64,000 bases of DNA from Candidatus Peregrinibacteria bacterium (GTDB lineage: Bacteria > Patescibacteriota > Gracilibacteria > Peribacterales > Peribacteraceae), in NCBI GenBank assembly GCA_030649955.1, contig JAUSFD010000003.1, positions 1 through 64,000 on the forward strand, in the 5' to 3' direction. The translations under genes were made by a program, and so were the position numbers. This document shows positions 1 to 64,000 of the stretch, in pieces. Within the stretch, counting starts at the first letter, position 1; every line of letters begins with the position of its first letter. The notes under the pieces are model-generated. The model was not told where the DNA came from and searched no databases. It saw nothing but the letters and a program-made list of their open reading frames with translations.

Positions 1-72
1 TTGCGGCCAAGCGAGAAACTCACAAGGGCAGAGGTTTCCGTTGCGATCTACCAGTTCTTGAAAAATCGTTGA
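1..72 (+). CDS. 3' end of a protein finishing in an SLH-like motif (partial)
   Basis: Frame 1 is open from the window edge to a TGA at 70-72. The last 23 residues include LTRAEVSVAIYQFLKNR. This resembles the end of an S-layer homology (SLH) repeat, whose final helix commonly reads LTRAE followed by alternating hydrophobics. SLH domains anchor surface proteins to wall polymers, so the truncated gene probably encodes a cell-surface protein. Only the terminus is visible, so the assignment rests on one short motif. Confidence 0.5.
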   Translation: MRPSEKLTRAEVSVAIYQFLKNR

Positions 73-107
73 GTTGCTCATCGAAGTCTCGTGCAATCAC
101 TGGGGGG

Positions 108-143
108 GGTAAGCCGTGGGTTCAAATCCTTCCTGACCCACGA
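108..143 (+). other. tRNA 3'-end-like fragment (possible attachment-site remnant)
   Basis: The stretch contains GGTTCAAATCC, a perfect T-loop B-box, followed by CTTCCTGACCCACGA. That reads as a T-stem 3' strand (CCTTC), an acceptor 3' strand (CTGACCC), a discriminator A and a CCA-like CGA. The matching 5' acceptor (GGGTCAG) is absent upstream and the T-stem 5' strand is wrong, so it is not an intact tRNA. The segment also forms a 7-bp hairpin (CGTGGGT/ACCCACG) that could act as a terminator. Confidence 0.35.
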
Positions 144-190
144 TTCAACTCATCCGCATTGTCGGACGCGCTCGCGGATCAGCTTGATAT

Positions 191-1045
191 TTAGAGCACC
201 TTCCGCGCATGCGCCTTCCCCTCACCGGCCTGGACGAGGATCGCGACGGGGAGCTCCGCATGCCAAGCAATCGTATCGGGAGTGACATCGAGAGCGATGT
301 CCCGGCCATGGGAGATATCTTCCCACTGTGCATCCGTGAGTGGTACCCCAACGAAGGACTGGAGCACGTCCTTGAGCGGGAGGACGGCACTCCACGCAAC
401 ATCCTCCTCGGTCACTGCTGCATCGATGGACCAGGCGCCAACCTTCGTGCGACGGAGGGAGGAGAGAAATGCGCCGCAGCCGAGGACCGCACCCAGGTCG
501 TGCGCGAGTGAGCGGATGTAGGTGCCCGATCCACAGGCGACATCGAGGGTGAGCGCGGGGAAATCGTAGGAGAGAATTTTGCAGCGGGAAATTTCCACAT
601 CACGGGGGGCGAGTGCCACTCCCCTGCCCTGCCGCGCTTTGCGGTACGCGCGCTCACCGCCGACGTGCACTGCGGAGTGCGCGGGCGGCACCTGCGCAAT
701 CCTGCCGAGAAAGCGATCGGCGATCGTGCGCTGGATGACCGCCTGCTCTGGCACCTCCCAGCCTGGCTTGCGCTGAACATCTTCGATCACCCCCTCACGA
801 TCGTACGTCGTGCTCACCCTCCCGAAGGTGATCCCTGCGGTGTACTCCTTGGGAAGCGAGCGGAAGAGCTCGACAACCTTGAGCGCTTTTCTACCAACAG
901 CGAGCACGAGCAGACCAGATGCTGCGGGATCGAGCGTTCCCAGGTGGCCAATATCGCGCTCCCCGAGTGTGCGACGCACAGCGCTCACCATATCGTGGCT
1001 CGTGGGACCTTCGTGCTTATCGAGGAGGAGGAAGCCGTGGCGCAT
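191..1045 (-). CDS. truB: tRNA pseudouridine(55) synthase TruB
   Basis: TruB isomerises U55 in the T-loop of tRNAs to pseudouridine in the cytoplasm. The 284-residue product opens with MRHGFLLLDKHEGPTSHD, typical of the family. It carries the catalytic motif GHLGTLDPAASGLL at residues 33-46, with the nucleophilic Asp at 39. Length is normal for bacterial TruB without a large C-terminal PUA extension. The ATG at 1045 is preceded by a TACACT box only 6 nt upstream, supporting this start and a leaderless transcript. It is convergent with the SLH-like gene and divergent from the membrane protein at 1233. Confidence 0.96.
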   Translation of the reverse strand: MRHGFLLLDKHEGPTSHDMVSAVRRTLGERDIGHLGTLDPAASGLLVLAVGRKALKVVELFRSLPKEYTAGITFGRVSTTYDREGVIEDVQRKPGWEVPEQAVIQRTIADRFLGRIAQVPPAHSAVHVGGERAYRKARQGRGVALAPRDVEISRCKILSYDFPALTLDVACGSGTYIRSLAHDLGAVLGCGAFLSSLRRTKVGAWSIDAAVTEEDVAWSAVLPLKDVLQSFVGVPLTDAQWEDISHGRDIALDVTPDTIAWHAELPVAILVQAGEGKAHARKVL

Positions 1046-1051
1046 GGAAGA

Positions 1052-1057
1052 AGTGTA
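1052..1057 (-). promoter_or_regulatory. -10 box of truB
   Basis: TACACT lies 6 nt upstream of the truB ATG and no Shine-Dalgarno is present, so transcription should start at or very near the start codon. Confidence 0.6.
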
Positions 1058-1078
1058 GACCGGGAGGTTGTGCGCTGA

Positions 1079-1185
1079 GTAGGTGGATTAGGTCGGTAGG
1101 ACGGTAGGAAAGTAGTGGCACTGAGTATCATTTCAGACTTCGCTTGCTCAGCTAATCGCTTGCGCCTACCAACCTACCGACCTAC
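1079..1185. repeat. Variable-word inverted repeat, GGTAGG type
   Basis: The left arm (1079-1108) is built of GGTCGGTA-type words of period 8. The right arm (1165-1185) is its reverse complement at about 18 of 21 positions. The spacer ends in AATCGCTTGCGC, also found at the same place in the element at 16051. It lies between the divergent starts of truB and the 1233 gene. Confidence 0.8.
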
Positions 1186-1220
1186 AACGTCCCTGAATTG
1201 TCTCCCGCTCCTGCCACCGG

Positions 1221-1226
1221 TAGCAT
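1221..1226 (+). promoter_or_regulatory. -10-like box of the 1233 gene
   Basis: TAGCAT sits 6 nt upstream of the ATG at 1233 with no Shine-Dalgarno between, matching the leaderless pattern of this window. Confidence 0.45.
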
Positions 1227-1232
1227 CATCCC

Positions 1233-1790
1233 ATGGCCATCACCCTGAGCTGGGATCTCTTCGTCATCGCCTTCTCCGCGATCGTCATTAGCTACGGATT
1301 CATCATCGGGAAGCACGAATCGGTGAAGATCATCCTCTCCGCGTACATCGCCGTTGTCGCGGTGCAGGGCATCGGCAATGTCCTTGAGCGATTGCTCGGC
1401 GAGCCGTCGCCGCTGTTCCGCATCCTCGGAATTCCGGTCGACGTGTCACTCTTCTCGATGCTCAAACTGGTCACCTTCACCGCCCTCATGATCTTCCTTG
1501 CCGTACGTTCCGGTCTGAGCGTGAGTTACGAGAGTGAAAGCGGCACCCTCGTGAACGTGCTCCTCACTGCACTCGTGGGCTTTGCGACTGCAGGACTCCT
1601 CGTGGTCATCGTGCTCACCTTCGTCGCGGGGACACCGCTCCTGGATCCCGCGCTATCCGCAACCCCATCGCTCGCACCGATCCTCGCGCAGAGTAAGCTG
1701 ATGCAACTCATGGCTCTCAATCAGGATCTGTGGTTCTCGCTCCCCGCGCTCCTCCTCATCGGCATCGGATTCATCAATAACAGAATATAA
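1233..1790 (+). CDS. Conserved-looking integral membrane protein, function unknown
   Basis: The 185-residue product is very hydrophobic, with likely membrane helices near residues 6-25, 30-48, 68-88, 105-130 and 160-180. A short exposed loop (SVSYESESG) follows the third. I recognise no catalytic motif. The N-terminal layout faintly recalls CvpA-like proteins but not enough to name it. It is followed after about 100 bp by a T4SS-pilin-like gene on the same strand. Envelope location is inferred from hydrophobicity only. Confidence 0.8.
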   Translation: MAITLSWDLFVIAFSAIVISYGFIIGKHESVKIILSAYIAVVAVQGIGNVLERLLGEPSPLFRILGIPVDVSLFSMLKLVTFTALMIFLAVRSGLSVSYESESGTLVNVLLTALVGFATAGLLVVIVLTFVAGTPLLDPALSATPSLAPILAQSKLMQLMALNQDLWFSLPALLLIGIGFINNRI

Positions 1791-1891
1791 TCAGCATCGC
1801 AGTCAAGATCTTTCGTCGTGTCACGGAACGTGAATACTTGCGAAAATCGTTGACGAGATGGAAGAATGGTCGAAATTCCCCACTCCATTCC

Positions 1892-2278
1892 ATGACAACG
1901 CTTGCACGTCTCTCCCAGATAAAGGACCTCACGTCCTCTGTTGCTACGAGTGCCTTTCTCTCTGCAACGACCGCATTCGCGGCTTTCGGTGGACCCACTC
2001 CTGATCTCCCGGGAACCGCCAAACCTTCCGATGATCCCAACTCTGTTCGCACCATCATCACGACACTCATCACGACGATTCTTAACTTCTTAGCCCTCCT
2101 TGCGGTGATCTACATCATCGTCGCAGGTATCCGCCTCATCATCTCTCAGGGGGAAGAGGGAGAGAAGGACAAGGCGAAGAAGACCATCCTCTACGTCGTC
2201 ATCGGCTTGATCGTCATCCTCTTCGCTCGCGTGATCGTGGGCTTCGTGACGAAGTACATTGCCGGTCAGGTAGACTGA
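1892..2278 (+). CDS. T4SS-pilin-like (TrbC/VirB2-type) small membrane protein
   Basis: Counting from the ATG at 1892 the product is 128 residues. It has a signal-like segment (ATSAFLSATTAFA), a Pro-rich linker, then two membrane helices. Between the helices is the polar stretch IISQGEEGEKDKAKK. That two-helix layout with SQG-x-EE matches the T4SS_pilin/Mbov_0395-type family common in CPR genomes and the gene at 62541 in this window. The frame extends up to 1838, but the upstream residues look like leader sequence. A strong terminator follows at 2301. It probably serves the same export or conjugation-like apparatus as VirB4 (55702). Confidence 0.8.
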   Translation: MTTLARLSQIKDLTSSVATSAFLSATTAFAAFGGPTPDLPGTAKPSDDPNSVRTIITTLITTILNFLALLAVIYIIVAGIRLIISQGEEGEKDKAKKTILYVVIGLIVILFARVIVGFVTKYIAGQVD

Positions 2279-2300
2279 AACACGCCAACGTGGAAAAGCT

Positions 2301-2326
2301 ATGGCGCACCGGTGGTGCGCCATTTT
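2301..2326. terminator. Rho-independent terminator between convergent genes
   Basis: ATGGCGCACC and GGTGCGCCAT form a 10-bp stem with a 2-nt loop, followed by TTTTT on the plus strand. It closes the pilin-like gene and lies between its stop and the stop of the convergent PRC-barrel gene. Confidence 0.85.
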
Positions 2327-2334
2327 TCGTCCGA

Positions 2335-2865
2335 TCAGACGGCCTCCTGCATCGGCTCGAACACGGCGAGATCTTCCGCAGGCTTCGTCACCGGCACCTG
2401 CGGTTCACGGACGATGATGGCTTCCTTGCGCACCTCGAGGATATCGGAGACGGGCACGGCGATGCCCCACTTGAACCACCGGCGCGGGAAGAGCCACTCG
2501 ACGAGAAAGTGGACGGTATCGAACTGCACATCCGCGCACGTCCCCAGTTTCCGGCCGGACTCCGTCTGCATCCGCTGTCCGAGCAGAGCACGACCATCTT
2601 CCAGAAGTGGTTGGAGGCGGATGCGGTCTTCAATCGCCGCGATCGCCTCGCGATCGGAGACGAGGATCGCCCGACCCCACCGGAGGATATCGAGTGCAGA
2701 GACAAAGAGATCTTCTCCACGCAGGAAGCTGCTCGACCGCACGAAGAAGCCCTCCACTTTCGCCGTGTCTGGGTGGATGAGGATGCCACTGAGCACACCG
2801 AGGGTCTCGTCACTCCCCTCCTCGACGAAGGGAACTCCAAGGCAGGTGGAGAGGCGTACGTGCAT
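2335..2865 (-). CDS. PRC-barrel domain protein
   Basis: The product is about 176 residues. The N-terminal half (VRLSTCLGVPFVEEGSDE, then GVLSGILIHPDTAKVEGFFV) has the strand pattern of a PRC-barrel, the small beta-barrel shared by RimM and photosynthetic reaction-centre H subunits. A second barrel-like repeat follows toward the C-terminus. PRC-barrel proteins usually bind RNA or protein partners; the partner here is unknown. I place the start at the ATG at 2865 rather than 2874 because a TATAGT box lies 7 nt before it. The gene is divergent from prs and shares a promoter region with it. Confidence 0.75.
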   Translation of the reverse strand: MHVRLSTCLGVPFVEEGSDETLGVLSGILIHPDTAKVEGFFVRSSSFLRGEDLFVSALDILRWGRAILVSDREAIAAIEDRIRLQPLLEDGRALLGQRMQTESGRKLGTCADVQFDTVHFLVEWLFPRRWFKWGIAVPVSDILEVRKEAIIVREPQVPVTKPAEDLAVFEPMQEAV

Positions 2866-2872
2866 TTGATAC

Positions 2873-2880
2873 ACTATACT
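2873..2880. promoter_or_regulatory. Overlapping divergent -10 boxes (PRC-barrel gene and prs)
   Basis: On the minus strand TATAGT (2873-2878) sits 7 nt before the PRC-gene ATG. On the plus strand TATACT (2875-2880) precedes prs by 31 nt. The two boxes share bases, a compact bidirectional promoter. Confidence 0.5.
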
Positions 2881-2911
2881 CGAGCTACCCCTCTCCCGTC
2901 ACCACTCCCCC

Positions 2912-3841
2912 ATGCACCTCTTCGCGGGAACATCGCACCCAGCCCTCGCTCAGAGCGTGAGCAAAGAACTGGGTGTTACGTTGGGAAAGGTCACACTCAA
3001 GCGATTCAGCTGTGGAGAGCACTACGTGAAGTACGAGGAGTCTGTGCGCGGCAAGGATGTCTACCTGCTCCAGACGGCAACACGCTCCCCTAACGAGGAC
3101 ATCGTAGAGCTCTTCCTCCTCTGCCAAGCAGCGAAGTTGAGCTTCGCGCGAACAGTGCATGTGATCCTCCCGCACTTTCCCTACGCGCGTCAGGATAGGG
3201 TGACGGAACCCCGCGAGCCCATCTCCGCAAAGCTCATCGCTCACCTCCTGGAAGAAGCAGGCGCAGACCACGTCATTGTGCTCGATCTACACTCGGATCA
3301 GATCCAAGGATTCTTCTCCATCCCGGCGGATGCCCTCGACGCGCGGCGGATCTTCGCGGATTACTTCCGCGGGAAGAAGCTCCCGAAGCCTATGGTGGTT
3401 GCACCGGACGTGGGCGGAGCGAAGCGCGCGAAGAAATTCGCGGATATCCTGGGCGCGGAGCTCGCGATTCTTCATAAGGGAAGGCCAGAGCATCAGAAAG
3501 TAGAGATCCACGAGGTGGTGGGCGATGTGAAGGGAAAGACGTGCATCCTCTTCGACGACATCATCGATACTGCTGGCACGCTCCTCTCTGCGAAGGAGGC
3601 GCTGCTCAGTGCAGGAGCGAACGCTGACGTCTACGCTGCTGCAACGCACGGCATCTTCTCCGGACCCGCATGTGAGCGGCTGCAGAGTGCTGCGTTCAAG
3701 GAGGTCGTCGTGACGGACAGTATTCCCAACGATCCCGCGTCCTTCCCTGGCCTCGTCATCCTCCCCATCGCCCCGCTCCTCGCGAAGGTCGTGGAGCACA
3801 TTGAGCAAGGGCAGAGTGTCACAGATATATACAAGGAGTAA
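2912..3841 (+). CDS. prs: Ribose-phosphate pyrophosphokinase
   Basis: PRPP synthetase transfers pyrophosphate from ATP to ribose-5-phosphate, feeding nucleotide, His and Trp synthesis. The 309-residue length is normal. Visible signatures are FPYARQDR (89-96) and DLHSDQIQGFF (125-135). The flexible region VAPDVGGAKRAKKFA is at about 163-177, and the PRPP-binding loop DDIIDTAGTL at about 215-224. The ATG at 2912 begins MHLFAGTSHPALAQ, as expected for the family. Unlike many genes here it has a roughly 30-nt leader downstream of its -10 box. It is the head of a short plus-strand stretch with the Ser-rich secreted protein. Confidence 0.96.
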   Translation: MHLFAGTSHPALAQSVSKELGVTLGKVTLKRFSCGEHYVKYEESVRGKDVYLLQTATRSPNEDIVELFLLCQAAKLSFARTVHVILPHFPYARQDRVTEPREPISAKLIAHLLEEAGADHVIVLDLHSDQIQGFFSIPADALDARRIFADYFRGKKLPKPMVVAPDVGGAKRAKKFADILGAELAILHKGRPEHQKVEIHEVVGDVKGKTCILFDDIIDTAGTLLSAKEALLSAGANADVYAAATHGIFSGPACERLQSAAFKEVVVTDSIPNDPASFPGLVILPIAPLLAKVVEHIEQGQSVTDIYKE

Positions 3842-3915
3842 AGAATTCCATCTTGGCAATGCCTCTCCCCTCGCGCAGTCGCTACACTGCGCGGGACATC
3901 ACTTCCCCCTTTCGT

Positions 3916-4383
3916 ATGAAGAAATTCGCAACGCTCCTCACCGCAACAGCCATCGCCAGTACCTTCGCAACGACCGGCTTTGCAGAGGATTCTGTCCGTA
4001 TCAACGCCGATGCGCGCATTCGCCTTGTTTCCTGCGACAGCAAGACGGGACTCGAGAAGGTGAAGTGCCTCCGCGCCTCCAACAAGCTCCGCAAAGTGGT
4101 GAAGAAGGTCGTGAAGAACGTGGTGCAAGATCGCCGCGTGAAGGTGAAGGACGTTTGCGCAGGGATGACGGGTCTTCGACGCGCGAAGTGCCTCCACCTG
4201 AACAGGAACAAGAAGTCTCACAGCAAGTTGATCCGCTCCGCTGCGAGCAGCTCATCGTCGTCCTCTTCATCCTCCTCAACGAGTTCGAGCGCGAGTACAG
4301 GGTCTGAGAGTTCGACCTCCTCCTCTGAGGGCTCTGCCTCGTCTACCGGCTCCTCAGCGTCCTCCTCGTCTGTCTCGTCCTGA
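3916..4383 (+). CDS. Secreted Cys-containing protein with Ser-rich C-terminal tail
   Basis: From the ATG at 3916 (MKKFATLLTATAIAS) the product is 155 residues with a clear Sec signal peptide ending near FATTGFAED. The mature N-terminal half is basic, with four spaced Cys (CDSKTG, KCLRA, DVCAG, KCLHL) that could form two disulfides. The last 60 residues are almost pure Ser with Gly, Ala, Thr and Glu, a low-complexity linker or wall-spanning tail. The frame stays open to 3853, but the signal peptide fixes the later start. Surface location is inferred; no enzymatic motif is visible. Confidence 0.8.
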   Translation: MKKFATLLTATAIASTFATTGFAEDSVRINADARIRLVSCDSKTGLEKVKCLRASNKLRKVVKKVVKNVVQDRRVKVKDVCAGMTGLRRAKCLHLNRNKKSHSKLIRSAASSSSSSSSSSSTSSSASTGSESSTSSSEGSASSTGSSASSSSVSS

Positions 4384-4413
4384 GGACATCCAACTCCCCT
4401 AGCCTTCCCGGAT

Positions 4414-4446
4414 GCCTTCCTGAGTGCAGAAACGCCTCAGGAAGGC
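4414..4446. terminator. Hairpin terminator after the Ser-rich protein
   Basis: GCCTTCCTGAG (4414-4424) and CTCAGGAAGGC (4436-4446) form a perfect 11-bp stem with an 11-nt loop and a short T-rich tail. It sits just downstream of the stop at 4383. Confidence 0.75.
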
Positions 4447-4487
4447 TTGTTGAACCCATTTGAAGAAGGTACCCTCTCCAAGCCTTC

Positions 4488-4563
4488 GGGCGATTAGCTC
4501 AGGGGTTAGAGCGCGACACTGATAATGTCGAGGTCGATGGTTCAAATCCATCATCGCCCACCA
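4488..4563 (+). tRNA. tRNA-Ile(GAT)
   Basis: A full cloverleaf is readable. The acceptor GGGCGAT pairs with ATCGCCC and the D-arm is AGCTCAGGGGTTAGAGC. The anticodon stem CGACA/TGTCG encloses loop CTGATAA (anticodon GAT). The T-arm GGTTCAAATCC sits in a 5-bp stem. Discriminator A (4560) is followed by an encoded CCA (4561-4563). Confidence 0.97.
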
Positions 4564-4592
4564 CGTAAAAGCGCGCAGCTTGCTTTTACGTG
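4562..4592. terminator. Palindromic hairpin directly after tRNA-Ile
   Basis: CACGTAAAAGC (4562-4572) and GCTTTTACGTG (4582-4592) are perfect 11-bp arms around a 9-nt loop, starting inside the encoded CCA. This is likely the tRNA 3' processing or termination hairpin. Confidence 0.65.
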
Positions 4593-4594
4593 CC

Positions 4595-4643
4595 ACGTGG
4601 CTGCTTGCTGCTTTACGTGGCTTCTTGGGCGCGCTCACGTGGC
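4595..4643. repeat. Three direct ACGTGGC words downstream of tRNA-Ile
   Basis: ACGTGGC occurs at 4595, 4615 and 4637, spaced 20 and 22 bp, the first inside a CCACGTGG palindrome. The function is unknown. The words echo the ACGT core of the preceding hairpin. Confidence 0.5.
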
Positions 4644-4674
4644 GCCGCCTTCATCCTCGCTCATAGTCCTCGCA

Positions 4675-4697
4675 CTTCGACAAGCTCAGGGTTCGGG
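4675..4697. repeat. CTTCGACAAGCTCAGG word in intergenic DNA
   Basis: The 16-mer CTTCGACAAGCTCAGG followed by GTTCGGG matches a short intergenic repeat word I know from many unrelated bacteria. A diverged relative (ACTTCAACAAGTACAG) lies near 11609. No coding potential is apparent here. Confidence 0.45.
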
Positions 4698-4723
4698 CAC
4701 GTCTTCGCCGAATCGAATGACAT

Positions 4724-4750
4724 TAAAAAAAGCCCCAACCTACTGGGGCT
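4724..4750 (-). terminator. Rho-independent terminator of the CBU_0592-like gene
   Basis: On the minus strand AGCCCC and GGGGCT pair around an 8-nt loop that contains the gene's own TAG stop. A run of seven T follows. Stop codon and terminator are thus superimposed. Confidence 0.85.
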
Positions 4751-4985
4751 GGGGCTTCTTGCGGAGGAGGCGGATGACCGCCACGACGGCGATCAGAATC
4801 CAGGCCGCCTCCAACGCGGTTGCGGGGTATGCCGCCTTGACGAAGGCGGATACCCCCACCCCCAAGGCCCCCAAAACGTTGAGTGCCTGAAAGGTGAAGT
4901 GGGTTTTGAGCCACTCAACGCTTACCGACAAGTAAGCGAAGAGCAGCATGGCTACCCCGAACCAACCGATCACTTCCCATACCAT
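4740..4985 (-). CDS. CBU_0592-like small membrane protein
   Basis: The 81-residue product has three hydrophobic segments. Its pattern (EVIGWFGVAMLLFAYL, then ALNVLGALGVGVSAFVKAAY, then ILIAVVAVIRLL) matches the CBU_0592-like domain family of about 80-residue bacterial membrane proteins of unknown function. It is one of the few genes here with a good Shine-Dalgarno: AGGAGG ends 5 nt before the ATG at 4985. It also has a full sigma-70-type promoter at 5042-5069 and its own terminator, so it is monocistronic and probably well expressed. Confidence 0.85.
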   Translation of the reverse strand: MVWEVIGWFGVAMLLFAYLSVSVEWLKTHFTFQALNVLGALGVGVSAFVKAAYPATALEAAWILIAVVAVIRLLRKKPQPQ

Positions 4986-5015
4986 GGGAACCTCCTTTCG
5001 GTGTGAGTGATCGAT

Positions 5016-5034
5016 CAGGAAGACCGTCTTCCTG
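5016..5034 (-). promoter_or_regulatory. 5'-UTR hairpin of the CBU_0592-like gene
   Basis: CAGGAAGAC and GTCTTCCTG form a 9-bp stem with a 1-nt loop (8 bp with 3 nt). It begins at the predicted transcription start, between the -10 box and the Shine-Dalgarno. Such 5'-terminal stems typically stabilise mRNA. Confidence 0.6.
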
Positions 5035-5041
5035 GATTTGT

Positions 5042-5069
5042 ATTATACAATTTTATTAATATTACGCAA
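5042..5069 (-). promoter_or_regulatory. Sigma-70-type promoter of the CBU_0592-like gene
   Basis: On the minus strand TTGCGT (-35, 5064-5069), a 16-bp AT-rich spacer and a consensus TATAAT (-10, 5042-5047). The leader downstream carries a hairpin and an AGGAGG site. Confidence 0.75.
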
Positions 5070-5090
5070 TGTTTCACAACTTGGCCTCCT

Positions 5091-5429
5091 CTAGCTTCGA
5101 TCATGCTTCCTTCGATGTTTTCTCACGATCCAAACTAACCATCCAAGAAGAGCACCTTCAAGGGCATCAGCACCGAGCAACAGAAAGACACCGAGAGGGC
5201 CCATCTCAGCGAACGTGGGCTTCACCAAGAGCGGCAATCCCAAGAACATCGTCAGATAATCGACGACGAGGTGTGCGGGGATAGTGATGACATCGACGAA
5301 GATGGCAAGAACCAACCAGATTGGTCTGAACCACTCCGGAGGATTTGTGTACGGAATACCCTCGAGGAGGAGCTCCCCGAGCACGAGAACTATTGCGCCG
5401 ATCACCATGTACTTCCATCGCTTCTTCAT
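5091..5429 (-). CDS. Small integral membrane protein, function unknown
   Basis: From the ATG at 5429 (MKKRWKYMVIGAIVLVLGEL) the product is 112 residues. It has three or four membrane helices and a basic C-terminus (RKHRRKHDRS). An upstream extension to 5504 overlaps the divergent B3/B4 gene and its promoter, so the shorter form is preferred. No family recognised. Only about 50 bp separate it from the divergent gene at 5480. Confidence 0.7.
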   Translation of the reverse strand: MKKRWKYMVIGAIVLVLGELLLEGIPYTNPPEWFRPIWLVLAIFVDVITIPAHLVVDYLTMFLGLPLLVKPTFAEMGPLGVFLLLGADALEGALLGWLVWIVRKHRRKHDRS

Positions 5430-5465
5430 CGTAGAGAACTGTATCAGAGGAAGAAACGCATGCGC

Positions 5466-5471
5466 TACACT
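5466..5471 (+). promoter_or_regulatory. -10 box of the B3/B4 gene
   Basis: TACACT is followed by 8 nt (CCCCTCAC) and then the ATG at 5480, the leaderless arrangement seen across this window. Confidence 0.6.
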
Positions 5472-5479
5472 CCCCTCAC

Positions 5480-6196
5480 ATGCACTTCCGCATCGACCCT
5501 GCAATCACTGCAAAGTACCCGCACCTCCTCGTCGGTCTCTTGATTTGCAGAGGTGTCGACAACACGAAATCCTCTCCAGAGATCGGGGCACTCCTCCGCA
5601 GCGCAGAGGCAAAAATCCGTGCTCAGTATTCGGATCCGGAAGCATTGAAATCTCACCCGACCATCGCTGCGTGGCAGGAGGTACATCGGAGCTTCGAGAG
5701 CAATCCCAACAAGTTCCCGTCTTCCGTACACGCGCTGTGCAAGCGCGTTGCGAAGGGCGGCGAGCTCCCGAGCATCAATCCACTGGTCGACCTCTACAAC
5801 GTGATCTCCCTCACATACGTGCTCCCGGTCGGCGGGGAGGATCTGGAGAAGTGCACGGGGGATATCCATCTGACAATCGCAGAGGGAACAGAGAGCTTCA
5901 TCCCGCTCGGGGGAACGGAGAATGAACCTCCAGATCCTGGGGAAGTCCTCTATCGCGATGATGCAGGCGTGCTGTGCCGGAAGTTCAACTGGCGAGAGGC
6001 GGCGCGGACGTGCCTGACCGAGAAGACACGCAATGCAGTGCTCTTGATCGAGGCGGTGCCTCCAACGACTCGAACGGAGCTCGATGCTGCACTCGCACAG
6101 CTCAAAGAACTCATTTCCCGATTCTGCGGGGGAACAGTCGAAACAACCATTCTGGACGGCGACCATCCATCACAGTTACTTGACCCCTCCCGCTAG
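5480..6196 (+). CDS. B3/B4 domain protein (stand-alone PheRS-beta-like tRNA-binding domain)
   Basis: The 238-residue protein matches the B3/B4 domain that forms the editing/tRNA-binding module of phenylalanyl-tRNA synthetase beta. Visible features are the N-terminal hydrophobic strand LLVGLLICRGVDN and the core SINPLVDLYNVISLTYVLPVGGEDLEK. A later segment (FNWREAARTCLTEKTRNAVLLIEAVPP) completes the fold. Free-standing B3/B4 proteins are widespread and are suspected of clearing mischarged tRNA, but this is unproven. The last 21 bp overlap the 3' end of the convergent gene at 6176. Confidence 0.85.
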   Translation: MHFRIDPAITAKYPHLLVGLLICRGVDNTKSSPEIGALLRSAEAKIRAQYSDPEALKSHPTIAAWQEVHRSFESNPNKFPSSVHALCKRVAKGGELPSINPLVDLYNVISLTYVLPVGGEDLEKCTGDIHLTIAEGTESFIPLGGTENEPPDPGEVLYRDDAGVLCRKFNWREAARTCLTEKTRNAVLLIEAVPPTTRTELDAALAQLKELISRFCGGTVETTILDGDHPSQLLDPSR

Positions 6197-7924
6197 CCAC
6201 TCGCGGAACTTCCCGATCGTGAGGTCGAAGGGAAAGGTCTTCCCCTCCATAGTGAGTTCGAGGATATCGCCGGTTTCTGCGTTGTAGAGGAAATCAAACG
6301 AGCGCTCACCGTCCGCCGTTGCGAAGAGGATGCCCTTCACCGTTGCCGTCCCCGGGGCGCCTGCCGCTATCGTCGTCTGGACTGTGAAGAGTGCACCGGC
6401 ATCACGCATCGCACTGTACGTCTCGCTCTCCACCGCTTCCGGAGAGAGATGCGATTGCGGAATCTGTTCCTCAGATACTTCTGCGGAAGGAACAATTTCC
6501 ACTGCGGCAGGTGGAGGAGGAGAAACGCGATCGATGCTCACCTGATCGCGTGCGCGCAGGGCATCGAGCGTTTCACGATCATCCGAGGAGAGGGAATCTG
6601 CGTAGGGCTCCGTGAGCGACAGGAGAGTCTGTACGTAGCGCTGGGCGCGCTCGGGGTACCCCTGATCGTCGAAAGTGCGAAGAGCGAAGGCAGTGATACG
6701 TATGAGTGATGTAAGGAACGCGGGGCGATCGGTCGTGGCAGCGAGGAACCCCTTCACCTCTTCTGCCCAGCGCTCCACAACGAAGGCTGGTGTCGCTTCC
6801 GGGAGCGTATCGGCTGCGGGGAATGCGAGGATGCGGAATTGAGAAGCGGCATCGGGAGTCTCTGACGGAGAGATCTGCGTCCAGGTGTGGGAGCGCAGCG
6901 TTGGATGTAGGGAAGCGACGATGAGGAACGTAGAGTCCTCGAGGAGGATTGGCAAAAGGTGCGTCATGATGGGTGCGCTGTCTGCTGCATCTGCCGCGAG
7001 TGGGGGCAAGATTCTCCAACGGAGCGCTGACTGTGCTATTGACTCGCTGTACTGCGGATCGGCGAAGAGGGCACTCACCCCCTCGACATCAGCCTCTTCC
7101 ACGAGCCAACGCAGGTATCCGAACAGGGCTCCTGTCCTCTCTTCCTGCATGCGCTTCTCCGCGAGCGGAAGGCGGAAGGAAGAAGCAATATCGATCGACG
7201 ATGGAGGTGCGCTCCGCGCAGAGGGGAGAATTCCCTCGACACTCCTCAGAGCATCGGGAATAGCGGTGAGCTTCTCCTCGAGGAAATCCCGCGGTACGCG
7301 CTGTGGGAGTTGCAGGAGCTCTTCCGTGGGAGCAACCGGAACACTGGAAGCTCCACGCCACTGCATGGAGACGGGGATGAGGAAGAAGCGACCGTTCGTC
7401 TCCAGGATCACCGGAACATCGAGAGCCACGACCGTGACGATCTCCCCGTGCTTCACTGCATAGAATGCCCCTGCAAATGCACTCGCGACGATGTCACCAA
7501 AGGAAATGCGGACGCTGCCTGGACCGGCAATAATCGCCCCTCCTTCCTCCAGTCGAAGCTGACCTCCTTCACTCGTCAGTTGCGCACCAGAATCGGGGAG
7601 TGCGCGTGTACCATCTGGGGAAGCCACAATCTCCATGTCGTCTTCCACTACAGTATCGCCCACAATCGATGCGCGGATGTTCTGCGCATGGACGCCCAGG
7701 CTTGTGGAGAGGAGAGCGACAACGAGAACGGGGGCGACAACCCAGTGCCGGTGAAGCTCATGGGCACCACGGCCAGGGCCTCTTGACTGCGCGTCTTTGG
7801 CGCGCGAGCGGAACCCGGCGTAGCGAACTTCCTCCCGTTCCGATGCATCCATTCCTGACTTCACGGTTAAGGCCTCGGGCGAAGACGGGTGAATGCCTGA
7901 AATTGTGTGTGTGTTCATATGCAT
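6176..7924 (-). CDS. Large membrane-anchored secreted protein, lineage-specific
   Basis: The product is 582 residues from the ATG at 7924. A 60-residue cytosolic basic N-terminus precedes one membrane helix (HWVVAPVLVVALLSTSLGVHAQ). The exported part starts with a beta-rich segment (GGQLRLEEGGAIIAGPGSVR, residues about 120-140) reminiscent of FecR-like domains. A long helical region and a Pro-rich linker (VSPPPPAAVEIVPS) follow. I start at 7924 because an AGAGGA-like sequence and a TACAAT box lie just upstream; ATGs at 7936 and 7918 are alternatives. The function is unknown. Its 3' end overlaps the convergent B3/B4 gene by 21 bp. Confidence 0.75.
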   Translation of the reverse strand: MHMNTHTISGIHPSSPEALTVKSGMDASEREEVRYAGFRSRAKDAQSRGPGRGAHELHRHWVVAPVLVVALLSTSLGVHAQNIRASIVGDTVVEDDMEIVASPDGTRALPDSGAQLTSEGGQLRLEEGGAIIAGPGSVRISFGDIVASAFAGAFYAVKHGEIVTVVALDVPVILETNGRFFLIPVSMQWRGASSVPVAPTEELLQLPQRVPRDFLEEKLTAIPDALRSVEGILPSARSAPPSSIDIASSFRLPLAEKRMQEERTGALFGYLRWLVEEADVEGVSALFADPQYSESIAQSALRWRILPPLAADAADSAPIMTHLLPILLEDSTFLIVASLHPTLRSHTWTQISPSETPDAASQFRILAFPAADTLPEATPAFVVERWAEEVKGFLAATTDRPAFLTSLIRITAFALRTFDDQGYPERAQRYVQTLLSLTEPYADSLSSDDRETLDALRARDQVSIDRVSPPPPAAVEIVPSAEVSEEQIPQSHLSPEAVESETYSAMRDAGALFTVQTTIAAGAPGTATVKGILFATADGERSFDFLYNAETGDILELTMEGKTFPFDLTIGKFREWLAGGVK

Positions 7925-7934
7925 TTTTCCTCTC

Positions 7935-7940
7935 ATTGTA
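7935..7940 (-). promoter_or_regulatory. -10 box of the 6176-7924 gene
   Basis: TACAAT on the minus strand lies 10 nt before the ATG at 7924, and a GAGAGGA-like site falls between them. Confidence 0.5.
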
Positions 7941-8050
7941 GCAGAGAAACAGCATTCGCGGAACCGCCGATAACTTGCATACATGCAGAAAGAGTTTCCT
8001 CATATACAGCACAATTTCCATTGCACGAGTAGTGATCTCAGAGGGTGCCG

Positions 8051-8056
8051 TATAGA
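8051..8056 (+). promoter_or_regulatory. -10 box of ruvC
   Basis: TATAGA ends 8 nt before the ruvC ATG (gap CTCCCATC), with no Shine-Dalgarno. Confidence 0.5.
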
Positions 8057-8064
8057 CTCCCATC

Positions 8065-8571
8065 ATGCGAATCCTCGGGATCGACCCCGGCCTCGCGACG
8101 GTCGGCATCGGCATCGTGGATGTCCGCTCCTCCCATGACATGACGGCTGTGGAGTGGATGACGATCACCACCCCCGCCGGTATGCGAAGCGAGGAGCGTT
8201 TGGGGGAGATCTTCCGAGACCTCACGAAACTGATCCAGGAAGTGAAACCCGATCTCGCGGTCGTCGAGAAGCTCTTCTTCGCCACGAACAAACGGACGGC
8301 GATGGACGTGGCGCAGGCGCGCGGTGTGATCCTCCTTTCGCTGACAGAAGCCGCGATCCCCCTCCTGGAACCGACGCCGCTGCAACTCAAATCCTGCATC
8401 GCCGGGTACGGTGCAGCGCCCAAGGATCAGGTGCTCGACATGATCGTACGCACACTCAAGCTCACGACGATCCCCACCCCCGACGACGCAGCAGATGCCC
8501 TGGGCCTCGCTCTGTACGGCGCTCTCAATCACCGCCTCGCGGCACTCGTCGATGGAAGGAAAACATGGTAG
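8065..8571 (+). CDS. ruvC: Crossover junction endodeoxyribonuclease RuvC
   Basis: RuvC resolves Holliday junctions made by RuvAB. The 168-residue product has the RNase-H-like fold signature MRILGIDPGLATVGIGIVD with catalytic Asp7. It also has Glu68 in VVEKLFF and the C-terminal acidic pair Asp141/Asp144 in DDAADALGLA. All four catalytic acids are present. The stop codon TAG (8569-8571) forms part of the TAGAAT box of the next gene, 12 bp away. No ruvA or ruvB lies in the window. Confidence 0.96.
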   Translation: MRILGIDPGLATVGIGIVDVRSSHDMTAVEWMTITTPAGMRSEERLGEIFRDLTKLIQEVKPDLAVVEKLFFATNKRTAMDVAQARGVILLSLTEAAIPLLEPTPLQLKSCIAGYGAAPKDQVLDMIVRTLKLTTIPTPDDAADALGLALYGALNHRLAALVDGRKTW

Positions 8572-8574
8572 AAT
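8569..8574 (+). promoter_or_regulatory. -10 box of the cytidine-deaminase gene, overlapping the ruvC stop
   Basis: TAGAAT preceded by TGG (extended -10 style) lies 9 nt before the ATG at 8584. Its first three bases are the ruvC stop codon. Confidence 0.45.
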
Positions 8575-8583
8575 GGGGGGAAC

Positions 8584-9003
8584 ATGCAGACCCCTCTCCG
8601 TCCCGACGATGCAGAGCTCATCGAGAGTGCGAAGGCGCTACTCGCGGAGCGTTTCGATTCCGATCGACACATCGTCGCAGCTGCACTGCGCACAGCGGAG
8701 GGGAAGATCTACACAGGAATGAGCGTGCGGGCATCCATTGGTCGCATGTCCGTGTGCGCGGAGGTGATCGTCCTCGGTGAAGCGCTCTCGCGTGGAGAGA
8801 AGGCATTCACAACGATCGTCGCAGTGTGGTACCCAGAGAACAAACCTGCGCTGGGAGCCGCCATCGCCCCACCGTGCGGCATGTGCCGGGAACTCCTCTG
8901 TGATTATTCCCCGGGGATCGAAGTCCTGGTCAGTGAAGAGGACCGCATCGTTCGAGAGCACCTCGCAACACTCCTCCCGCACAGGTGCGTGCATCCACAT
9001 TGA
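8584..9003 (+). CDS. Cytidine deaminase family protein
   Basis: The 139-residue size and zinc-site motifs fit the homotetrameric cytidine deaminase class. CAE at 58-60 gives the ligand Cys and proton-shuttling Glu, and PPCGMCRE at 96-103 supplies the other two Cys. The likely reaction is deamination of cytidine or deoxycytidine to the uridine form for pyrimidine salvage; blasticidin-S deaminase-like specificity cannot be excluded by eye. It follows ruvC after 12 bp and ends directly against the stop of the convergent PH-like gene (TGA at 9001, complement of stop at 9004). Confidence 0.88.
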   Translation: MQTPLRPDDAELIESAKALLAERFDSDRHIVAAALRTAEGKIYTGMSVRASIGRMSVCAEVIVLGEALSRGEKAFTTIVAVWYPENKPALGAAIAPPCGMCRELLCDYSPGIEVLVSEEDRIVREHLATLLPHRCVHPH

Positions 9004-9642
9004 TCAATCGCGCTTGCCGCGAGGCTTCAGGACGAATGGCTTGAGCGTACTGACATTCCCGCTGCGGATGGCTGCATCCGCCTTGTCGAGGTAGTGCTTG
9101 AGATCACTCGCGTACGGGAGTGATGGGTAGCAGGCTTCCAGTTGCGCATCGGCAGTACCGTAGCGAATGCAGACGGCACGGGAACCGGCGACGAGATCGA
9201 ACATAGTCTTCCCGCCGAGCACGCTCTCCTGGTACTGGCTCCACTTGACTGTCCGGAGTGACGTGTGGAGGACGGACCCGCCACTGCGAACCAGAACGCG
9301 CTCGCGGATTGCCGCCCCCGACTTCGTGATCACCGTGGGACCGGAGGGGTATTGCAGGAGGATCCTCTCCGTGGTGACACTGAGAGAAGATACGCGCCAG
9401 TGAGACCATCGCCGGAGCCACACCGCGAGGAGGCTCACGATGAGAACGATGCTCACTGCCAGCCCTATCGACCCCGTCCATCCAAGAATGCCGAACACGA
9501 TGGCGATGACGAGCGCGAGCGGGATACCGACGATCAGACCGTCTACGACACCGCGCAGCAGACTCCACACAAGAAACGCCGAGGACGGTCGAACGGAACA
9601 CAGGAGCCGTTCGGCGTCATGGAGGTGCAAGCGCTGATCCAT
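9004..9642 (-). CDS. Membrane protein with PH-like domain
   Basis: The 212-residue product has two membrane helices near residues 35-75 (GIPLALVIAIVFGILGW, then LAVSIVLIVSLLAVWL). A beta-rich domain follows, beginning VSSLSVTTERILLQYPSG. Two-helix plus PH-like (bPH2/DUF304-type) layout is common for bacterial membrane proteins of unclear role. The ATG at 9642 has TAGAAT 6 nt upstream. It abuts the convergent deaminase gene with no intergenic base. Confidence 0.7.
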   Translation of the reverse strand: MDQRLHLHDAERLLCSVRPSSAFLVWSLLRGVVDGLIVGIPLALVIAIVFGILGWTGSIGLAVSIVLIVSLLAVWLRRWSHWRVSSLSVTTERILLQYPSGPTVITKSGAAIRERVLVRSGGSVLHTSLRTVKWSQYQESVLGGKTMFDLVAGSRAVCIRYGTADAQLEACYPSLPYASDLKHYLDKADAAIRSGNVSTLKPFVLKPRGKRD

Positions 9643-9648
9643 AGAATG

Positions 9649-9654
9649 ATTCTA
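9649..9654 (-). promoter_or_regulatory. -10 box of the PH-like gene
   Basis: TAGAAT on the minus strand with a 6-nt gap (CATTCT) to the ATG at 9642. Confidence 0.6.
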
Positions 9655-9683
9655 CCAGACTGTGTGCGGCAACTCCTTCCGCG

Positions 9684-9780
9684 ATGGCTATGAGCTGTGA
9701 GCTTTGGGCTTTGGGCTGTGAGTGGTGATATCGAGAAGAACAAGGCCTGACCGCTCATCGCTCAAAGCTCATCGCTCATC
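9684..9780. repeat. Variable-word inverted repeat, TGAGCTT type
   Basis: The left arm (9684-9722) strings words like TATGAGC, TGTGAGC and TTTGGGC. The right arm (9752-9780) is the reverse-complement family (GCTCATC, GCTCAAA). The right arm ends 10 bp from the recF stop. Confidence 0.8.
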
Positions 9781-9789
9781 AAAACACCA

Positions 9790-10902
9790 CTAGTGAACAG
9801 CTGTTCCAGCTCTTGCTACCGCTCCCTCTTTCACCTCCCACACCGTCCCTCCCTCTACCGTTGGCGGAACATGCGCAGAGGTCATGAGCACCTGATAGCC
9901 CCGGAACGCGCTGAGGAGTCGTCGCTGGTGCTCCGCATCCAACTCAGAGAGAACGTCGTCGAGGAGGATGACAGGCTTCTCGCCCCGTCGTACTTCCAGG
10001 AACGATGCCTGGAGGAAGAGGAGTGCGAGCACGTACGTCCGCTGCTGTCCGCGAGATGCGAACGAGTGGAGCGGGCGGTCGTCGACGCGGATTTGCCAGT
10101 CGTCACGGTGCGGGCCGACAGTCGTGGACTGGAGGAGGATGTCGCGCTCAGCAGACGCGGCGAAGAGTGTGAGGAGCTCAGCCTCAAGTGCAGCAGGTTC
10201 ACACTGCGTCCCGCGCCGCTCGTAGTGGAGCTCGATGTCTCCCCTCTCTCCCAGGGACTCTACTTCGCCCTCGAGCGAGAGGCGAAAGATTTCCATGAGC
10301 TCCAGCCGCGCGATCGTCACCGCAGCGCCCGTGCGTGCGAGAGTTGCATCCCACGCGCTCAGGTCCTCGCGGTTCGCTTCGCCAGCAGCAACACGCTTCA
10401 GCAAGGCATTGCGCTGCTTGAGCGCCTTTTGATAATCCGTGAGTGCGGCGAAGTACTCCGGAGCCACCTGGCAGAGGAGCTGATCCAGGAAACGCCGGCG
10501 TTCCGCCGGCGGACCGACGAAGAGCGAGAGGTCCTGTGGAAGGAAGAGCACGATAGGCAGCTGCCCCACGAGGGCACTCCCCTGCACGCGCACACCATTG
10601 ATGAAGCAGGCTTTCTGCTTACGGGGGAGCTCCTGGCTCACCACTTCGATCTCCTTCTCCTCGTTCTGCTCGCTGATGCAGCGCGCACTGACGCGGTAGA
10701 ATTCCGTGCGCCACTGCCGCAGGTGCTCCTCCTCGAGCGTGAGGAAGGACTTGCTGAGCGAGAGAATGGACACTGCTTCGAGGATGTTCGTCTTTCCGCT
10801 CCCGTTGGGACCTACAAAGATGTGCACATCTGATACCGAGCAGTCGATCGTCTCGTCGGCGTAGTTACGGAACTGCCGGAGGGTGAGCGTGTGGATGCGC
10901 AT
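9790..10902 (-). CDS. recF: DNA replication and repair protein RecF
   Basis: RecF is an SMC-like ATPase that loads RecA at gaps through RecOR. The product is 370 residues from the ATG at 10902 (MRIHTLTLRQFRNY), the canonical family start; an open extension to 11019 is ignored. The Walker A GPNGSGKT is at 31-38. The region FASRGQQRTYVLALL holds the signature, and ILLDDVLSELD is Walker B. It lies 14 bp downstream of the NUDIX gene on the same strand, so the two are probably co-transcribed. It is not next to dnaA/dnaN in this window. Confidence 0.94.
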   Translation of the reverse strand: MRIHTLTLRQFRNYADETIDCSVSDVHIFVGPNGSGKTNILEAVSILSLSKSFLTLEEEHLRQWRTEFYRVSARCISEQNEEKEIEVVSQELPRKQKACFINGVRVQGSALVGQLPIVLFLPQDLSLFVGPPAERRRFLDQLLCQVAPEYFAALTDYQKALKQRNALLKRVAAGEANREDLSAWDATLARTGAAVTIARLELMEIFRLSLEGEVESLGERGDIELHYERRGTQCEPAALEAELLTLFAASAERDILLQSTTVGPHRDDWQIRVDDRPLHSFASRGQQRTYVLALLFLQASFLEVRRGEKPVILLDDVLSELDAEHQRRLLSAFRGYQVLMTSAHVPPTVEGGTVWEVKEGAVARAGTAVH

Positions 10903-10916
10903 GGAGAAGAGTGCAC

Positions 10917-11390
10917 TCACCCCTCCGCGAGCGAGACTCCCTCCTGGAGGAGCTCCTCGACGAGAGTCAGGTAGGGTTTGCGCTTGAGGTACCGCTTCAG
11001 TTCGGACGGGTAGATCCATACATGATTGTCGATCTCCTTCTCATCGACGCGGATGCTTGCATCACTCGGTGCCATGGCATAGATGTAGGAAATGCACTGA
11101 CCGCAGACGTTGTCTGGGCGAAAGCGACGGTAAGACGCGGGAAAATCGTACTTGTAGCACTTCTCGCTCTTCCCCAGCACGCTGACCCCCTGGATTCCCG
11201 CCTCCTCGAAGAGCTCACGGAGCGCTGCCTGCTCGACATTCTCCCCTTCCTCGATGCCCCCCTGCGGGAGCTGCCACGCATCGCGTCGCCGCGGCTTATG
11301 GAGGAGCAGCAGCTGGTAGGGTTCGCCCGTATCCCCCTTCGCTTTCCGGAGGAGCAGGATAGAAGCCGCTTGGCGGTAGATGTCCGTCAC
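10917..11390 (-). CDS. NUDIX hydrolase (RppH/Ap4A-hydrolase-like)
   Basis: The 157-residue product carries a complete Nudix box at residues 44-66 (GGIEEGE, then REL-FEEAGI). WQLPQGG before it is typical of RppH/NudH-type enzymes acting on 5'-triphosphorylated RNA or diadenosine polyphosphates. Substrate cannot be decided by eye. The start codon is GTG at 11390; a TATAGT box 6 nt upstream supports it. It heads a probable two-gene unit with recF. An RppH role would be interesting in a genome rich in leaderless transcripts, but that is inference. Confidence 0.88.
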   Translation of the reverse strand: MTDIYRQAASILLLRKAKGDTGEPYQLLLLHKPRRRDAWQLPQGGIEEGENVEQAALRELFEEAGIQGVSVLGKSEKCYKYDFPASYRRFRPDNVCGQCISYIYAMAPSDASIRVDEKEIDNHVWIYPSELKRYLKRKPYLTLVEELLQEGVSLAEG

Positions 11391-11396
11391 GGGAGA

Positions 11397-11402
11397 ACTA
11401 TA
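11397..11402 (-). promoter_or_regulatory. -10 box of the NUDIX-recF unit
   Basis: TATAGT on the minus strand, 6 nt before a GTG start at 11390. Confidence 0.6.
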
Positions 11403-11435
11403 GGCGTTCAGGCCTGGAATGAGCTAGCCACGCTT

Positions 11436-11602
11436 GAAAAAAACCCAAAACACAAAACCCAAAGCCCAAATAACTCCAAAGTTCCAAATCTCAAAAATCA
11501 AAGTCAGGCTTTACACTGCTCCCTAGTGTTGTTTGTGATTTGTGCTTTGAAATTGGAGGTTGGAACTTTTTTGGGTTTTGGGTTTTGGGTTTTGTGATTT
11601 TT
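11436..11602. repeat. Variable-word inverted repeat, AAACCC type
   Basis: The left arm (11436-11502) holds AAACCCAAAACACAAAACCC-like words. The right arm (about 11545-11602) returns them as TTTGGGTTTTGGGTTTTGGG. It fills the gap between the NUDIX start and the L33 stop. Confidence 0.8.
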
Positions 11603-11649
11603 CCCCGTACTTCAACAAGTACAGAAACCCTTCACCGTGGCGATAACTA

Positions 11650-11838
11650 TCAGCTCGAGTGCTTCTCCTCCTTCAACTTCACAGGGACTCGCTTCCTGCA
11701 CTCTGGGCAGAACTTCGCGACCTTGAAGTCCTTCCAGCCGATACCCTTGGAGTTCTGACGGTGCAGCCGGACGGTCCCGACGCGGTTCCCCGACTCAGTG
11801 CAGTACATGGCGAAAACGGTGCGCTTTCCTCTTGGCAT
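11650..11838 (-). CDS. rpmG: 50S ribosomal protein L33-like
   Basis: The 62-residue basic product has the L33 layout. A Cys near the N-terminus (YCTESGN) is followed by a middle segment typical of L33 strands. The C-terminal zinc-knuckle half KFCPECRKRVPVKLKEEK closes it. The first CxxC pair is degenerate (CTES), so zinc binding may be partial, as in the C-minus L33 type. The ATG at 11838 has TAGAGT 9 nt upstream. The open frame on the opposite strand is a shadow. Confidence 0.82.
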   Translation of the reverse strand: MPRGKRTVFAMYCTESGNRVGTVRLHRQNSKGIGWKDFKVAKFCPECRKRVPVKLKEEKHSS

Positions 11839-11847
11839 AACAGCGAC

Positions 11848-11853
11848 ACTCTA
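11848..11853 (-). promoter_or_regulatory. -10 box of rpmG
   Basis: TAGAGT on the minus strand, 9 nt before the ATG at 11838. Confidence 0.45.
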
Positions 11854-12744
11854 TCGGGAGAACGCAAGCAGCGCAAGCCCTGCGAAAACAGCGGAGAAGC
11901 TGAAAATTTTGATGGTTACCGAATAGGCGGTGAGGATCTCCCGCGGGGCAAACCGTGGGAAGAGCCGGACACAGAAATAGGCAAGTGCGAGGACGATGAA
12001 GGGCTGGATGTTACCGACGACGGCGACGAGGGAGAGGGGCCCTACAGCGAAGGCTGCGCTCGTGAGGACCGTCGCCGTGAGGAAGAGGGCAATGACCGAT
12101 CCGCTGATCACCCAGAAGCGCAGATCCGACCGGGGAAGGAAGGTGAGGATGCGACGTCGGAATGCGGGCACGAAGCAAGGGGAGAAGAACGCCGTGCATT
12201 CGCGTCCGAGGAGCGACCAGAGGGAGACCGCGATGATGCTATCGCCATTCCGTAGTGCAACCTCCTGCACGAAGTAGAACGGCGTGTAGAGGAGTGCGAG
12301 GAATGGGAGCAGGAGAAGTGACCGCGCGGCAGTGACGCGTCTCTGCCAGAGGGAGAGCGCCACAGCTCCGGCGAATACCAAGACAGCACCAGCGGTCTGC
12401 AGGGCCGTCCACGATTCACTGAGGACGACGACGCCGAGCACGCTCAGGAATACGGAGAGGATCGCCCAAGCGATGTTTGTGACGGAGACATCCATCGCTT
12501 CGAGTACGCGGAAGAACACGAGGTCACCCGTGTACGCGACGACTCCGGCACCCACGAGCATGACGACGTATGCAGGGGGTGTGGGGAAGAGGATCGCAGT
12601 AGTGAGGAGCGTAGGCACCGTGAAGCAGCTCTGCGTCCACATCAGGATGATGGGGTGCTTCTCGTAGTGGTGCACGAGGAGCGAATCGAGAACATTGACC
12701 CCTGCCCACAAGGTGACTGCCAGGCACTGGAGGAGGAGCCACAT
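11851..12744 (-). CDS. EamA/DMT-family transporter
   Basis: From the ATG at 12744 (MWLLLQCLAVTLWAGVN) the product is 297 residues with about ten membrane helices in two halves, the drug/metabolite transporter pattern. A signature-like stretch is VTNIAWAILSVFLSVLG in the first half. Its substrate cannot be predicted. The frame is open upstream to 13050, but that part is an antisense shadow of trxB. TATACT lies 6 nt before the chosen start. Its stop is only 13 bp from the rpmG start. Confidence 0.85.
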   Translation of the reverse strand: MWLLLQCLAVTLWAGVNVLDSLLVHHYEKHPIILMWTQSCFTVPTLLTTAILFPTPPAYVVMLVGAGVVAYTGDLVFFRVLEAMDVSVTNIAWAILSVFLSVLGVVVLSESWTALQTAGAVLVFAGAVALSLWQRRVTAARSLLLLPFLALLYTPFYFVQEVALRNGDSIIAVSLWSLLGRECTAFFSPCFVPAFRRRILTFLPRSDLRFWVISGSVIALFLTATVLTSAAFAVGPLSLVAVVGNIQPFIVLALAYFCVRLFPRFAPREILTAYSVTIKIFSFSAVFAGLALLAFSR

Positions 12745-12750
12745 GACGAG

Positions 12751-12756
12751 AGTATA
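12751..12756 (-). promoter_or_regulatory. -10 box of the EamA gene
   Basis: TATACT on the minus strand with a 6-nt gap (CTCGTC) to the ATG at 12744. Confidence 0.6.
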
Positions 12757-12802
12757 CCGTGCGGATCTGTGAAAATGTTCGATGCAGTACCACTTGTAGT
12801 AT

Positions 12803-12860
12803 GGGCTACGAGCTACGAGCTTCGAGAAAGATACGTGCCCATCGCTCGAAGCTGGAAGCT
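12803..12860. repeat. Variable-word inverted repeat, GAGCTACGAGCTTC type
   Basis: AGCTACGAGCTTCGAG on the left is mirrored by CTCGAAGCTGGAAGCT on the right (13 of 16). The right arm ends at the first base of the trxB stop codon region. Confidence 0.7.
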
Positions 12861-13780
12861 CACTTCGTCGCCAGATAGGTAAATACACTATTCGCCGCCA
12901 CCGTCGCCTCCCCCGCCGCAGTAGTGAACTGGGCGAAGTGGTTAGAGGCGCTCGTGACGTCTCCCGCTCCGTAGACACCGGGAACATTTGTGCGCATCGT
13001 GTCATCCACCTTGAGGAATCCCCGCTCATCGAGGGCGCAACCAAGCTCAAGGGGGAGCTTCACCGAAGGATTGGAGCCAATTTCGATGAAGACACCGTCG
13101 AGGGTGAGCGTATCGGAACCATTGAAGGGTGCACTCAGCTTGAGCCCCGTGACCTTCTCCTTTCCGAGGACTTCCAGAGGCGTGCGCTCGAGGACGAACA
13201 CCACGTTCGGACGTGCCTTCACACGGTCAACCCAGTACGGCTCAGCGCGGAATTCGCTGCGGCGGTGAACCAGGTACACGGTCTTCGCCACTTGCGCGGC
13301 AATGGCCGCTCCCTCCACAGCGCTATCCCCTCCCCCGATCACCGCGACCGTCTTGTTCCGGTAGAAGAACGCATCGCAGGTCGCGCAGTACGTGACCCCC
13401 TTCCCACTGAACTCCACTTCACCAGCAATTCCCAAGTGCCGTTTCTCTGATCCCGTTGCGAAGATGATCGTCTTCCCCTCCGCGGTCTTCCCATTCTGGT
13501 AGGTAAGCCGGAATCCGCCGCTGATCTTCTCGATCTTCTCAATTTTGACCACCTCGTAGGTCACGATATCTCCGAAGCTCAAGGCATGCTTCTTGAAGTT
13601 CTCCATGAGATCGGGCCCCTTGATGTCGATGATCCCGGGCCAGTTCCCCACTTCGGCAGCGGTGAGCCCCATCCCCCCCTCCTCCGCCCCCACGAGGAGC
13701 GTCTTCAGCTTGTACCGCGCAGTGTAGACAGCGGCGGTGTAGCCGGCGCAGCCGAGGCCAACGATGATGACGTCGAACAT
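12860..13780 (-). CDS. trxB: Thioredoxin reductase
   Basis: NADPH-dependent flavoprotein that reduces thioredoxin. The 306-residue product starts MFDVIIVGLGCAGYTAAV (FAD-binding GxGxxG at 8-13, with Cys replacing the usual Pro). It has the redox pair CATC at 132-135, the NADPH-binding GGGDSA at 149-154 and the C-terminal YGAGDVTSASNHF. The family-typical start is the ATG at 13780; an extension to 13903 is ignored. TACGCT lies 7 nt upstream. No thioredoxin gene lies in the window, but a DsbA-like protein and a DsbD-like fusion occur at 27-30 kb. Confidence 0.95.
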   Translation of the reverse strand: MFDVIIVGLGCAGYTAAVYTARYKLKTLLVGAEEGGMGLTAAEVGNWPGIIDIKGPDLMENFKKHALSFGDIVTYEVVKIEKIEKISGGFRLTYQNGKTAEGKTIIFATGSEKRHLGIAGEVEFSGKGVTYCATCDAFFYRNKTVAVIGGGDSAVEGAAIAAQVAKTVYLVHRRSEFRAEPYWVDRVKARPNVVFVLERTPLEVLGKEKVTGLKLSAPFNGSDTLTLDGVFIEIGSNPSVKLPLELGCALDERGFLKVDDTMRTNVPGVYGAGDVTSASNHFAQFTTAAGEATVAANSVFTYLATK

Positions 13781-13835
13781 CGGTGTAAGCGTAGGGAATT
13801 TCTGAGCGAGGTGCAAAGTGTTGGCATCGAGAAAG

Positions 13836-13949
13836 GAGACCGACGAGACCGAGGATTCCGAAGAGTCCGAGGAACAGTCACCCACATCCCGGGAGTGGTG
13901 CATGTTTCGTTCGTCGGTCTCCTCGGTCTCGTCGGACTCTTCTGAATCC
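13836..13949. repeat. Variable-word inverted repeat, GACCGA type
   Basis: The left arm (13836-13874) is made of GAGACCGA/GAGTCCGA words. The right arm (13908-13949) is their reverse complement (TCGGTCTC, TCGGACTC). The right arm ends on the base before the gdhA stop at 13950. Confidence 0.85.
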
Positions 13950-15242
13950 TTACGTGTCTATCCACCCCCTCATCCTCATCGCCTCCAGCATTCGCCGCAC
14001 CCCGAGGAGGAACGCCGCCTGGCGGTAGGAGATTTTCTCGCGGTGGACCTCGCGGCGGACAGCGCGGTACGCGGCGAGGATGATGCGCTTGAGCTCCGCA
14101 TCCACCTGCGCATCTGTCCACTGCTCGCCGCTCCTGCCCTGCGACCACTCGAAGTAGCTCACGGTGACACCACCTGCATTCGCGAGCACATCGGGGATCA
14201 CGCGGATCGCCCGCTTCTCGAAGATCGCGTCCGCCTCCGGTGTTGTGGGACCATTGGCGAGCTCCAGGATGTAGCGAGCCTTGATCTTCGGGGCGTTCTT
14301 CGCCGTGATGACGTTATCCAGCGCCGCGGGGATGAGGATGTCGCATGGGAGTTCCAGGAGTTCCTCGTTGCTCACGTGCTGCACGTTGTCGAGTTTCATC
14401 TTCGACGTATCGCAAACGGAGCCCTCGCAGTACTCCCCCGCAACGGAGCCTGTCTTGCGCTTGTACTTCTCGATGCGCACGGGATCCACCCCCTCCTCTG
14501 AGTAGATGCCCCCCTGGGAATCGGAGACAGCGACGACGGTGTACCCGGCTTCGTGGAGGAAGCGCGCCATCGTCGCACCAGCGTTCCCGAAGCCCTGGAT
14601 GGCGACGCGCAACTCAGAGCGATCGAGGGCATCGAAGTCCATGAGCTCTTCCAGGATGAAGAATCCCCCGCGCGCGGTTGCCGTGTCTCTCCCCCGCGAT
14701 CCGCCGTACGCTAGAGGCTTCCCCGTGATCACCGCGGGAGCGTACGACCCCGTCAGCTTCTCGTACTCGTCGCGCATCCAGCCCATGATCGTCGGAGTGG
14801 TGTTCACGTCCGGCGCTGGGCAATCGATATCCGGCCCGATGTGCTCCTGAAAGGCGCGGATGTACGCGCGGGAGAGCGTCTGCAGCTCACGCTTCGAGAG
14901 CTTCTTCGGATCCACCTGCACGCCACCTTTCGCCCCACCAAAGGGAATGTCCACAACTGCAGTCTTCACCGCCATCAGCGCCGCGAGCGCCTTCACCTCA
15001 TCCTCGTCTGCTTGCGGATGGAAACGGATGCCTCCCTTGTATGGGCCGCGCGCGTTGTTGTACTGGACGCGGAATGCGGGGAACTTCTCCTCCTTGCCAC
15101 TGTCACGCTTGAGGCGGATATCCTTCTTGAGAATGCGGTGCGGTTCGAGGAAGAGTGAGCGCTCCGCCTTCGTGAGCTTCAGGTGTGCGAAGACGGTTTT
15201 GAGGTTTTTCTGGAAGCGTGTGTACGGGGTGGGTTTGGCCAT
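13950..15242 (-). CDS. gdhA: Glutamate dehydrogenase (Glu/Leu/Phe/Val dehydrogenase family)
   Basis: Catalyses reversible reductive amination of 2-oxoglutarate with NAD(P)H and ammonia. The 430-residue size fits the hexameric small GDH. Visible motifs are NNARGPYKGGIRFHP (substrate-binding Lys), MAVKTAVVDIPFGGAKGG with the catalytic-type Lys, CPAPDVNT, and the Rossmann GFGNAGATMARF. The start at 15242 (MAKPTPYTRFQ) fits the family; upstream codons to 15308 are unlikely. It links nitrogen with carbon flow, together with PEP carboxylase at 25415. Confidence 0.95.
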   Translation of the reverse strand: MAKPTPYTRFQKNLKTVFAHLKLTKAERSLFLEPHRILKKDIRLKRDSGKEEKFPAFRVQYNNARGPYKGGIRFHPQADEDEVKALAALMAVKTAVVDIPFGGAKGGVQVDPKKLSKRELQTLSRAYIRAFQEHIGPDIDCPAPDVNTTPTIMGWMRDEYEKLTGSYAPAVITGKPLAYGGSRGRDTATARGGFFILEELMDFDALDRSELRVAIQGFGNAGATMARFLHEAGYTVVAVSDSQGGIYSEEGVDPVRIEKYKRKTGSVAGEYCEGSVCDTSKMKLDNVQHVSNEELLELPCDILIPAALDNVITAKNAPKIKARYILELANGPTTPEADAIFEKRAIRVIPDVLANAGGVTVSYFEWSQGRSGEQWTDAQVDAELKRIILAAYRAVRREVHREKISYRQAAFLLGVRRMLEAMRMRGWIDT

Positions 15243-15317
15243 GGCGGGGGAGGGGGGAGTGGAGAGAGGATGTCGTTGCCGCCAGCGCAGGGGAAGGAGG
15301 AAGTGCACCGAACTCCC

Positions 15318-15959
15318 CTACATGCAGACCGTGCTGATCCCGCACGCCTCGCACACGGCATCGAGAACCTGGTGCTGCGCGGAGACCGACGCGTCGGACG
15401 CACGCTCCGCCGCACTCTCTCTGACGGGGTAGCCCCTCCAGACTTTCAAGTGCTCTTCCTCCTTCTCATGCTCATCGAAGTATGCGAGGGCATCCTCCGA
15501 TGCGAGATTGTAGTACGAGCAGAGTCCCTCCTTCTTCGTCTTCGCGATCGCCGGGAGCTCGAGTTCGAGTGCGTACATCGCGACAATCCCCTCCTCCAGT
15601 CCCTCTTCTGCTATACGCTCGAGGGAGGCAATTGCCTGCTCCGTCTTCGCGGATGCAACGTGCGCCGTGAGTTCCACCTCCGTCACACCCAGACTCTTGG
15701 CAAACCGCTTCCAGAGCACGATGTGCTCGCGCTCCTCCTGCTCGTTCTGCGCAATCATCTCCCGCCGAGCCGCATCGGTCTCGCGCTCCTTGATGCGCGC
15801 GACGATCCCGGGAATCCGCTCCACCAAGTGGAAGTACTCCTTGGCATACACGCGCAGATCTTCAATCGTGAGCTCACCCTTGGACCATGCGAGGTAGAAC
15901 GGGTGCTTGAGGAGCGAGCGTGCAGCGATCTGCGGATCGAGGGACGAGAGGGTGATCAT
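15318..15959 (-). CDS. CADD/PqqC-like haem-oxygenase-fold protein
   Basis: The 213-residue helical protein matches the TENA/THI-4/PqqC superfamily, best the CADD-type (Chlamydia protein associating with death domains) branch. Metal-ligand and active-site motifs are HPFYLAW (19-25), YAKEYFHLVERIPG (38-51), EQEEREH (73-79) and EHEKEEEHLKVW near the C-terminus. The chlamydial enzyme makes p-aminobenzoate for folate from one of its own Tyr residues, and Tyr22, Tyr38 and Tyr42 here are candidates. Function is inferred. The ATG at 15959 (MITLSSLDPQIAA) is chosen over an open extension to 16103. It is probably co-directional with gdhA, 75 bp upstream of it. Confidence 0.82.
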   Translation of the reverse strand: MITLSSLDPQIAARSLLKHPFYLAWSKGELTIEDLRVYAKEYFHLVERIPGIVARIKERETDAARREMIAQNEQEEREHIVLWKRFAKSLGVTEVELTAHVASAKTEQAIASLERIAEEGLEEGIVAMYALELELPAIAKTKKEGLCSYYNLASEDALAYFDEHEKEEEHLKVWRGYPVRESAAERASDASVSAQHQVLDAVCEACGISTVCM

Positions 15960-16050
15960 CGGAGGGGAGGAAGGTGCGGGGGAATCGTACGAGAAAGGGA
16001 GCGACGTTTCAATCTCGCCCCAGCCTGGCCGGAAGTGCTTCGTGTGGGCA

Positions 16051-16151
16051 GCGCAGTAGGTTGGTAGGGATGTAGTTGCCCTGAGATCGATATAAGCAAA
16101 CATCTAGTCAGAGAATCGCTTGCGCGCTACTGCGCTACCAACCTACTGCGC
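16051..16151. repeat. Variable-word inverted repeat, GCGCAGTAGG type
   Basis: GCGCAGTAGGTTGGTA (16051-16066) is repeated exactly inverted at 16136-16151, and further GCGCTA/CTACTGCGC words run to 16166. The spacer ends AATCGCTTGCGC as in the element at 1079. The right side touches the stop of the binding-protein gene. Confidence 0.88.
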
Positions 16152-16165
16152 TATGCCCTACTGCG

Positions 16166-16927
16166 CTAATGTAGCATCTCAAACACCCACCCGAACACCC
16201 TCTGCGCCCCCTCCACCAACCGCGGCCCCGGCCGATTGAAGAGCGAATCGTCGAGAACGCGCACTCGTTTCTCCTGCACAGCCGTGAGCACATCCCACCC
16301 ATCACGCTTGAGGAGGAGCTCTCGATCCGCGAGAGATCCTGCTCCGCACCACGAGATGACGATGAGTGCTGGGTCGAATGCACGGACTTCATCGAGGGTG
16401 ACTTCCCTACTCAACTCTCCGGCTGCGATCGGAAATGGTTCTGCACCGGCGATGCGTACGACTTCCGGAACCCAATTCCCACTCGCCATCGGAGGTTGAT
16501 GCCATTCCTCTACATACACTCGAGGACGTGACGGAAGAAGCTGCGCCTTCTTCTTCACCGCATTGAACCCCTGCTGCATCGTGAGGACGATACTCTCGGC
16601 TTCTGAACTGCGAGACGTGAGTGTCCCCTGGATACGAATTGCTTCGTAGATCTGCTCAATCGAACGCGGATCCTGATGGATCACCGCGAAGCCCTCCTTC
16701 TTCAGGCGCTCCGATACTCCCGTCTGCACCGCAGTTCCCGTGAGCACAAGCTCGGGGGAAAATCGCCGGAGATCCTCACTCTTCACCTCCATGTGGCCAC
16801 GGAGCTTCGGGATGCTCTTCGCCTCTTCCGGGAAATTGCTGAACTGGTCCGTACACACGATCTCGCTCCCACACCCAATAGCGAAGAGGATTTCGGTGGC
16901 CGCTGGAGAGAGGGAGGCGATACGCAT
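16166..16927 (-). CDS. Periplasmic-binding-fold protein (BtuF/FhuD-like), apparently without signal peptide
   Basis: The 253-residue product begins MRIASLSPAATEILFAIGCG and continues IVCTDQFSNFPEEAKSIPKL, the hallmark of class III substrate-binding proteins for cobalamin or ferric siderophores. Late motifs (DPALIVISWCGAGS, LFNRPGPRLVEGAQ) fit as well. There is no signal peptide or lipobox in the chosen form, nor in the few extra residues available to 16957. No permease or ATPase gene is nearby. Related solitary cytosolic copies are known in other bacteria; the ligand is unknown. It is divergent from the 16940 gene by 12 bp. Confidence 0.85.
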   Translation of the reverse strand: MRIASLSPAATEILFAIGCGSEIVCTDQFSNFPEEAKSIPKLRGHMEVKSEDLRRFSPELVLTGTAVQTGVSERLKKEGFAVIHQDPRSIEQIYEAIRIQGTLTSRSSEAESIVLTMQQGFNAVKKKAQLLPSRPRVYVEEWHQPPMASGNWVPEVVRIAGAEPFPIAAGELSREVTLDEVRAFDPALIVISWCGAGSLADRELLLKRDGWDVLTAVQEKRVRVLDDSLFNRPGPRLVEGAQRVFGWVFEMLH

Positions 16928-16939
16928 AACGCCGAAGGC

Positions 16940-17350
16940 ATGATCTCCTTGCATCACGAAGGAAACAAGTTACGGTTGGAGGCCGTGACGGAAGCCTTAC
17001 CAACACCGGGGAACCATGTGGAAGCATCGGAGGGGTACACCGTGCTCAAGTACAGCTTCAACAGTGCTCTCCTCACGTACGTCGTGGAGCAGGGACTAAA
17101 GGACACGTCATTCAAGATGCGATTCGGGGAGGTACTCGCGAAGGCGCCGAAGTGTATCGCCGTAGAACAAGTGAAAGACGACTGCTCATTCACTATTGCT
17201 GGCGAAGCGGAGTGTGTGGCTGCATTCACTGACACCGTGAAGCTCACGCATGGGGAGTATTGGCGCATGATGAATATCACCAAGGAATCGCAGAAAAACA
17301 CAAATCACATTGAGAATTCTGCTGGGCATCCACTCGCGATCGCAGGGTGA
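16940..17350 (+). CDS. Hypothetical protein
   Basis: Reading from the ATG at 16940 gives 136 residues, MISLHHEGNKLRLEAVTEAL onward, ending NHIENSAGHPLAIAG. It is neither hydrophobic nor low-complexity, has four Cys or near-Cys positions (CIAVEQ, DDCSF, ECVAA), and looks like a small alpha/beta domain. I recognise no family. The frame is open to 16676 through the antisense of the neighbouring gene, so the start is uncertain. It ends 17 bp before the start of the phosphoribosyltransferase gene. Confidence 0.6.
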   Translation: MISLHHEGNKLRLEAVTEALPTPGNHVEASEGYTVLKYSFNSALLTYVVEQGLKDTSFKMRFGEVLAKAPKCIAVEQVKDDCSFTIAGEAECVAAFTDTVKLTHGEYWRMMNITKESQKNTNHIENSAGHPLAIAG

Positions 17351-17354
17351 GGAG

Positions 17355-17360
17355 TAGAAT
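17355..17360 (+). promoter_or_regulatory. -10 box of the phosphoribosyltransferase gene
   Basis: TAGAAT followed by GAGGAAT (7 nt) and the ATG at 17368, which argues for that start over 17359 or the GTG at 17347. Confidence 0.55.
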
Positions 17361-17367
17361 GAGGAAT

Positions 17368-18033
17368 ATGGCACGCGTGCCCTTCCAGGATCGAGCACAA
17401 GCAGGTTCTCTCCTTGCAGAAGAACTCAAGCCGTATGCGCGTAAGCGGGACACGATCATCCTCGCGCTCGTCCGGGGCGGTGTTGCCATCGGAGCTGCAC
17501 TTCGTGATGCCCTCGGGCTGCCGCTGTACCCGTACATCGTCCGCAAGCTGGGGCACCCGCTGCACCGGGAGTACGGGCTCGGAGCGATCGCGGAGGGAGG
17601 CGCAACGTACCTGGATGAGGACGCCATGCGCATGATGGAGGCGACGTGGGAGGATCTCGAACCCGTCATCGAGGAGGAGACGGCGGAGATGGAACGTCGC
17701 AAGAGCGCGTACCTCACATCCGCTCGACCTCCACTGAAGGGGAAGACGGTCATCCTCACCGATGACGGTGCCGCAACCGGGGGAACAATGCTCGCGGCGA
17801 TCCAGGATGTACGGGCGCAGGGCGTGAAGAAGGTCATCGTCGCGCTCCCGGTGAGCCCCCTCGATACGGAGAGGGCATTCGAGAAACAGGCAGATGAAGT
17901 GAGCATCCTCGCGAACCCCGAGCCGTTCGAAGCCGTCGGGAAGTGGTATCGGGACTTCCCGCAGCTCACCGATGAGGATGTCATTACACTACTGCAGAAA
18001 GACTCCGTACTAGCGCGTCCAACCATTCACTGA
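17368..18033 (+). CDS. Phosphoribosyltransferase-family protein
   Basis: The product is 221 residues from the ATG at 17368 (MARVPFQDRAQAGSLLAEEL). The PRPP-binding loop is VILTDDGAATGGTMLAAI and a type-I PRTase hinge ALVRGGVAIGAAL lies near residues 34-46. The sequence resembles the stand-alone PRTases of dienelactone-hydrolase/Rv0571c type found in many phyla. Base specificity is unknown. The leaderless box upstream and the Gln-Ala-Gly-rich N-terminus support this start. Confidence 0.85.
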   Translation: MARVPFQDRAQAGSLLAEELKPYARKRDTIILALVRGGVAIGAALRDALGLPLYPYIVRKLGHPLHREYGLGAIAEGGATYLDEDAMRMMEATWEDLEPVIEEETAEMERRKSAYLTSARPPLKGKTVILTDDGAATGGTMLAAIQDVRAQGVKKVIVALPVSPLDTERAFEKQADEVSILANPEPFEAVGKWYRDFPQLTDEDVITLLQKDSVLARPTIH

Positions 18034-18048
18034 AAACTATGGAGCAAA

Positions 18049-18197
18049 GGGAACATTGCAGGCAACAGGACGGAAACGAGGGTATCCTCCGTGGCTGCTC
18101 CCGTGCCGTTGCGGAACACTTGAGGGCAATCCGGCACCTATACGCTGAGACATTCCACGGCTTCTCCAGTTCCGTTGGGGAGCATTGGAAGGCAATC
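18049..18197. repeat. Degenerate 64-66 bp tandem repeat, about three units
   Basis: Units can be aligned on GGAACATTGCAGGCAA, GGAACACTTGAGGGCAAT and GGAGCATTGGAAGGCAAT, whose GGCAA cores start at 18061, 18125 and 18191. Both strands are open through the array (86 residues plus, 83 minus), but neither looks like a normal protein. I therefore treat it as non-coding or of uncertain coding status. Confidence 0.55.
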
Positions 18198-18300
18198 GCG
18201 CGGCTGCACGTGCAGGGGCTACGTTGGGTATTGCTGGGAAAGAGCAAACCACCCGATTCCGATGGAACGGACAGTGAGAAACTACCAAGTGCGCGCTGAA

Positions 18301-18537
18301 TCACTTCTTCCCCCAGTCCGTCTTCCAGAGGAGCACGCCGACGTACGCTCCGCCAAGGATGAGGAGCCAGGGCGCGAAGGCGATGAGCGTATCGCTCACG
18401 GAGTGCTGATTCCGGTCGATACTCACGAAGATGAGGACGAGGAGAACACCCATCCCCACGGTGAAGAGCCACCCCTCGACCCTGCAGGGCATGGCGCAGA
18501 GTGCAGATTTCTTCCGGCGAAACCAGTAGCGGGGCAT
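18301..18537 (-). CDS. Two-helix membrane protein (paralogue of the 19895 gene)
   Basis: From the ATG at 18537 (MPRYWFRRKKSALCAM) the product is 78 residues with two membrane helices. WF plus basic residues, then VEGWLFTVGMGVLLVLIFVS, parallels the gene at 19895 (SLWFKAKHYGWG, then WEGWLVMLVFVLLIVGTS). The two appear to be paralogues of a small membrane family seen in CPR genomes; the role is unknown. TACACT at 18546-18551 lies 8 nt upstream of this start. Confidence 0.75.
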   Translation of the reverse strand: MPRYWFRRKKSALCAMPCRVEGWLFTVGMGVLLVLIFVSIDRNQHSVSDTLIAFAPWLLILGGAYVGVLLWKTDWGKK

Positions 18538-18545
18538 GCAGAGGG

Positions 18546-18551
18546 AGTGTA
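18546..18551 (-). promoter_or_regulatory. -10 box of the 18301-18537 gene
   Basis: TACACT on the minus strand, 8 nt before the ATG at 18537. Confidence 0.55.
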
Positions 18552-18593
18552 GTAGATGGGCGCATTCCTCCACAACTACAGAAGATCGCATGC

Positions 18594-18599
18594 TACGAT
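18594..18599 (+). promoter_or_regulatory. -10 box of the methyltransferase gene
   Basis: TACGAT followed by GCCCTC and the ATG at 18606, the leaderless arrangement. Confidence 0.5.
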
Positions 18600-18605
18600 G
18601 CCCTC

Positions 18606-19331
18606 ATGAACCGCCAGGAGTACTGGAGGCAGCAGTACAAAGCCCGACGGCCCGGGTGGCAGGACAGCCAGACGGTGTACCGGGAACTCATCGGGAGGTA
18701 CGTGACGCCGCAGACAGCGTTGCTTGATATCGGTTGCGGGCACACGGAGTTCCTCCGCGAGGTCTTCGAGCGGACACCGCACACTTACGGGCTAGATCCC
18801 GATGCGCGAGCGCTGGAGCACAATACCGTCTTGCGAAACCTGGTGTGCGGAAGTGCGGAAGCAATCCCCTTCCCCGATGCGATGTTCGACCTCGTGACTC
18901 TCGCGTGGGTGCTCGAGCACTTAGAGGATCCGCAGAGGGTTTTTGCGGAGATTCATCGAGTGCTCAAACCAGGAGGCAGGGTGATCTTCCTCACTCCGAA
19001 CACGTGGAACTACAACGTGTGGATCATCCGTGCAATCCCCAATGCCTTCCACGATTTTCTCACAACGCGGCTCTACGGTCGGCAAGAGCACGACACGTTT
19101 CCCACACGTTACCGCGTGAACTCCATCCGCACGATCGAGAAGCTCCTCACCCCTATCGGCCTCGTTCGTGAAGAGCTCCACCTCAATGGCGACCCGACGT
19201 ACGTGAGCTTTGGCAAACCCCTCTTCCATCTCGCATGCGGCGTCGAGAAACTCCTGGATCGCAAACCGCTCCAAAGAGCACGCGTGCACTTAATCGGAGT
19301 ATACCGAAAGGGAGGGCGACGTAGTGCATGA
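18606..19331 (+). CDS. Class I SAM-dependent methyltransferase
   Basis: The 241-residue product has the SAM-binding glycine loop LLDIGCGHTEFL (about residues 39-50) and the acidic strand-2 end YGLDPDA. PFPDAMFDLVTLAWVLEHL is the post-II motif and LKPGGRVIFLTPN closes the core. It is the Methyltransf_11/UbiE-like type. The C-terminal part (NAFHDFLTTRLYGRQEHDTF) resembles methyltransferases of surface-polysaccharide clusters, but the acceptor is unknown. An in-frame extension to 18501 overlaps the divergent promoter and is rejected. Confidence 0.9.
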   Translation: MNRQEYWRQQYKARRPGWQDSQTVYRELIGRYVTPQTALLDIGCGHTEFLREVFERTPHTYGLDPDARALEHNTVLRNLVCGSAEAIPFPDAMFDLVTLAWVLEHLEDPQRVFAEIHRVLKPGGRVIFLTPNTWNYNVWIIRAIPNAFHDFLTTRLYGRQEHDTFPTRYRVNSIRTIEKLLTPIGLVREELHLNGDPTYVSFGKPLFHLACGVEKLLDRKPLQRARVHLIGVYRKGGRRSA

Positions 19332-19335
19332 GGCA

Positions 19336-19776
19336 TCACCACGGTTCAACGACGGGTTGAAGTGCACGGCCCTTCGCATCGTAGAACGAATCGTGCAAGA
19401 GGAATATACTGTCCGGATTCACACCCAATTCGGCAACTTCTCCGCAAAGACGGTGGAAAATTGACGGGCTCAAGCAGCGGCGGAAGAGGCCACGGAGATG
19501 AGAGCCACAGAGGGGAATGACGAGCCGCAAGCGCTCACGCCCCTGCTGCTGTGGCACTGTGCGGTAGTCGACGGTCGCCATTGTATTGCACACCGCACAG
19601 CAGTGAGTGCGAGCCTGCAGTATAATCGGCTCCGCTTCCCCTATGCATATGCTCTCCGTGCAAGGGGGGCAGATAGGCACACTCTCTATACGGTCCCACA
19701 GACGTCCATTCTTCTTGCACCGCGAGCAGGGGAGACCCTCGTGCTCGGCATCGATGGTTTCAGTCCAGATGCTCAT
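19336..19776 (-). CDS. Cys-rich putative zinc-ribbon protein
   Basis: The 146-residue product (MSIWTETIDAEHEG) contains CSRCKKNG with CPPC about 20 residues later, a plausible four-Cys zinc ribbon. It also has THCCAVCN with CGSH further on, possibly a second site. The C-terminal half (FHRLCGEVAELGVNPDSIF) is helical. No named family recognised. It is convergent with the methyltransferase gene (4 bp between stops). Confidence 0.65.
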   Translation of the reverse strand: MSIWTETIDAEHEGLPCSRCKKNGRLWDRIESVPICPPCTESICIGEAEPIILQARTHCCAVCNTMATVDYRTVPQQQGRERLRLVIPLCGSHLRGLFRRCLSPSIFHRLCGEVAELGVNPDSIFLLHDSFYDAKGRALQPVVEPW

Positions 19777-19894
19777 GGTATGTACTGACAAGAAGGAGAA
19801 GGATGGAATAGACTACAGGGAATCGGATTCAACGACAATCGGGAGCCACGCTAGGTAGCTCGACGTACGAAGGACCGTTCCTAGGCAACGACGA

Positions 19895-20152
19895 TCAACG
19901 CTCAGCATCGTCCTTCCCCCACCGCCACCGGGGTGTCTCTCCTGTGCGGTAACAGATGACGAGGAGGGCGAGGACGAGAGCAGTGATGGTGAGGAAGAAC
20001 GGGATCATGCGCTCAGGATGCTGCTCGAGATCGAAGAGAATGGATGTTCCCACGATGAGGAGGACAAAGACGAGCATCACCAGCCACCCTTCCCACGTCG
20101 CTGGGTACCAGCCCCAACCGTAGTGCTTCGCTTTGAACCAGAGACTCTTCAT
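19895..20152 (-). CDS. Two-helix membrane protein (paralogue of the 18301 gene)
   Basis: The 85-residue product MKSLWFKAKHYGWGWYPATW has membrane helices at about 22-42 and 48-68 and a charged tail (RWRWGKDDAER). Its start overlaps the stop of the upstream gene (20149) by 4 bp in the ATGA manner, so the two are translationally coupled. The family is small and of unknown function. Confidence 0.78.
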   Translation of the reverse strand: MKSLWFKAKHYGWGWYPATWEGWLVMLVFVLLIVGTSILFDLEQHPERMIPFFLTITALVLALLVICYRTGETPRWRWGKDDAER

Positions 20153-20418
20153 GTACTTTCTGATTGTACCGTCCCCTGACGTTTCCGATATTCCTCTAAC
20201 CGATAACCGAAGAGTACTTCTATTGTCTCACGTTCGGGACCGGTTGCACTATCTATCACTACTCGTAGTTCTGCGTCTGACAGAGGATCCAATCTTGCTA
20301 CCAGCTCTTGAAGCCACGGATCTGTTGCTTCTGATAGGGTGAACTCATCCAGTTCAAAATCTGGCAGCTGATTCACCTCCTCGTCGGTCATGGGCCTCTG
20401 GCTTTCTCCTGGGACCAT
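20149..20418 (-). CDS. Small acidic hypothetical protein
   Basis: From the ATG at 20418 (MVPGESQRPMTDEEVNQLPD) the product is 89 residues and strongly acidic, rich in Leu and Glu, probably helical. A TTG start at 20451 is open, but TATACT lies 8 nt before the ATG, favouring the shorter form. It is coupled to the downstream two-helix membrane protein. No family recognised. Confidence 0.65.
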   Translation of the reverse strand: MVPGESQRPMTDEEVNQLPDFELDEFTLSEATDPWLQELVARLDPLSDAELRVVIDSATGPERETIEVLFGYRLEEYRKRQGTVQSEST

Positions 20419-20426
20419 CGTTACGA

Positions 20427-20432
20427 AGTATA
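20427..20432 (-). promoter_or_regulatory. -10 box of the 20149-20418 gene
   Basis: TATACT on the minus strand, 8 nt before the ATG at 20418. Confidence 0.5.
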
Positions 20433-20535
20433 TCTCATTCAGGCTGTTCAATGAGAGCCATCTTGAGAATATTCTGCTGGTGACGTAGGGATATTAAGGT
20501 ACTTTGATTTTGATGCGACGATAGGTCCAGATTAT

Positions 20536-20772
20536 TTACAAGTGCTTCTTTATGAACGCACGACCTGAGTGCGATTTCAGGTAGAGCTCAAATGCCTCCG
20601 CACGACTTCGATCTCGGAAAGCAGCATATGTCTTGAGATTCCATGAACCGAACTTGCTGGTATGTGAACTCTTACCAGCATTATGTTCTGCCAAGCGCCA
20701 ATCGAGATCATCAGTCAGACCAACATACCAATGCTCTTGATTTTCGGATTCGAGAATGTAGACGAAATGCAT
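20536..20772 (-). CDS. GIY-YIG domain protein
   Basis: The 78-residue product MHFVYILESENQEHWYVGLT is a minimal single-domain GIY-YIG nuclease-like protein (UPF0213/YhbQ type). It has the conserved Tyr pair (VYIL, YVGLT), the RLAEHNAG segment with its Arg and His, and a C-terminal GRAFIKKHL. Such proteins are common in CPR and other bacteria and may act on DNA, but their role is unsettled. The longer frame to 21174 passes through tRNA-Leu and is spurious. Confidence 0.85.
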   Translation of the reverse strand: MHFVYILESENQEHWYVGLTDDLDWRLAEHNAGKSSHTSKFGSWNLKTYAAFRDRSRAEAFELYLKSHSGRAFIKKHL

Positions 20773-20887
20773 AGCAGGCGATTGTAGTTGAGCCCGGCTT
20801 CGCTTGCGAGCTTCGCCGCGGCATCCGGCTATGAAGCAACAATCGCGGCGTAGTCTCGGCTGCTTAGAGCAGCCGGACGAAGCCGGA

Positions 20888-20973
20888 TGGTGCCATGGGT
20901 GGGACTTGAACCCACAATCCCTTACGGGAACGCGATTTTGAGTCGCGCGCGTATACCGTTCCGCCACCATGGC
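20888..20973 (-). tRNA. tRNA-Leu(CAA)
   Basis: On the minus strand the acceptor GCCATGG pairs with CCATGGC. The anticodon stem CGCGA/TCGCG encloses loop CTCAAAA (anticodon CAA). A long class II variable arm and a T-arm with GGTTCAAGTCC follow, and CCA is encoded at 20888-20890. Confidence 0.96.
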
Positions 20974-21047
20974 CTGTGTACTGAAGGATACGCCCTGGGC
21001 TCCCCAGAGGGAAGAAAGGAGAGTACGATTGCCTCTCCTCTCTCCGC

Positions 21048-21671
21048 ATGCCGCTCGCAAAAGACGTGTACATCCACTGCGACGTTCTCGAGTCTCTCCC
21101 TGTAGAGAATCGGGAGAATTGGCTGCATGAACTGTCGTTCCTCGAACGGAACCTCCGGCAGCAATCGTCTGCACTCCAAGTTGGATGCATGGATGGGACG
21201 CGTATTCTCCGCCTCCTCGAACGAAGGCCCGACCTCCATCTCACTGGCTTGGACATCGACGCTTCACTATTGGAAATTGCGAAGGAGAATTTCAAGAAAG
21301 TGGGGAAGAAGGTGCAGACTGTTCACGCAGATATCACCGATGCAACTCTCCCCACTCGATTAAATACATTCGATGCCGTTCTCTGTCTCAACAACACACT
21401 GGGATACATCGCGGATGTGAATGCGGCGATCGCGAACATGAAGGAACTCGGAAAAACGGTGTACCTATCGGTCTATGGAGAAGCATTCACGGATGCAATC
21501 GCACGAGCGTATTTCACTCAACTCGGACTCGCGATGGAGAAGATCGATGGTGACCACTTCCTTCTCCGCGACTTCGGGGATGTTCGGCGCTTCATGAAGG
21601 AGGACGTGGAGAAATGGGACGGTACAATAGAAGAAACACCCCTTGGGTACATGGTCACCATCCACACATGA
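21048..21671 (+). CDS. SAM-dependent methyltransferase
   Basis: The 207-residue product has a class I methyltransferase core. ALQVGCMDGTRILRLL stands in for the glycine loop, LTGLDIDASLLEIAKENF is motif II, HADITDATLP comes next, and FDAVLCLNNTLGYI is the motif-IV-like strand. The N-terminal helix set precedes the core. Its stop overlaps the start of murL (ATGA at 21668-21671), so it is coupled to the peptidoglycan genes. A role with murL/murD is possible but unproven. Confidence 0.85.
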   Translation: MPLAKDVYIHCDVLESLPVENRENWLHELSFLERNLRQQSSALQVGCMDGTRILRLLERRPDLHLTGLDIDASLLEIAKENFKKVGKKVQTVHADITDATLPTRLNTFDAVLCLNNTLGYIADVNAAIANMKELGKTVYLSVYGEAFTDAIARAYFTQLGLAMEKIDGDHFLLRDFGDVRRFMKEDVEKWDGTIEETPLGYMVTIHT

Positions 21672-23053
21672 AGCAGTATCAATCTTTCATCTTTGAATCC
21701 TACGCGTTCGATCAGGGAACCGGGAAGATCACGCTGCACTACAGCCTCGATGGAGAGCTCCACTTCCGCGAAACGGTGACCGTTCCACCCGTGCCCGAAG
21801 TTGAGCATGGACCAGGAACTGCTCTCGACCATGCGCTCTTCGCGCTCCACCTCATCGGCGGAGTCAGTTACTACAAAACCTGCTGCCCGAAGGAGATCGT
21901 GATCAAGTCGGGGTTGCTGAGTGCGGAGGATGCAGCATTCTGGATGGAAATCTACGAGCAAGGCCTTGGGCAGTTCTTCTACGAGAACGAGATGGAGCCC
22001 CAGGGGCTCATTCGATTCCCCTCCACTACAGACGCAATGGACAATGGACAATGGACAATGGACAATGCAGAAAAGAATCAAAGGATCCTGGTCCCCATCG
22101 GCGGAGGGAAGGATTCCCTCGTCACGGTGGAACTCCTTCGCAAAGCTGATATACCCGTAACGCTGTTCCGCGTCGGGAATCATCCGATCATCGAGGCGCA
22201 GGCTGAGGAAGCGGAACTCCCGCTCTTCACGGTGAAGCGCGAACTCTCCCCTGTCCTCTTCGATCTCAATGCACAGGGCGCTCTCAATGGTCACGTGCCG
22301 ATCACCGCGTACCTTTCCGTGCTCTCCGTCATCGTCGCTCTCCTCCACGACTTCGGCGCGGTCGTGATGAGCAGTGAGCGCAGCGCAAGTGAGGGGAACG
22401 TTCAGTACCGCGGGCGCGAGATCAATCACCAGTGGAGCAAGAGCCTCGCGTTCGAGCAGATGTTCCAACAGTACCTCGCGCGATCGGTGACCAAGGACGT
22501 CGCGTACTTCAGCCTCCTCCGTCCTCTTTCTGAGCTGCACATCGCGAAGATGTTCACGCAGTTCCCGCAGTACCTCCCGCTGGCAACCAGCTGCAACGAG
22601 AACTGGAAACTCTTGAAAGACGACGCTCAGAAAAAAGGAAATGGCCGCGCCACGTGGCCGCGCAGCGGCTCTACGTGGTGTGCAAAATGTCCTAAGTGTG
22701 CATTCGTCTTCGCGCTCCTGGCAGCATTCCTCCCGATGAAGGACGTCGCTCGTACGTTCGGGAAGAACCTCTTCGACGATGCATCGCTCCTCCCACTCTA
22801 CAAGGAACTCCTCGGACTCGAGGGCTTCAAACCATTCGAGTGCGTGGGAACTTCAGACGAGACGAAAGCCGCTCTGCTCCTCACACATCAACGAGGTGAT
22901 GCCAAAGGAACTCCCGTGATGAAATTGTTCGAAAGCGAAGTCCTTCCATCGATCACGGATGCAGATGCTCTGGTCGAGAACGCACTCACAGCATCAGCGG
23001 AACACGCGATCCCAAAAGAATTCTCCAAGATACTTGCTGGAATTCACCCCTAA
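21668..23053 (+). CDS. murL: MurL-like UDP-MurNAc-L-Ala-L-Glu epimerase
   Basis: The 461-residue product matches the MurL family known from Xanthomonas, which epimerises the L-Glu of UDP-MurNAc-L-Ala-L-Glu to D-Glu using ATP. The PP-loop-like PIGGGKDSLVTVE is at 143-155, SSERSASEGN follows, and a Cys cluster (WCAKCPKC) lies in the C-terminal half. The next gene is a MurD homologue, the same pairing as MurL-MurD2. Residues 123-134 (DAMDNGQWTMDN) are encoded by four AATGGAC heptamers, an apparent in-frame insertion of an intergenic-type repeat. It starts by ATGA overlap with the methyltransferase. Confidence 0.85.
   Translation: MKQYQSFIFESYAFDQGTGKITLHYSLDGELHFRETVTVPPVPEVEHGPGTALDHALFALHLIGGVSYYKTCCPKEIVIKSGLLSAEDAAFWMEIYEQGLGQFFYENEMEPQGLIRFPSTTDAMDNGQWTMDNAEKNQRILVPIGGGKDSLVTVELLRKADIPVTLFRVGNHPIIEAQAEEAELPLFTVKRELSPVLFDLNAQGALNGHVPITAYLSVLSVIVALLHDFGAVVMSSERSASEGNVQYRGREINHQWSKSLAFEQMFQQYLARSVTKDVAYFSLLRPLSELHIAKMFTQFPQYLPLATSCNENWKLLKDDAQKKGNGRATWPRSGSTWCAKCPKCAFVFALLAAFLPMKDVARTFGKNLFDDASLLPLYKELLGLEGFKPFECVGTSDETKAALLLTHQRGDAKGTPVMKLFESEVLPSITDADALVENALTASAEHAIPKEFSKILAGIHP
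22034..22068. repeat. AATGGAC heptamer array inside murL
   Basis: Four consecutive 7-bp words (AATGGAC three times, then AATGCAG), in frame. The same word family forms the intergenic elements at 50548, 57895 and 60392. Confidence 0.85.
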
Positions 23054-23076
23054 TCCTAATCCCAATCCAAATCCTC
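23049..23076. repeat. CCTAATCC-type word array between murL and murD
   Basis: TAATCCTAATCCCAATCCAAATCC forms a single unpaired arm of the type that builds the inverted repeats at 25307 and 62468. It occupies nearly all of the 27-bp murL-murD gap. Confidence 0.7.
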
Positions 23077-23080
23077 CGTC

Positions 23081-24388
23081 ATGCGCATCCAAGACCTCGA
23101 CGGCAAAGTGATCTGCATCCTGGGATACGGGCGTGAGGGGCACGCAATGCTCGATGCCCTTCGTACATTCGCCCCCACTGCCAGCATCACGATCGCCGAT
23201 CAACATCCGCCTTCTGAAGATCCAGAATGCCCCGTACAGAGTGGTGAACACTATTTGCAGAAGCTCGATCGCTTCGATGTGATCATCAAATCTCCGGGCA
23301 TCCCTCCGAAGTCAGAGCTCGAGGGAGTAAAGGACCGACTTACCTCAGCGACGCAGATTTTCTTCGACTCGATCGCGGGAACGGGAGCGACCGTCATCGG
23401 TGTGACGGGATCGAAGGGAAAGAGCACGACGTCGACGCTCATCTACGACATTCTCTGTGCCGACGGTCGCGATGCGTACCTCGTAGGCAACATTGGTACT
23501 CCTGCGATTTCTTTCGTCGGGAAGGCAAGCAAGAATGCCTTCTTCGTCCATGAGTTGAGCAGCTACCAGCTCATGGATCTCACGGTGAGTCCGCAAATCG
23601 CGGTGGTCACGAGCTTCTTCCCGGAGCACCTGGATTACCACGGGTCGCTCGCCGCGTATCGCGAGGCAAAGGCGCACATCGCGCACTTTCAGCAACTGAA
23701 GGATCGCATTTTCTACAACGCTGCCTCGGATGGAGCGCGGATAATCGCGGAGCAGAGCGCAGGAGAGCAGATCCCCTTCTCCCCCACGGATGCAATTGTT
23801 CTGCTTGAGGAGACGCGTCTCCTCGGTGCACACAACGAGAGCAACATCGCGGCTGCAACACTCGTCGCGCGCAGCCTCGGTATTCCTGATGAGGTCATTG
23901 CGGAAGCTGTGCGCAGCTTTGAGCCACTCCCCCACCGCTTACAATCCCTGGGGATCCATCACGGCATTGAATGGATTGATGATGCGATCTCTACAACGCC
24001 CGAGTCGGCTATTGCAGCACTGGACGCGCTCGGGGATCGCGTCACGACGATCATCCTCGGAGGACAGGATCGGGGGAATGACTTCACGGGATTGGCGGAG
24101 CGGATTGCTGCGTCAGAAGTGAAAACAGTGATTCTGTTTCCGGGGAGCGGGGGGAGGATTCGATCTGCGCTGGAAGCTGCACAATGCCCCCACCCCCCAG
24201 CCCCCTCCCCCAGCCCCCGACTTGAATTCTTCGACGCCCCCTCCATGGAATCAGCAGTGGCAATTGCCAGAGAGCACACTCCATCCGGCACGATCTGCCT
24301 CCTCTCCACTGCATCGCCAAGCTACGGGATGTTCAAGAACTTCGAGGAAAAAGGGGGAGAATTCAGGCGGTGCATCCTCGGGGGATAA
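23081..24388 (+). CDS. murD: MurD homologue (likely MurD2-type UDP-MurNAc-L-Ala ligase)
   Basis: A Mur ligase that adds glutamate to UDP-MurNAc-L-Ala. The 435-residue product has a Rossmann-like N-terminus (CILGYGREGHAML) and the ATP loop GVTGSKGKSTT at 107-117. ELSSYQLMDL and the C-terminal domain with LGGQDRGNDF complete it. Because it follows murL, it probably uses L-Glu, the MurD2 activity, rather than D-Glu; this is inference from gene pairing. Near residue 370 the stretch CPHPPAPSPSPRL is encoded by a CCCCCAGCCCC-rich repeat, again an in-frame repeat insertion. The frame starts at the ATG at 23081 (MRIQDLDGKV). Confidence 0.9.
   Translation: MRIQDLDGKVICILGYGREGHAMLDALRTFAPTASITIADQHPPSEDPECPVQSGEHYLQKLDRFDVIIKSPGIPPKSELEGVKDRLTSATQIFFDSIAGTGATVIGVTGSKGKSTTSTLIYDILCADGRDAYLVGNIGTPAISFVGKASKNAFFVHELSSYQLMDLTVSPQIAVVTSFFPEHLDYHGSLAAYREAKAHIAHFQQLKDRIFYNAASDGARIIAEQSAGEQIPFSPTDAIVLLEETRLLGAHNESNIAAATLVARSLGIPDEVIAEAVRSFEPLPHRLQSLGIHHGIEWIDDAISTTPESAIAALDALGDRVTTIILGGQDRGNDFTGLAERIAASEVKTVILFPGSGGRIRSALEAAQCPHPPAPSPSPRLEFFDAPSMESAVAIAREHTPSGTICLLSTASPSYGMFKNFEEKGGEFRRCILGG
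24186..24221. repeat. C-rich word array inside murD
   Basis: CCCCCACCCCCCAGCCCCC-like words translate in frame to a Pro-rich insert near the murD C-terminus. Similar C-rich words occur intergenically at 24427. Confidence 0.7.
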
Positions 24389-24426
24389 TCTCTTCCTCAG
24401 TAAGATTCCCAGGAGCCCGGATCCCC

Positions 24427-24464
24427 CCCCTCACCCTGCCCCTCTCCCACAAGGGGGGAGGGAA
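24427..24464. repeat. C/G-rich hairpin repeat
   Basis: CCCTCACCCTGCCCCTCTCC with its GGGGGAGGG partner, arms separated by about 5 nt (ACAAG). The CCCTCACCCTGCCC word is a common intergenic repeat in unrelated bacteria. Confidence 0.65.
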
Positions 24465-24525
24465 CTTTGCAATACAAGTCCCAATGACCTCAGAAGGCAA
24501 CAATGCCTTCTTGCCTCATGGAGGG

Positions 24526-24580
24526 GTCCGCCGCCACGGAGGGGTGTTGGGGTCAGTGGTCAGTGGGTCTGGCGGCGGTG
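24526..24580. repeat. GGTCAGT words within an inverted repeat
   Basis: CCGCCGCCA on the left and TGGCGGCGG on the right enclose two GGTCAGT heptamers, the same arm-and-word architecture as the other intergenic elements. Confidence 0.6.
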
Positions 24581-24595
24581 GGTTTTTCTTTGCTT

Positions 24596-24624
24596 CTTTC
24601 TTTTGAGCGGTAGTCAAAAGAAAG
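24596..24624. terminator. CTTTCTTTTGA hairpin
   Basis: CTTTCTTTTGA (24596-24606) and TCAAAAGAAAG (24614-24624) form a perfect 11-bp stem with a 7-nt loop, in a pyrimidine-rich context. It is a probable terminator between the convergent murD and grpE genes. Confidence 0.65.
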
Positions 24625-24711
24625 AGGGAGAAGATGCCGAAGATCCTGTGCAGTAAACGAGCGGTTCGACGAACCAAGAGGAAGAGAAGTTCCTCGGACT
24701 CCTCCACTGAT

Positions 24712-25275
24712 CTACCCCACTGTCGTACCGGTCCCATCCCCCACCTTCACCTTCGCAGGTCGCAGAACTTTCCCGTTGAGGGTGTAGCCATCCTCAATAA
24801 TTTCGGTGATGTCCCCCTCCTTGCCAGGACCCATGAGGAGGATCTCGTGCTGGGCAGAATCGACAGGTTGTCCCATAGCTTCCATCCGCTTGAGCCCTAG
24901 TTCCCCGGTCCTCCGGATGAGGTCCAGTTCGACTGCAGCGACACCCTTCACCCAGTCATGTGTCGCGAGTTCCTTCGGGAGATGCTTGAAGGCACGCTGG
25001 AAGTTATCGATGGTGGGGAGGAGAGCGCGGAGGATCGACTCGGCAGCGTACTTGCGGATCTCGCCGGAATCTTTCTCCAGCCGGATCTTCGCGTTCTGCA
25101 GATCCGCCTGCGCTCGCGCCGCCATTTCGGTGAGCTTCGCCACCTGCTCCTTGAGTTCTTTCACCTGCGCCTCGAGTGCTTGTGTGTTCGCAGAGGGATC
25201 AGGCGCGGGCACGGCTCCCCCATTTGTAGGAGGGTCTTTCTTTGGATCCTTCGTAGGTTTCTTGAGGGGGTCCAT
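24712..25275 (-). CDS. grpE: GrpE nucleotide exchange factor
   Basis: GrpE releases ADP from DnaK. The 187-residue product has a charged, Pro-rich N-terminus and a long coiled coil (QALEAQVKELKEQVAKLTEM, about residues 30-75). LLPTIDNFQRAFKHLP and the C-terminal beta-wing with EDGYTLNGKVLRPAKVKVG complete it. The start at 25275 (MDPLKKPTKDPK) is supported by TACCAT 6 nt upstream. dnaK and dnaJ are not adjacent, and no CIRCE (HrcA operator) is visible. Confidence 0.93.
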   Translation of the reverse strand: MDPLKKPTKDPKKDPPTNGGAVPAPDPSANTQALEAQVKELKEQVAKLTEMAARAQADLQNAKIRLEKDSGEIRKYAAESILRALLPTIDNFQRAFKHLPKELATHDWVKGVAAVELDLIRRTGELGLKRMEAMGQPVDSAQHEILLMGPGKEGDITEIIEDGYTLNGKVLRPAKVKVGDGTGTTVG

Positions 25276-25281
25276 AGCTCC

Positions 25282-25287
25282 ATGGTA
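25282..25287 (-). promoter_or_regulatory. -10-like box of grpE
   Basis: TACCAT on the minus strand, 6 nt before the ATG at 25275. Confidence 0.4.
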
Positions 25288-25306
25288 GCAAAAAAACATC
25301 CAGACC

Positions 25307-25414
25307 GAGGATTGGGATTGGGATTTGGCCTTTGCGTATCGCTCAAACGGACGAATTCCAACAAACATTGGCCAACATTTACATGCCCTAATCCTAATCC
25401 AAATCCCAATCCTC
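25307..25414. repeat. Variable-word inverted repeat, GGATTGGGATT type
   Basis: GAGGATTGGGATTGGGATTT on the left (25307 on) is mirrored by CTAATCCAAATCCCAATCCT-type words on the right (25387-25414). The right arm ends on the base before the ppcA stop at 25415. Confidence 0.88.
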
Positions 25415-26944
25415 TTACCCTAAACTCCTCCTAATCACCCCCGCATCAACAATATCCCTGGTCAGCGCCTCCCCCGCCTCCTCCCCGTGGAGACGGTGGA
25501 AGATCGTGGAGGTGATGTTGCGGTGGATGGTGTGGTGCGGCTTCTCTGGCCCCAGCGTGATCTTCAGTACGTCCTCGATGCCACGGATGTCCTCAGCGAT
25601 CGCCGAGAAGATGGGATCGCGCCGCTCGAGGAGAGCGAGGTTCTCGCGGTTGAAGTACTTCCCGGCATGGCGGATATCCTCCTCCAGAGCTGGATATGTT
25701 CGTTTAAGGAGCGGGAGCATACCCGCAGTTTCCGCAGCCTTGAGTCCCCTGCCCGTCGCGATGAGCTCGGGAGGAATGCCAAGCGAATAGAGCGCAGCCG
25801 TGAAGCCAATTGCGCGCGGGAGCTTCACCTTCCCCACCCCGCGGCTGTAGCCGAAGAGGCCGATATGCTGCAGGCGCTCGCGCCGCGAGGGCACGGATGC
25901 GGCGATGGTGTTGATGAGCGGAGCGAGCGCTTCGATCGTCGGCTTCCAGAACTGGGAGAAGAGTCCGGAGAGGGATTGGAGATCGGTGAGTTCTTTGGCA
26001 GAGAGCTTGAGCACCTTCCTCTTCGGCGCTTCGCGTTCGATCGCGGCGATCGCCTCCTTCACGAGTGGGAGAGGATAGTCGTAGCGGAAGGCAGACTGGA
26101 TGGAGTACGTGCGCGTTCCCGCGTATTGAGCGAGGAATGTCTCTGTGTACAGAGGATTCACACTACCGCGGAACGGGAGCGAACCGGTGCCCAGGACGGG
26201 ATACACAGGGAATCCCAGGCTCTCCCCAACATCGGCCGTGATACTCAGCGCCGCTTTCACGGCGAGGACCGCAGGAACGAGCCCTGCATTGAGTGCGGGG
26301 TCAGAGCGCGCGAGGAAGATGCGCTGTCCCCGATCAGAAGGTCCTCCGCGTTCTTTGAGCAGTGCCTCCCAGTACGGCCGGACGATTCCTTCAATGCCGA
26401 AGAGAGAGTCGACATCTTCGACGAGGGGAGTCACTTCGAAGTGCTGCAGGATCTCCGATTCCTCTGCTTTCGTCTTGTGGAACACTGCGCGGTGGTAGGC
26501 AGCAACTTCCCGGAATGCGCTGCGGACAGCAATGGGCTGATCTGCAGAGACGGTGAGAGGGAGGAACATCTCCGTAACCGGCGGCCGCGGGAGCCCGACG
26601 TCCACAGCGAGATCTGCGAGGGAGAGGACGTTCATGAAAGCGCGCGCCATGCGGTGCATGCGCTCTCCCTCCACGGCGGGGATGCGGTATGTGAGGTGGT
26701 AGTCCTCGCCAAGCGGATGACTCTGGAAGAAATCCTGCGCGCGGGAGAAGAGCTTCTCCCCCACCGCCTCGTCGACGTACTTCCCCTCCCAGTCCCACAT
26801 GTACTCAGCGACATCGAGCTCACGGAAGAGGAGGAGCAGCTCATCGATCTCATCCTGCGTGGGGATGAAGGCATCCTGCCGCCACCACGGAACGGACGCA
26901 TTGTCCGGATGCTGGGTTGCCATCGTTGCGGGGGGCCAGCGCAT
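25415..26944 (-). CDS. ppcA: Archaeal-type phosphoenolpyruvate carboxylase
   Basis: Carboxylates PEP with bicarbonate to oxaloacetate. At 509 residues it is half the size of the classical bacterial enzyme and matches the archaeal PpcA family. Support comes from the N-terminal MATQHPDN motif just after the start, LGTGSLPFRG, the FGYSRGVGKVKLPRAIGF segment and ALYSLGIPPELI. The start at 26944 (MRWPPATMATQHPDN) mirrors archaeal homologues; TACACT is 6 nt upstream. The archaeal type is scattered in bacteria, probably by transfer. With GDH it may supply anaplerotic carbon for amino acids. Confidence 0.93.
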   Translation of the reverse strand: MRWPPATMATQHPDNASVPWWRQDAFIPTQDEIDELLLLFRELDVAEYMWDWEGKYVDEAVGEKLFSRAQDFFQSHPLGEDYHLTYRIPAVEGERMHRMARAFMNVLSLADLAVDVGLPRPPVTEMFLPLTVSADQPIAVRSAFREVAAYHRAVFHKTKAEESEILQHFEVTPLVEDVDSLFGIEGIVRPYWEALLKERGGPSDRGQRIFLARSDPALNAGLVPAVLAVKAALSITADVGESLGFPVYPVLGTGSLPFRGSVNPLYTETFLAQYAGTRTYSIQSAFRYDYPLPLVKEAIAAIEREAPKRKVLKLSAKELTDLQSLSGLFSQFWKPTIEALAPLINTIAASVPSRRERLQHIGLFGYSRGVGKVKLPRAIGFTAALYSLGIPPELIATGRGLKAAETAGMLPLLKRTYPALEEDIRHAGKYFNRENLALLERRDPIFSAIAEDIRGIEDVLKITLGPEKPHHTIHRNITSTIFHRLHGEEAGEALTRDIVDAGVIRRSLG

Positions 26945-26950
26945 GAGGGG

Positions 26951-26956
26951 AGTGTA
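26951..26956 (-). promoter_or_regulatory. -10 box of ppcA
   Basis: TACACT on the minus strand, 6 nt before the ATG at 26944. Confidence 0.6.
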
Positions 26957-26968
26957 GCGAATGAGCGC

Positions 26969-27046
26969 AGTAGGGCGGTAGCGCAGTACGAACCCTGCCC
27001 ATCTGTTTCCCACTGCGCTACCGCCCTCCTCGCTACTTACCTACTT
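26969..27046. repeat. Variable-word inverted repeat, GGGCGGTAGCGCAGT type
   Basis: AGTAGGGCGGTAGCGCAGT (26969-26987) and ACTGCGCTACCGCCCTCCT (27012-27030) match at 18 of 19 positions, with extra CTAC words to 27046. It lies between divergent starts, so it cannot only be a terminator. Confidence 0.88.
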
Positions 27047-27064
27047 CCCTCTTCCTCCATCGGC

Positions 27065-27070
27065 TACAAT
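27065..27070 (+). promoter_or_regulatory. -10 box of the 27078 gene
   Basis: TACAAT overlaps a possible ATG at 27069. The in-frame GTG at 27078 lies 7 nt downstream, fitting the window's spacing. Confidence 0.5.
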
Positions 27071-27077
27071 GCGTCCC

Positions 27078-27491
27078 GTGCACACGAGAATCGGACTCTC
27101 TCTGGCATTCCTCTTGCAGCTCTCCTGTGCGTGGGCTCCGCTTGCACAGGCGAGCTACGACCCACCACCCCCTCCGTCTGCCGACGCGTTCATGACGCAT
27201 GCACCGACGTTCTGCGAGTGGGAGCACCCGCTCGCGAAGCGCATGAGCATGCTCCACACAGGACCGCGTCAGCCGTGCCCCGCGGACCGTTGCATCGAGG
27301 CGACCGATGACGGCCAGGAGGATGTTGCCGCTGCACAGCCCCAGAGCAGTGGCTCCGTACCGCTAGTCACTTCCCCATCTGCGTACTCTCAACATACGCA
27401 GACTCTCTCTTCACATGTCCATCAGGGTAGTGGCCTCTCACCCGGGGCTGCTCTCCAGAAACTCCTCTCTGCGGTTGTGCTGACGGTATGA
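27078..27491 (+). CDS. Secreted protein of the copper/redox island, function unknown
   Basis: From the GTG at 27078 the product is 137 residues. Its Sec signal peptide (MHTRIGLSLAFLLQLSCAWA) ends before QASYDPPPPP. The mature part has Cys residues in FCEWEHP and PCPADRCIE and several His and Met (MSMLHTG, HTQTLSSHVHQG), suggesting metal handling. The Met/His/Cys content and the next gene (HMA-DsbD-cupredoxin fusion) link it to copper. The ATG at 27069 is an alternative start. It ends in a strong hairpin. Confidence 0.75.
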   Translation: MHTRIGLSLAFLLQLSCAWAPLAQASYDPPPPPSADAFMTHAPTFCEWEHPLAKRMSMLHTGPRQPCPADRCIEATDDGQEDVAAAQPQSSGSVPLVTSPSAYSQHTQTLSSHVHQGSGLSPGAALQKLLSAVVLTV

Positions 27492-27520
27492 GAGCAACAC
27501 GCGTTCGCGTGTTCACTCTC
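27490..27520 (+). terminator. Hairpin between the 27078 and 27538 genes
   Basis: GAGAGCAACACGCG pairs with CGCGTGTTCACTCTC with two small internal bulges and a 2-nt loop, followed by pyrimidine-rich ATTCCTTTCTC. It begins inside the stop codon of the secreted-protein gene. It could also attenuate transcription into the fusion gene. Confidence 0.7.
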
Positions 27521-27537
27521 ATTCCTTTCTCAATACT

Positions 27538-28893
27538 ATGTCACACAATCCTTCGAAGTACCGCTGTACTTCTCTCCGCATCGCCGGCATGACCTGCGAG
27601 AGCTGCGAGCTCCTCCTCGAGCGCAAGCTGAAGGCTGTGCCCGGCGTCATTGATGCAGAACTCAATCACCGCACGGGGACTGCGAATATTACCGCATACG
27701 CAAAGAGGCTTCCTTCTGCGGAAGCGATCGAAGACGTGATCGCGCGCGCGGGCTACCGCCTCGATGAAGGCACACCCATGCACTCCTACGATGGAAAACA
27801 GAAATGGCTGGAGATTGGCGCAGCACTGCTGATTGTCCTCGGTGTGGGCAAGCTCCTGGGGGCGTTCGACATCGTGTCTCTCGCACCCTCGACATCCGGA
27901 GCGCTCACGCTCAGCGGGATCCTCCTCATCGGCCTGGTTGCCGGTGCCTCGAGTTGCCTCGCCGTGACGGGTGGGCTCTTGGTCGCGCTGGCTGCAAAAC
28001 ACAATGAGATGCATCAAGCTGAGACAGCGTGGCAGAAATTCCTGCCACTCCTACACTTCAATCTCGGTCGTCTCCTGTCGTACTTCCTCCTCGGTGGCCT
28101 CGTGGGCCTGCTCGGGCAATCGATTACGCTCGAAACGAAGATGACAGGGTACATGAGCATCGCCATCGCCTGCATCATGTTCTACCTCGCACTGAATATC
28201 CTCCAGATCCTCCCGAAGGGAAGTTTCCCTTTCCGTCCTCCAAAGAGGCTCTCCCTTTGGATTCACTCTCTCTCTGAGAGTGATCAGCCTGCTGCCCCCT
28301 TTGCGCTAGGCGCATTCACCTTCTTCCTCCCGTGTGGGTTCACGCAATCACTGCAGCTCGTGGCTCTCGCCTCAGGGAGTTTCCTCACCGGTGCCCTCAC
28401 GATGTTCATCTTCGCACTCGGTACTCTGCCTTCCCTCATCGGCCTGAGCACAATAGCTTCAACAGCACGCGGTACTACTTCGCGGCTATTCTTGCGGTTC
28501 TCGGGCGCACTGGTGCTGCTCCTGGCCCTCTTCAATCTCCGGAGCGGATTTGCCCTCGCCGGGCTCAACGTGGATTCCTTCTTCCAGAGTCCCACGTCTG
28601 TAGCGGGTTCTATCCCCATGATGAATGCCGGCGTGCAAGAGGTCGCCATGAAGGTCACTCGTTACGGGTACGAGCCCAGCAACCTCACGATTAAAGCAGG
28701 CATTCCCGTTCGCTGGACTGTCGACGGTGAGGGGGCAGAGGGTTGCACGAGCCAGCTCGTGATTCCTGATCTGAATATTTTGAAATCTCTCACCCGTGGC
28801 CAGAACATCATCGAATTCACCGCACCGCGCACCGGTCAGCTGGCCTTCAGCTGCTCGATGGGTATGGTCCGCGGAAGCTTCACTGTCCTCTAG
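27538..28893 (+). CDS. HMA-DsbD/SafE-like-cupredoxin fusion (copper/thiol membrane protein)
   Basis: A 451-residue three-part protein. Residues 8-75 form a heavy-metal-associated domain with GMTCESC (CxxC at 20-23). Residues about 90-345 are a six-helix DsbD/CcdA/SafE-like transporter domain with paired Cys and Pro motifs (GASSCLAVTGG and FFLPCGFTQS). Residues about 365-451 are a cupredoxin-like domain, beginning YGYEPSNLTIKAG, with Cys in GCTSQL and the C-terminal FSCSMGM. HMA, DsbD-like and cupredoxin parts together suggest copper delivery or export coupled to transmembrane thiol chemistry. It is followed after 28 bp by a DsbA-like gene. Confidence 0.88.
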   Translation: MSHNPSKYRCTSLRIAGMTCESCELLLERKLKAVPGVIDAELNHRTGTANITAYAKRLPSAEAIEDVIARAGYRLDEGTPMHSYDGKQKWLEIGAALLIVLGVGKLLGAFDIVSLAPSTSGALTLSGILLIGLVAGASSCLAVTGGLLVALAAKHNEMHQAETAWQKFLPLLHFNLGRLLSYFLLGGLVGLLGQSITLETKMTGYMSIAIACIMFYLALNILQILPKGSFPFRPPKRLSLWIHSLSESDQPAAPFALGAFTFFLPCGFTQSLQLVALASGSFLTGALTMFIFALGTLPSLIGLSTIASTARGTTSRLFLRFSGALVLLLALFNLRSGFALAGLNVDSFFQSPTSVAGSIPMMNAGVQEVAMKVTRYGYEPSNLTIKAGIPVRWTVDGEGAEGCTSQLVIPDLNILKSLTRGQNIIEFTAPRTGQLAFSCSMGMVRGSFTVL

Positions 28894-28921
28894 TTCCCCT
28901 ACCCCTTACCACTTACGCACT

Positions 28922-29734
28922 ATGGCAACCCTCCAATGGAAAGACTCACCACAGGAATCCCCTCACCTGAAGCAGCCCGACAGTAAGAGCTCGCCTGCCC
29001 TGCGCCGCGCCGAAGGGTCTAATCCACTTGTGGTGAGCGCAGCGAATCCATGGTTCGGCGTCTCGCTCGGTCTACTCGGCCTCATCGTCGGATTCGGCGT
29101 CGCGCGGATGAACACCTCGTTCACCCCCTCCGTTGTACAACCTCAGCAACCGCAAGCAGTCGCCCCCGAGGCACCGTCCGGCATCGTCCCGACGGCAGCT
29201 GCAGCTGATGTCATTCCTGTCGATACGAAGACCGAGCACATCCGCGGAAACCCCAAGGCGACAGTCGCCGTGATCGAGTACTCGGACTTCGAGTGCCCGT
29301 TCTGCCAGCGCGTCCACCCCACGTACAAGCAGCTCATGACCCTCTACGGTGACAAGATCATGTGGGTCTACCGCCATTACCCCCTGAGCTTCCACCAAAA
29401 TGCGCAGCCCGCAGCGGAAGCATCGGAATGCGTCGCAGAGTTGGGCGGCAATGAGAAGTTCTGGGAGTTCGCGGACATCGTCTTCGAGAGGAAGCGCTTC
29501 GACTTCGCGACGATCGCGAAGGAAATTGGTGTAAACGAGGCGAAGTTCACCGCGTGCGTTTCCTCGAAGAAGCACACCCAGAGCATCGCGGATGATATGA
29601 ACGGAGGTTCCGCCTCCGGTGTCGATGGAACACCTGGCAACATCGTCTACAACCTGGAGACGAAGGAGAGTCGCTTGGTCTCCGGCGCGCAGGCCACGAG
29701 CGCCTTCCAGGCAGCGATCGACGAGCTGCTCTAG
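28922..29734 (+). CDS. DsbA-like membrane-anchored thiol oxidoreductase
   Basis: The 270-residue product has a membrane anchor at about residues 46-62 and a Pro/Ala-rich linker. Its thioredoxin-fold DsbA/Thioredoxin_4 domain has the active site FECPFCQRVHP (CPFC at 125-128). GTPGNIVYNL, with its cis-Pro-like element, lies near the C-terminus. It resembles the BdbD/DsbA proteins that introduce disulfides outside the cytoplasm. It probably partners with the DsbD-like fusion upstream. Its stop is followed by a bidirectional terminator. Confidence 0.92.
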   Translation: MATLQWKDSPQESPHLKQPDSKSSPALRRAEGSNPLVVSAANPWFGVSLGLLGLIVGFGVARMNTSFTPSVVQPQQPQAVAPEAPSGIVPTAAAADVIPVDTKTEHIRGNPKATVAVIEYSDFECPFCQRVHPTYKQLMTLYGDKIMWVYRHYPLSFHQNAQPAAEASECVAELGGNEKFWEFADIVFERKRFDFATIAKEIGVNEAKFTACVSSKKHTQSIADDMNGGSASGVDGTPGNIVYNLETKESRLVSGAQATSAFQAAIDELL

Positions 29735-29755
29735 TCCCTCAGTATCGAAACCCGT

Positions 29756-29794
29756 ACGCAGAAGCGGATCCCGCAGGGGTCCGCTCTTCTGCGT
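29756..29794. terminator. Bidirectional hairpin terminator
   Basis: ACGCAGAAGCGGATCC and its partner ending CTTCTGCGT form a long stem with small bulges. It lies between the convergent DsbA-like gene and the GDCCVxC-like gene. Confidence 0.85.
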
Positions 29795-29801
29795 GGGAGT
29801 A

Positions 29802-30008
29802 TCAACGCTGTGCTGCGAGGAGCTCGTACTTGCGCAGCGCTACCGTGCACCGTCGATCGCCGTGGCTACAGAACACGCAGCACTGGCCCGGCTTCGGGAT
29901 GATGCGCGCATTGCAGTCCTCGCAGATCACGCAGTACTGGCAGCAGTCCCGGGGAATCGGGTGCAGTGCGGCACTCCTGCAATGGGGACAGGTGATGACG
30001 CCTTCCAT
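29802..30008 (-). CDS. Small Cys-rich GDCCVxC-type protein
   Basis: The 68-residue product from the ATG at 30008 (MEGVITCPHCRSAALHPIPR) has CPHC and CCQYCVICEDC. It also has the motif PGQCCVFCSHGDRRC, the signature of the GDCCVxC family with Gln in place of Asp. Family members are small metal-binding proteins often found in mercury, copper or arsenic islands, and some are selenoproteins; this one has ordinary Cys codons. Its position beside the copper/thiol genes fits. TACACT lies 9 nt upstream. Confidence 0.82.
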   Translation of the reverse strand: MEGVITCPHCRSAALHPIPRDCCQYCVICEDCNARIIPKPGQCCVFCSHGDRRCTVALRKYELLAAQR

Positions 30009-30017
30009 AGAAGGGTC

Positions 30018-30023
30018 AGTGTA
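30018..30023 (-). promoter_or_regulatory. -10 box of the GDCCVxC-like gene
   Basis: TACACT on the minus strand, 9 nt before the ATG at 30008. Confidence 0.55.
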
Positions 30024-30087
30024 CACTCTCCTTTCCATCGGGGAAGGTCATCCATCCTATTCTCCATTGCAGAGCGGGTATTTTTCT

Positions 30088-30153
30088 GGGGAGCAGGTCT
30101 TCAGACCTGCGGATGTCCTGCACTGCAATCGCGGGTCGGAAGACCCGCTCCTC
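30088..30153. repeat. REP-like double palindrome
   Basis: GAGCAGGTCTTCAGACCTGC and GCGGGTCGGAAGACCCGC are each palindromic, and the outer parts (GGAGC.GGTCTTC / GAAGACC.GCTCC) also pair with each other. The layout resembles a REP/BIME unit. Confidence 0.7.
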
Positions 30154-30173
30154 AAGAGGAAGTATCACGCAAT

Positions 30174-30776
30174 CTACAGATCTCCTTCCGGAACCACGCA
30201 CGGCACCTCCGGATCGGCGATGCAGTTCTCTGCAGGAGGATCGCCGCGCTCCGGACAGGTGCGGGAGTAGAGGCAAGAGTCGTCCGTCAGGAGATGGAGT
30301 TGGGACGTCACTTCATCATCCTGCGTCGCATTGGTGATGAGCAGATGATCGTCATCATTGAAGACGTATCGACTGCCGTCGAGATTCACCGTTCCATTGA
30401 CGAACAAGCGAACTTCGTATGTCTCCTTGCCAACGGGTGAGTCCGCAAAACTCAGCTGACTCCCGGAGTACGCGGAGGAGAATGGCAACGAACCGAAGAA
30501 ATCGCCGAGCGTCAGCCCTGGCTTGTGCCGATGGATCACGTGACCCACTCCATCATGGAGGTGGAAGTACGGGTGCTTGTGCTGCTCATTCTCGTGCGGG
30601 CCTCCGGGCTCGTCCTTGGAACTCCCTGACATGAAGAGTTCACCACTAAAATCGAGCTTCTGCCCATCGACCCACACCGCGAAGTCCGCATGTGTGTGGT
30701 TGGGATCCGGGTTCACGGCTGGTTCACCACACGCTGCGAGGAGAAGAGGGAGGATGACGAGGAGAGCGCGTTTCAT
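30174..30776 (-). CDS. His-rich lipoprotein of the copper island
   Basis: From the ATG at 30776 (MKRALLVILPLLLAACGEPA) the product is 200 residues with a lipobox LAAC (Cys16). The start of the mature region has NHTHADFAVWVDGQKLDFS. A central His cluster reads HENEQHKHPYFHLHDG, then HVIHRHKP. Many His favour metal binding. It sits directly downstream of the CuA-type lipoprotein on the same strand (11 bp), so the two likely function together on the outer face of the membrane. The C-terminus has four Cys (SCLYSRTC, NCIADPEVPC). I do not recognise a named enzyme. Confidence 0.8.
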   Translation of the reverse strand: MKRALLVILPLLLAACGEPAVNPDPNHTHADFAVWVDGQKLDFSGELFMSGSSKDEPGGPHENEQHKHPYFHLHDGVGHVIHRHKPGLTLGDFFGSLPFSSAYSGSQLSFADSPVGKETYEVRLFVNGTVNLDGSRYVFNDDDHLLITNATQDDEVTSQLHLLTDDSCLYSRTCPERGDPPAENCIADPEVPCVVPEGDL

Positions 30777-30787
30777 GGGAGAGGGGG

Positions 30788-31222
30788 TTACTCGACGATG
30801 ACCGTGGCCTTCATGTCCTTGTGACCGGAGCCGCAAGGGATGGAACAGAACGCTTCAAATTCCCCTGCAACAGATGTATCGAGAGTGATCGTCTTCGTCT
30901 CGCCAGGCTGCATCGCGAGATTGATGCCGAGTCCAGGGACTGCGAATCCGTGGATCCCCTCCCCTCCCACAACCTCGAGTGTCACCTTCTCGCCCTTCTT
31001 CACGCGGATGATGTTCGGGGTGAACTTCCAGTTCTCCGTCGTCACACGGATCGTGCGTGCTTCCCCCTCCATTGCCTCAGTACTCGAAGAGGATTCCTCT
31101 TCCGTCCCAGCAACGGTCGATGAAGAATCGGAGCCTGTGTCCGCATCGCCCGTCCGCGTGGGCTCGCAAGCAACGAGTACGAGCGTGAGGGAAATTCCGA
31201 GAAGAGGGAGGAGACGTTTCAT
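30788..31222 (-). CDS. Cupredoxin lipoprotein with a CuA-type site (COX2-like)
   Basis: The 144-residue product has a lipobox LVAC (Cys19), a Ser/Glu/Thr-rich linker and one cupredoxin domain from about residue 55. Ligands match a CuA centre: His91 (GIHGF), then CSIPCGSGHKDM with Cys126, Cys130, His134 and Met137, spaced C-x3-C-x3-H-x2-M. This is the cytochrome-oxidase subunit II arrangement, but no oxidase subunit I, transmembrane hairpin or haem genes are present here. It may be an electron or copper carrier. It forms a two-gene unit with the His-rich lipoprotein and is divergent from the DoxX-like gene. Confidence 0.88.
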   Translation of the reverse strand: MKRLLPLLGISLTLVLVACEPTRTGDADTGSDSSSTVAGTEEESSSSTEAMEGEARTIRVTTENWKFTPNIIRVKKGEKVTLEVVGGEGIHGFAVPGLGINLAMQPGETKTITLDTSVAGEFEAFCSIPCGSGHKDMKATVIVE

Positions 31223-31240
31223 ACGGAAAGGGGTACCGAA

Positions 31241-31246
31241 TACAGA
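31241..31246 (+). promoter_or_regulatory. -10-like box of the DoxX-like gene
   Basis: TACAGA followed by GCGTTT and the ATG at 31253, a 6-nt gap. Confidence 0.4.
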
Positions 31247-31252
31247 GCGTTT

Positions 31253-31621
31253 ATGCTAGCCTTTGCGGCAATGGATCGCAACCGTCTCGCCGCCCACATC
31301 CTCACCGCGGCACTCGTCATCCTCTACGCCTCCTTCGGCATCGATAAGTTCGTGGCGCCCATCAACTGGGTCCAGTGGATCCCGCCCTGGCTCGACGGGA
31401 GTTTCGGGATGGACGCGAATGCATGGCTCAAAGTAATCGGTGTTGGGGAGATCGTCCTCGCAACTCTCCTCTTGATCCCGAACCGCCGCGTCCGCCAAGT
31501 AGGCGCCATCGGCATCGCGCTCTCCCTCGTGGGGATCCTCACGCAAGTTGGCTGGAACGACATGGGAGCGCGGGACTTCGCGATACTCCTCTCGAGTTTG
31601 GCGCTGTTTGTACTGCTCTGA
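31253..31621 (+). CDS. DoxX-like four-helix membrane protein
   Basis: The 122-residue product has four membrane helices, with a conserved-looking helix-1 end LVILYASFGIDKFVAPINW and an amphipathic loop (LDGSFGMDANAWLK) before GEIVLATLLLIPNRRVRQVG. This matches the DoxX/DUF417-like family, often linked to thiol or redox metabolism. It is divergent from the CuA lipoprotein gene. An internal ATG at 31271 is an alternative start. Confidence 0.75.
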   Translation: MLAFAAMDRNRLAAHILTAALVILYASFGIDKFVAPINWVQWIPPWLDGSFGMDANAWLKVIGVGEIVLATLLLIPNRRVRQVGAIGIALSLVGILTQVGWNDMGARDFAILLSSLALFVLL

Positions 31622-31687
31622 GAGATGTAAGAATCGCATGCCACATTTTTTCGCAAGGATTCTGATTATTTGCATGGAGAGCACACC

Positions 31688-31711
31688 TGTGGTACACTGG
31701 TGTTACACCTT
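31688..31711 (+). promoter_or_regulatory. Direct-repeat promoter/operator of TA module 1
   Basis: TGTGGTACACT and TGGTGTTACACC place TGnTACAC twice at an 11-bp period, about 20-30 bp before the antitoxin ATG. The same arrangement precedes TA module 2. It could be an extended -10 box and an autoregulatory operator. Confidence 0.5.
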
Positions 31712-31726
31712 TCTCCTTCCGTTCCC

Positions 31727-31969
31727 ATGCCCACTTCCAAGCAGCGCCTCAATCTCACACTGCCAAAGAAGTTGGCTGTTTTTCTTAAAAAGATTTCACT
31801 CCGCGACGAAGTGTCGCAGTCGGCAAAGGCGCTTGAACTCATTGAGCGCGGGCTGGAGATGGAGGAAGGAGAATTCAAGCCGTCGTTTGTTGCTGAGGTG
31901 AAGAGGCGTTTGAAGGAGGATAGGTTGGTGCCAGCTGAGGAAGTTTTCAAACGTCTATGGTCAGAATGA
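31727..31969 (+). CDS. Antitoxin of TA module 1
   Basis: From the ATG at 31727 (MPTSKQRLNLTLPKKLAVFL) the product is 80 residues. The N-terminal KQRLNLTLPKKLAVFLKKIS looks like a ribbon-helix-helix or RelB-like DNA-binding strand plus helix, and the C-terminal half is acidic/helical and would wrap the toxin. It overlaps the toxin gene. It is clearly paralogous to the antitoxin at 32444 (MPTSKKRINITLKKDIALFL). Confidence 0.85.
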   Translation: MPTSKQRLNLTLPKKLAVFLKKISLRDEVSQSAKALELIERGLEMEEGEFKPSFVAEVKRRLKEDRLVPAEEVFKRLWSE

Positions 31970-32235
31970 AGCTGCGTTCATCTGTGGAACGAGACCTGGA
32001 GAGGTTGGATTACATTATCCGCCGCCAGCTCATTCTAGGGTGTAAGGAGCTATGCGATGATTGGACAATTGGGAAAATTCTGTCGGGCCCATTGAAAGGC
32101 TTGCGAGCGCACCGAGTGGGGACCTACAGAATACTGTATCGTGTCCGAGCGAGCAGTGAAGTCGACATTGTTACCATCGGTCATCGAAGGGAAATCTACG
32201 AGCGAGTGGGGAAGCAGAAACGGTCGAGGAAGTAG
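31957..32235 (+). CDS. RelE/ParE-family toxin of TA module 1
   Basis: The 92-residue basic product (MVRMKLRSSVERDLERLDYI) has the RelE/ParE fold pattern. LSGPLKGLRAHRVGTYRILY is the core strand set with the usual GxYRIxY, and VTIGHRREIYERV is the C-terminal strand. RelE members cut mRNA on ribosomes; ParE members inhibit gyrase. Which applies is open. The ATG at 31957 or 31966 (overlapping the antitoxin stop) could be used. Confidence 0.87.
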   Translation: MVRMKLRSSVERDLERLDYIIRRQLILGCKELCDDWTIGKILSGPLKGLRAHRVGTYRILYRVRASSEVDIVTIGHRREIYERVGKQKRSRK

Positions 32236-32274
32236 ATGTCCTGAACATTCATCACGGCGGAGCAGACACAAGTA

Positions 32275-32328
32275 GTGCCACTGGCCAGGATCCTTTCCAT
32301 TTGCTCAGGACGAGTTGAACTGGCGACC
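32275..32328 (-). pseudogene. Degenerate 3' part of a tRNA (tRNA-Met-like remnant)
   Basis: GTGCCACTGGCCAGGAT (32275-32291) and TTGAACTGGCGACC (32315-32328) match the 3' half of tRNA-Met at 33895 at 16/17 and 14/14 positions. A 23-nt insertion splits the T-loop. The remnant is in the same orientation as the intact tRNA, the layout of an attachment-site duplicate. Confidence 0.7.
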
Positions 32329-32387
32329 TGCCCGGCGGACGTCGACGTCTCATACCTGCCTTTTTTGCAAGAATATTCCATCTTGAT

Positions 32388-32412
32388 CATGTGATACACT
32401 TTTGATACACTT
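32388..32412 (+). promoter_or_regulatory. Direct-repeat promoter/operator of TA module 2
   Basis: TGTGATACACT and TTTGATACACT repeat the word TGATACACT at 11-bp period, matching the site before TA module 1. Confidence 0.5.
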
Positions 32413-32443
32413 AATGCGTTTCCTCTCCTTCACTTCCTCAGTC

Positions 32444-32674
32444 ATGCCCACCTCGAAAAAGCGCATCAACATCACGCTGAAGAAAGATATTGCCCTCTTC
32501 CTGCACAAGATTGCCCTCCGGGACGACGTGCCACAGGCAACGAAAGCGGCAGAGCTCTTGGAGTTCGCGCTCGAACTCCTCGAGGATGACTACTTCAGCA
32601 AGATAGCGGAGAAGAGAGACAGAGCAAGTGCAAAATTTCTCTCCCATGATGCCTTCTGGTCGAAGGTGCTATGA
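32444..32674 (+). CDS. Antitoxin of TA module 2
   Basis: From the ATG at 32444 the product is 76 residues (MPTSKKRINITLKKDIALFL, then HKIALRDDVPQATKAAELLE). The N-terminal DNA-binding strand-helix and acidic C-terminus mirror the module 1 antitoxin. Its TGA stop overlaps the ATG of the toxin (ATGA at 32671). The frame upstream to 32402 is not needed. Confidence 0.87.
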   Translation: MPTSKKRINITLKKDIALFLHKIALRDDVPQATKAAELLEFALELLEDDYFSKIAEKRDRASAKFLSHDAFWSKVL

Positions 32675-32946
32675 CCTACACCATCCGCTACTCTTCCCTC
32701 CTGAATCCAAAAGCAGTGTCGGGGTTCCCCAAGACAGATCTCCGGAAAGTCAAACGGAGCATCGAGCAGAAGTTAACAGGCGAACCCGATCTCTTTGGAA
32801 AACCGCTGCGCCGTTCTCTGCGTGGGTACTGGAGTTTGAGAGTAGGAAACTACCGCGTGATCTACCGAATACGAGAATCCGAAGTACTGATCTTCCTCAT
32901 TGAACATCGATCGGTCGTGTACGAAACGGCCAAGAAGTTCCTTTGA
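32671..32946 (+). CDS. RelE-family toxin of TA module 2
   Basis: The 91-residue product MTYTIRYSSLLNPKAVSGFP has the typical RelE core LRRSLRGYWSLRVGNYRVIY with the final strand VLIFLIEHRSVVYETAKKF. Conserved Arg residues fit an mRNA interferase. It is a diverged paralogue of the toxin at 31957, giving two TA pairs within 1.3 kb. Coupled by ATGA overlap to its antitoxin. Confidence 0.88.
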   Translation: MTYTIRYSSLLNPKAVSGFPKTDLRKVKRSIEQKLTGEPDLFGKPLRRSLRGYWSLRVGNYRVIYRIRESEVLIFLIEHRSVVYETAKKFL

Positions 32947-33090
32947 AGAAAACCAGTGATGGAAACGTAAAAAATCGAACGCTTGCGATGAGCGAGTGTC
33001 TTAGACGCGAGTTGAATGGTGACGTGGGTTGCCAATGTTATTACTTGATCATTATTTCTTGGAACAGATCTAGTGAAAACTGATAATGCT

Positions 33091-33837
33091 TCACAAGCAT
33101 GGATTTCTCATGCATAAAGTGCCTGCTTTCATAGCTTCTTTTTGTAAAAGCTCATGCGTTTTTAGCATCAGTACGGAAGGCACGTGCTCTAGCATTAATC
33201 TAATTTCTTCCAATTTCTTTCTCATTCCACCGGTTGCTGAAATATCGGGATTCTCATCCTTCAATATGCGATCAATTTCGGTTCGAGAAAGTTGAGGGAT
33301 TCTTTGATTGAATCGATCAAGTACTCCTCCGGATTCTGTGAGCAACATGACTTCGCCAATTGAGGATGAGTATATATGAGCCAATGTGCTCACGATGCTG
33401 TCGGCATTGACGTTCAATTCTGTTGTGCCGTCACTGCCTACGAATCCGATGCCAATTATCTTGTGTGATTGAATGTTCTTTACTTCTTTCACATTTCCCA
33501 CAAAGCCCAAACCCGTATTTCGTTCACATAGAAGATCCTGTGGCTCAAGAATCTTGAGCAGCGGGAGTAATTCTTGCAGCGCCGCCCGAATAGCGGCATA
33601 TGCTGGCACAACTGCGTCTCTCAATACTTCTTCTGATGTAATGCCGACGCCATCTCGCTTAGGTCGAGGCTCTAAGTGTTTCATCCTCCAATGAACATCA
33701 ATTTGCGGACCACCACCGAAAACAAAAAGTGTTTTTGTATCTTTTCTTGTCGAAGTTTGATGTAGATACTTTGCCAGGGTGGGTAATGATTCTCCGCACA
33801 ACTCACTCCCGCCAGCTTTTATAATATCTACCTTCAT
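33091..33837 (-). CDS. Acetylglutamate-kinase-like amino acid kinase (AT-rich gene)
   Basis: From the ATG at 33837 (MKVDIIKAGGSELCGESL) the product is 248 residues and matches the amino acid kinase fold, nearest ArgB. KAGGSE is the phosphate-binding loop, LFVFGGGPQIDVHW the substrate region and LNVNADSIVSTLA the nucleotide region. VMLLTESGGVLDRF and ISATGGMRKKLEEI continue the pattern. No other arginine gene is in the window. The gene is visibly AT-rich compared with its neighbours and lies between a tRNA remnant and tRNA-Met, which suggests acquisition by transfer. The substrate is uncertain. Confidence 0.8.
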   Translation of the reverse strand: MKVDIIKAGGSELCGESLPTLAKYLHQTSTRKDTKTLFVFGGGPQIDVHWRMKHLEPRPKRDGVGITSEEVLRDAVVPAYAAIRAALQELLPLLKILEPQDLLCERNTGLGFVGNVKEVKNIQSHKIIGIGFVGSDGTTELNVNADSIVSTLAHIYSSSIGEVMLLTESGGVLDRFNQRIPQLSRTEIDRILKDENPDISATGGMRKKLEEIRLMLEHVPSVLMLKTHELLQKEAMKAGTLCMRNPCL

Positions 33838-33894
33838 AGGCAGATGATAGGGATTTGCTATAAAATTAAAATAATTTATTTTTAGTATTAATGA

Positions 33895-33970
33895 TGGTGC
33901 CACGGGCCAGGATTGAACTGGCGACCCCAGGCTTATGAGTCCTGTGCTCTACCAACTGAGCTACCGTGGC
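33895..33970 (-). tRNA. tRNA-Met(CAT) (elongator, or Ile2)
   Basis: On the minus strand the acceptor GCCACGG pairs with CCGTGGC. The D-arm TAGCTCAGTTGGTAGAGCA, the anticodon loop CTCATAA (CAT) and the T-arm AGTTCAATCCTGG complete the fold. CCA is encoded at 33895-33897. A CAT anticodon may serve elongator Met or lysidine-modified Ile2; sequence alone does not decide. Partial copies lie on both sides. Confidence 0.93.
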
Positions 33971-34092
33971 AGGGAAATGAGGAAGAAAGATCGAAGCAGT
34001 TGTCGTATCCACTCTCGCCCACCGAAGCCTTCCCACACAAGTTATTCATTTTTCTTACCCCCTGACAGGGAAATTACAGCGGGCGTAGGTGG

Positions 34093-34105
34093 GAGCTACC
34101 GTGGC
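34093..34105 (-). other. 13-bp copy of the tRNA-Met 5' end
   Basis: GAGCTACCGTGGC repeats exactly the 5' 13 bases of tRNA-Met (33958-33970) in the same orientation, 122 bp beyond the tRNA. The rest of 33971-34111 shows no gene. Confidence 0.6.
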
Positions 34106-34111
34106 GTACGA

Positions 34112-34153
34112 GAATTATGAATTAGGAATTATGAATTAGGAATAGGGAATTCC
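34112..34153. repeat. GAATTAG/GAATTAT heptamer array
   Basis: Six 7-bp words (GAATTAT, GAATTAG, GAATTAT, GAATTAG, GAATAGG, GAATTCC) in tandem, near the stop of the 34212 gene. The word family recurs in the element at 49384. Confidence 0.88.
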
Positions 34154-34211
34154 TCCTTCTCAGGGGAATACACCTCAATTCAGTTTTTCTTAGGAGCAGT
34201 CCGGCTACCTC

Positions 34212-34781
34212 TCATTTCTTTAGCTTTTCAAGCATCTGCTGCAGCTTCTTCCAGAAGAAGTGCCCCAATCCCACCAGGATGGGAAGGTACTCGGTTTCCT
34301 TCGCGCGCTGTACCTCAGTACGGGGGAGGAATGTGTGTCCAATGAGTTCATCCTCCAATGTCGTGCGGTACTCCTCCGCCTGCTCGAGGAGGTGCTTCTG
34401 CCTTGATGGCCCATTCTGCAGATACGCTTCCGTCACAAGACTGACGTATCGAATCCACTCATTGAGGAGATGCTCGAGTTTCAGCAAACTCACACTCTTC
34501 GAAGTGGGATGCCCCGTGTACAAGTGAGCGTTGATAACGAGCAGAGCTTCCAACCCCTCTTCTCTCTGTACAGCAATGACGCGCTTCTTCCAGGAAGCAG
34601 TACTCCCCTCCATCGCATACGGGTTGACTTCCCCTTGTAAGGCAATGGTGAGAGGTGGGTGCTCGTCTGGGAATTCCCACGCATCGGGGTCGAGCTCATG
34701 CTCTTTGATGTATGATCGAGCAGCAGCCTGCGCATGGCGAAATGCTTCGAGTTTGCCAGTGTTCTCCGCCCATCCGTCCAT
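34212..34781 (-). CDS. Hypothetical helical protein
   Basis: The 189-residue product MDGWAENTGKLEAFRHAQAA is soluble, Glu/Leu-rich and probably mostly helical, with a lysine-rich C-terminus (FFWKKLQQMLEKLKK). No family recognised. The ATG at 34781 has TATACT 6 nt before it, fixing the start. It is divergent from the 34920 gene. Confidence 0.75.
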   Translation of the reverse strand: MDGWAENTGKLEAFRHAQAAARSYIKEHELDPDAWEFPDEHPPLTIALQGEVNPYAMEGSTASWKKRVIAVQREEGLEALLVINAHLYTGHPTSKSVSLLKLEHLLNEWIRYVSLVTEAYLQNGPSRQKHLLEQAEEYRTTLEDELIGHTFLPRTEVQRAKETEYLPILVGLGHFFWKKLQQMLEKLKK

Positions 34782-34787
34782 CCCTAC

Positions 34788-34793
34788 AGTATA
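34788..34793 (-). promoter_or_regulatory. -10 box of the 34212-34781 gene
   Basis: TATACT on the minus strand, 6 nt before the ATG at 34781. Confidence 0.6.
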
Positions 34794-34919
34794 CAGCTAT
34801 TCCGAAGGAGGAGCCAGATCTGAGGAACGCCGTAACGCAATCGCAGAGGAGATCTCATCCCCAGATCACACAAAAAAAGTGTTGCATTCTACGTGGAGGC
34901 TCACGAGAATGCCGGCCTC

Positions 34920-35576
34920 ATGGAACAGGAACCGATTATCATCAACGGTATTCACATGCCTCCGGGATGCAGGAAACTGACGACGGCAGAGCACGGACTT
35001 CTGAAGCAATGGAAGCTCCCGCAAGAGACCTTCGCAAAGGTTCGGTACTACGCTCAGGAAACATTGATCTTCGAGCCGACACCGGCGTATGTCGAGATGC
35101 TCGAACGTATGAAAGCGGACGAGAAGGATCTACGCCTGGCTCTCCACAACAAAGTGCACGAACATGGTCTGTGGGCACACTCGAGCAAGCCTTCAGGCGC
35201 GAGCAAGCACCTTCCCCGGGTGAGCGTCCTCCTGCGACCTCCTTTCCTGGAATCCGAGCTGCATCCGTCAGACAGGTTGAAACCTCGTCCGCGAGAAGTA
35301 GCCTACGTCCTTCACTTCGATGAACGCCACACACTGGATGCCATTCGCACAACCCGTCGCGGTGTGCCCGTGGATCGAGAGGTCGCAGAGGAGCTCTACC
35401 TCCGGAAGCGCGCTGCGCTGCGTCAGACGTACGGCGAATGGGAGAACATGGCACAGATTCTCGCACAGACTGTGATCGGGGTACGGGAGGGTCTCGTGCG
35501 GAGCCTGCTAATGGAGCAAACAGTGGAAGACCCGGCTCCAGGAGAAGAGCGCACAGACTTCCCTGACGGTTCATGA
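34920..35576 (+). CDS. Hypothetical protein
   Basis: From the ATG at 34920 (MEQEPIIINGIHMPPGCRKL) the product is 218 residues, charged and apparently soluble, with a short Pro-rich tail (DPAPGEERTDFPDGS). A GTG at 34893 would add nine residues. I see no catalytic or binding motif. A perfect terminator follows. It may belong with the 34212 gene, from which it is divergent. Confidence 0.7.
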   Translation: MEQEPIIINGIHMPPGCRKLTTAEHGLLKQWKLPQETFAKVRYYAQETLIFEPTPAYVEMLERMKADEKDLRLALHNKVHEHGLWAHSSKPSGASKHLPRVSVLLRPPFLESELHPSDRLKPRPREVAYVLHFDERHTLDAIRTTRRGVPVDREVAEELYLRKRAALRQTYGEWENMAQILAQTVIGVREGLVRSLLMEQTVEDPAPGEERTDFPDGS

Positions 35577-35610
35577 ACGAAAACACCCCGCTCGAGCGGG
35601 GTGTTCGTTG
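35576..35610. terminator. Strong hairpin between convergent genes
   Basis: AACACCCCGCTC and GAGCGGGGTGTT are a perfect 12-bp palindrome (35582-35605), extended outward by AACGA/CGTT. It separates the 34920 gene from the Hcp-like gene. Confidence 0.9.
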
Positions 35611-35636
35611 GAAAGAGCGATAGGAAAGTCCTCAAC

Positions 35637-36110
35637 TCATTTCCATTCGATCTTCTGGTAGGTGAAGCTCACGGACTCCGTGGGCGTGGAGCCGGCATCG
35701 CCGCTCTGCCTGTACATATCGACGAACACGTCGAAGAACGAGACCGTGAAAGTTGCGCCCTGTGCATTCGTTCCCGTAAGAGTCACACTCTTCATGCGGT
35801 TCTGCTTCTCCGTTGCCGCTTTGAAGAGGAGGGGCGATGCTTTGTCGACGCGCTTGCGGATGATAATGGGCTCGTACTGCCGCTTACCTGTGGGGAGACC
35901 GGAGGCTGCATCGCGGGGGGAGATGACACCCCAACTGAAGGAATCGACGATGATCTCGCCATCGATACCCTCAAGCTTGAGGAAGTAGTCCGACGTCGCG
36001 GCGGTGGCCGTGGGGATGGAAGGTGACGTCTGCGAGAGAGCGACGACCGCGAGGCTCATGGCCGCGATCGCACTGAGAGCAGCGAGCACCTTCAGTTTGG
36101 CGGTGAACAT
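35637..36110 (-). CDS. Hcp-like (type VI tube family) protein with signal peptide
   Basis: The 157-residue product has a Sec-type signal sequence (MFTAKLKVLAALSAIAAMSL, cleavage near residue 38) followed by a complete Hcp-family domain. DYFLKLEGIDGEIIVDSFSW comes first, then EPIIIRKRVDKASPLLFKAA, MKSVTLTGTNAQG and VSFTYQKIEWK. Hcp normally forms the T6SS tube and is not Sec-exported. Here no other T6SS gene is in the window, so this is probably a secreted Hcp-fold protein of different use. A TAGAGT box lies about 40 nt upstream. Confidence 0.88.
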   Translation of the reverse strand: MFTAKLKVLAALSAIAAMSLAVVALSQTSPSIPTATAATSDYFLKLEGIDGEIIVDSFSWGVISPRDAASGLPTGKRQYEPIIIRKRVDKASPLLFKAATEKQNRMKSVTLTGTNAQGATFTVSFFDVFVDMYRQSGDAGSTPTESVSFTYQKIEWK

Positions 36111-36220
36111 AGGAAGATGGGGGAGGAGTGGATAAGAGGGATACTCTACAATGAGATGCACCAAGAGTCTAGTCCTCGACAATCCTCTCAACTCTGCTGT
36201 CCTCTGCTGATGAAGACCGC

Positions 36221-36226
36221 TACACT
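36221..36226 (+). promoter_or_regulatory. -10 box of the DEAD-box helicase gene
   Basis: TACACT followed by CGCCGTAC (8 nt) and the ATG at 36235. Confidence 0.6.
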
Positions 36227-36234
36227 CGCCGTAC

Positions 36235-37461
36235 ATGACACCAGAGAACACGACATTCCATAGCCTGGGGATCACACCGAAGATCCTCGAGGTCCTCGAC
36301 CGCGAGGGGTTCACGACACCCACGCCGATCCAACTTTCCTCTATTCCTGCGGGTATAGATGGAAAGGACATCATCGGCATCGCCCAGACGGGGACGGGCA
36401 AGACTCTCGCCTTCGGCATCCCCATGATGCAGACGCTGATGCAGAAGGGCGGACGCGGCCTCATTATCCTCCCAACACGTGAGCTCGCGCTGCAAGTCGA
36501 GGAGGCGCTCCGTCCCATCGGTCAAGCTGTTGGCATCGGCATGGCGGTCTTCATCGGCGGAGCGTCCATGCACGCGCAGCGACTCATGCTCAAGAGAAAT
36601 CCTCGCATCCTCATCGTCACACCCGGTCGGCTCATCGATCACCTCGAACGCAACACCGTGACCCTCCACGAGGTGAACGTGCTCATCCTCGACGAGGCAG
36701 ATCGCATGCTCGACATGGGTTTCGCGCCGCAGGTGAATAAAATTCTGAAAGTCGTGCCCACGGAGCGCCAGACGATGCTCTTCTCCGCCACGATGCCAGC
36801 TGCGATCGCGCGCATAGCGCAGGATCACATGAAATTACCGCTGCGCGTCGAAGTCGCCCCATCGGGCACCACAGCAGCGAGGGTGCACCAGGAGGTCCTC
36901 ATCGTCCACCGGCAGGACCGCGACAAGCACTTGGCGCTCCTGCTCGAAAAGCACAAAGGGTCGGTGCTCGTGTTCTCGCGCACGAAGCACGGCGCGAAGA
37001 AGCTCAAGAAGACCGTCGATACCATGGGCTTCCCTGCGGCGGAGATCCACGCGAACCGCTCGCTCCCGCAGCGTAAGGAGGCACTCGCCGGCTTCAAGTC
37101 CGGCAGGTACCGTGTGCTCATCGCCACGGACATCGCGGCGCGCGGTATTGACGTGGAGGGTATCGAACTCGTGGTGAACTACGACCTGCCGCAAAACCCG
37201 GAGGACTATGTGCACCGCATCGGTCGCACGGGACGCGCGGGCCGCGAGGGGACCGCCGTGAGCTTCGCCCTGCCCGACCAACGCTCAGACATCCGGTCCA
37301 TCGAACGCCTCATCCGGGCAACCCTCCCCATCACGCACGCACCGGGGATCGTGCCCATCGAACGCGTCGCGGTGAGCCACTCTCCCCTCCACGCGAACCG
37401 GAGCACGACGGATCAGGGACGGCGACAGCGGAAGTGGCGGCGGAGTAGCCATCGACGGTGA
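36235..37461 (+). CDS. DEAD-box ATP-dependent RNA helicase (RhlE/CsdA-like)
   Basis: The 408-residue product has a Q-motif (TTPTPIQLSSIPAGIDGKD), motif I AQTGTGKT at 50-57 and PTRELALQ. TPGRL, motif II VLILDEADRMLDMGF, motif III SAT, and the C-terminal RVLIATDIAARGIDV and HRIGRTGRAGREG complete the set. A short basic tail (RRQRKWRRSSHRR) may bind RNA. Likely roles are ribosome assembly or RNA turnover. Leaderless promoter at 36221. Confidence 0.95.
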   Translation: MTPENTTFHSLGITPKILEVLDREGFTTPTPIQLSSIPAGIDGKDIIGIAQTGTGKTLAFGIPMMQTLMQKGGRGLIILPTRELALQVEEALRPIGQAVGIGMAVFIGGASMHAQRLMLKRNPRILIVTPGRLIDHLERNTVTLHEVNVLILDEADRMLDMGFAPQVNKILKVVPTERQTMLFSATMPAAIARIAQDHMKLPLRVEVAPSGTTAARVHQEVLIVHRQDRDKHLALLLEKHKGSVLVFSRTKHGAKKLKKTVDTMGFPAAEIHANRSLPQRKEALAGFKSGRYRVLIATDIAARGIDVEGIELVVNYDLPQNPEDYVHRIGRTGRAGREGTAVSFALPDQRSDIRSIERLIRATLPITHAPGIVPIERVAVSHSPLHANRSTTDQGRRQRKWRRSSHRR

Positions 37462-37487
37462 TAGTTGTAAGGAATGTAAAATTGAAG

Positions 37488-37493
37488 TATAGA
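37488..37493 (+). promoter_or_regulatory. -10 box of the M28 peptidase gene
   Basis: TATAGA with an 8-nt gap to the ATG at 37502; a second TATACT (37494-37499) nearly touches the start codon. Confidence 0.5.
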
Positions 37494-37501
37494 TATACTC
37501 T

Positions 37502-38428
37502 ATGTACGACGCAGTCGACGAGAAGCAGCTCCACAACACCCTCGAACGCGTGTGCGACTCCTCGAGGAAGTACCCCTCGGATGGACGCCACCCGAGCCAA
37601 TTGGAACCTACCGCTCTCAAATTCTACAGGGACTCCGCACGTGACAGGCTCCTCGTTCTCTCGGGAATCTTCGCTGAACTGGGGTACGGCAGATACATGA
37701 AGCCCTTCAATAAAGATCAGTACGCAGGAACGAATGGGCTCTTCACGGAGAACAACAGCGATCGTATTTCTACCCTCGTCGTTGCCCACCATGACTACCG
37801 CGGCGGGGAGGGAATGACGGATAACGGGAGCGGTCTTGCAGCACTCGCAGAAATTGCTCGCGTTATTCAGGGAAGGCGGCTGAAGAGGAACATTGCCTTC
37901 GCGTCATTCGATTTGGAGGAAGCGAATCTCATGGGCAGCGAATTCTTCGCTGCGAGTCTACCGAAGGCAGCTTTCAAGCACTTGGAGCAGGTGATCTGCC
38001 TCGATACCGTGGGCTACGGCACGCACACGTTCATCTGGCGCGGTGCACGGGGGCGCGACGCCGATGCAGAACTTGTTCAACGCATGGAGGAGAGTGCGGG
38101 CTCTCTGGACTACACTTTCCCCACAGTCGACTTGAGGAAGTTCAGCTCAGACCACGTACCCTTCGCGACAAGGGATGTGCCCACCGTCGCTCTGATGAGC
38201 ATGAATCTGGAAAAGTACGCGCAGCACAACGGGGATACAGCGAAGCACTGGCTCGAAATGTTCATTCATCACACGGAGCACGACACGATGGAACACTACG
38301 AACCGGAGCGACTCCTCGAAGCGACGCGAGCAACGGTGAAATTCCTGATGGACCTGGAGAGGAAGAATGCGAAGGCACACTCCTTTCCCACGCAACGTTC
38401 TTCGGTTATCTCCTATCACTCGAAGTAG
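37502..38428 (+). CDS. M28-family zinc peptidase-like protein
   Basis: The 308-residue product fits peptidase family M28. TLVVAHHDYRGGEGMTDNGS carries the first metal His and the bridging Asp, SFDLEEANLMGSEFF the catalytic and second Glu, VICLDTVGYGTH the Asp, and a late His cluster (FIHHTEHDTMEHY) the last ligand. There is no signal peptide, so it is cytosolic as drawn; a role in peptide or modified-amino-acid hydrolysis is inferred. Its 3' end overlaps that of the convergent GT39-like gene by 13 bp. Confidence 0.88.
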   Translation: MYDAVDEKQLHNTLERVCDSSRKYPSDGRHPSQLEPTALKFYRDSARDRLLVLSGIFAELGYGRYMKPFNKDQYAGTNGLFTENNSDRISTLVVAHHDYRGGEGMTDNGSGLAALAEIARVIQGRRLKRNIAFASFDLEEANLMGSEFFAASLPKAAFKHLEQVICLDTVGYGTHTFIWRGARGRDADAELVQRMEESAGSLDYTFPTVDLRKFSSDHVPFATRDVPTVALMSMNLEKYAQHNGDTAKHWLEMFIHHTEHDTMEHYEPERLLEATRATVKFLMDLERKNAKAHSFPTQRSSVISYHSK

Positions 38429-40080
38429 AAGACGATCCTATCCACCGGGAGTGCGATGCGGGGATCGACCATGCTGTCGTTCCAGTGAGGATTGCGGTAG
38501 ATGCTGAGGATCTCGATGCCCCCAGCGGTGATGGCGTGCACCTTGTACTCCTCGGGTGCGTCGTGCACGTAGTTGTTCCAGCGGAAGTTATCGAGAATGT
38601 ACTTCGCGTCCTTGGGATCGTCGACGAGGAGCACCCTCGATCGCTGCTCCGACGTGAGGATGTTGATGACGAGCCAACCGGGGCTGCTCGTCACGAAGAA
38701 GGGAATGTACCGGCTGTCGTCTGTCGCGAGAACGTACTCCATCCCCTGCCGGAAGGAGGTCCCCCAGTAGTCGAGCTCGAAGTTCCCCTCGATGTACTGC
38801 TTGGGGAGCGAGAAGTAGATGTACTGGAATGGGTGGTTACGCACCATCCAGATGCCCGTCGAGAGGAGCGAGAGCGCGAAGATCAGAGGCAATCCCACGC
38901 GTACGGCAGGGTACCGAATCGCCTGGAACCGGTTGAGGATCCAGCGCAAGCCCGTGAGTCCGATCAAGAGGAATGCCGGGTAGAGGAAGAAGACGTGCCG
39001 CCAGGAATCGAAGATGCCGGACTTGAGCACGATGATCGCCAGGATCGGGAGGAAGAACCACGCGAGGAAGAGGAGCTCTCTTCGCTGTTCACGAAGGAAG
39101 GCGAAGGGATGGCGGGAGAAGTCACGGACGAGGACGGCGATGCCAACGAGGAAGAGTCCTGTGTACAGGAGGGGGGTGTTGATGCCGATCCAGACGGGAA
39201 CCCAGTACCACGGATTGCTCTCGATGTTCTTCCCGAAGAAGAACCCTCCGGCGGACTTCGAGCTCATGTACGCGTACGCATCCAGGAAGTGCCGGACGGG
39301 CTGCTCCCACAGGAGCGGCCAGACAAGAACGGTGAAGAGGCAAACCCCCACCAGGTACACAGTGAGCAGCACGCACACTCTGCGCCAGGAATCCTTCGTT
39401 TCCCTCCTCACCGGTGGGAACAGGAGTTCTGCGAGGATGTAGACCACCGTCAGCACGGGGATGAGGATTCCCGTCATGCGGATGCCGATGAGAGCTGCCG
39501 TCGCAAACGCATGTACGAGCGCACGGGGGAGCGTGGCCTTCTCCGCGAACAGGAGCAGCGTGTAGATGCAGACGACGAACAGGGAGAGCGCGGGGATGTC
39601 GCGACTATTGAAGAACGCGTGGCCGAAGACCCCGGGGCTCAGGACAAGGAGGAGAGTGGCGAGGAGACCGAAGGCGCGGCTGCGGAAGTGCTTCTTCGCG
39701 AGGAGGTACAGGAAGACTGCACCGAGGTAGAAGGAGAGGAAGTTGATGAAGTGGCGTAGGAGGAAGACGGAGCGGGGAGAGCTGACATGGAACACATTCT
39801 CCGTCGCGGTGAGAACTATCTCGAACACCGGCCCATGGAATCGTCGTCCAGGCTCCTGCGTCCACGGATCTCCATCGATCACCGTCGAGAGTGCCTCCTG
39901 CCCCAGCATGTACTGCGTCTTCTCATCCCACGAGAGGCCGTAGTCATCGTTGGCGAGCACGCCGACGAGGAGGAGCAGGACGAAGAACACGACGACCAAC
40001 AATCGCATGCTGACAGCTGATAGCTGATCGCTGATAGCTGTCAGCGGCCAGTGCACAGCGAGCAGCTTGGTGAACCTCAT
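38416..40080 (-). CDS. GT39-like (dolichyl-phosphate-mannose-type) membrane glycosyltransferase
   Basis: A 554-residue protein with about eleven helices. The first periplasmic loop has the acidic motif GLSWDEKTQYMLGQEAL, typical of GT39/PMT enzymes using polyprenyl-phosphate sugars. Two starts are possible: 40080, with TAGAGT 8 nt upstream, whose first 24 residues come from a GCTGATA repeat array, or 40008 (MRLLVVVFFVLLLLVGVLAN), which begins with the first helix. The downstream overlap with the M28 gene is 13 bp. It follows a second GT39-like gene on the same strand. Confidence 0.88.
   Translation of the reverse strand: MRFTKLLAVHWPLTAISDQLSAVSMRLLVVVFFVLLLLVGVLANDDYGLSWDEKTQYMLGQEALSTVIDGDPWTQEPGRRFHGPVFEIVLTATENVFHVSSPRSVFLLRHFINFLSFYLGAVFLYLLAKKHFRSRAFGLLATLLLVLSPGVFGHAFFNSRDIPALSLFVVCIYTLLLFAEKATLPRALVHAFATAALIGIRMTGILIPVLTVVYILAELLFPPVRRETKDSWRRVCVLLTVYLVGVCLFTVLVWPLLWEQPVRHFLDAYAYMSSKSAGGFFFGKNIESNPWYWVPVWIGINTPLLYTGLFLVGIAVLVRDFSRHPFAFLREQRRELLFLAWFFLPILAIIVLKSGIFDSWRHVFFLYPAFLLIGLTGLRWILNRFQAIRYPAVRVGLPLIFALSLLSTGIWMVRNHPFQYIYFSLPKQYIEGNFELDYWGTSFRQGMEYVLATDDSRYIPFFVTSSPGWLVINILTSEQRSRVLLVDDPKDAKYILDNFRWNNYVHDAPEEYKVHAITAGGIEILSIYRNPHWNDSMVDPRIALPVDRIVFYFE
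40009..40045. repeat. GCTGATA inverted word array at the GT39 gene start
   Basis: GCTGACAGCT (40009-40018) and AGCTGTCAGC (40036-40045) are perfect inverted arms with GCTGATA/GCTGATC heptamers between. If translation starts at 40080, the array is translated in frame. Confidence 0.85.
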
Positions 40081-40086
40081 AGCTTC

Positions 40087-41739
40087 CTACTCTACGGCAT
40101 CCTCTTCACCAGGGGTACCAGGCGCGAGGCGCGGGATGGCGACGGAGAAGTACGCGAAGTGCGTGATGTCGAACTCGCCTGTGCGGAGGAAGTCTGGGAG
40201 CTCCTTGTTCTCCAGAACGTACGCGGCTGTGTTCTCGCGATCGCAGCGGTTGATGCCGAATGTGTAGCGGCCAAAGGATTCGACACCCAGGTGGAGCGTA
40301 TGCGGATCGAGCCTCCGCGTCCTCAGAAAGAGAATGGGATCGATGCTCCGGTGCACGAGCACCTGGATGTAGGGCATGTTCAGACGATCGGTAACGCAGA
40401 TATCTCCGTCTTGTGCTTCCGAAGCGAAATCGATGGCTTCATCGAATGAAACATAGAACGAGGATGCAATCTCACGGGGGAAAGTCGTGAAATACGTCCG
40501 GCAGAAGAGACCGAATGCAAGAAGGTAGGCTGCAATCAGAACTGTAGGCATTGCTGGTGAAGCCCAAATATAACGGATACCGACTGCAAGGAAGAAGATG
40601 AGAGGGAAGACAATGATATTCAATCGGTTGATATTCGCAGCGAGCACCGCTCCAAGTAGCAATGCAGCGATGAACCAGAAAATGAATAGTGCATGACATT
40701 GGAATTTTCGCCGAAAAAGTGAAGGGAGAGCTGTGAGAAAGCCGAGAATTGCAAAGGGCAAAGAGAATAGATACATTATCCCAAATTGTGGCAGTGCGTT
40801 GTACAGCAACCCATCGTTCTGTGTGACGAGGAGCCGGAAGAGAATGGAAAGATTAGACGATGCAGTGCGCAGGAAATCGAAAGTGAATTTCGGTTGCGAA
40901 GCAATAGTCTCAAACCGTGGAGTCGACGTCAGTCGAGGAATCGTGAAGAAGGGTGTTGCGAGTGTAGAGAGAGAGTATTTGTTGATGATCACGAAGAGGA
41001 ATACCGGAAGTGAAATCACCATGAAAACGAGGGCACTACAGAGGAATATTCGCCAGTGAACTTTGCGAAAGAATAGGAGATAGGCGGAAGTGAGAGCAAG
41101 AAAAACAGGGACTTCAACGTATGCAGTGCCGTAGGTGTAGAGGCAGAGAGCATAGGTACCAAACGCACAGGGAAGGAGCCACGCTCTCCGCAGAGAGAAG
41201 ACGAGGAGCGTCGTGGCGAGGAGGAAAACAGATGGGAAGAGATTCGAGTCCAGAGCCCACCGGGAAATCATGATGTGCCAAGGGTTGATGGAGAGGAGGA
41301 AGAGCCCTAGGAGAGCTGTTCTGCGGTCCGTTACCTCTCGAACGAGGGTGTAGAAGAGAAACAGTGAGGTGAGTCCGAAGATGAGGTGTGGCAACCGGAG
41401 ACTCCACACAGAAAGACCGAAGAGCGCAATGAAAGGGATGGCAACATAGGACGCGAATGCGTACATCCCATCTCCCCAGGAGATCAGCATCACCGGGAAG
41501 TGAATGCCATGCCGATCGGCACCAGTCTTCAGGATTGAGAATGCATCGTACGCTGTCGATGCTTCATCCTGGTTGAGTCCCGGTGGGATATCTCCGAAGG
41601 CATAACTGCGCACTAGGACTGCAACTGCGAGAATCAGGAGGAATGCCGTTTCTTCCCACGACACCGTCCACTCCGTAGCGAGAATACGGGCGGCAGATGC
41701 GCGGATCGATGCGAGGGAGAGGCCTTTCTTCTTCGGCAT
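40087..41739 (-). CDS. GT39-like membrane glycosyltransferase (second copy)
   Basis: From the ATG at 41739 (MPKKKGLSLASIRASAARIL) the product is 550 residues with about eleven helices. The first loop after helix 1 has GDIPPGLNQDEASTAYDAF, the acidic DE motif of ArnT/GT39-type enzymes. It is followed by the second GT39-like gene, 6 bp away, so the two are likely co-transcribed and may glycosylate surface proteins or wall polymers. TAGAAT lies 7 nt upstream of the start. Confidence 0.88.
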   Translation of the reverse strand: MPKKKGLSLASIRASAARILATEWTVSWEETAFLLILAVAVLVRSYAFGDIPPGLNQDEASTAYDAFSILKTGADRHGIHFPVMLISWGDGMYAFASYVAIPFIALFGLSVWSLRLPHLIFGLTSLFLFYTLVREVTDRRTALLGLFLLSINPWHIMISRWALDSNLFPSVFLLATTLLVFSLRRAWLLPCAFGTYALCLYTYGTAYVEVPVFLALTSAYLLFFRKVHWRIFLCSALVFMVISLPVFLFVIINKYSLSTLATPFFTIPRLTSTPRFETIASQPKFTFDFLRTASSNLSILFRLLVTQNDGLLYNALPQFGIMYLFSLPFAILGFLTALPSLFRRKFQCHALFIFWFIAALLLGAVLAANINRLNIIVFPLIFFLAVGIRYIWASPAMPTVLIAAYLLAFGLFCRTYFTTFPREIASSFYVSFDEAIDFASEAQDGDICVTDRLNMPYIQVLVHRSIDPILFLRTRRLDPHTLHLGVESFGRYTFGINRCDRENTAAYVLENKELPDFLRTGEFDITHFAYFSVAIPRLAPGTPGEEDAVE

Positions 41740-41746
41740 AAGCACC

Positions 41747-41752
41747 ATTCTA
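41747..41752 (-). promoter_or_regulatory. -10 box of the GT39-like gene pair
   Basis: TAGAAT on the minus strand, 7 nt before the ATG at 41739. Confidence 0.55.
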
Positions 41753-41780
41753 CGCATATCCCGCTCCCCTGGCGATTCGG

Positions 41781-41786
41781 TACACT
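41781..41786 (+). promoter_or_regulatory. -10 box upstream of the hydrolase leader ORF
   Basis: TACACT ends 7 nt before an ATG at 41794 that opens a 31-codon frame, not the main gene at 41886. Confidence 0.55.
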
Positions 41787-41793
41787 ACCCGTG

Positions 41794-41889
41794 ATGAAAT
41801 CCGTACTGGTTTGTCTCCATGGCGGTGCCGTGAACCGACGCGAAGCGTCTGGTTCGACCACTACTGCTCCTCCACTAATCTGCATATGA
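41794..41889 (+). CDS. 31-codon leader ORF duplicating the hydrolase N-terminus
   Basis: The ATG at 41794 starts MKSVLVCLHGG, which parallels MKPVLVCLHGW of the hydrolase at 41886. The nucleotide differences are mostly synonymous. The frame then diverges and stops at 41887-41889, overlapping the true start (ATATGA). It is either a decayed partial duplication or a coupled leader peptide. Confidence 0.5.
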   Translation: MKSVLVCLHGGAVNRREASGSTTTAPPLICI

Positions 41890-42620
41890 AACCTGTTCTC
41901 GTTTGTCTGCACGGCTGGGGAGGGTCGAAGGAATCCTTCACGGAGCTCCGTGCGGCGTTACAAGGGAAAGAGATCGACATACTCACGCCCGATCTCCCCG
42001 GCTTCGGTTCCACTCCCGAGCCGAAGGAACCATGGACAGTCGATGACTACGCGCAGTGGGTGGAGCGCTGGCTTCAAAACCAAAAACCAGAAACTAAAAA
42101 CCAGCAACCCGTTCTCCTGCTGGGCCATTCGCACGGCGGGCGCATCGCTATCAAGATCGCCCTGCGGGGAAACGTTCCTGTTTCGCATCTCTTCCTCTGC
42201 GCATCGGCCGGGATCAAGCACCCTCGACATGTGAAGCGGGTTATCGGCCTCACACTCGCGAAGACAGGGAAGTTCTTCCTCGCAATCCCCGGCCTCCGTG
42301 CACTCGCTCCCCTCGGGAGGAAGCTCCTCTACAAGCTCGTCCGCGTGCACGACTACGAGCGTGCGAGTCCTGTCATGCGTGAGACGCTCATCCGCGTGAC
42401 GAGCGAGGACTTCCGCAAGTACTTAAGGGAAATCGCCATCCCCACAGACATCTTCTGGGGTGAGGATGATCGCATGACTCCCCTCTCCGATGGGCAGTAC
42501 ATGCACAGTCAGATCCGCGGCAGCACCTTCCACACGTACCCCAGCGTCCGGCATGCGGTGCACCGGGCGAGGGCGAGGGAGATTGCGGAGGTTATTTCTT
42601 CGAAACCGCTGCAGTATTAA
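41886..42620 (+). CDS. Alpha/beta-hydrolase fold protein
   Basis: The 244-residue product has the HGWGG oxyanion segment (9-13) and TPDLPGFGSTP. The nucleophile elbow is GHSHGG (Ser in G-x-S-x-G), the acid FWGEDDRMTP, and the catalytic His falls in YPSVRHAVH. The stretch QNQKPETKNQQP (about residues 65-76) is encoded by AAACCAG/AAACTAA heptamers, again a repeat array in frame. The 3' end overlaps the kinase gene by 29 bp (convergent). Its start overlaps a short upstream ORF. Confidence 0.88.
   Translation: MKPVLVCLHGWGGSKESFTELRAALQGKEIDILTPDLPGFGSTPEPKEPWTVDDYAQWVERWLQNQKPETKNQQPVLLLGHSHGGRIAIKIALRGNVPVSHLFLCASAGIKHPRHVKRVIGLTLAKTGKFFLAIPGLRALAPLGRKLLYKLVRVHDYERASPVMRETLIRVTSEDFRKYLREIAIPTDIFWGEDDRMTPLSDGQYMHSQIRGSTFHTYPSVRHAVHRARAREIAEVISSKPLQY
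42075..42110. repeat. AAACCAG heptamer array inside the hydrolase gene
   Basis: Words AAACCAA, AAACCAG, AAACTAA and AAACCAG run at 7-bp period in the coding sequence of a surface-loop region. Confidence 0.8.
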
Positions 42621-44997
42621 CAGCCTGAGCCTGTTCAGCAGAAATTCGGTAATTGTTGATGATCGAGTTCACCATGGAACGAACTTTGTCTTCGCCGGTC
42701 ATCCCATCACTCTCCTTCGTAAGCATATCAAACGTTGCACGAAACTCCGGAGAGATGTTTCCAATACGCTTGATAGTCGGTGTGCCCTGGAGGATCCGTA
42801 AGACATCTTTATCTTTGTATGCATCCTCTACCACTCCCGGCTTCTCTTTTCCCATTCTCCTATTCTCCCTCAGATGGAGATCGCTGGTGAAAAGTCGAGA
42901 TTCTCCACTTTGGAGATTCACTATACTTCCAATATTTCCACTGATGAGCAGAGTATCACCGAGAGTGGATTCGGGTGCTTCCCCTTTGTGAGGGAAGAGG
43001 ACCACTCCCGCAGCCGCTTGAATGGGATCGGGCTTCCTCTGTTTTAGCCAATCAGGATTGTACGGCATGAACTCGATCTGCTTGAACTTCGCCATCTGCT
43101 CGCGTGAGGTACCGAACACCAGACCGTTCACGCTACCATTGCTGAAGAGAGGGATAAGCATCTCTTTCTCATAAATGACCGGGTCCTTCGCAAAGAGCTG
43201 TAAGCGAATAGGTTGTCCCTGTTCGTCGAACTCCAAATGCATCTGAGACTGCGGTGCAGAGGGAATTACCTCCGTAGTTCCATTGCCTTGATCGGGGGCA
43301 TTCTCCTTCTTCTGGAAGATTTTCCCCGCTTGAGATACCGCCAGCGAAACGGCTGCGGCAATACTAACACCCACGCCCGCTTTCCTCATCAGTGCACGTA
43401 GCCGGAGTTTCTTTTCAGCAGTCTTCCCCTGCTCATGTACGTCGAGAAATTGGGAATCCTCTTCTCGCAGCGCTCCTGATGTCTCGAGAACGCAGCGAAC
43501 GAGAGCGGGCCCATCCGTACCGCACTTTCGTAGAGCCTCGAGCAGGGACTCCATCCTCCCACCATCCTCCAGAGCGTTTGCACGTTCCTCCGCCCCTTCG
43601 ATGAGAGCAGTGCGTAGATTTTCTGGGCTCCCGTAGGGCTGCGGTGAGCGCTCCTCCGGTGCGCTAGCGGTTGTGAGGTCCAGATGGTACTTCCTGTACG
43701 ACGCCAGGGCAGTCCAGTCTTCGAACGGTGCTATGCGAAAGGAACTGATAGCATGGTAGAAAGCGGCACAGGCTCGAGGAGTCGGGCGACGCGTTGGATT
43801 CGGATCTATAGTCATCTGCAGGAATGCCTCCTCGGCACGACGAAGGAGTGCATTGCGTGGATCGTGCTCGTTTTCCTCTCGAGGGAGATCCACACGTTCC
43901 GTAGCACTGATATTCACGCGGGCACAGTGAACGGCCATGAGATCGGTGTTGTCGATCTTGTAGGGTACGCGTCCTGTCCCGAGTTCAATAGCGAGCGCAC
44001 CGAACGAGAAGATGTCTGATGACACTGTTGCCCTCTGTGCATTCGCCACCTCCGGAGCCATGTAATCGAACGTGCCCTTCACGACACCGTCCTGAGTGCT
44101 CCCTGCGGAATCGGGGGATTGGGTGGTGTGCACGCTGCGGGCGAGACCCATGTCAAAAAGCTTGGGTAAGCCATCGTGCGTGAACGCGAGATTGGCCGGT
44201 TTGATGTCTCTGTGGACGAAATTCTCCTTCGCCGCGTAGAACATCGCAGCCATGCGAAATATCTGCGCGAGTGCATCCCGTCGTGCGTGAGTAGGAAGAG
44301 CACCGCACTTGAGAATTCGGGAGAGATCCTCGCCCATGATATACTGCATGCGAATGAAGGGGACACCATCGTGTGTCACTCCTGCACCTAGCGGGTGAGG
44401 AACGAAGGGCAGATCCAAACTCAGACCTCGTAGCTCGCGTTCGAAAGCGATGACGTCTTGCGGTCTTCGCTCGACGACTTTTCCGGCTTCGAGCTCGACA
44501 ATCGTACCATCATCCTTCGTCCACGTCGCAGCCGAGAGTTCGGGTTCAAGAGAACGACGAACTGTTTCAGACATCTGCTCAGTGTCGATCCCTTGTGTAG
44601 GCGAATCTACACGGCGCACATACCCAACGACATGTCCAAATCCTCCACTGCCAGCGGACATGAATGCGTAATCATCATCTGTGAGACCGAGATGTGGAAC
44701 GCTGTATGTGCCTCCAGTGCTCTGCGAGTGTTGGAACAACGCAAAGAGCTTCTGTGCGCAGGCTTGTGATCCCAGTTTCACACGTATCATGGCGACGATG
44801 TGCTCATTCGTCGCATCAGGGGGGAGGAGCTGTAGTGCGTGGGAATACTGCTTGAGAATTCCCGCACGCTCTGCAAAATCTGAGAACGCCTGCACTGCAG
44901 GAGAGGGAACTGTATAATCTGCTGTTTTCGCTTGTCCCTCTTCGCCTTCAACGGCGATGGCGCCATCCGCCTGTGCTTCCTGGAAGTCAGACGCCAT
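42592..44997 (-). CDS. Ser/Thr protein kinase with C-terminal membrane segment and extra domain
   Basis: An 801-residue protein. The kinase domain spans about residues 100-440: glycine loop SAGSGGFGHVVGYV (114-127), catalytic VHRDIKPANLAF (261-272), metal motif DMG at 282-284 (DFG variant) and APE (YMAPEVANAQ). The β3 Lys is not obvious: Lys173 lies just before the αC-like Glu187. A weak membrane segment (GVSIAAAVSLAVSQAG) near 555-570 precedes a C-terminal region of unknown fold. TACATT lies 8 nt before the ATG. It overlaps the convergent hydrolase by 29 bp. Confidence 0.88.
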   Translation of the reverse strand: MASDFQEAQADGAIAVEGEEGQAKTADYTVPSPAVQAFSDFAERAGILKQYSHALQLLPPDATNEHIVAMIRVKLGSQACAQKLFALFQHSQSTGGTYSVPHLGLTDDDYAFMSAGSGGFGHVVGYVRRVDSPTQGIDTEQMSETVRRSLEPELSAATWTKDDGTIVELEAGKVVERRPQDVIAFERELRGLSLDLPFVPHPLGAGVTHDGVPFIRMQYIMGEDLSRILKCGALPTHARRDALAQIFRMAAMFYAAKENFVHRDIKPANLAFTHDGLPKLFDMGLARSVHTTQSPDSAGSTQDGVVKGTFDYMAPEVANAQRATVSSDIFSFGALAIELGTGRVPYKIDNTDLMAVHCARVNISATERVDLPREENEHDPRNALLRRAEEAFLQMTIDPNPTRRPTPRACAAFYHAISSFRIAPFEDWTALASYRKYHLDLTTASAPEERSPQPYGSPENLRTALIEGAEERANALEDGGRMESLLEALRKCGTDGPALVRCVLETSGALREEDSQFLDVHEQGKTAEKKLRLRALMRKAGVGVSIAAAVSLAVSQAGKIFQKKENAPDQGNGTTEVIPSAPQSQMHLEFDEQGQPIRLQLFAKDPVIYEKEMLIPLFSNGSVNGLVFGTSREQMAKFKQIEFMPYNPDWLKQRKPDPIQAAAGVVLFPHKGEAPESTLGDTLLISGNIGSIVNLQSGESRLFTSDLHLRENRRMGKEKPGVVEDAYKDKDVLRILQGTPTIKRIGNISPEFRATFDMLTKESDGMTGEDKVRSMVNSIINNYRISAEQAQAVNTAAVSKK

Positions 44998-45005
44998 TCG
45001 GTATG

Positions 45006-45011
45006 AATGTA
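45006..45011 (-). promoter_or_regulatory. -10-like box of the kinase gene
   Basis: TACATT on the minus strand, 8 nt before the ATG at 44997. Confidence 0.45.
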
Positions 45012-45042
45012 CAATAAATTATTCCAACTAGTCAATTTTCTC

Positions 45043-45094
45043 CTAGAGCAAATAATGGCAGAACGGAGAGCAGTTTCACATCTTTCGCTCTAGA
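45043..45094 (-). terminator. Imperfect hairpin after the Asp-rich gene
   Basis: CCTAGAGC near 45043 and GCTCTAGAGG near 45085 can pair around a 33-nt loop between the Asp-rich gene's stop and the kinase promoter. Confidence 0.4.
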
Positions 45095-45096
45095 GG

Positions 45097-45969
45097 CTAG
45101 AAGGCCAAAAGCTTGGTGAGCATCTGGAACAGGAAGTTCCCGAAGTTCATGGGAGCATTAGCAGCAGGGCTCGTCACATCCACGGGCGTCTGCACCGTCT
45201 GGGAGTTCTGCTGCTGCTGCGGAGCACTGGGGCGTGTCTGGCAGTCAGGATCAGCGAAATCAGTCCACTGGTCACCATCGTTATCCTGGCCGTCATTGCA
45301 GGTCACTTCTACCGGTTCCTGCTTGAGGAGTTCCCAAGAGGAATTTCCCTGGCAGTCAGGATCAGCGAAATCTATCCAGGAATCCTGATCATTATCCACA
45401 ATGTCACTGCAATTACCCGTTGGTGCTGTGGCATTCATCACCGTTGTTCCGTTATTTCCAGCAATGGGTAGCGGCTGTGCAGAGGGAGCTGAGGGATAGA
45501 CCTGAACAGTCCCCTGCCCCTGGGAGCCAGGAGTGACGACCGGACTCGAACCGAGAGCGGGAGCTGTCGCAGGTACCTGAGCACTTCCCATCGGGACGGT
45601 GACCGGGACAGTGGTATTCATCGGTACTGCGAGATCACTGGGCATCCCATACTGTTGAAAGCTAGGTGAAACGCCGCCTGTGGGCTGCACTGCAGCGGGC
45701 ATGGAGAACTGCGGATCAATGAAGACTGGAGGGAGAGTGGCAGGAGTCGTGGAGGTCGATCCCGGAGTGGACGTCACACCCGTTGTCCCCGGCAGAGGTG
45801 TCGGTTTCGTGGTACTCCCTGGCGCGGGAGAAATTGTCGGAGGTGGTGTGGGGGCGATAGGCACGAACATCACCAGCGCCGCGTACTGCGATGCGAGGGA
45901 CCCGAGCATCGTCGCGACAGTACCAATGATGATGCCAGTGAGGAGTGCGTAGCGCTGTTGGTTTGCCAT
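45097..45969 (-). CDS. Membrane-anchored Pro/Thr-rich protein with Cys-Asp-rich repeats
   Basis: From the ATG at 45969 (MANQQRYALLTGIIIGTVAT) the product is 290 residues: one N-terminal membrane helix, a long Pro/Thr/Ser/Gly-rich stalk, then two repeats of the type CSDIVDNDQDSWIDFADPDC (with CNDGQDNDGDQWTDFADPDC). The DxDxDxD pattern flanked by Cys looks like a Ca-binding, disulfide-stapled module. The C-terminus is hydrophobic (FGNFLFQMLTKLLAF). It lies 23 bp downstream of the paralogous gene 45993-46490. A surface role is likely. Confidence 0.8.
   Translation of the reverse strand: MANQQRYALLTGIIIGTVATMLGSLASQYAALVMFVPIAPTPPPTISPAPGSTTKPTPLPGTTGVTSTPGSTSTTPATLPPVFIDPQFSMPAAVQPTGGVSPSFQQYGMPSDLAVPMNTTVPVTVPMGSAQVPATAPALGSSPVVTPGSQGQGTVQVYPSAPSAQPLPIAGNNGTTVMNATAPTGNCSDIVDNDQDSWIDFADPDCQGNSSWELLKQEPVEVTCNDGQDNDGDQWTDFADPDCQTRPSAPQQQQNSQTVQTPVDVTSPAANAPMNFGNFLFQMLTKLLAF
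45236..45400. repeat. Two DNA repeats encoding the Cys-Asp modules
   Basis: CTGGCAGTCAGGATCAGCGA occurs at about 45238 and again at about 45349 followed by similar sequence; the period is about 110 bp. Confidence 0.75.
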
Positions 45970-45992
45970 GGGATTGTGAGGAGATTGTTCCT

Positions 45993-46490
45993 TCAGGGCA
46001 TAGTCGGCGGTGTCGTCCCGGCAGGAGCTGGAGGAGGAATCCCCTCGGAATTGAGAGCAGGATCCCCCTGGCAATCCGGATCGGCGAGGTCCATGAAGGT
46101 ATCGCCATCGTCATCCATCGTGTTGTTGCACTGGGTAATCACCGACGGAGGAACAGGAATTCCCTCCGAGTTCAGTGCAGGATTCCCCTGGCAATCGGGA
46201 TCCGCGAGGTCTATGAACCGATCACCATCATCATCGATGGTGTTGTTGCACTGCGTGACGGGAACTGGTGCTTGGGGCATGCCTTCGGAAGCGGTCATGG
46301 GATTCCCCTGACAGTCGGGATCGGCGAGGTCCATGAAGGTATCGCCATCGTCATCCAGGACGTTATTGCACTGGGTGACCGAGGGGATGCCGGTATCGCC
46401 AATGAAGTTCGGGGCGATGATGCCGAGCGATGCTCCGGCGGTCACGGCGAGGACACTGAAGACGACAGTACTGGTTTGCAGGAGACGCAT
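45993..46490 (-). CDS. Secreted three-repeat Cys-Asp-rich surface protein
   Basis: From the ATG at 46490 (MRLLQTSTVVFSVLAVTAGA) the product is 165 residues with a signal sequence and three nearly identical units of the form TQCNN.DDDGD.F.DLADPDC, separated by Pro-rich linkers. The DNA repeat period is 120 bp. Each unit has a DDDGD Ca-site-like loop between two Cys. The same module occurs in the next gene. This kind of repeat occurs on other bacteria's surface proteins; the binding partner is unknown. Confidence 0.83.
   Translation of the reverse strand: MRLLQTSTVVFSVLAVTAGASLGIIAPNFIGDTGIPSVTQCNNVLDDDGDTFMDLADPDCQGNPMTASEGMPQAPVPVTQCNNTIDDDGDRFIDLADPDCQGNPALNSEGIPVPPSVITQCNNTMDDDGDTFMDLADPDCQGDPALNSEGIPPPAPAGTTPPTMP
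46061..46375. repeat. 120-bp tandem repeat, three units
   Basis: Units at about 46061, 46181 and 46301 share CGGGATC.GCGAGGTC.ATGAA and the DDDGD-coding TCATCATC. The sequences remain very similar, suggesting recent duplication or gene conversion. Confidence 0.85.
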
Positions 46491-46499
46491 AGTCACAGT

Positions 46500-46608
46500 G
46501 GGGAAGTTTGTGTTACGTGCATATTATAACATATTTTGTATATTTTACAATAGCCCAGATCAGCACATTCCTCGTTCTATTGCCGAGAGAGGACGTACAC
46601 TAGGGCGG
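46500..46608. promoter_or_regulatory. AT-rich divergent promoter region
   Basis: Between the surface-protein gene (minus) and the MurF-like gene (plus), 46521-46552 is AT-only or nearly so (ATTATAACATATTTTGTATA). TACAAT (46545-46550) and TACACT (46596-46601) on the plus strand are -10 candidates. Confidence 0.5.
46596..46601 (+). promoter_or_regulatory. -10 box of the MurF-like gene
   Basis: TACACT ends 7 nt before an in-frame ATA codon at 46609; no ATG, GTG or TTG stands there. Confidence 0.45.
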
Positions 46609-48144
46609 ATAGGCACCTCCGCCCTCGCCCTCGGCCTCGCCCTCTTCGGCGCGCTCTCCCCCCTTCTCACGCTCGCGAGCCTCTGGCAGCGCAAGGAGTG
46701 GCGGTGGGACAGGCTCCGCGAACACTTCCGCAGTGAAGGGATGCTGCCATCGCTCTTCGGGAAGGTCCGCCCGATCGTGTTTCTCGGAAGTCTCCTCTTC
46801 ATGGTGATCCAGATAGTGCCTCGAGATGCCGTCGTCCTAGGAGGACTCGCACTCTTCACAGTGCTGACCCTCGTCCAGATCGTCCTCAAGCGACAGCCAA
46901 TGCCGGTCCTGACGAGCAAGGCCATCGCGATCGTCCTCGTCAGTTTCGGCGGTGCGATCATCGCTGGATTGCTCTTCGTTCGAGCAGCATTACCCGCTCT
47001 TCTCATCCTCCCACTCCTCGCACCATTCTTCATCGTCGTCGCATGGGCGCTCCTCCGGCCACTCGATGCCCTGCTGAAGCAGAGGATCATGGCACGAGCG
47101 AAGGCACTACGCGCGTCGTTCACGAACATCACTGTCATCGGAATTACAGGGAGCGTGGGGAAGACGACGACGAAGGAACTCCTGGCACACCTCCTGAGCG
47201 ATCAGTCCCCTCTCGTCACCCCTGAGCATGTGAATTCGGAGATGGGTGTTGCGCAGTGGCTCATCGGCGTGCTCTCGCGGAGAAACCAAGGTGACCGCAC
47301 CATTTTGATTGTGGAAATGGGCGCGTACAGGAGTGGAGAAATCGCTCTCCTCTGCGACATCACGGCTCCCTCCATCGGCATCCTCACTTCTATCGGCACA
47401 CAGCACCTGGCACTCTTCGGATCCCCGGAGAAACTCAAGCAGGCGAAGGGGGAACTCATCCATGCGCTGCCAACGGATGGCCTCGCGATCCTCAATGCCG
47501 ATTCCCCTCCCGTTCGAGATCTCGCAGAGAGTGCGCAATGTTCGGTCATCCTCGTCGGTACTGTGAACGAAGCGCAACTTGGCGCCCGTTCCGTGACGGA
47601 AACACCTACGGGAATCCGCATGGAAGTGGATGGTACTGCGTACGACATTCCCCTCCACGGAACGCACAATGCGGTGAACGTCCTGCTTGCGATGGCAGCA
47701 GCGGAGCACCTGGGCGTCACGCGTGATCGCATGCACACGCTCCTCGCAACGTTCCGCCCGCTCGAGAAATCCTTCACAGTTCGAGAGGAGCGAGGAGTGA
47801 CAATCCTCGATGCCACACACAATGCAAGTCCGGAGAGTTTTCGCGCGGCGATCGCATGGGCAAAACAGCAGACGCAAGAGCAGAAAGTGCTCATCACTCC
47901 TGGCATTATTGAGTTGGGGACAGAGGAAGAACACGTGCACCGAGAGCTCGGCGCGCTCGCATCCGGCATCTTCACTCGTGCGATCGTGCTGCACCCGAGC
48001 AAGGCACGATGGTTTGGAGAGGGATTCGGAAAAGATGTGGCTCGCTCCATGGACAATGCAACACCGGTGAGTGCAGGATCGCTGCTCATGTGCATCGGCC
48101 GACTCCCCTCTTCATTCATCCGTCAGCTTCTCCCGCACATCTAG
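46609..48144 (+). CDS. MurF-like Mur ligase with N-terminal membrane domain; unusual start
   Basis: From 46609 the product is 511 residues. Residues about 1-165 hold four or five membrane helices (TSALALGLALFGALSPLLTL and more). Residues about 175-511 are a Mur ligase: GITGSVGKTTTKELLAHLL loop, VNSEMGVAQWLIGVL, ILIVEMGAYRSGEI, HNAVNVLLAMAAAEH and DATHNASPESF. Closest to MurF (UDP-MurNAc-tripeptide plus D-Ala-D-Ala). No ATG/GTG/TTG precedes the first helix in frame; the best start by promoter spacing is ATA at 46609, or ATT at 46579. It heads a cluster with DegT-like and FemX-like genes. Confidence 0.82.
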   Translation: MGTSALALGLALFGALSPLLTLASLWQRKEWRWDRLREHFRSEGMLPSLFGKVRPIVFLGSLLFMVIQIVPRDAVVLGGLALFTVLTLVQIVLKRQPMPVLTSKAIAIVLVSFGGAIIAGLLFVRAALPALLILPLLAPFFIVVAWALLRPLDALLKQRIMARAKALRASFTNITVIGITGSVGKTTTKELLAHLLSDQSPLVTPEHVNSEMGVAQWLIGVLSRRNQGDRTILIVEMGAYRSGEIALLCDITAPSIGILTSIGTQHLALFGSPEKLKQAKGELIHALPTDGLAILNADSPPVRDLAESAQCSVILVGTVNEAQLGARSVTETPTGIRMEVDGTAYDIPLHGTHNAVNVLLAMAAAEHLGVTRDRMHTLLATFRPLEKSFTVREERGVTILDATHNASPESFRAAIAWAKQQTQEQKVLITPGIIELGTEEEHVHRELGALASGIFTRAIVLHPSKARWFGEGFGKDVARSMDNATPVSAGSLLMCIGRLPSSFIRQLLPHI

Positions 48145-48150
48145 ATTCTC

Positions 48151-49407
48151 ATGCTCTTCCGCCCGATCCACCACACGTTCGCACCTCTCGCTGATTGGCA
48201 GCAGTGCTTACTGGCGCTCTCGTTCATCCTCACACCTTGGAGACTCCAACGGGGGAAGGCTATCGAGCAACTACGGAGCGAACTCTCCACAGCATTCAAC
48301 GGCGATGCTGTCCTCTTCGCTTCCGGTCGCGAAGCGCTGCTCTGTCTCTTCAAAGCACTCAAGCTCAGACCCGGTGAAGAAGTTATCGTTCAAGCCTACA
48401 CATGCGTGGCTGTGCCGAATGCCATTCACGCAGCCGGTGCAGTGCCAGTCTACGCCGACATCGATCGCGAGACGCTGAACCTGAACCTCGTAACGGTGAT
48501 GGAGGCGATCACGCCGCGCACGCGCGCTCTCCTGTGCCAGCACACCTTCGGGATCCCCTCACCCGTAAAGGAACTCCGCGCGCTCTGCGATGCGAAGGGC
48601 ATCATCCTCATCGAGGACTGCGCCCACGTGCTGCCCGATGCCACAGGCCCGATGGAGATTGGCAAGTACGGTGACTTCCTCATGCTCAGCTTCGGGCGGG
48701 ACAAGGCGATCTCGGGTGTCGCAGGTGGTGCTCTCATCTCTCGGAAAAGTGAACTCCATCCTGCGCTCAGGGAAGCGGAGGAACGGGCATCTTCACCCTC
48801 CCTGTACGCAACACTCCGCTGGATGCTCTACCCACTCGCATACGCGAAGGCGAGACCGTTCATCGGTCTCGGGATCGGGAAAGCGTACTTGAAAGTCCTG
48901 CGCGCGCTCCATCTCCTGCCCGCGATTCTCGATGCGGAGGAGAAGCGCGGGCACATGAGCCCTGTGCTCGCCCGCATCCCCAATGCGTGTGCTGCGCTGG
49001 CTCTCGCGCAGTGGCGGAGACGGAAGAGCATCAACGATCATCGCAGATCACTCACAGCGTTCTACGCTGATGCGGCCAGGAAACGCGGGTGGGAGACCGT
49101 TCCCGCTGCACAGGGCAACTTGCCACTGCAGAAGTTCCCGATCTTCGTGCGTGGAGCCGCGCAGATCCGCGCTTCGCTCAAGCGGCAGAACATCCACCTC
49201 GATGACGGCTGGACCAGCTGCGTGATCTGTCCTGCGAGTGTCGATCCCTCTGTTGCCGGGTACCAAACCGGAGCGGATCCTTCTGCAGAGCAGGTCTCGC
49301 GCGAGATCCTCTCGCTGCCAACGCATCCGGGGATGACCATGGCACAGGCACAGAGGTTAGTGGCAACAATTGATGTTTGTATGAGAGAATTACGAAGTAA
49401 GAATTAG
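48151..49407 (+). CDS. DegT/DnrJ/EryC1-family aminotransferase-like protein
   Basis: The 418-residue product has the fold-type I PLP enzyme pattern of sugar aminotransferases. VLFASGREALLCLFKALKL is the N-terminal core, EEVIVQAYTCVAVPNAIHAA and PVYADIDRETLNL follow, then IILIEDCAH with the cofactor Asp, and SFGRDKAISGVAGGAL with the Schiff-base-type Lys. Substrate is unknown; a surface-polymer role is inferred from the MurF-like and FemX-like neighbours. It starts 6 bp after the MurF-like stop. The last codons lie in the repeat array at 49384. Confidence 0.87.
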   Translation: MLFRPIHHTFAPLADWQQCLLALSFILTPWRLQRGKAIEQLRSELSTAFNGDAVLFASGREALLCLFKALKLRPGEEVIVQAYTCVAVPNAIHAAGAVPVYADIDRETLNLNLVTVMEAITPRTRALLCQHTFGIPSPVKELRALCDAKGIILIEDCAHVLPDATGPMEIGKYGDFLMLSFGRDKAISGVAGGALISRKSELHPALREAEERASSPSLYATLRWMLYPLAYAKARPFIGLGIGKAYLKVLRALHLLPAILDAEEKRGHMSPVLARIPNACAALALAQWRRRKSINDHRRSLTAFYADAARKRGWETVPAAQGNLPLQKFPIFVRGAAQIRASLKRQNIHLDDGWTSCVICPASVDPSVAGYQTGADPSAEQVSREILSLPTHPGMTMAQAQRLVATIDVCMRELRSKN

Positions 49408-49458
49408 GAATTAGGAATGAATACCAACCGTAATTCTTAATTCATAATTCTTAATTCC
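49384..49458. repeat. Variable-word inverted repeat, GAATTAG type
   Basis: The left arm (49384-49418) holds GAATTAC, GAATTAG and GAATTAG words. The right arm (49429-49458) returns TAATTCT, TAATTCA, TAATTCT. The DegT-like stop codon lies inside the left arm. Confidence 0.88.
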
Positions 49459-49472
49459 AATTTCACTTCCCG

Positions 49473-50546
49473 ATGACAATTACTGAAGCAACCAACGCAA
49501 GAGAATGGGACGCCTTCCTCACCGGGAGAGCCGCTTCCCCCTTCCTCCAGAGCTGGACGATGGGCGAGGTGTACCGCGCTCTCGGACAGGATCCTGTTCG
49601 CATAGAAATCCGTGATGGTGTGAATCTCCTCGGGATCTGCTTCGGACACATCGTGTCGGCACGGCGAGGCCGCCACCTGTCGATTCCGTACGGACCGGTG
49701 TTCGCGGGTAAGCCAGATGCAGCACTCCTCATTCCCCTCCTCGCGGCACTCGAGGAACGTACAAGAAACACGAATTGCACATTCATCCGGATGAGCCCTT
49801 TCTGGCTTGATTCTACGGAGAACGATGCGCTCCTTTCTACGCGAGGATTCAAGCACTCCCCTCTCCATCTCCTCGCGGAGCATTTATGGTACGTGCCGCT
49901 GCGCACAGTCGATCCGTGGGAACAGGTTGGAGGAGACGCGCCCGATGTCAGTACCGCTCGTCCGGAGGAAGAGCTCCTGATGGAACTGCGCAAGACAACG
50001 CGGAATCTCGTACGACGTGCGGAGCGGGAGGGCGTGACAGTCTCCGCCTCGACCGATCCTGTAGGGGATCTGCCCCACTTCCTTGCTCTGCACGATGAGA
50101 CGCGCAAGCGCCACGGCTTCACGCCGTACACGGACCGCTTCTTCCGGGAGCAAGTCGCGCACTTCAGCCCAGAGAGCCAGTGCTCCCTCTACCTCGCGCG
50201 CTATCAGGGGGAGGTCATCGCTGCCTCCATCCACATGCACTTCGGTGGGGAGACGAGCTACCACCACGGTGCGAGCACGGCGAAGTACGCACAGGTTCCC
50301 GCGAGCTACCTCCTCCAATGGACAGCGATCTGCGATGCACGCAGACGAGGTGATCGCATCTACAACTTCTGGGGCATCTCTCCTGAGGGCGCGAAGAAGC
50401 ACCCCTTCGCGGGCGTCCGGACCTTCAAAACGGGCTTCGGCGGGAAGTCTCTCTCATTGCAGCCATGCGTGGATCTGCCGCTCTCTCCACGTTACCGAGC
50501 CACGCGCCTGATCGAGCAGTGGAGGAAGTGGAGGAGAGGCTTCTGA
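49473..50546 (+). CDS. FemAB/FemX-like lipid II bridge aminoacyltransferase
   Basis: The 357-residue product matches the FemAB family of tRNA-dependent peptidyltransferases with two GNAT-like halves. Motifs include PFLQSWTMGEVYRAL at the start, ELRKTTRNLVRRAEREGVTV in the middle, and RIYNFWGISPEGAKKHPFAG with the downstream FKTGFGG typical of FemX. Such enzymes attach amino acids to the peptidoglycan stem peptide. Together with murL, murD and the MurF-like gene it indicates that the cell builds its own branched or modified peptidoglycan. Confidence 0.9.
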   Translation: MTITEATNAREWDAFLTGRAASPFLQSWTMGEVYRALGQDPVRIEIRDGVNLLGICFGHIVSARRGRHLSIPYGPVFAGKPDAALLIPLLAALEERTRNTNCTFIRMSPFWLDSTENDALLSTRGFKHSPLHLLAEHLWYVPLRTVDPWEQVGGDAPDVSTARPEEELLMELRKTTRNLVRRAEREGVTVSASTDPVGDLPHFLALHDETRKRHGFTPYTDRFFREQVAHFSPESQCSLYLARYQGEVIAASIHMHFGGETSYHHGASTAKYAQVPASYLLQWTAICDARRRGDRIYNFWGISPEGAKKHPFAGVRTFKTGFGGKSLSLQPCVDLPLSPRYRATRLIEQWRKWRRGF

Positions 50547-50547
50547 C

Positions 50548-50651
50548 GAGTGGACAGTGGATAGTGGACAATAGACAATCCAGTATTGAAGTTCTGCCGC
50601 AGGAAACCGGTTGGCCATTGTCCACTGTCCGTTGTCCACTTCACACTGTCC
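50548..50651. repeat. Variable-word inverted repeat, GTGGACA type
   Basis: Heptamers GTGGACA, GTGGATA, GTGGACA (left, 50548-50582) are mirrored by TTGTCCA, CTGTCCG, TTGTCCA (right, 50613-50651). It starts 2 bp after the FemX-like stop. Confidence 0.9.
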
Positions 50652-50659
50652 TTCTGCGA

Positions 50660-50665
50660 TATACT
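50660..50665 (+). promoter_or_regulatory. -10 box of the 50674 gene
   Basis: TATACT with an 8-nt gap (CACCACAT) to the ATG at 50674. Confidence 0.6.
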
Positions 50666-50673
50666 CACCACAT

Positions 50674-50952
50674 ATGTCGAAGATAGAACCGCCCCCAAAG
50701 GAATCGATTGAGGAGAAACTCGATAGAATAGTGCTCTACCTCCACCACATGGACCGCAGAGACCGTCTGCGGACGATGGGAGCGACCATCCGTGGCATCC
50801 TCGGACTCATCCCATTGGCGATCACCCTCTACTTCGCGTGGTACGTGTACCACCACGGCGATGAACTCCTCACGAAGGTGACGACGGAAGCGGCGAAGCA
50901 GGCGGCGGAGATGACGAAGAGTGGATTCGAACGGTTTCTCCCAGCAAGGTGA
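50674..50952 (+). CDS. Small single-helix membrane protein
   Basis: The 92-residue product MSKIEPPPKESIEEKLDRIV has an amphipathic N-terminal helix, one membrane helix (GILGLIPLAITLYFAWYVY, about 45-63) and a charged helical tail (EAAKQAAEMTKSGFERF). Such scaffolds are common in CPR. No function is evident. It is convergent with the gene pair ending at 51078. Confidence 0.7.
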   Translation: MSKIEPPPKESIEEKLDRIVLYLHHMDRRDRLRTMGATIRGILGLIPLAITLYFAWYVYHHGDELLTKVTTEAAKQAAEMTKSGFERFLPAR

Positions 50953-50967
50953 GGGCGAATGCGCGGT

Positions 50968-51052
50968 CACTCGTTTATTCGTTTACTCGTTGATTCGTTT
51001 ATTCGAATTGTTGCTTAGCGAATAAACGAGTAAACCAATCAACGAATAAACG
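50968..51052. repeat. Variable-word inverted repeat, TCGTTTAT type
   Basis: The left arm repeats 8-bp words TCGTTTAT, TCGTTTAC, TCGTTGAT, TCGTTTAT. The right arm (51019-51052) is the complementary CGAATAAACGAGTAAAC series. It lies between convergent genes. Confidence 0.9.
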
Positions 51053-51077
51053 GAAATCCTTCCCTCTACCTTGCCCG

Positions 51078-51179
51078 CTACGACAGCAGGTGGATGAATC
51101 GCGCGAGCCGCAGCAGCACGAGCCCCACGAGCGGTGGCAGGGGGACGCGGAGCCTGCGGAGGATGTGGAGGAAACTCAT
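51078..51179 (-). CDS. 33-residue hydrophobic cationic peptide, ATGA-coupled
   Basis: The ATG at 51179 overlaps the TGA of the deacetylase-like gene (ATGA), and the frame ends in TAG at 51078. The product MSFLHILRRLRVPLPPLVGL with a Leu/Arg-rich tail (LLRLARFIHLLS) is a plausible membrane peptide. It is too short for statistical support, so the call rests on the overlap and composition. Confidence 0.45.
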   Translation of the reverse strand: MSFLHILRRLRVPLPPLVGLVLLRLARFIHLLS

Positions 51180-52663
51180 TGCACGAGAACGAGGAATTCT
51201 TCATCACTCAGGGTAGAGCTCACCGGTGTTCCCGGGCTCGAAAGGAATTCTGCTCGGGTAAGCGTGTTCTTGGGCTTTGCGGGATCGGGGAGCGCAATGC
51301 CGAAGAGGTACCCCGCCTTCTTCGCGAGCTCCATGACGCGAATATTCACGCCGCCCTGCGGGTAGGCAATGGCGAAGACGGGTTTCTTCGTCATCTCCTC
51401 GAGGATGGCCCTGCTCTGCTCGAGCTCGAGGGCAAGTCGCTGGTCGACGAGGGAGCGCAGATCATCCCCGGTATGGGTACCGGATTGGATGTCGAAGCCG
51501 TTGGCGACGAGGGTGAGGATTGTTTTCTCCGTGATGCCGCTCAAGTTCAGATGCTGCGTCTGGAGGAAGAGAGTCGCACGGACATTCTTCGCATTGAGAG
51601 CATCAGAGAGAGCGCGCACGTTCTCTGGGGTAATCCCGGAGACGGCAATGACGACGCTCTTGGGATCCAATCGAACATCACGCAGCTCTTGGCGGAGCAC
51701 GAGATCGTAGAAGTCCCGAAGCGTGATGATGCGGTACCCGCCACGCTTGAGTGCATCCACGTTCCGGCTGATCGCATCGATCACTCCCTGCTCCGCGATG
51801 TTGTAGTGGAGAATGGGGAGCGTGTAGCGCTCCTGGCGCACCAGGAAGCCGGGAGAGAACGGTGAGAGGTACTGAATCGCTACGTACCCCTCCTTCCCTT
51901 CGAAGGGCACACGTGCCCACACAGCATCCGTGCTGAGAGGCCGCACGAAGGCCTGGCCGGGGAGTTCTCCCAGTTTCTCACTCTGCGCATCGGGATCCTT
52001 GCGGACGTTCACGAACCCGAAGTTCACGTAGTAGAGACCCTCGAAGACCTTCTTCTCCTCCGCGAGCCGATCGTCGCTCGTCACTTTCGCAATGTAGCGC
52101 GACGAGACGTAGCCCTGCTTCCCACCGGCCATCGACACCTTCGCCCACGCGGCGTTCACGAACTCCACCAGCGTAAGTGCTGCACCCTGTTCCAAGCGCT
52201 CCAGGAGCGGAGAAGTCACGGAGGGTTGGGAGCGTATATTCACGAATTCATTCGTCACGCGGTAGGTGTCCGCCGTTCCCCCTGTCGTGTCTGCGCGCAG
52301 CGCTTCGTAGGTATCCGCAAGGGTGAGGTCGAGCGCTTCGGGCGACGGGAGGTCGAGCGGCGATGTGCCCGTCGATGTCAGTCCACCAACGCTGAGGAGC
52401 ACCTTCGTCCCCGTGAGGGGTACGGCATCTTCTCCCTCATTCGCGAGCTCCTGGAAGCGCATGGCATCCTCCTCTGTGAACGTGAACTCCTCCGGCTCTA
52501 CCGCTTCTGGCCCCTGGATGGGTCCACACCCTGCGAAGAGGATGCCAAAGGAGGCAATGAGGAGGAACGCGACGAGCGGTCCACTACGGGACGACCGGGA
52601 GGACCGTGGAGAGCGGGCAGAGTGCGCTGCCCGAGACGAGCGGGGGGAGGAGTACCGTTTCAT
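51176..52663 (-). CDS. Lipoprotein with two SH3-like domains and a polysaccharide-deacetylase-like domain
   Basis: The 495-residue product starts with a Ser/Arg-rich cytosolic stretch and a membrane helix with lipobox FAGC (Cys46). Two SH3b-like modules follow (VTNEFVNIRSQPSVTSPLLE at about 140-195 and VNFGFVNVRKDPDAQ at about 215-270). The C-terminal NodB/polysaccharide-deacetylase-like domain begins RYTLPILHYNIAEQGV. Its metal-binding motif is unclear: GTHTGDDLRSL replaces the usual HxxxH, so catalysis is uncertain. A wall-remodelling role is inferred. It is coupled to a 33-residue downstream ORF. Confidence 0.85.
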   Translation of the reverse strand: MKRYSSPRSSRAAHSARSPRSSRSSRSGPLVAFLLIASFGILFAGCGPIQGPEAVEPEEFTFTEEDAMRFQELANEGEDAVPLTGTKVLLSVGGLTSTGTSPLDLPSPEALDLTLADTYEALRADTTGGTADTYRVTNEFVNIRSQPSVTSPLLERLEQGAALTLVEFVNAAWAKVSMAGGKQGYVSSRYIAKVTSDDRLAEEKKVFEGLYYVNFGFVNVRKDPDAQSEKLGELPGQAFVRPLSTDAVWARVPFEGKEGYVAIQYLSPFSPGFLVRQERYTLPILHYNIAEQGVIDAISRNVDALKRGGYRIITLRDFYDLVLRQELRDVRLDPKSVVIAVSGITPENVRALSDALNAKNVRATLFLQTQHLNLSGITEKTILTLVANGFDIQSGTHTGDDLRSLVDQRLALELEQSRAILEEMTKKPVFAIAYPQGGVNIRVMELAKKAGYLFGIALPDPAKPKNTLTRAEFLSSPGTPVSSTLSDEEFLVLVQ

Positions 52664-52687
52664 GGGAGGAAGGAGGTGAGGGAGTGA

Positions 52688-54391
52688 TTACATCCGGTCG
52701 GGGACGCGGAGGGTCAGGAGTTCGGCGCCGGTCTTCAGGACGACGGCGGTACAGGCGGTGAGCCCCAGGCGCACGGCCCGTGTATCCCCTTCTGCTTGGA
52801 GAATCGGCTCCGCGTTGTAGAACGCGTTGAAGTCCTGACAGAGGGAGTAGAGGAAGTTCGCAACTTTGTGGGGCATGTGCGTATCGAGTGCCTCTCGCAA
52901 CACCTGCGGGAAGAGGAGGAGCGTCCCGATGAGAACGCGCTCTCTTTCTGTGAGGGGAACCGATGGAGCGGGGAGGTCGTAGTCTTCCCCTGCTTCTGCC
53001 TTGCGGAGAACCGACTTGGCGCGTGCATGCGTGTACTGCAGGTACGGCGCACTGTTGCCCTCGAAGCTGAGGATCCTGTCCCAATCGAACACGATGTCCA
53101 TCTTGCGATTCTGGCTCAGGATGCCATACACAACGGCACCCAGTCCCATCATCGTCGCAAGGGATGGGCGGTCCTCTGTCTGAATGCTCTCGCCACGCGC
53201 AGCGATGATCGCATCCGCGCGGCGCACCGCTTCATCCAGGACTTCCTCGAGGCGGAGGATATTCCCCTTCCGCGTGCTCATCTTCCTGTCCGCGAAGCTC
53301 ATACGGCCAAAGGAGACGTGCTCGAGTATCGGCACATCCCACTGCAGTTGCTGCACTGCCGCGAACAGTTGCTGGAAGTAGAGTTGCTGTGCAACATCGA
53401 CAACGTAGAGGATTTTCTCTGGGTGAAATTGATCGACGCGGTAGCGCACTGTCGCGAGGTCGCGTGTGGAGTAGAGGGTTGCTCCATCACCCTTGAGCAC
53501 CATGTACGGCGGCAAGTTCGTTCCCTCCGGGAACTCGACGATGAGCGCACCCTCTTCGCCAACGTGAAAGACACCTTTGCGCTTCCCCTCCTCGAGGATC
53601 GGCTGCATCTTGTCCATGTAGAAGCTCTCGCCGTGCACGAAGTCAAAGGACACGTGCAAGCGCTCGTACGTCCGCTCGAGCGCTGCCATCGTCACCTGGA
53701 CAACTTCTTCCCAGAACACCTTCATCGCCGCATCGCCGTCCTCCAATTTCTTGAATGCGGCTCGCGCCTCGTCCTCGAGCATCGTCTCCTTCTCCGCCTC
53801 CTCGTGGAAGCGGACGTAGAGGGCGAGGAGTCCGTCGAGTCCCAGCTCTGTAGCCGTCTTCCCCTCCCCCCACTTGCGCATCGCCACAGCGAGTTTGCCG
53901 AACTGCGTGCCCCAGTCCCCGAGGTGATTGATCGCGATGGTGTTGTAACCGTGATGGCGGTAGAGGTTGGTGATTGCCTGTCCGATCACCGTCGAGAGGA
54001 TGTGGTGGATGCCGAGCGGCTTCGCGATGTTTGGCTGCGAGTACTCGACAATCACCGGTCGGTCGCTCTTGCGCGTGACACTCGCCGTGTGCGCGGTGCG
54101 CGACTGCTGGAGCTCCATCAGGAGGGCAGCTGGAGTGAGCCACACATTCACGTACCCCGCACCGGCAACTTCCGCCTTCGCAACACCCTCAACAGAAGCG
54201 AGGTGCGTTGCGAGCGTGCTCGCGATCTCCTTCGGCCTCAGCTTGAGCTCCTTACTCACCTGCAATGCGACCGCAGTACTCACATCTCCATGCTTGGGGT
54301 CCACCGGACGTTGCCATGTGATGTGTGCATCGGGGAGGGCGAAGTCCTTCGCGAGAATCTTCCGTGCCTGTGTAGTGAGGGATTCGTACAT
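52688..54391 (-). CDS. argS: Arginyl-tRNA synthetase
   Basis: Class I enzyme charging tRNA-Arg. The 567-residue product has the N-terminal Arg-specific domain, the HIGH-type motif PLGIHHILSTVIGQ, the KMSKS-type motif KMSTRKGNI and a C-terminal DALR anticodon-binding region with NAFYNAEPIL. The ATG at 54391 (MYESLTTQARKILAKDF) is typical. The 537-residue antisense frame over this gene is spurious. Confidence 0.96.
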   Translation of the reverse strand: MYESLTTQARKILAKDFALPDAHITWQRPVDPKHGDVSTAVALQVSKELKLRPKEIASTLATHLASVEGVAKAEVAGAGYVNVWLTPAALLMELQQSRTAHTASVTRKSDRPVIVEYSQPNIAKPLGIHHILSTVIGQAITNLYRHHGYNTIAINHLGDWGTQFGKLAVAMRKWGEGKTATELGLDGLLALYVRFHEEAEKETMLEDEARAAFKKLEDGDAAMKVFWEEVVQVTMAALERTYERLHVSFDFVHGESFYMDKMQPILEEGKRKGVFHVGEEGALIVEFPEGTNLPPYMVLKGDGATLYSTRDLATVRYRVDQFHPEKILYVVDVAQQLYFQQLFAAVQQLQWDVPILEHVSFGRMSFADRKMSTRKGNILRLEEVLDEAVRRADAIIAARGESIQTEDRPSLATMMGLGAVVYGILSQNRKMDIVFDWDRILSFEGNSAPYLQYTHARAKSVLRKAEAGEDYDLPAPSVPLTERERVLIGTLLLFPQVLREALDTHMPHKVANFLYSLCQDFNAFYNAEPILQAEGDTRAVRLGLTACTAVVLKTGAELLTLRVPDRM

Positions 54392-54701
54392 GACGAGTAC
54401 CTTGTCTGAACAAAGGAACTACTCAGAGAAGTGCGCAGAATGTAGCACTCACCTGAGGTGTTTACACATGAAAACAAAAATTGATCTTGCAGCGTTTTCC
54501 GCTGAGTATCTGAACACAATTTGTGTGCACGATCGTTCACCGGATTTATGCAGGCAATTTTCGAAGCAATTCCGTGCACAATCGCTGAGCAAATTCTTTA
54601 CAAAGTCAAAACGGCTTTCCACTGCGAATATGGCAGTACATTGCGGAAAATCGAAGAATACGCTATACTTCTTCCAGAGAAGAACATCAAATAACCACCC
54701 C
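54392..54701. other. 310-bp gap with AT-rich half between argS and the 54702 lipoprotein gene
   Basis: No convincing gene. A frame from an ATG at 54468 is open into the lipoprotein gene, but it does not look like a real N-terminus. The gap holds an 11-bp palindrome CACCTGAGGTG (54450-54460) and a TATACT box at 54664-54669, 32 bp before the lipoprotein GTG. AT-richness beyond 54460 suggests promoter or regulatory DNA. Confidence 0.45.
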
Positions 54702-55535
54702 GTGAACACCCGCCCGACCTCGTACGGGATCATCCTCCTCCTGCTCGCCTTGAGCGCGTGCGGCGGTGACGCTGATCGTCCCAACGAGGAAACACCGACT
54801 GAAGGAACTCCTCCTGCGGTGGAGTCCCCCACTCTCCCCGGAGGAGCTCTGCGGGAGAATCGACCATCGGCAGCACTGGGAGTCTACGTCTCGACATTCA
54901 TGTCCCGTGGATTGCACACGCCCATCGCCACGGCAGTGGAGGGCACAACGGCCGTGCTCAAGCTCTCCCCACTCGCGGTAACGGAGGATGATTTGGAACA
55001 GACATTTTCGCTGCTCCAGGAGTTCGGCGCGATCCTCCAGGTCAACGTCATCGATCTCCTGAATCGCTCCACAGACCGCCCGAAGACACTCAACGACTAC
55101 ACGGCGAATCTCCAAGCTGTCGGTACGCGCAGTAAGCAGCACACGGTGGAACTGGAGACGCGGTTGGACATACTGGAACCGAAGCTCCGAGAGGAGCGTC
55201 GAACAGTGAATGACCTCCAGCGCACACTCAACACTGCGGTACGCGATCAGGATTACGCACTCGCGGGGGCGCTCCAGCGCGATCTCCTCGAGGCGCAGAC
55301 GGCGTTCACGAAATCGGATTCCCTCAATAATCGCATCGAGGATTTGATCGACGCGTTCGAGGACCTCCTGGAAATCGGTGAGCGGCGCCTCAAGGCGATC
55401 GAGGTGAATCGCGAAGTCCTCATCGCAGGCCTCAGTGTCGAGAACGTCCCGGGGCTCGAGGACCTGGGCGTCATCCGCGAACCGGAGCGCAATCGAGACC
55501 GGAATGAGCCGAGTCCTTTCGGAGAACCTCAGTAG
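54702..55535 (+). CDS. Lipoprotein with coiled-coil region
   Basis: A GTG start at 54702 gives 277 residues with a lipobox LSAC (MNTRPTSYGIILLLLALSAC). The Asp/Glu/Pro-rich linker is followed by helical segments. The 100-residue C-terminal coiled coil runs EERRTVNDLQRTLNTAVRDQ, then LEAQTAFTKSDSLNNRIEDL. No enzyme motif. It precedes virB4 with 166 bp between, filled by a repeat element. An envelope-assembly role with VirB4 is possible but unproven. Confidence 0.75.
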   Translation: MNTRPTSYGIILLLLALSACGGDADRPNEETPTEGTPPAVESPTLPGGALRENRPSAALGVYVSTFMSRGLHTPIATAVEGTTAVLKLSPLAVTEDDLEQTFSLLQEFGAILQVNVIDLLNRSTDRPKTLNDYTANLQAVGTRSKQHTVELETRLDILEPKLREERRTVNDLQRTLNTAVRDQDYALAGALQRDLLEAQTAFTKSDSLNNRIEDLIDAFEDLLEIGERRLKAIEVNREVLIAGLSVENVPGLEDLGVIREPERNRDRNEPSPFGEPQ

Positions 55536-55649
55536 GGAACAGGGAGAGAAAGCACCGGAAATGGCATGCCGGAAATGGGATGAAGGGATAGGAGGAAATA
55601 GCCTCAGATTCCGGCCCTGTTCCCTGTTCCCAGTTCCCTGTTCCCTTAG
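55532..55649. repeat. Variable-word inverted repeat, GGGAACA type
   Basis: GTAGGGAACAGGGAGAG on the left and CTGTTCC, CTGTTCC, CAGTTCC, CTGTTCC heptamers on the right. The lipoprotein stop (TAG) is inside the left arm. A CCGGAAATGG word is doubled in the spacer. Confidence 0.85.
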
Positions 55650-55689
55650 CCGTTCTGAGCATCCCATTGAGCAAAACCCCCATTTCTGC

Positions 55690-55695
55690 TATACT
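55690..55695 (+). promoter_or_regulatory. -10 box of the virB4-like gene
   Basis: TATACT ends 6 nt (ATTGAG) before the ATG at 55702. Confidence 0.65.
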
Positions 55696-55701
55696 ATTGA
55701 G

Positions 55702-57894
55702 ATGGCTTCTCCGGCTCCCACACCCACCCCCGCGCCTGCCAATCCCGCGAAGAAGACGAGCGGATCGTTCATGAGTTGGATGGATGTCCTCATGGGCCTG
55801 GAAACGGCACCCGCGAAGCAGAAAGTACCCGGCGCACCACCCTCCTCCTCGGACGACACACTCTCGGACCCCGATAAGCTCGCGATCAAGCACTACCAGG
55901 AGGGACTGCAGAAGACGCTCGACCTGATCTCCCCATCGGGGATCGAGGTGAAGAACAACGAGATCGTCTTGAACGACCTCCACGTTCGCACGCTCTACGT
56001 CTACAACTGGCCGAACTACATCTACCCGAACTGGCTCTCGCACACGATCAACATCGACGCGCAGATGGACATTGCGCAGTTCATCTACCCCACGAGCAAC
56101 AAGTCGATCATGAAGATGCTCCGACGCAAGGTTGCGGAACTCCGCTCCTCCATTCGCGTGCTCGAGCAGCGAGGCGTCGTCCGTGATCCATCGCTAGAGG
56201 CAGCGCTCCAGGATGCAGAGGAACTCCGTGACTTGCTCGCGCGCGGACAGGAGAAGCTCTTCCAGTTCGGAATGTACGTCACCCTCTACGCGGAGAGCGA
56301 GGAGAAGTTGAAGAAGCTCCAGACGGACATTGAGTCCATCCTCGGCGGCAAACTGGTGCTCAGCAAGCCCGCGATCTTCCAGATGGAGCACGCGTGGAAT
56401 TCGACACTCCCGCTTTGCTTGGATGAGCTGGAGATCAGCCGCAACATGAACACATCGCCGCTCGCGACGAGCTTCCCCTTCACGAGCAGCAACCTGACGG
56501 ACGATCACGGGATCCTCTACGGCATCAATCGTCACAACGACAGCTTGATCCTCTTCGACCGCTTCGATCTCCCCAACGCCAACGCGAACGTCTTCGCCAC
56601 ATCCGGTGCGGGTAAGTCCTTCACGGTGAAGCTCGAGATCCTCCGTGCACTCATGTACGGCACGGATGTCATCGTCATCGATCCGGAAAACGAGTACGTC
56701 GATCTCTGCAAGACCGTTGGCGGCTCCTTCGTGCCGATGTCACTCCAGAGTGCGCACTCCATCAACCCCTTCGATCTCCCGAAGTCGATTCACGGGGAGG
56801 AAACCGAGCGCGGCGAAGTGCTGCGTGCCGCTGCGATCAACCTCCACGGTCTCTTCCGCTTGATCCTCGGGACGCTAACACCGTCCGAGGACGGGGTCCT
56901 GGATAAAGTGATCCTCGATACCTACGCGCTCAAGGGCATCACGCTCGAGACGGAGCACCCCGAGACGCTCGAGCCACCGACGATGCACGACATCGTCGAC
57001 GTACTCATGACGACGCAGGGAGGCGAGAACATGGCGATGGTCATTCAGAAGTACACGGATGGCAGCTTCGCCGGCATCTTCAATAATCCGACGAACGTGG
57101 AGCTGGATAAGCAGATGGTCGTGTTCCAGATCCGCGACCTAGAGGAGCAACTCCGACCAGTCGCCATCTACATCATCCTCAATTACATCTGGAACCGCAT
57201 CCGCGGAGAGATGAAGAAGCGCTTCCTCGTCATCGACGAAGCGTGGAACCTCATGCAGCACGAGGATTCCGCGCGCTTCCTCTACGGTCTCGTGAAGCGT
57301 GCACGCAAGTACTTCCTCGGCATCACGACCATCACACAGGACGTGGAGGACTTCGTGAACTCCCCGTTTGGGAAACCCATCCTCACGAACTCGTCACTGC
57401 AAATTCTCCTGCGGCAATCCCCAACCGCGATCGACAATATGCAGAAGCTCTTCTACTTAACGGAGGGCGAGAAGTACCTCCTCCTCAACTCCGGCGTCGG
57501 CCAGGGCATCTTCTTCGCCGGGAACAAGCACGTGGCTATTCAGGTGGTCGCGAGCCCAGAGGAGACGCGCATCGTCACGACGAAACCCGAGGAAGTGCTC
57601 GCGAAGATCCAGGAACAGCATGCGAAGGATCTGGAGACGATCGAAGCGCAGAAGACCGCCGCACCCCTTCCCAGTGCACCGGTGAAGTCGATACTCCAAC
57701 CGCCGACACCTCCTGTGACTCCCCCGGCGGAAGCGACCACTCCGCCTGAGGCTCCTGCAGCGAAACCTCCTGAACCACCACAGGCAGCTGCAGCAGCACC
57801 GGCATCGGAAACTCCTCCGCCATCGTCCCCATCAGCTCCCCCGCAAAGTGAACCGACTCCGCCAGCTGCTCCGGAAGAGAAACCGAAACCATAG
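55702..57894 (+). CDS. virB4: VirB4/TraC-type conjugation ATPase with Pro-rich tails
   Basis: The 730-residue product has a Pro/Ala-rich N-terminus, then a VirB4-like body. Walker A FATSGAGKSFTVKLEIL lies near 290-310, VIVIDPENEYVDLCKTVGG follows it, and Walker B FLVIDEAWNLM comes later. ITQDVEDFVNSPFGK and the C-terminal Pro/Ala-rich tail (about 85 residues) end it. VirB4 powers pilus or T4SS assembly. Pilin-like partners lie at 1892 and 62541-64000, but VirB3, VirB6 and VirD4 are not seen here. Confidence 0.93.
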   Translation: MASPAPTPTPAPANPAKKTSGSFMSWMDVLMGLETAPAKQKVPGAPPSSSDDTLSDPDKLAIKHYQEGLQKTLDLISPSGIEVKNNEIVLNDLHVRTLYVYNWPNYIYPNWLSHTINIDAQMDIAQFIYPTSNKSIMKMLRRKVAELRSSIRVLEQRGVVRDPSLEAALQDAEELRDLLARGQEKLFQFGMYVTLYAESEEKLKKLQTDIESILGGKLVLSKPAIFQMEHAWNSTLPLCLDELEISRNMNTSPLATSFPFTSSNLTDDHGILYGINRHNDSLILFDRFDLPNANANVFATSGAGKSFTVKLEILRALMYGTDVIVIDPENEYVDLCKTVGGSFVPMSLQSAHSINPFDLPKSIHGEETERGEVLRAAAINLHGLFRLILGTLTPSEDGVLDKVILDTYALKGITLETEHPETLEPPTMHDIVDVLMTTQGGENMAMVIQKYTDGSFAGIFNNPTNVELDKQMVVFQIRDLEEQLRPVAIYIILNYIWNRIRGEMKKRFLVIDEAWNLMQHEDSARFLYGLVKRARKYFLGITTITQDVEDFVNSPFGKPILTNSSLQILLRQSPTAIDNMQKLFYLTEGEKYLLLNSGVGQGIFFAGNKHVAIQVVASPEETRIVTTKPEEVLAKIQEQHAKDLETIEAQKTAAPLPSAPVKSILQPPTPPVTPPAEATTPPEAPAAKPPEPPQAAAAAPASETPPPSSPSAPPQSEPTPPAAPEEKPKP

Positions 57895-58006
57895 GGAGAA
57901 TGGAAAATGTAAAATGGAGAATGGAGAATGAGAAACGTCCTGGTTCATCGAACAACATTCCATTGTTCATTGTCCATTTTCCATTGTTCATTATGCTCCA
58001 TTCTCC
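57895..58006. repeat. Variable-word inverted repeat, GAGAATG/CATTGTT type
   Basis: The left arm (57895-57932) holds GAGAATG, GAAAATG, GAGAATG words starting at the virB4 stop. The right arm (57956-58006) has CATTGTT, CATTGTC, CATTTTC words, and the nrnA stop lies inside it. Convergent-gene spacing element. Confidence 0.92.
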
Positions 58007-59031
58007 TTGGGCACAGCATCCCTCTGGTCCTCCTCCGCCTCGATCACCTTCCAACGAACCTCCGGCTTGAGTTTCCCCGCTACGGCAAACCCTGCGGCTT
58101 TCTTGTGCCCTCCTCCGCTCAGGCGACCCGCCATTTGAGATACATCGACGTCATCGCGCAGGGTACGCAGCGATCCCTTCACCTTTCCCTCCTTCTCAGA
58201 GAGGATAAGGGAGAAACGCATACCGGGGACGGCGTTCACGTAGTCGATCGCGCCCGTGAGTTCGGAGTAGGCCGCTCCGGTAGCGCGAAAGTCCCCCTCC
58301 GTCACAGCGGAGATGGCACCTCCCTCCTCTGTAATCACGATCTTCTCGAGCACGCGGCCCCACAGTTGGAGTGTCGAGAGCTTTGCAGTGCGGAACACCG
58401 CTGTGACGATTTCCTGCCGGCGAGCGCCCTCGCGAAGTAAACGTGCAACGGTGCGGTACACTTGCGCTGTCGTGTTGCTGTGGAGCAGACCCCCCGTATC
58501 GGTGTACACACCAGTGAGCAAGCACGTCGCGATGTCACTATCCATCGTCCACTGCAGAGCGTCGGCGAGCTGCACGATGATCTCACATGTCGATGCAGCA
58601 TCAGGAAGGATGATGTTCACCGTCCCGAACCCCGGGTTCATGGGATGGTGATCGATGCAGACGATGGGGAACGTGCCGTCGAAGAGTTGGGGGTGCGTCT
58701 CGTCCATCTCCGTGAGCTTCGACTCCGCGCAATCGACGATGATGTACACGTCCTCTGCATGCGTGCGCTCATCCGCATCCACACGCGGAACGGGGGGAGG
58801 TCCCTGCACACGAAATGCCCCTGGGAGGAAGTGGAAGGTCTCTGGAACGGGATCCTTGCAGTGGTAGGAAACCGTGAGATGGGGGTGTGCGCTCTCGAGT
58901 AAGAACCCAATGCCGAGGAGCGAACCGATGGCGTCTCCGTCCGGATTGCGATGGCAGATGCAGTGCGCACGATGCGCGCGGGAGAGGAGGTCCTGTGTTG
59001 CGAGCGCGTCACTCTGTGCGAGGGGAGACAT
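57991..59031 (-). CDS. DHH-family phosphoesterase (NrnA/RecJ-like oligoribonuclease or pAp-phosphatase)
   Basis: The 346-residue product has HRNPDGDAIGSLLGIGFLLE (Asp ligands), VDCAESK, CIDHHPMNPGFG (DHH) and VYTDTGGLLHSNTT. The C-terminal DHHA1 motif is MAGRLSGGGHKKAAGFAV. This is the NrnA type that degrades nano-RNAs and pAp. It is downstream of rbfA on the same strand (61 bp). The C-terminal ENGA is encoded in a repeat arm. Confidence 0.93.
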   Translation of the reverse strand: MSPLAQSDALATQDLLSRAHRAHCICHRNPDGDAIGSLLGIGFLLESAHPHLTVSYHCKDPVPETFHFLPGAFRVQGPPPVPRVDADERTHAEDVYIIVDCAESKLTEMDETHPQLFDGTFPIVCIDHHPMNPGFGTVNIILPDAASTCEIIVQLADALQWTMDSDIATCLLTGVYTDTGGLLHSNTTAQVYRTVARLLREGARRQEIVTAVFRTAKLSTLQLWGRVLEKIVITEEGGAISAVTEGDFRATGAAYSELTGAIDYVNAVPGMRFSLILSEKEGKVKGSLRTLRDDVDVSQMAGRLSGGGHKKAAGFAVAGKLKPEVRWKVIEAEEDQRDAVPKENGA

Positions 59032-59092
59032 AGTCTCACAAAAACGAGCACGGTCTAAAGGAACGGAGTCTACGCGCTGAACTTGCTTCCCT

Positions 59093-59476
59093 TCAATCTA
59101 GTTGCTCTTGCACGGATCGAGAACTGTCATGCGGCCCTACGTCATCGCGCGATGATTGCTTGTCACTCTCCTCGAGTGCGCGATCGAGGCGCTCCCCTCT
59201 CTCGATGCGTGGGTCGATGCGGAAGCGCAGCAGCGGAATGCGCTTGCGCGCGATCGCACTCAGGGAGCGCTGCAGTCGCGGTGTTTCACGGTGGAGGAAT
59301 GCGAGTGCGCTCTCTGGATGCATGAGCGCACTGATGAGGATGGTCGCATACGAGAAGTCACTCGACACCTGCACCTCCGTGATCGCGACCATGCCACACT
59401 CCCGCGGACACTCACGCAGTACCGGCGCGATGATCTCGCGCACGAGGGAAGCCAGCATGGAGGGTCTGCGTGCCAT
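59093..59476 (-). CDS. rbfA: Ribosome-binding factor A
   Basis: RbfA is needed for 16S rRNA processing and 30S maturation. The 127-residue product has the KH-like fold pattern: MVAITEVQVSSDFSYATILI, ALAFLHRETPRLQRSLSAIA and RIPLLRFRIDPRIERGERLD. It is divergent from fmt (35 bp) and upstream of nrnA. The C-terminal tail is charged and variable. Confidence 0.93.
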   Translation of the reverse strand: MARRPSMLASLVREIIAPVLRECPRECGMVAITEVQVSSDFSYATILISALMHPESALAFLHRETPRLQRSLSAIARKRIPLLRFRIDPRIERGERLDRALEESDKQSSRDDVGPHDSSRSVQEQLD

Positions 59477-59498
59477 AGGGCAAAAGTCGGAGTACTGC

Positions 59499-59504
59499 TA
59501 CACT
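59499..59504 (+). promoter_or_regulatory. -10 box of fmt
   Basis: TACACT followed by ACCACAA (7 nt) and the ATG at 59512. Confidence 0.65.
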
Positions 59505-59511
59505 ACCACAA

Positions 59512-60399
59512 ATGCCAACTGCCCCCCGTACCATCGTCTTCTGCGGCACATCCGCCTTCGCTCTCCCCACATTGAGTGCCCTCGCACTCGCGCCAGATTT
59601 CCGCATTGCACTCGTCATCACGCAGCCGGATAAACCCGTAGGACGGAAGGGAGACATGACTCCTCCACCGGTGAAGATCCTCGCGCAGGAGTGTTCCCTC
59701 CCGATCGCACAGCCCACGAACTTCAATAAGGAGTTCGAAGCGGTGACGGACGGCATCGCGCAACCCGATTTCCTGGTCGTCGTCTCGTACGGGCAGATCC
59801 TCTCCACGAAAGTACTGGCGTTCCCACGCATCGCACCCCTGAACGTGCACGCGTCTCTGCTCCCCCGTTGGCGCGGCGCATCACCGATACACCACGCGGT
59901 CCTCGCGGGCGACAAAGTGAGTGGCGTCACTGTGCAACGGATGGTCCGCGAGCTCGACGCCGGCCCCATCCTCACACAACGTGGGGTCACACTCTCCGAC
60001 CGCGAGACGACGGCGACTCTCTCGCTGCGATTAGCAGATGCCGGAGCGCAGCTCCTCCTCGAGACCCTCCGGCATCTCCCGGAGGAGGAGAGAGCGCAGG
60101 ATGCGAATCGCGTGACGTTGTGTAAGAAGTTCAAGCGCGAGGACGGCAAGATAGACCCCGCAACGATGAGTGCAGTAGAGATTGATCGCCATGTCCGCGC
60201 CCTGGTCCCCTGGCCGGGCGTCACCGTGACGATCGACGGGCACGAACTGAAGATCCTCGAGACGGCACTCGCAGAAACGGAGAATGCACTGGCAGTGCCC
60301 TGCGCGGAGGACTCCACCATCTACCTGGTCTCCGTACAGCCCCCGGGGAAGAAGCCGATGAGTGGGATGTCGTGGAGGCGAGGAACGAGGGGAGAATGA
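59512..60399 (+). CDS. fmt: Methionyl-tRNA formyltransferase
   Basis: Formylates initiator Met-tRNA with 10-formyl-THF. The 295-residue product has IVFCGTSAFALPTLSAL, VITQPDKPVGRKG and LVVVSYGQILSTKVL. NVHASLLPRWRGASPIHHAV carries the catalytic Asn-His and SLLPRWRG loop, and the C-terminal OB-like domain ends the protein. Its stop falls in the left arm of the element at 60392. Confidence 0.96.
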   Translation: MPTAPRTIVFCGTSAFALPTLSALALAPDFRIALVITQPDKPVGRKGDMTPPPVKILAQECSLPIAQPTNFNKEFEAVTDGIAQPDFLVVVSYGQILSTKVLAFPRIAPLNVHASLLPRWRGASPIHHAVLAGDKVSGVTVQRMVRELDAGPILTQRGVTLSDRETTATLSLRLADAGAQLLLETLRHLPEEERAQDANRVTLCKKFKREDGKIDPATMSAVEIDRHVRALVPWPGVTVTIDGHELKILETALAETENALAVPCAEDSTIYLVSVQPPGKKPMSGMSWRRGTRGE

Positions 60400-60466
60400 A
60401 AAAATGAACAATGGAAAATGGACAATGAACAACATTGCTCATTTTCCATTGTTCATTCTCCATTCC
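60392..60466. repeat. Variable-word inverted repeat between fmt and the PUR-domain gene
   Basis: Left words GAGAATG, AACAATG, GAAAATG, GACAATG; right words CATTGCT, CATTTTC, CATTGTT, CATTCTC. The fmt stop is inside the left arm, and the right arm ends 3 bp before the next gene's stop. Confidence 0.92.
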
Positions 60467-60468
60467 GG

Positions 60469-60774
60469 TCAGAGCTTCCCCTTCATTTCCTGGAAGGCCT
60501 CGATGAACTTCTCGAGATCTTCGACGTCGAACATGATCGTGGTCTTCTGGCCACCGCGGGACTTCTCGGAGACTTTGAAGAACTTGCCGTTACCGGACTC
60601 CTTCAAGTCGATGTAGAAGGTGCGCTGACGCGCGTGGATGGTGATGGAGTGCACATCCTGGGCGAAGCGGCCACCACCACCGCCACCGCCACCGCCACCG
60701 CCAGCACCCTGCTGACGCGGGGGAGGAGGAGCGACACCGTCATCCTGACCGGTTGCCCCCGTGAGTTCAGACAT
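60469..60774 (-). CDS. PUR-domain (DUF3276/PurA-like) nucleic-acid-binding protein
   Basis: From the ATG at 60774 (MSELTGATGQDDG) the product is 101 residues. A glycine-rich linker (eleven Gly) precedes a PUR-like domain starting HSITIHARQRTFYIDLKESG and continuing KFFKVSEKSRGGQKTTIMFD and EDLEKFIEAFQEMKGKL. PUR repeats bind single-stranded or structured RNA/DNA, as in Borrelia BpuR and Bacteroidetes DUF3276. A TATGTT box lies 7 nt upstream of this start; ATG at 60786 is an alternative. Confidence 0.82.
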   Translation of the reverse strand: MSELTGATGQDDGVAPPPPRQQGAGGGGGGGGGGGRFAQDVHSITIHARQRTFYIDLKESGNGKFFKVSEKSRGGQKTTIMFDVEDLEKFIEAFQEMKGKL

Positions 60775-60924
60775 AGGATCGAACATACGAACAATGAGTA
60801 AGGAATAGAAGCTGCTCCCCTCGCCTGCTCCTCCAGCGTCATGCTGTGGTCTCGGGGTACGAGAGCGAAGAGAGTGTAACAGTAAATCGATAAATTGCAA
60901 CATCCGCCTCCCATCCGCGTTCCT

Positions 60925-62448
60925 CTACGTGAGCGGTGGAAAGAGGATCGCAGGTTCCCCTACTGTCTTCCAATCCGTCACACCACCCCATGTCTTCATC
61001 GCGTCTGTGAGAACGAAGTCCTTCGCGAGCATCTGGTCTGCGTACGGGAGTCCCAACTGCACGCTCATCTTCTGCGCAGTCTCTGGAATGAATGGCAGGA
61101 GGAGGAGAGACACGTGGCGGAGGACTTCCGCAAAGTTCGAGAGCACCTGCATTTTCTCTTCCCCCTTCATCGTCCACGGCGCAGTGGTCTGCATCGCGAC
61201 GTTCGCGTGCTCGACGAGAGTCATCGCTTGCTGGATTCCTGTATGGAGTGCAAACGTGTTCATTGCTTCCGCGTATCCCTTCCAGGCAACGTCGACTTCC
61301 TTCGAGAGCTCGGTCTTCATATTTCCTCGGTTCATCTCTGCTGACTCTCGCTTGAGCAGAACGAGGACACGATTGAGCAAGTTCCCTAGCTGATTGCGCA
61401 GCTTCGCATTGTAGAGTTCATCGAACCGCTTCCACGAGAAATCCCCGTCATTCCCCACGGGAATTTCGTGACTTAAGTAGAAGCGCAGCGCATCGACATG
61501 GTACTTCGAGAGCACTTCCTCTGGTGCGACGACATTCCCGAGCGATTTGCTCATCTTCTGCCCTTCGCTGGTGAGGAAACCGTGGATGAGGAGCCGGTCT
61601 GGAGTTCGTACCTTCGCGTGCTTCAACATCGCTGGCCAGATGAGCGCATGGAAGCGCGCAATGTCCTTCCCAATGACGTGAGTAACTTCCGCATCGTCCC
61701 ACCACTCCCCTTCCGCATGATCGGTGAGGAGCCCGAGACCAGAGATATAATTGGTGAGGGCATCGCACCACACGTACATCACCTGGTTGGGATCATCAGG
61801 AACAGGAACGCCCCAGGAGAGACTCGACTTCGGGCGGGAGAAGGAGACATCCTCGAGTCCCTGTTCGATGAGGGAGAGCGTCTCCTGAGCGCGGAAGCTC
61901 GGGACAATGTGGTAGCTCTTCGCAAGGAGTTTCGTGAGCCAGTCACTCTCGCGTGCCAGGAGGAAGAACCAGTTCTCCTCCTTCACTTCTTGGGGGACGA
62001 GATTGTGGTCCGGGCATTTGCCGTCGACTAAATCCTTCGCCGTGACGAAGCGCTCGCACCCACTGCAGTAGAGACCGCTGTACGTTCGCTTCTCCAATGC
62101 ACCCGCCTTCATCAATCGCTTCCAGAGTTCGATCACCGTCGGCCAGTGCACTTGCTGATCACTTGTGCGGATGAATGTATCCGAAGAGATCTGGAGTTTC
62201 GCGTAGAGATCGCGGAAGAGCGGGACATTTCGATCGACCAGTTCCTTCGGTGTGAGGTTCTCCTTCTTCGCCGTCGTCTGGATCTTGATGCCGTGCTCAT
62301 CGGTCCCGATCTGGAACCGCACGGGATCCCCGCGCAACCGGAACCAGCGCGCGCTCACATCCGCAAGGACCTTCTCCAGGACGTGCCCCATGTGCGGAGG
62401 AGCATTGGGGTAGTCGATAGCCGTCGTGATGTACTGGCGCTGTGGCAT
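60925..62448 (-). CDS. metG: Methionyl-tRNA synthetase
   Basis: Class I enzyme charging tRNA-Met. The 507-residue product starts MPQRQYITTAIDYPNAPPHM with the HIGH-like PPHMGHV. It has a CSGC...CPDH zinc element (ERFVTAKDLVDGKCPDHN), WFFLLARESDWLTKLL, the KMSKS motif KMSKSLGNVV and the helical anticodon domain. It lacks a C-terminal Trbp111-like domain. Confidence 0.96.
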   Translation of the reverse strand: MPQRQYITTAIDYPNAPPHMGHVLEKVLADVSARWFRLRGDPVRFQIGTDEHGIKIQTTAKKENLTPKELVDRNVPLFRDLYAKLQISSDTFIRTSDQQVHWPTVIELWKRLMKAGALEKRTYSGLYCSGCERFVTAKDLVDGKCPDHNLVPQEVKEENWFFLLARESDWLTKLLAKSYHIVPSFRAQETLSLIEQGLEDVSFSRPKSSLSWGVPVPDDPNQVMYVWCDALTNYISGLGLLTDHAEGEWWDDAEVTHVIGKDIARFHALIWPAMLKHAKVRTPDRLLIHGFLTSEGQKMSKSLGNVVAPEEVLSKYHVDALRFYLSHEIPVGNDGDFSWKRFDELYNAKLRNQLGNLLNRVLVLLKRESAEMNRGNMKTELSKEVDVAWKGYAEAMNTFALHTGIQQAMTLVEHANVAMQTTAPWTMKGEEKMQVLSNFAEVLRHVSLLLLPFIPETAQKMSVQLGLPYADQMLAKDFVLTDAMKTWGGVTDWKTVGEPAILFPPLT

Positions 62449-62467
62449 GCGATCGGTAGTCCGAGAA

Positions 62468-62533
62468 AAGGATTGGGATTTGGATTGGGATTTGGGACGA
62501 ATCTCCTAATCCTAATCCTAATCCTAATCCTCA
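62468..62533. repeat. Variable-word inverted repeat, GGATTGGGATTT/CCTAAT type
   Basis: The left arm (62468-62499) repeats GGATTGGGATTT words. The right arm (62503-62533) is CCTAAT times four plus CCTCA, the complementary word set. It ends 8 bp before the stop of the pilin-like gene. Confidence 0.9.
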
Positions 62534-62540
62534 CAGGCTC

Positions 62541-62942
62541 TCACGTCGACCGCACCACAACACCCGCAAGGTAGTTCACGATGGTGTCCGTCAGGATTGC
62601 GAGGATGAGACCCGCAATCGCGTAGGTGGCGATCTTCTTCGCTTCCGTCGTCCCCTCCTCATTGCCCTGCGACATGATCATCTTGATACCAGCGTAGATC
62701 AGCACAGCGACGGCGGTTCCGCCGATGAGCTCCATCATGAAACGGATGGCCTTGATGAAGAACGACTTGTTGGGGTCCATACCTACCGCCTCGCGTCCGA
62801 CGTCGAAGAACGGGAGCACCCGTCCGATCTGTGTCCACATCGCTGCGATACTCGGATCATTACTGCCGATCGTATCGACAGCCACAGCAAGGGCGTCGGG
62901 GATGAGGATGCCAATGGAGAAGGCGATGATCGCGGTCGTCAT
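62541..62942 (-). CDS. T4SS-pilin-like (TrbC/VirB2-type) membrane protein
   Basis: From the ATG at 62942 (MTTAIIAFSIGILIPDALAV) the product is 133 residues. It has a signal-like helix, a linker, then two membrane helices around the polar stretch MIMSQGNEEGTTEAKKIA. This SQG-x-EE layout matches the gene at 1892. The start overlaps the stop of the upstream gene (TCAT at 62939-62942), so it is translationally coupled to it. A frame running to 63500 is spurious. Confidence 0.83.
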   Translation of the reverse strand: MTTAIIAFSIGILIPDALAVAVDTIGSNDPSIAAMWTQIGRVLPFFDVGREAVGMDPNKSFFIKAIRFMMELIGGTAVAVLIYAGIKMIMSQGNEEGTTEAKKIATYAIAGLILAILTDTIVNYLAGVVVRST

Positions 62943-63559
62943 AGATTCAGGTTGAGGAAGGCTTCCACGAGCGCCCGACCGAGGTTCACGACAATCGCGC
63001 CGATGATCGCCCAGCGGATCGTGGCCGTGCCCTTCGTATACTCGTCGGACTTCCCACCGGAGAGCACCATGCGGGTGCCCGCGAACATGAGGACGATGAG
63101 GAAGGCGACGTTGAACAGGAGCAGGATGATCCGCACCGCAGCGGGCAGCAGCCCGCCGAAGAGGAACTCTTCGTTGTTGCCCTGGCCATAGTTCTCCGTG
63201 GAAACGAACTCGACGATGGTCTGGGAGACGAGCGCGAGTCCGAGGCCGAGCAGCGCATAGATCACTCCCTGCTTCCCCTTCGTGATCTTCGTCTCGTCGC
63301 CCATGGAGAGGAGCATCTGCACACCACCCCACACGGTGAAGATCACCGCGCCGCCCGCAGCGAGGTTGATAAGGATACGGATGGCTTCGGGGAGGGTTTT
63401 CTCGAAGAGGACGTCCTGCGGCTGCACGAACTGCGCACCACCTCCCGGACAGTTCGCGAGTCCCTCGCAGATCACAGGTGGGAGCACCTCGACCGCCCAT
63501 GCGGCATCAATGAGCACTGTCCGGAGGAGCGCCGTAAGGAATGTGAGGAGGGGGAGCAT
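62939..63559 (-). CDS. Pilin-like membrane protein with duplicated two-helix module
   Basis: The 206-residue product (MLPLLTFLTALLRTVLIDAA signal) carries two copies of the two-helix pilin module. The first is IRILINLAAGGAVIFTVWGG with the polar SMGDETKITKGKQG, then a second helix. The second is VRIILLLFNVAFLIVLMFAG with GGKSDEYTKGTATIRWA, then another helix. Two Cys (VICEGLANC) sit near the mature N-terminus. It is coupled downstream to the 62541 gene and follows the 63560 gene, forming a three-gene pilin-like operon. Confidence 0.8.
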   Translation of the reverse strand: MLPLLTFLTALLRTVLIDAAWAVEVLPPVICEGLANCPGGGAQFVQPQDVLFEKTLPEAIRILINLAAGGAVIFTVWGGVQMLLSMGDETKITKGKQGVIYALLGLGLALVSQTIVEFVSTENYGQGNNEEFLFGGLLPAAVRIILLLFNVAFLIVLMFAGTRMVLSGGKSDEYTKGTATIRWAIIGAIVVNLGRALVEAFLNLNL

Positions 63560-64000
63560 CTAGATGTAGAACGAGGGATTCAGTGTGCGGAGGATGAACG
63601 TTCCGAACACGAGGATGAGCAATCCGAAGAGCGACCAGTACAACCGGTCGAGACCGCTCTGCCGCGCCGCCTGATCCCCACCGGAGATCATCACCTGGAT
63701 ACCGCCGACCATCGCCATGAACACCGCAACTCCGGCAGCCATTCCCGAGAGCCAGGGCCAGAGGGTGTTGATGTACGCGAAGAACGTATCGAGCTTCGGC
63801 AGCGCCGGGATCATCGTCGTGCCCCCGATGGGTTCGAGGAGCTGCATGTTGTTGGAAATCGGGACAGCCGTCGCGGACGAGGTTGCTGCACTTGAGGCAG
63901 CAGCACTCGATGCTGCGGACGGAATGATCACCGCAGCGGGACCGGGGAGACCCGGTGTGGTTGGAGCGGGACCAGGTGGTGTTGAAGTTATCGTCGCAGC
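63560..64000 (-). CDS. Pilin-like membrane protein (5' end beyond window)
   Basis: The frame is open to the window edge (minus strand), so the N-terminus is missing. The visible 146 residues are a Pro/Ala/Ser/Thr-rich linker followed by membrane helices: SGMAAGVAVFMAMVGGIQVM, the polar ISGGDQAARQSGLDRL, and SLFGLLILVFGTFILRTL. This is the same module as the two downstream genes. Its stop TAG adjoins the next gene's ATG. A GTG at 63931 is an internal possible start. Confidence 0.78.
   Translation of the reverse strand, partial: AATITSTPPGPAPTTPGLPGPAAVIIPSAASSAAASSAATSSATAVPISNNMQLLEPIGGTTMIPALPKLDTFFAYINTLWPWLSGMAAGVAVFMAMVGGIQVMISGGDQAARQSGLDRLYWSLFGLLILVFGTFILRTLNPSFYI

Follow-up and report, generated by a model that had tools for sequence, protein, structure and literature searches.

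An envelope copper/thiol island of Candidatus Peribacteraceae as a probable arm of a CopA-type copper-homeostasis module

The seven-gene island described here is the conserved envelope part of a CopA-type copper-homeostasis module and not a free-standing system. It lies in a window of 64,000 nucleotides, the whole stretch of DNA that was analysed, taken from a contig of 64,072 bp (C27) of a Ca. Peribacteraceae genome (Patescibacteria; 1.67 Mb, 98.6% complete; G000 in our numbering). We consider it rather probable that the island serves as the envelope arm of such a module with a CutF-like leader, in a fermentative Ca. Peribacteraceae lineage. This view builds on direct observations of gene content, conservation, metal and thiol residues, linkage to CopA, CopZ and CsoR, absence of oxidases and a hairpin. 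The initial annotation had listed a secreted Cys/Met/His protein, an HMA-DsbD-cupredoxin fusion, a DsbA-like protein, a GDCCVxC-type protein, a His-rich lipoprotein, a CuA-type lipoprotein and a DoxX-like protein. All seven genes are real and placed as described, the start of the island being corrected to 27069, on the basis of ORFs and of Pfam/NCBIfam domain support (Table 1), and the description of their products holds, "DoxX-like" for the last one being tentative. It had further proposed a small extracytoplasmic system for copper delivery and thiol electron transfer without an oxidase. The neighbourhood is conserved in related genomes and a search for an oxidase elsewhere in the genome found none, neither of which refutes this copper/thiol reading, and the reading holds. 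Its idea of a complete small system does not: CsoR and CopA are absent from the island itself, and the other arm of the CsoR/CopZ/CopA module is carried by contig C20. The island is known copper homeostasis in a variant form and no new kind of system. The initial annotation had overlooked that g1, with the hairpin behind it, probably has a regulatory function.

Table 1. Features of the island, in window coordinates.
Feature	Description	Positions	Strand	Basis
Island	seven open genes	27069-31621		ORF analysis
g1	small secreted Cys/Met/His protein, 140 aa	27069-27491	+	ORF; positional equivalents in relatives
Hairpin	RNA hairpin with g1 stop codon (27489-27491), ends 15 nt before g2 start	27488-27522	+	MFE
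g2	HMA - DsbD_2 (membrane) - CupA-type cupredoxin fusion, 451 aa	27538-28893	+	Pfam
g3	membrane-anchored DsbA-like thiol oxidoreductase (CPFC, GTPG), 270 aa	28922-29734	+	Pfam; motifs
g4	GDCCVxC-domain protein, 78 aa	29802-30038	-	NF041374 (8.8e-17)
g5	lipoprotein, HxHxD / HLHxxxGxVxHxH + four C-terminal Cys, 200 aa	30174-30776	-	alignment
g6	CuA-type lipoprotein, 144 aa	30788-31222	-	Pfam; PDB CuA domains (about 6e-18)
g7	four-TM protein, divergent from g6, 122 aa	31253-31621	+	DoxX_2, sub-cut-off

Pfam matches delimited in g2 an HMA domain (3e-10), a DsbD_2 domain (2.1e-35) and a Cupredoxin_1 domain (8.5e-9); HMA and DsbD_2 thus stand in one chain, as they do in the HMA-DsbD_2 proteins linked to CopA. 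The three-domain fusion had been called unusual and turned out to be common in relatives. The gene found matches in 51 of 79 related genomes, a count in which some matches correspond to the HMA part alone. Across the genome collection, confirmed fusion stretches number at least 568 and come from many Patescibacteria, some archaea and a few Proteobacteria. The named relatives belong to Ca. Peribacteria/Peribacteraceae and other Peregrinibacteria, and the closest among the matches listed is located on contig C24 of genome G023. TGA occurs many times in frame in the fusion genes of three genomes (G056, G076 and G078), which fits relatives that translate this codon as an amino acid.

We observed a copper P-type ATPase of the CopA kind within 10 kb, in the fetched flanks, at 68 of the 80 named fusion loci, and a CopZ-like HMA protein and CsoR were often found beside the pair. 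The g2 copy of the window is not adjacent to CopA; the linkage is displayed by its relatives and by a paralogous fusion of the same genome, 37% identical to g2, located on contig C20 in the order CsoR - fusion - CopZ - CopA. This operon is flanked by genes for a FAD/NAD oxidoreductase (L033:9819-10580) and a Met-rich DUF305 protein (L033:16996-17562).

Alignment of g2 with its relatives revealed three invariant groups of residues (26/26 each): the HMA pair C20/C23, the DsbD_2 membrane cysteines C140/C266 and the cupredoxin positions C403/C439/M441/M443. The cupredoxin domain aligned with pneumococcal CupA (1.6e-11) over all four Cu(I) ligands, and in fold it came closest to two S. pneumoniae structures, CupA and the metal-binding domain of CopA. 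It lacks the His ligand of a type 1 site. Judging from these residues, the domain is of the CupA type, with thiol and thioether Cu(I) ligands and not those of a blue electron carrier. Seven transmembrane helices, predicted from hydropathy and the structural model, would place the HMA domain inside and the cupredoxin outside. DsbD_2 cores are membrane thiol carriers, and as one of them is attached here to the CupA-type site, we infer that the membrane part supplies electrons to a Cu(II)-reducing chaperone site. Overall, g2 probably reduces copper or hands it on; its DsbD_2 part could also serve thiol chemistry only, or copper only.

The next gene, g3, matches Thioredoxin_4 (2e-21), and a DsbA-like gene was found 3′ of the fusion in about a dozen relatives. 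At two loci (L065 and L082), proteins of the g3 and g6 types are fused into one chain of 376 aa, a link between thiol chemistry and the CuA protein. VKOR, considered as reoxidant of g3, gave no match in the genome. A plainer reading is copper detoxification, in which g2 and the lipoproteins merely sequester Cu(I) exported by CopA and DsbD_2 transfers no electrons. Such a role would fit the CupA-type Cu(I) site of g2 and the linkage to CopA/CopZ/CsoR, and in relatives to a CueO-like oxidase. However, it leaves aside that C140 and C266 are both invariant, that g3 follows g2 in many loci and that fusions of g3 with g6 exist, and we regard it as unlikely.

The GDCCVxC profile scored 61.1 bits with g4, for a curated cut-off of 40 bits. 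This gene was present in 6 of 59 genomes and its link to the copper system is weak. Between g4 and g5, at 30090-30150, we noticed two neighbouring palindromes, GCAGGTCTTCAGACCTGC and GCGGGTCGGAAGACCCGC, resembling a REP-like element, with no other copy within the window. For g5, no Pfam family scored above cut-off and the predicted fold (pLDDT 76) had no PDB match at E <= 0.001; the His and Asp residues of HxHxD and HLH...VxHxH and the four C-terminal cysteines are invariant in 26 sequences. Its neighbour g6 matched Cupredoxin_1 (1.4e-11), COX2 (1e-6) and also CoxB/CuA domains, and carries the full set of CuA ligands (5/5: H91, C126, C130, H134 and M137). A second CuA-type paralogue of g6 resides away from the island (G000:C18:221793-222302; L165). 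In 12 genomes, from 11 genera, g5 and g6 lie side by side in the same orientation, and the g5-g6-g7 block is kept in about 11 genera, g7 being usually divergent. One locus, L082, repeats the order fusion, DsbA(-CuA), g5, g6, g7. The tentative naming of g7 follows from its DoxX_2 score of 23.2 bits, below the curated cut-off of 26.3 bits. Beside the island, small overlapping genes form two pairs in tandem (31670-32235 and 32402-32946), in which the second member is RelE/ParE-like by eye; these are probable toxin-antitoxin modules.

At the other end of the island, g1 is shorter than 150 aa and has a hydrophobic N-terminus by simple hydropathy, as CutF-like proteins with a Sec signal do; no Pfam family, DUF2946 included, matched it above cut-off. 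Its cysteine motif is CPADRC (Cx4C), where CutF-like leaders have CxxxC or CXXC and most relatives show a CxGHC-like motif, and it also lacks the C-terminal Pro-Pro of CutF-like proteins. Because CxGHC and Pro-Pro are both present in most relatives, the window copy may be degenerate, and for lack of them we do not file it as a proven member of the leader family. In the relatives, small secreted Cys/Met/His-rich proteins are encoded directly 5′ of the fusion. Their middles could not be aligned and their ends could, the extreme C-terminus being conserved in these otherwise fast-changing proteins; most terminate with a Pro-Pro stretch followed by T-I/V-V-L-R-x. Counted without a filter on the C-terminus, 49 of 88 distinct loci have, directly 5′ of the fusion, a small ORF whose product is secreted and contains two or more cysteines. 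Pro-Pro occurred within the last 28 aa of 28/49 leaders and of 5.8% of other ORFs (p 3e-22), and a hydrophobic VL-type end in 23/49 and 2.0% respectively (p 4e-26), these p-values being descriptive only since the motifs were set after inspection and the loci are related and not independent. A second class of leaders ends with GI(I/L)xPKIY and is also accompanied by hairpins directly upstream of the fusion (L080, L085, L086, L106, L126, L128 and others).

The intergenic stem-loop of the window has a minimum free energy of -18.3 kcal/mol (z -5.6), and in relatives a hairpin likewise starts at or beside the leader stop codon, between leader and fusion. Over 22 loci, a set selected by the C-terminal pattern, the mean z was -2.65, with 16/22 below -1.5, and the class A set of the leader count gave -2.85; controls gave +0.54 downstream of the fusion and -0.05 in random stretches. 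With no Shine-Dalgarno sequence visible before g2, the hairpin would affect initiation or attenuation otherwise than in cutO. By analogy, g1 looks like a candidate leader of the CutF/CruR type, a diverged member of an upstream-ORF family, and small exported peptides of this kind probably sense copper during their synthesis. Alternatively, there would be no copper switch: g1 would simply bind copper after its secretion, and the hairpin would stabilise the mRNA or act as a weak terminator. The missing Pro-Pro of the window g1 and a T/C-rich stretch 3′ of the hairpin would agree with this. Against it, the g1 stop codon sits within the hairpin, the extreme C-terminus is conserved while the rest of these proteins changes fast, and the hairpin is missing from the terminator scan list, for which we rejected it as an intrinsic terminator; we judge the alternative somewhat unlikely and retain the candidate leader.

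The statement that no oxidase genes are present was confirmed beyond the island, with 0 COX1 matches in the whole genome, and extended to 0/79 genomes for both COX1 and cytochrome bd (this genome and 78 relatives). The CoxB/CuA matches of g6 and its complete ligand set could otherwise suggest a heme-copper oxidase assembly system, composed of a CuA subunit II and maturation proteins. Lacking a COX1 partner and cytochrome bd, this reading is refuted at the completeness of these genomes and its probability is negligible.

A further copper enzyme was found on contig C20. The CopA of this genome (1157 aa, L033:12580-16053) runs at its C-terminus into a two-domain copper nitrite reductase, whose best match is AniA 1KBV (8.8e-93). 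This NirK part is intact, with all type 1 and type 2 copper ligands, at the positions that we take to be theirs from AniA, and the catalytic Asp and His. Behind the CopA core, at residues of about 770-796, lies one more hydrophobic stretch, which would put NirK outside. The CopA-NirK fusion also occurs in three other Peribacteraceae genomes (G008, G023 and G032), and in two of them (G023 and G032) the g5 domain stands behind NirK in the same chain. NirK matches were obtained in 7 of 79 relatives and in 9 of 380 genomes of the phylum; among these nine it is a separate gene except in G000 and G023. The fusion was not found in the literature searched, and absence there is no proof. Four 'MCO' genes beside CopA (L036, L041, L046 and L038), considered as NirK, are standalone three-domain CueO-like oxidases.

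The NirK part allows the island to be read as an electron conduit, in which g2, g3 and the CuA lipoprotein g6 export electrons to the CopA-fused NirK with nitrite as sink. In its favour are the complete set of copper ligands and catalytic residues in an AniA-like enzyme fused to CopA, the g5 domain behind NirK in two relatives, and a published CPR nirK receiving electrons 'by an unknown means' (PMC5581439). But most family genomes carry g2, g5 and g6, and NirK-CopA was detected in only 4 of 48. Also, the cupredoxin of g2 offers no His to a type 1 site, and an HCO-type NO reductase is lacking, the COX1 family being absent from the 79 genomes. We hold this route very unlikely. NirK as a general partner of g5 and g6 is likewise weakened, being found in few of the genomes that carry them.

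Returning to the envelope arm of a CopA-type module, we infer electron-flow direction, copper transfer, pausing and topology as follows. Copper would be bound by the cytosolic HMA domain of g2, and electrons, possibly together with Cu(I), would cross by C140/C266 to the outside CupA-type site, which would bind Cu(I) and reduce Cu(II). Thiol exchange between g3 and g2 would allow g3 to hold copper-site cysteines, for example those of g6, ready for metal loading, and g6 and the His-rich g5 would accept copper. On the regulatory side, copper on the nascent exported g1 might alter ribosome pausing at its C-terminus, and the altered pausing might open the hairpin before g2. A bolder version, which we regard as quite unlikely, is that CutF-like nascent sensors with an arrest-type C-terminus of their own control a DsbD_2-powered reductase/chaperone of the CupA type, serving the NirK-fused pump in a few species, where a fermentative cell would thereby gain an electron sink outside its cytoplasm.

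Three points are of specialist interest: the possibility that the DsbD_2-CupA fusion is a self-powered copper reductase, the occurrence of CutF-like leaders in Patescibacteria, and the joining of CopA to NirK. CupA reduces Cu(II) via its two cysteines, and the electron source that resets them is 'currently unknown' (PMC5646241). With a transmembrane thiol carrier covalently joined to a CupA-type site, g2 offers a concrete and testable answer to where these electrons come from. On the leader reading, copper sensing by nascent chains would also occur in a large branch of bacteria, most of it uncultured. Finally, in a lineage that has neither heme-copper nor bd oxidases, the attachment of a copper nitrite reductase to a copper pump bears on whether some such cells possess an electron sink besides fermentation.

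Thiol relays of the ScsBC or DsbD-DsbA type are linked to copper tolerance. The island shares with them a DsbD-like membrane protein and a DsbA-like partner in a copper setting, but a DsbD_2 core replaces the full DsbD and copper domains are fused onto this core. The NirK part resembles the class II copper nitrite reductases AniA/NirK (PDB 1KBV; 9e-93, all ligands) and differs from them in forming the C-terminal part of a P1B ATPase chain, encoded on a contig other than that of the window. Similarly to Streptococcus pneumoniae CupA (PDB 4F2E, 2MRY), g2 combines a cupredoxin fold with two Cys and two Met aligned as Cu(I) ligands; unlike CupA, a small membrane-anchored chaperone for CopA, its site is fused to HMA and DsbD_2 and predicted outside the membrane. 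In Rhodobacter capsulatus, export of the nascent CutF chain is slowed when copper binds to it, and the stem-loop in front of cutO can then open (PMC9973294); the text of that survey makes no mention of Patescibacteria. Like CutF and Bordetella CruR (PMC9426467), the leaders are small exported Cys proteins with a C-terminal Pro-Pro in most members, and the stem-loop before a copper gene is shared with CutF only, not with CruR. In contrast to both, they have no detectable sequence similarity to them, a C-terminal motif of their own (T-I/V-V-L-R-x), the fusion as downstream gene and a stem beginning at the stop codon. HMA-DsbD_2 proteins belong to a published CsoR regulon (PMC4938975), and in Chloroflexi (Table A2 of PMC8756737) CopZ, DsbD_2-cupredoxin, P-type ATPase, HMA and CsoR are found side by side. 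The present module shares partner genes and the HMA/DsbD_2 architecture with CsoR-CopZ-CopA operons carrying such COG2836 proteins, whereas here leader and fusion are unlinked from CopA and stand among CuA, His-rich and DoxX-like proteins.
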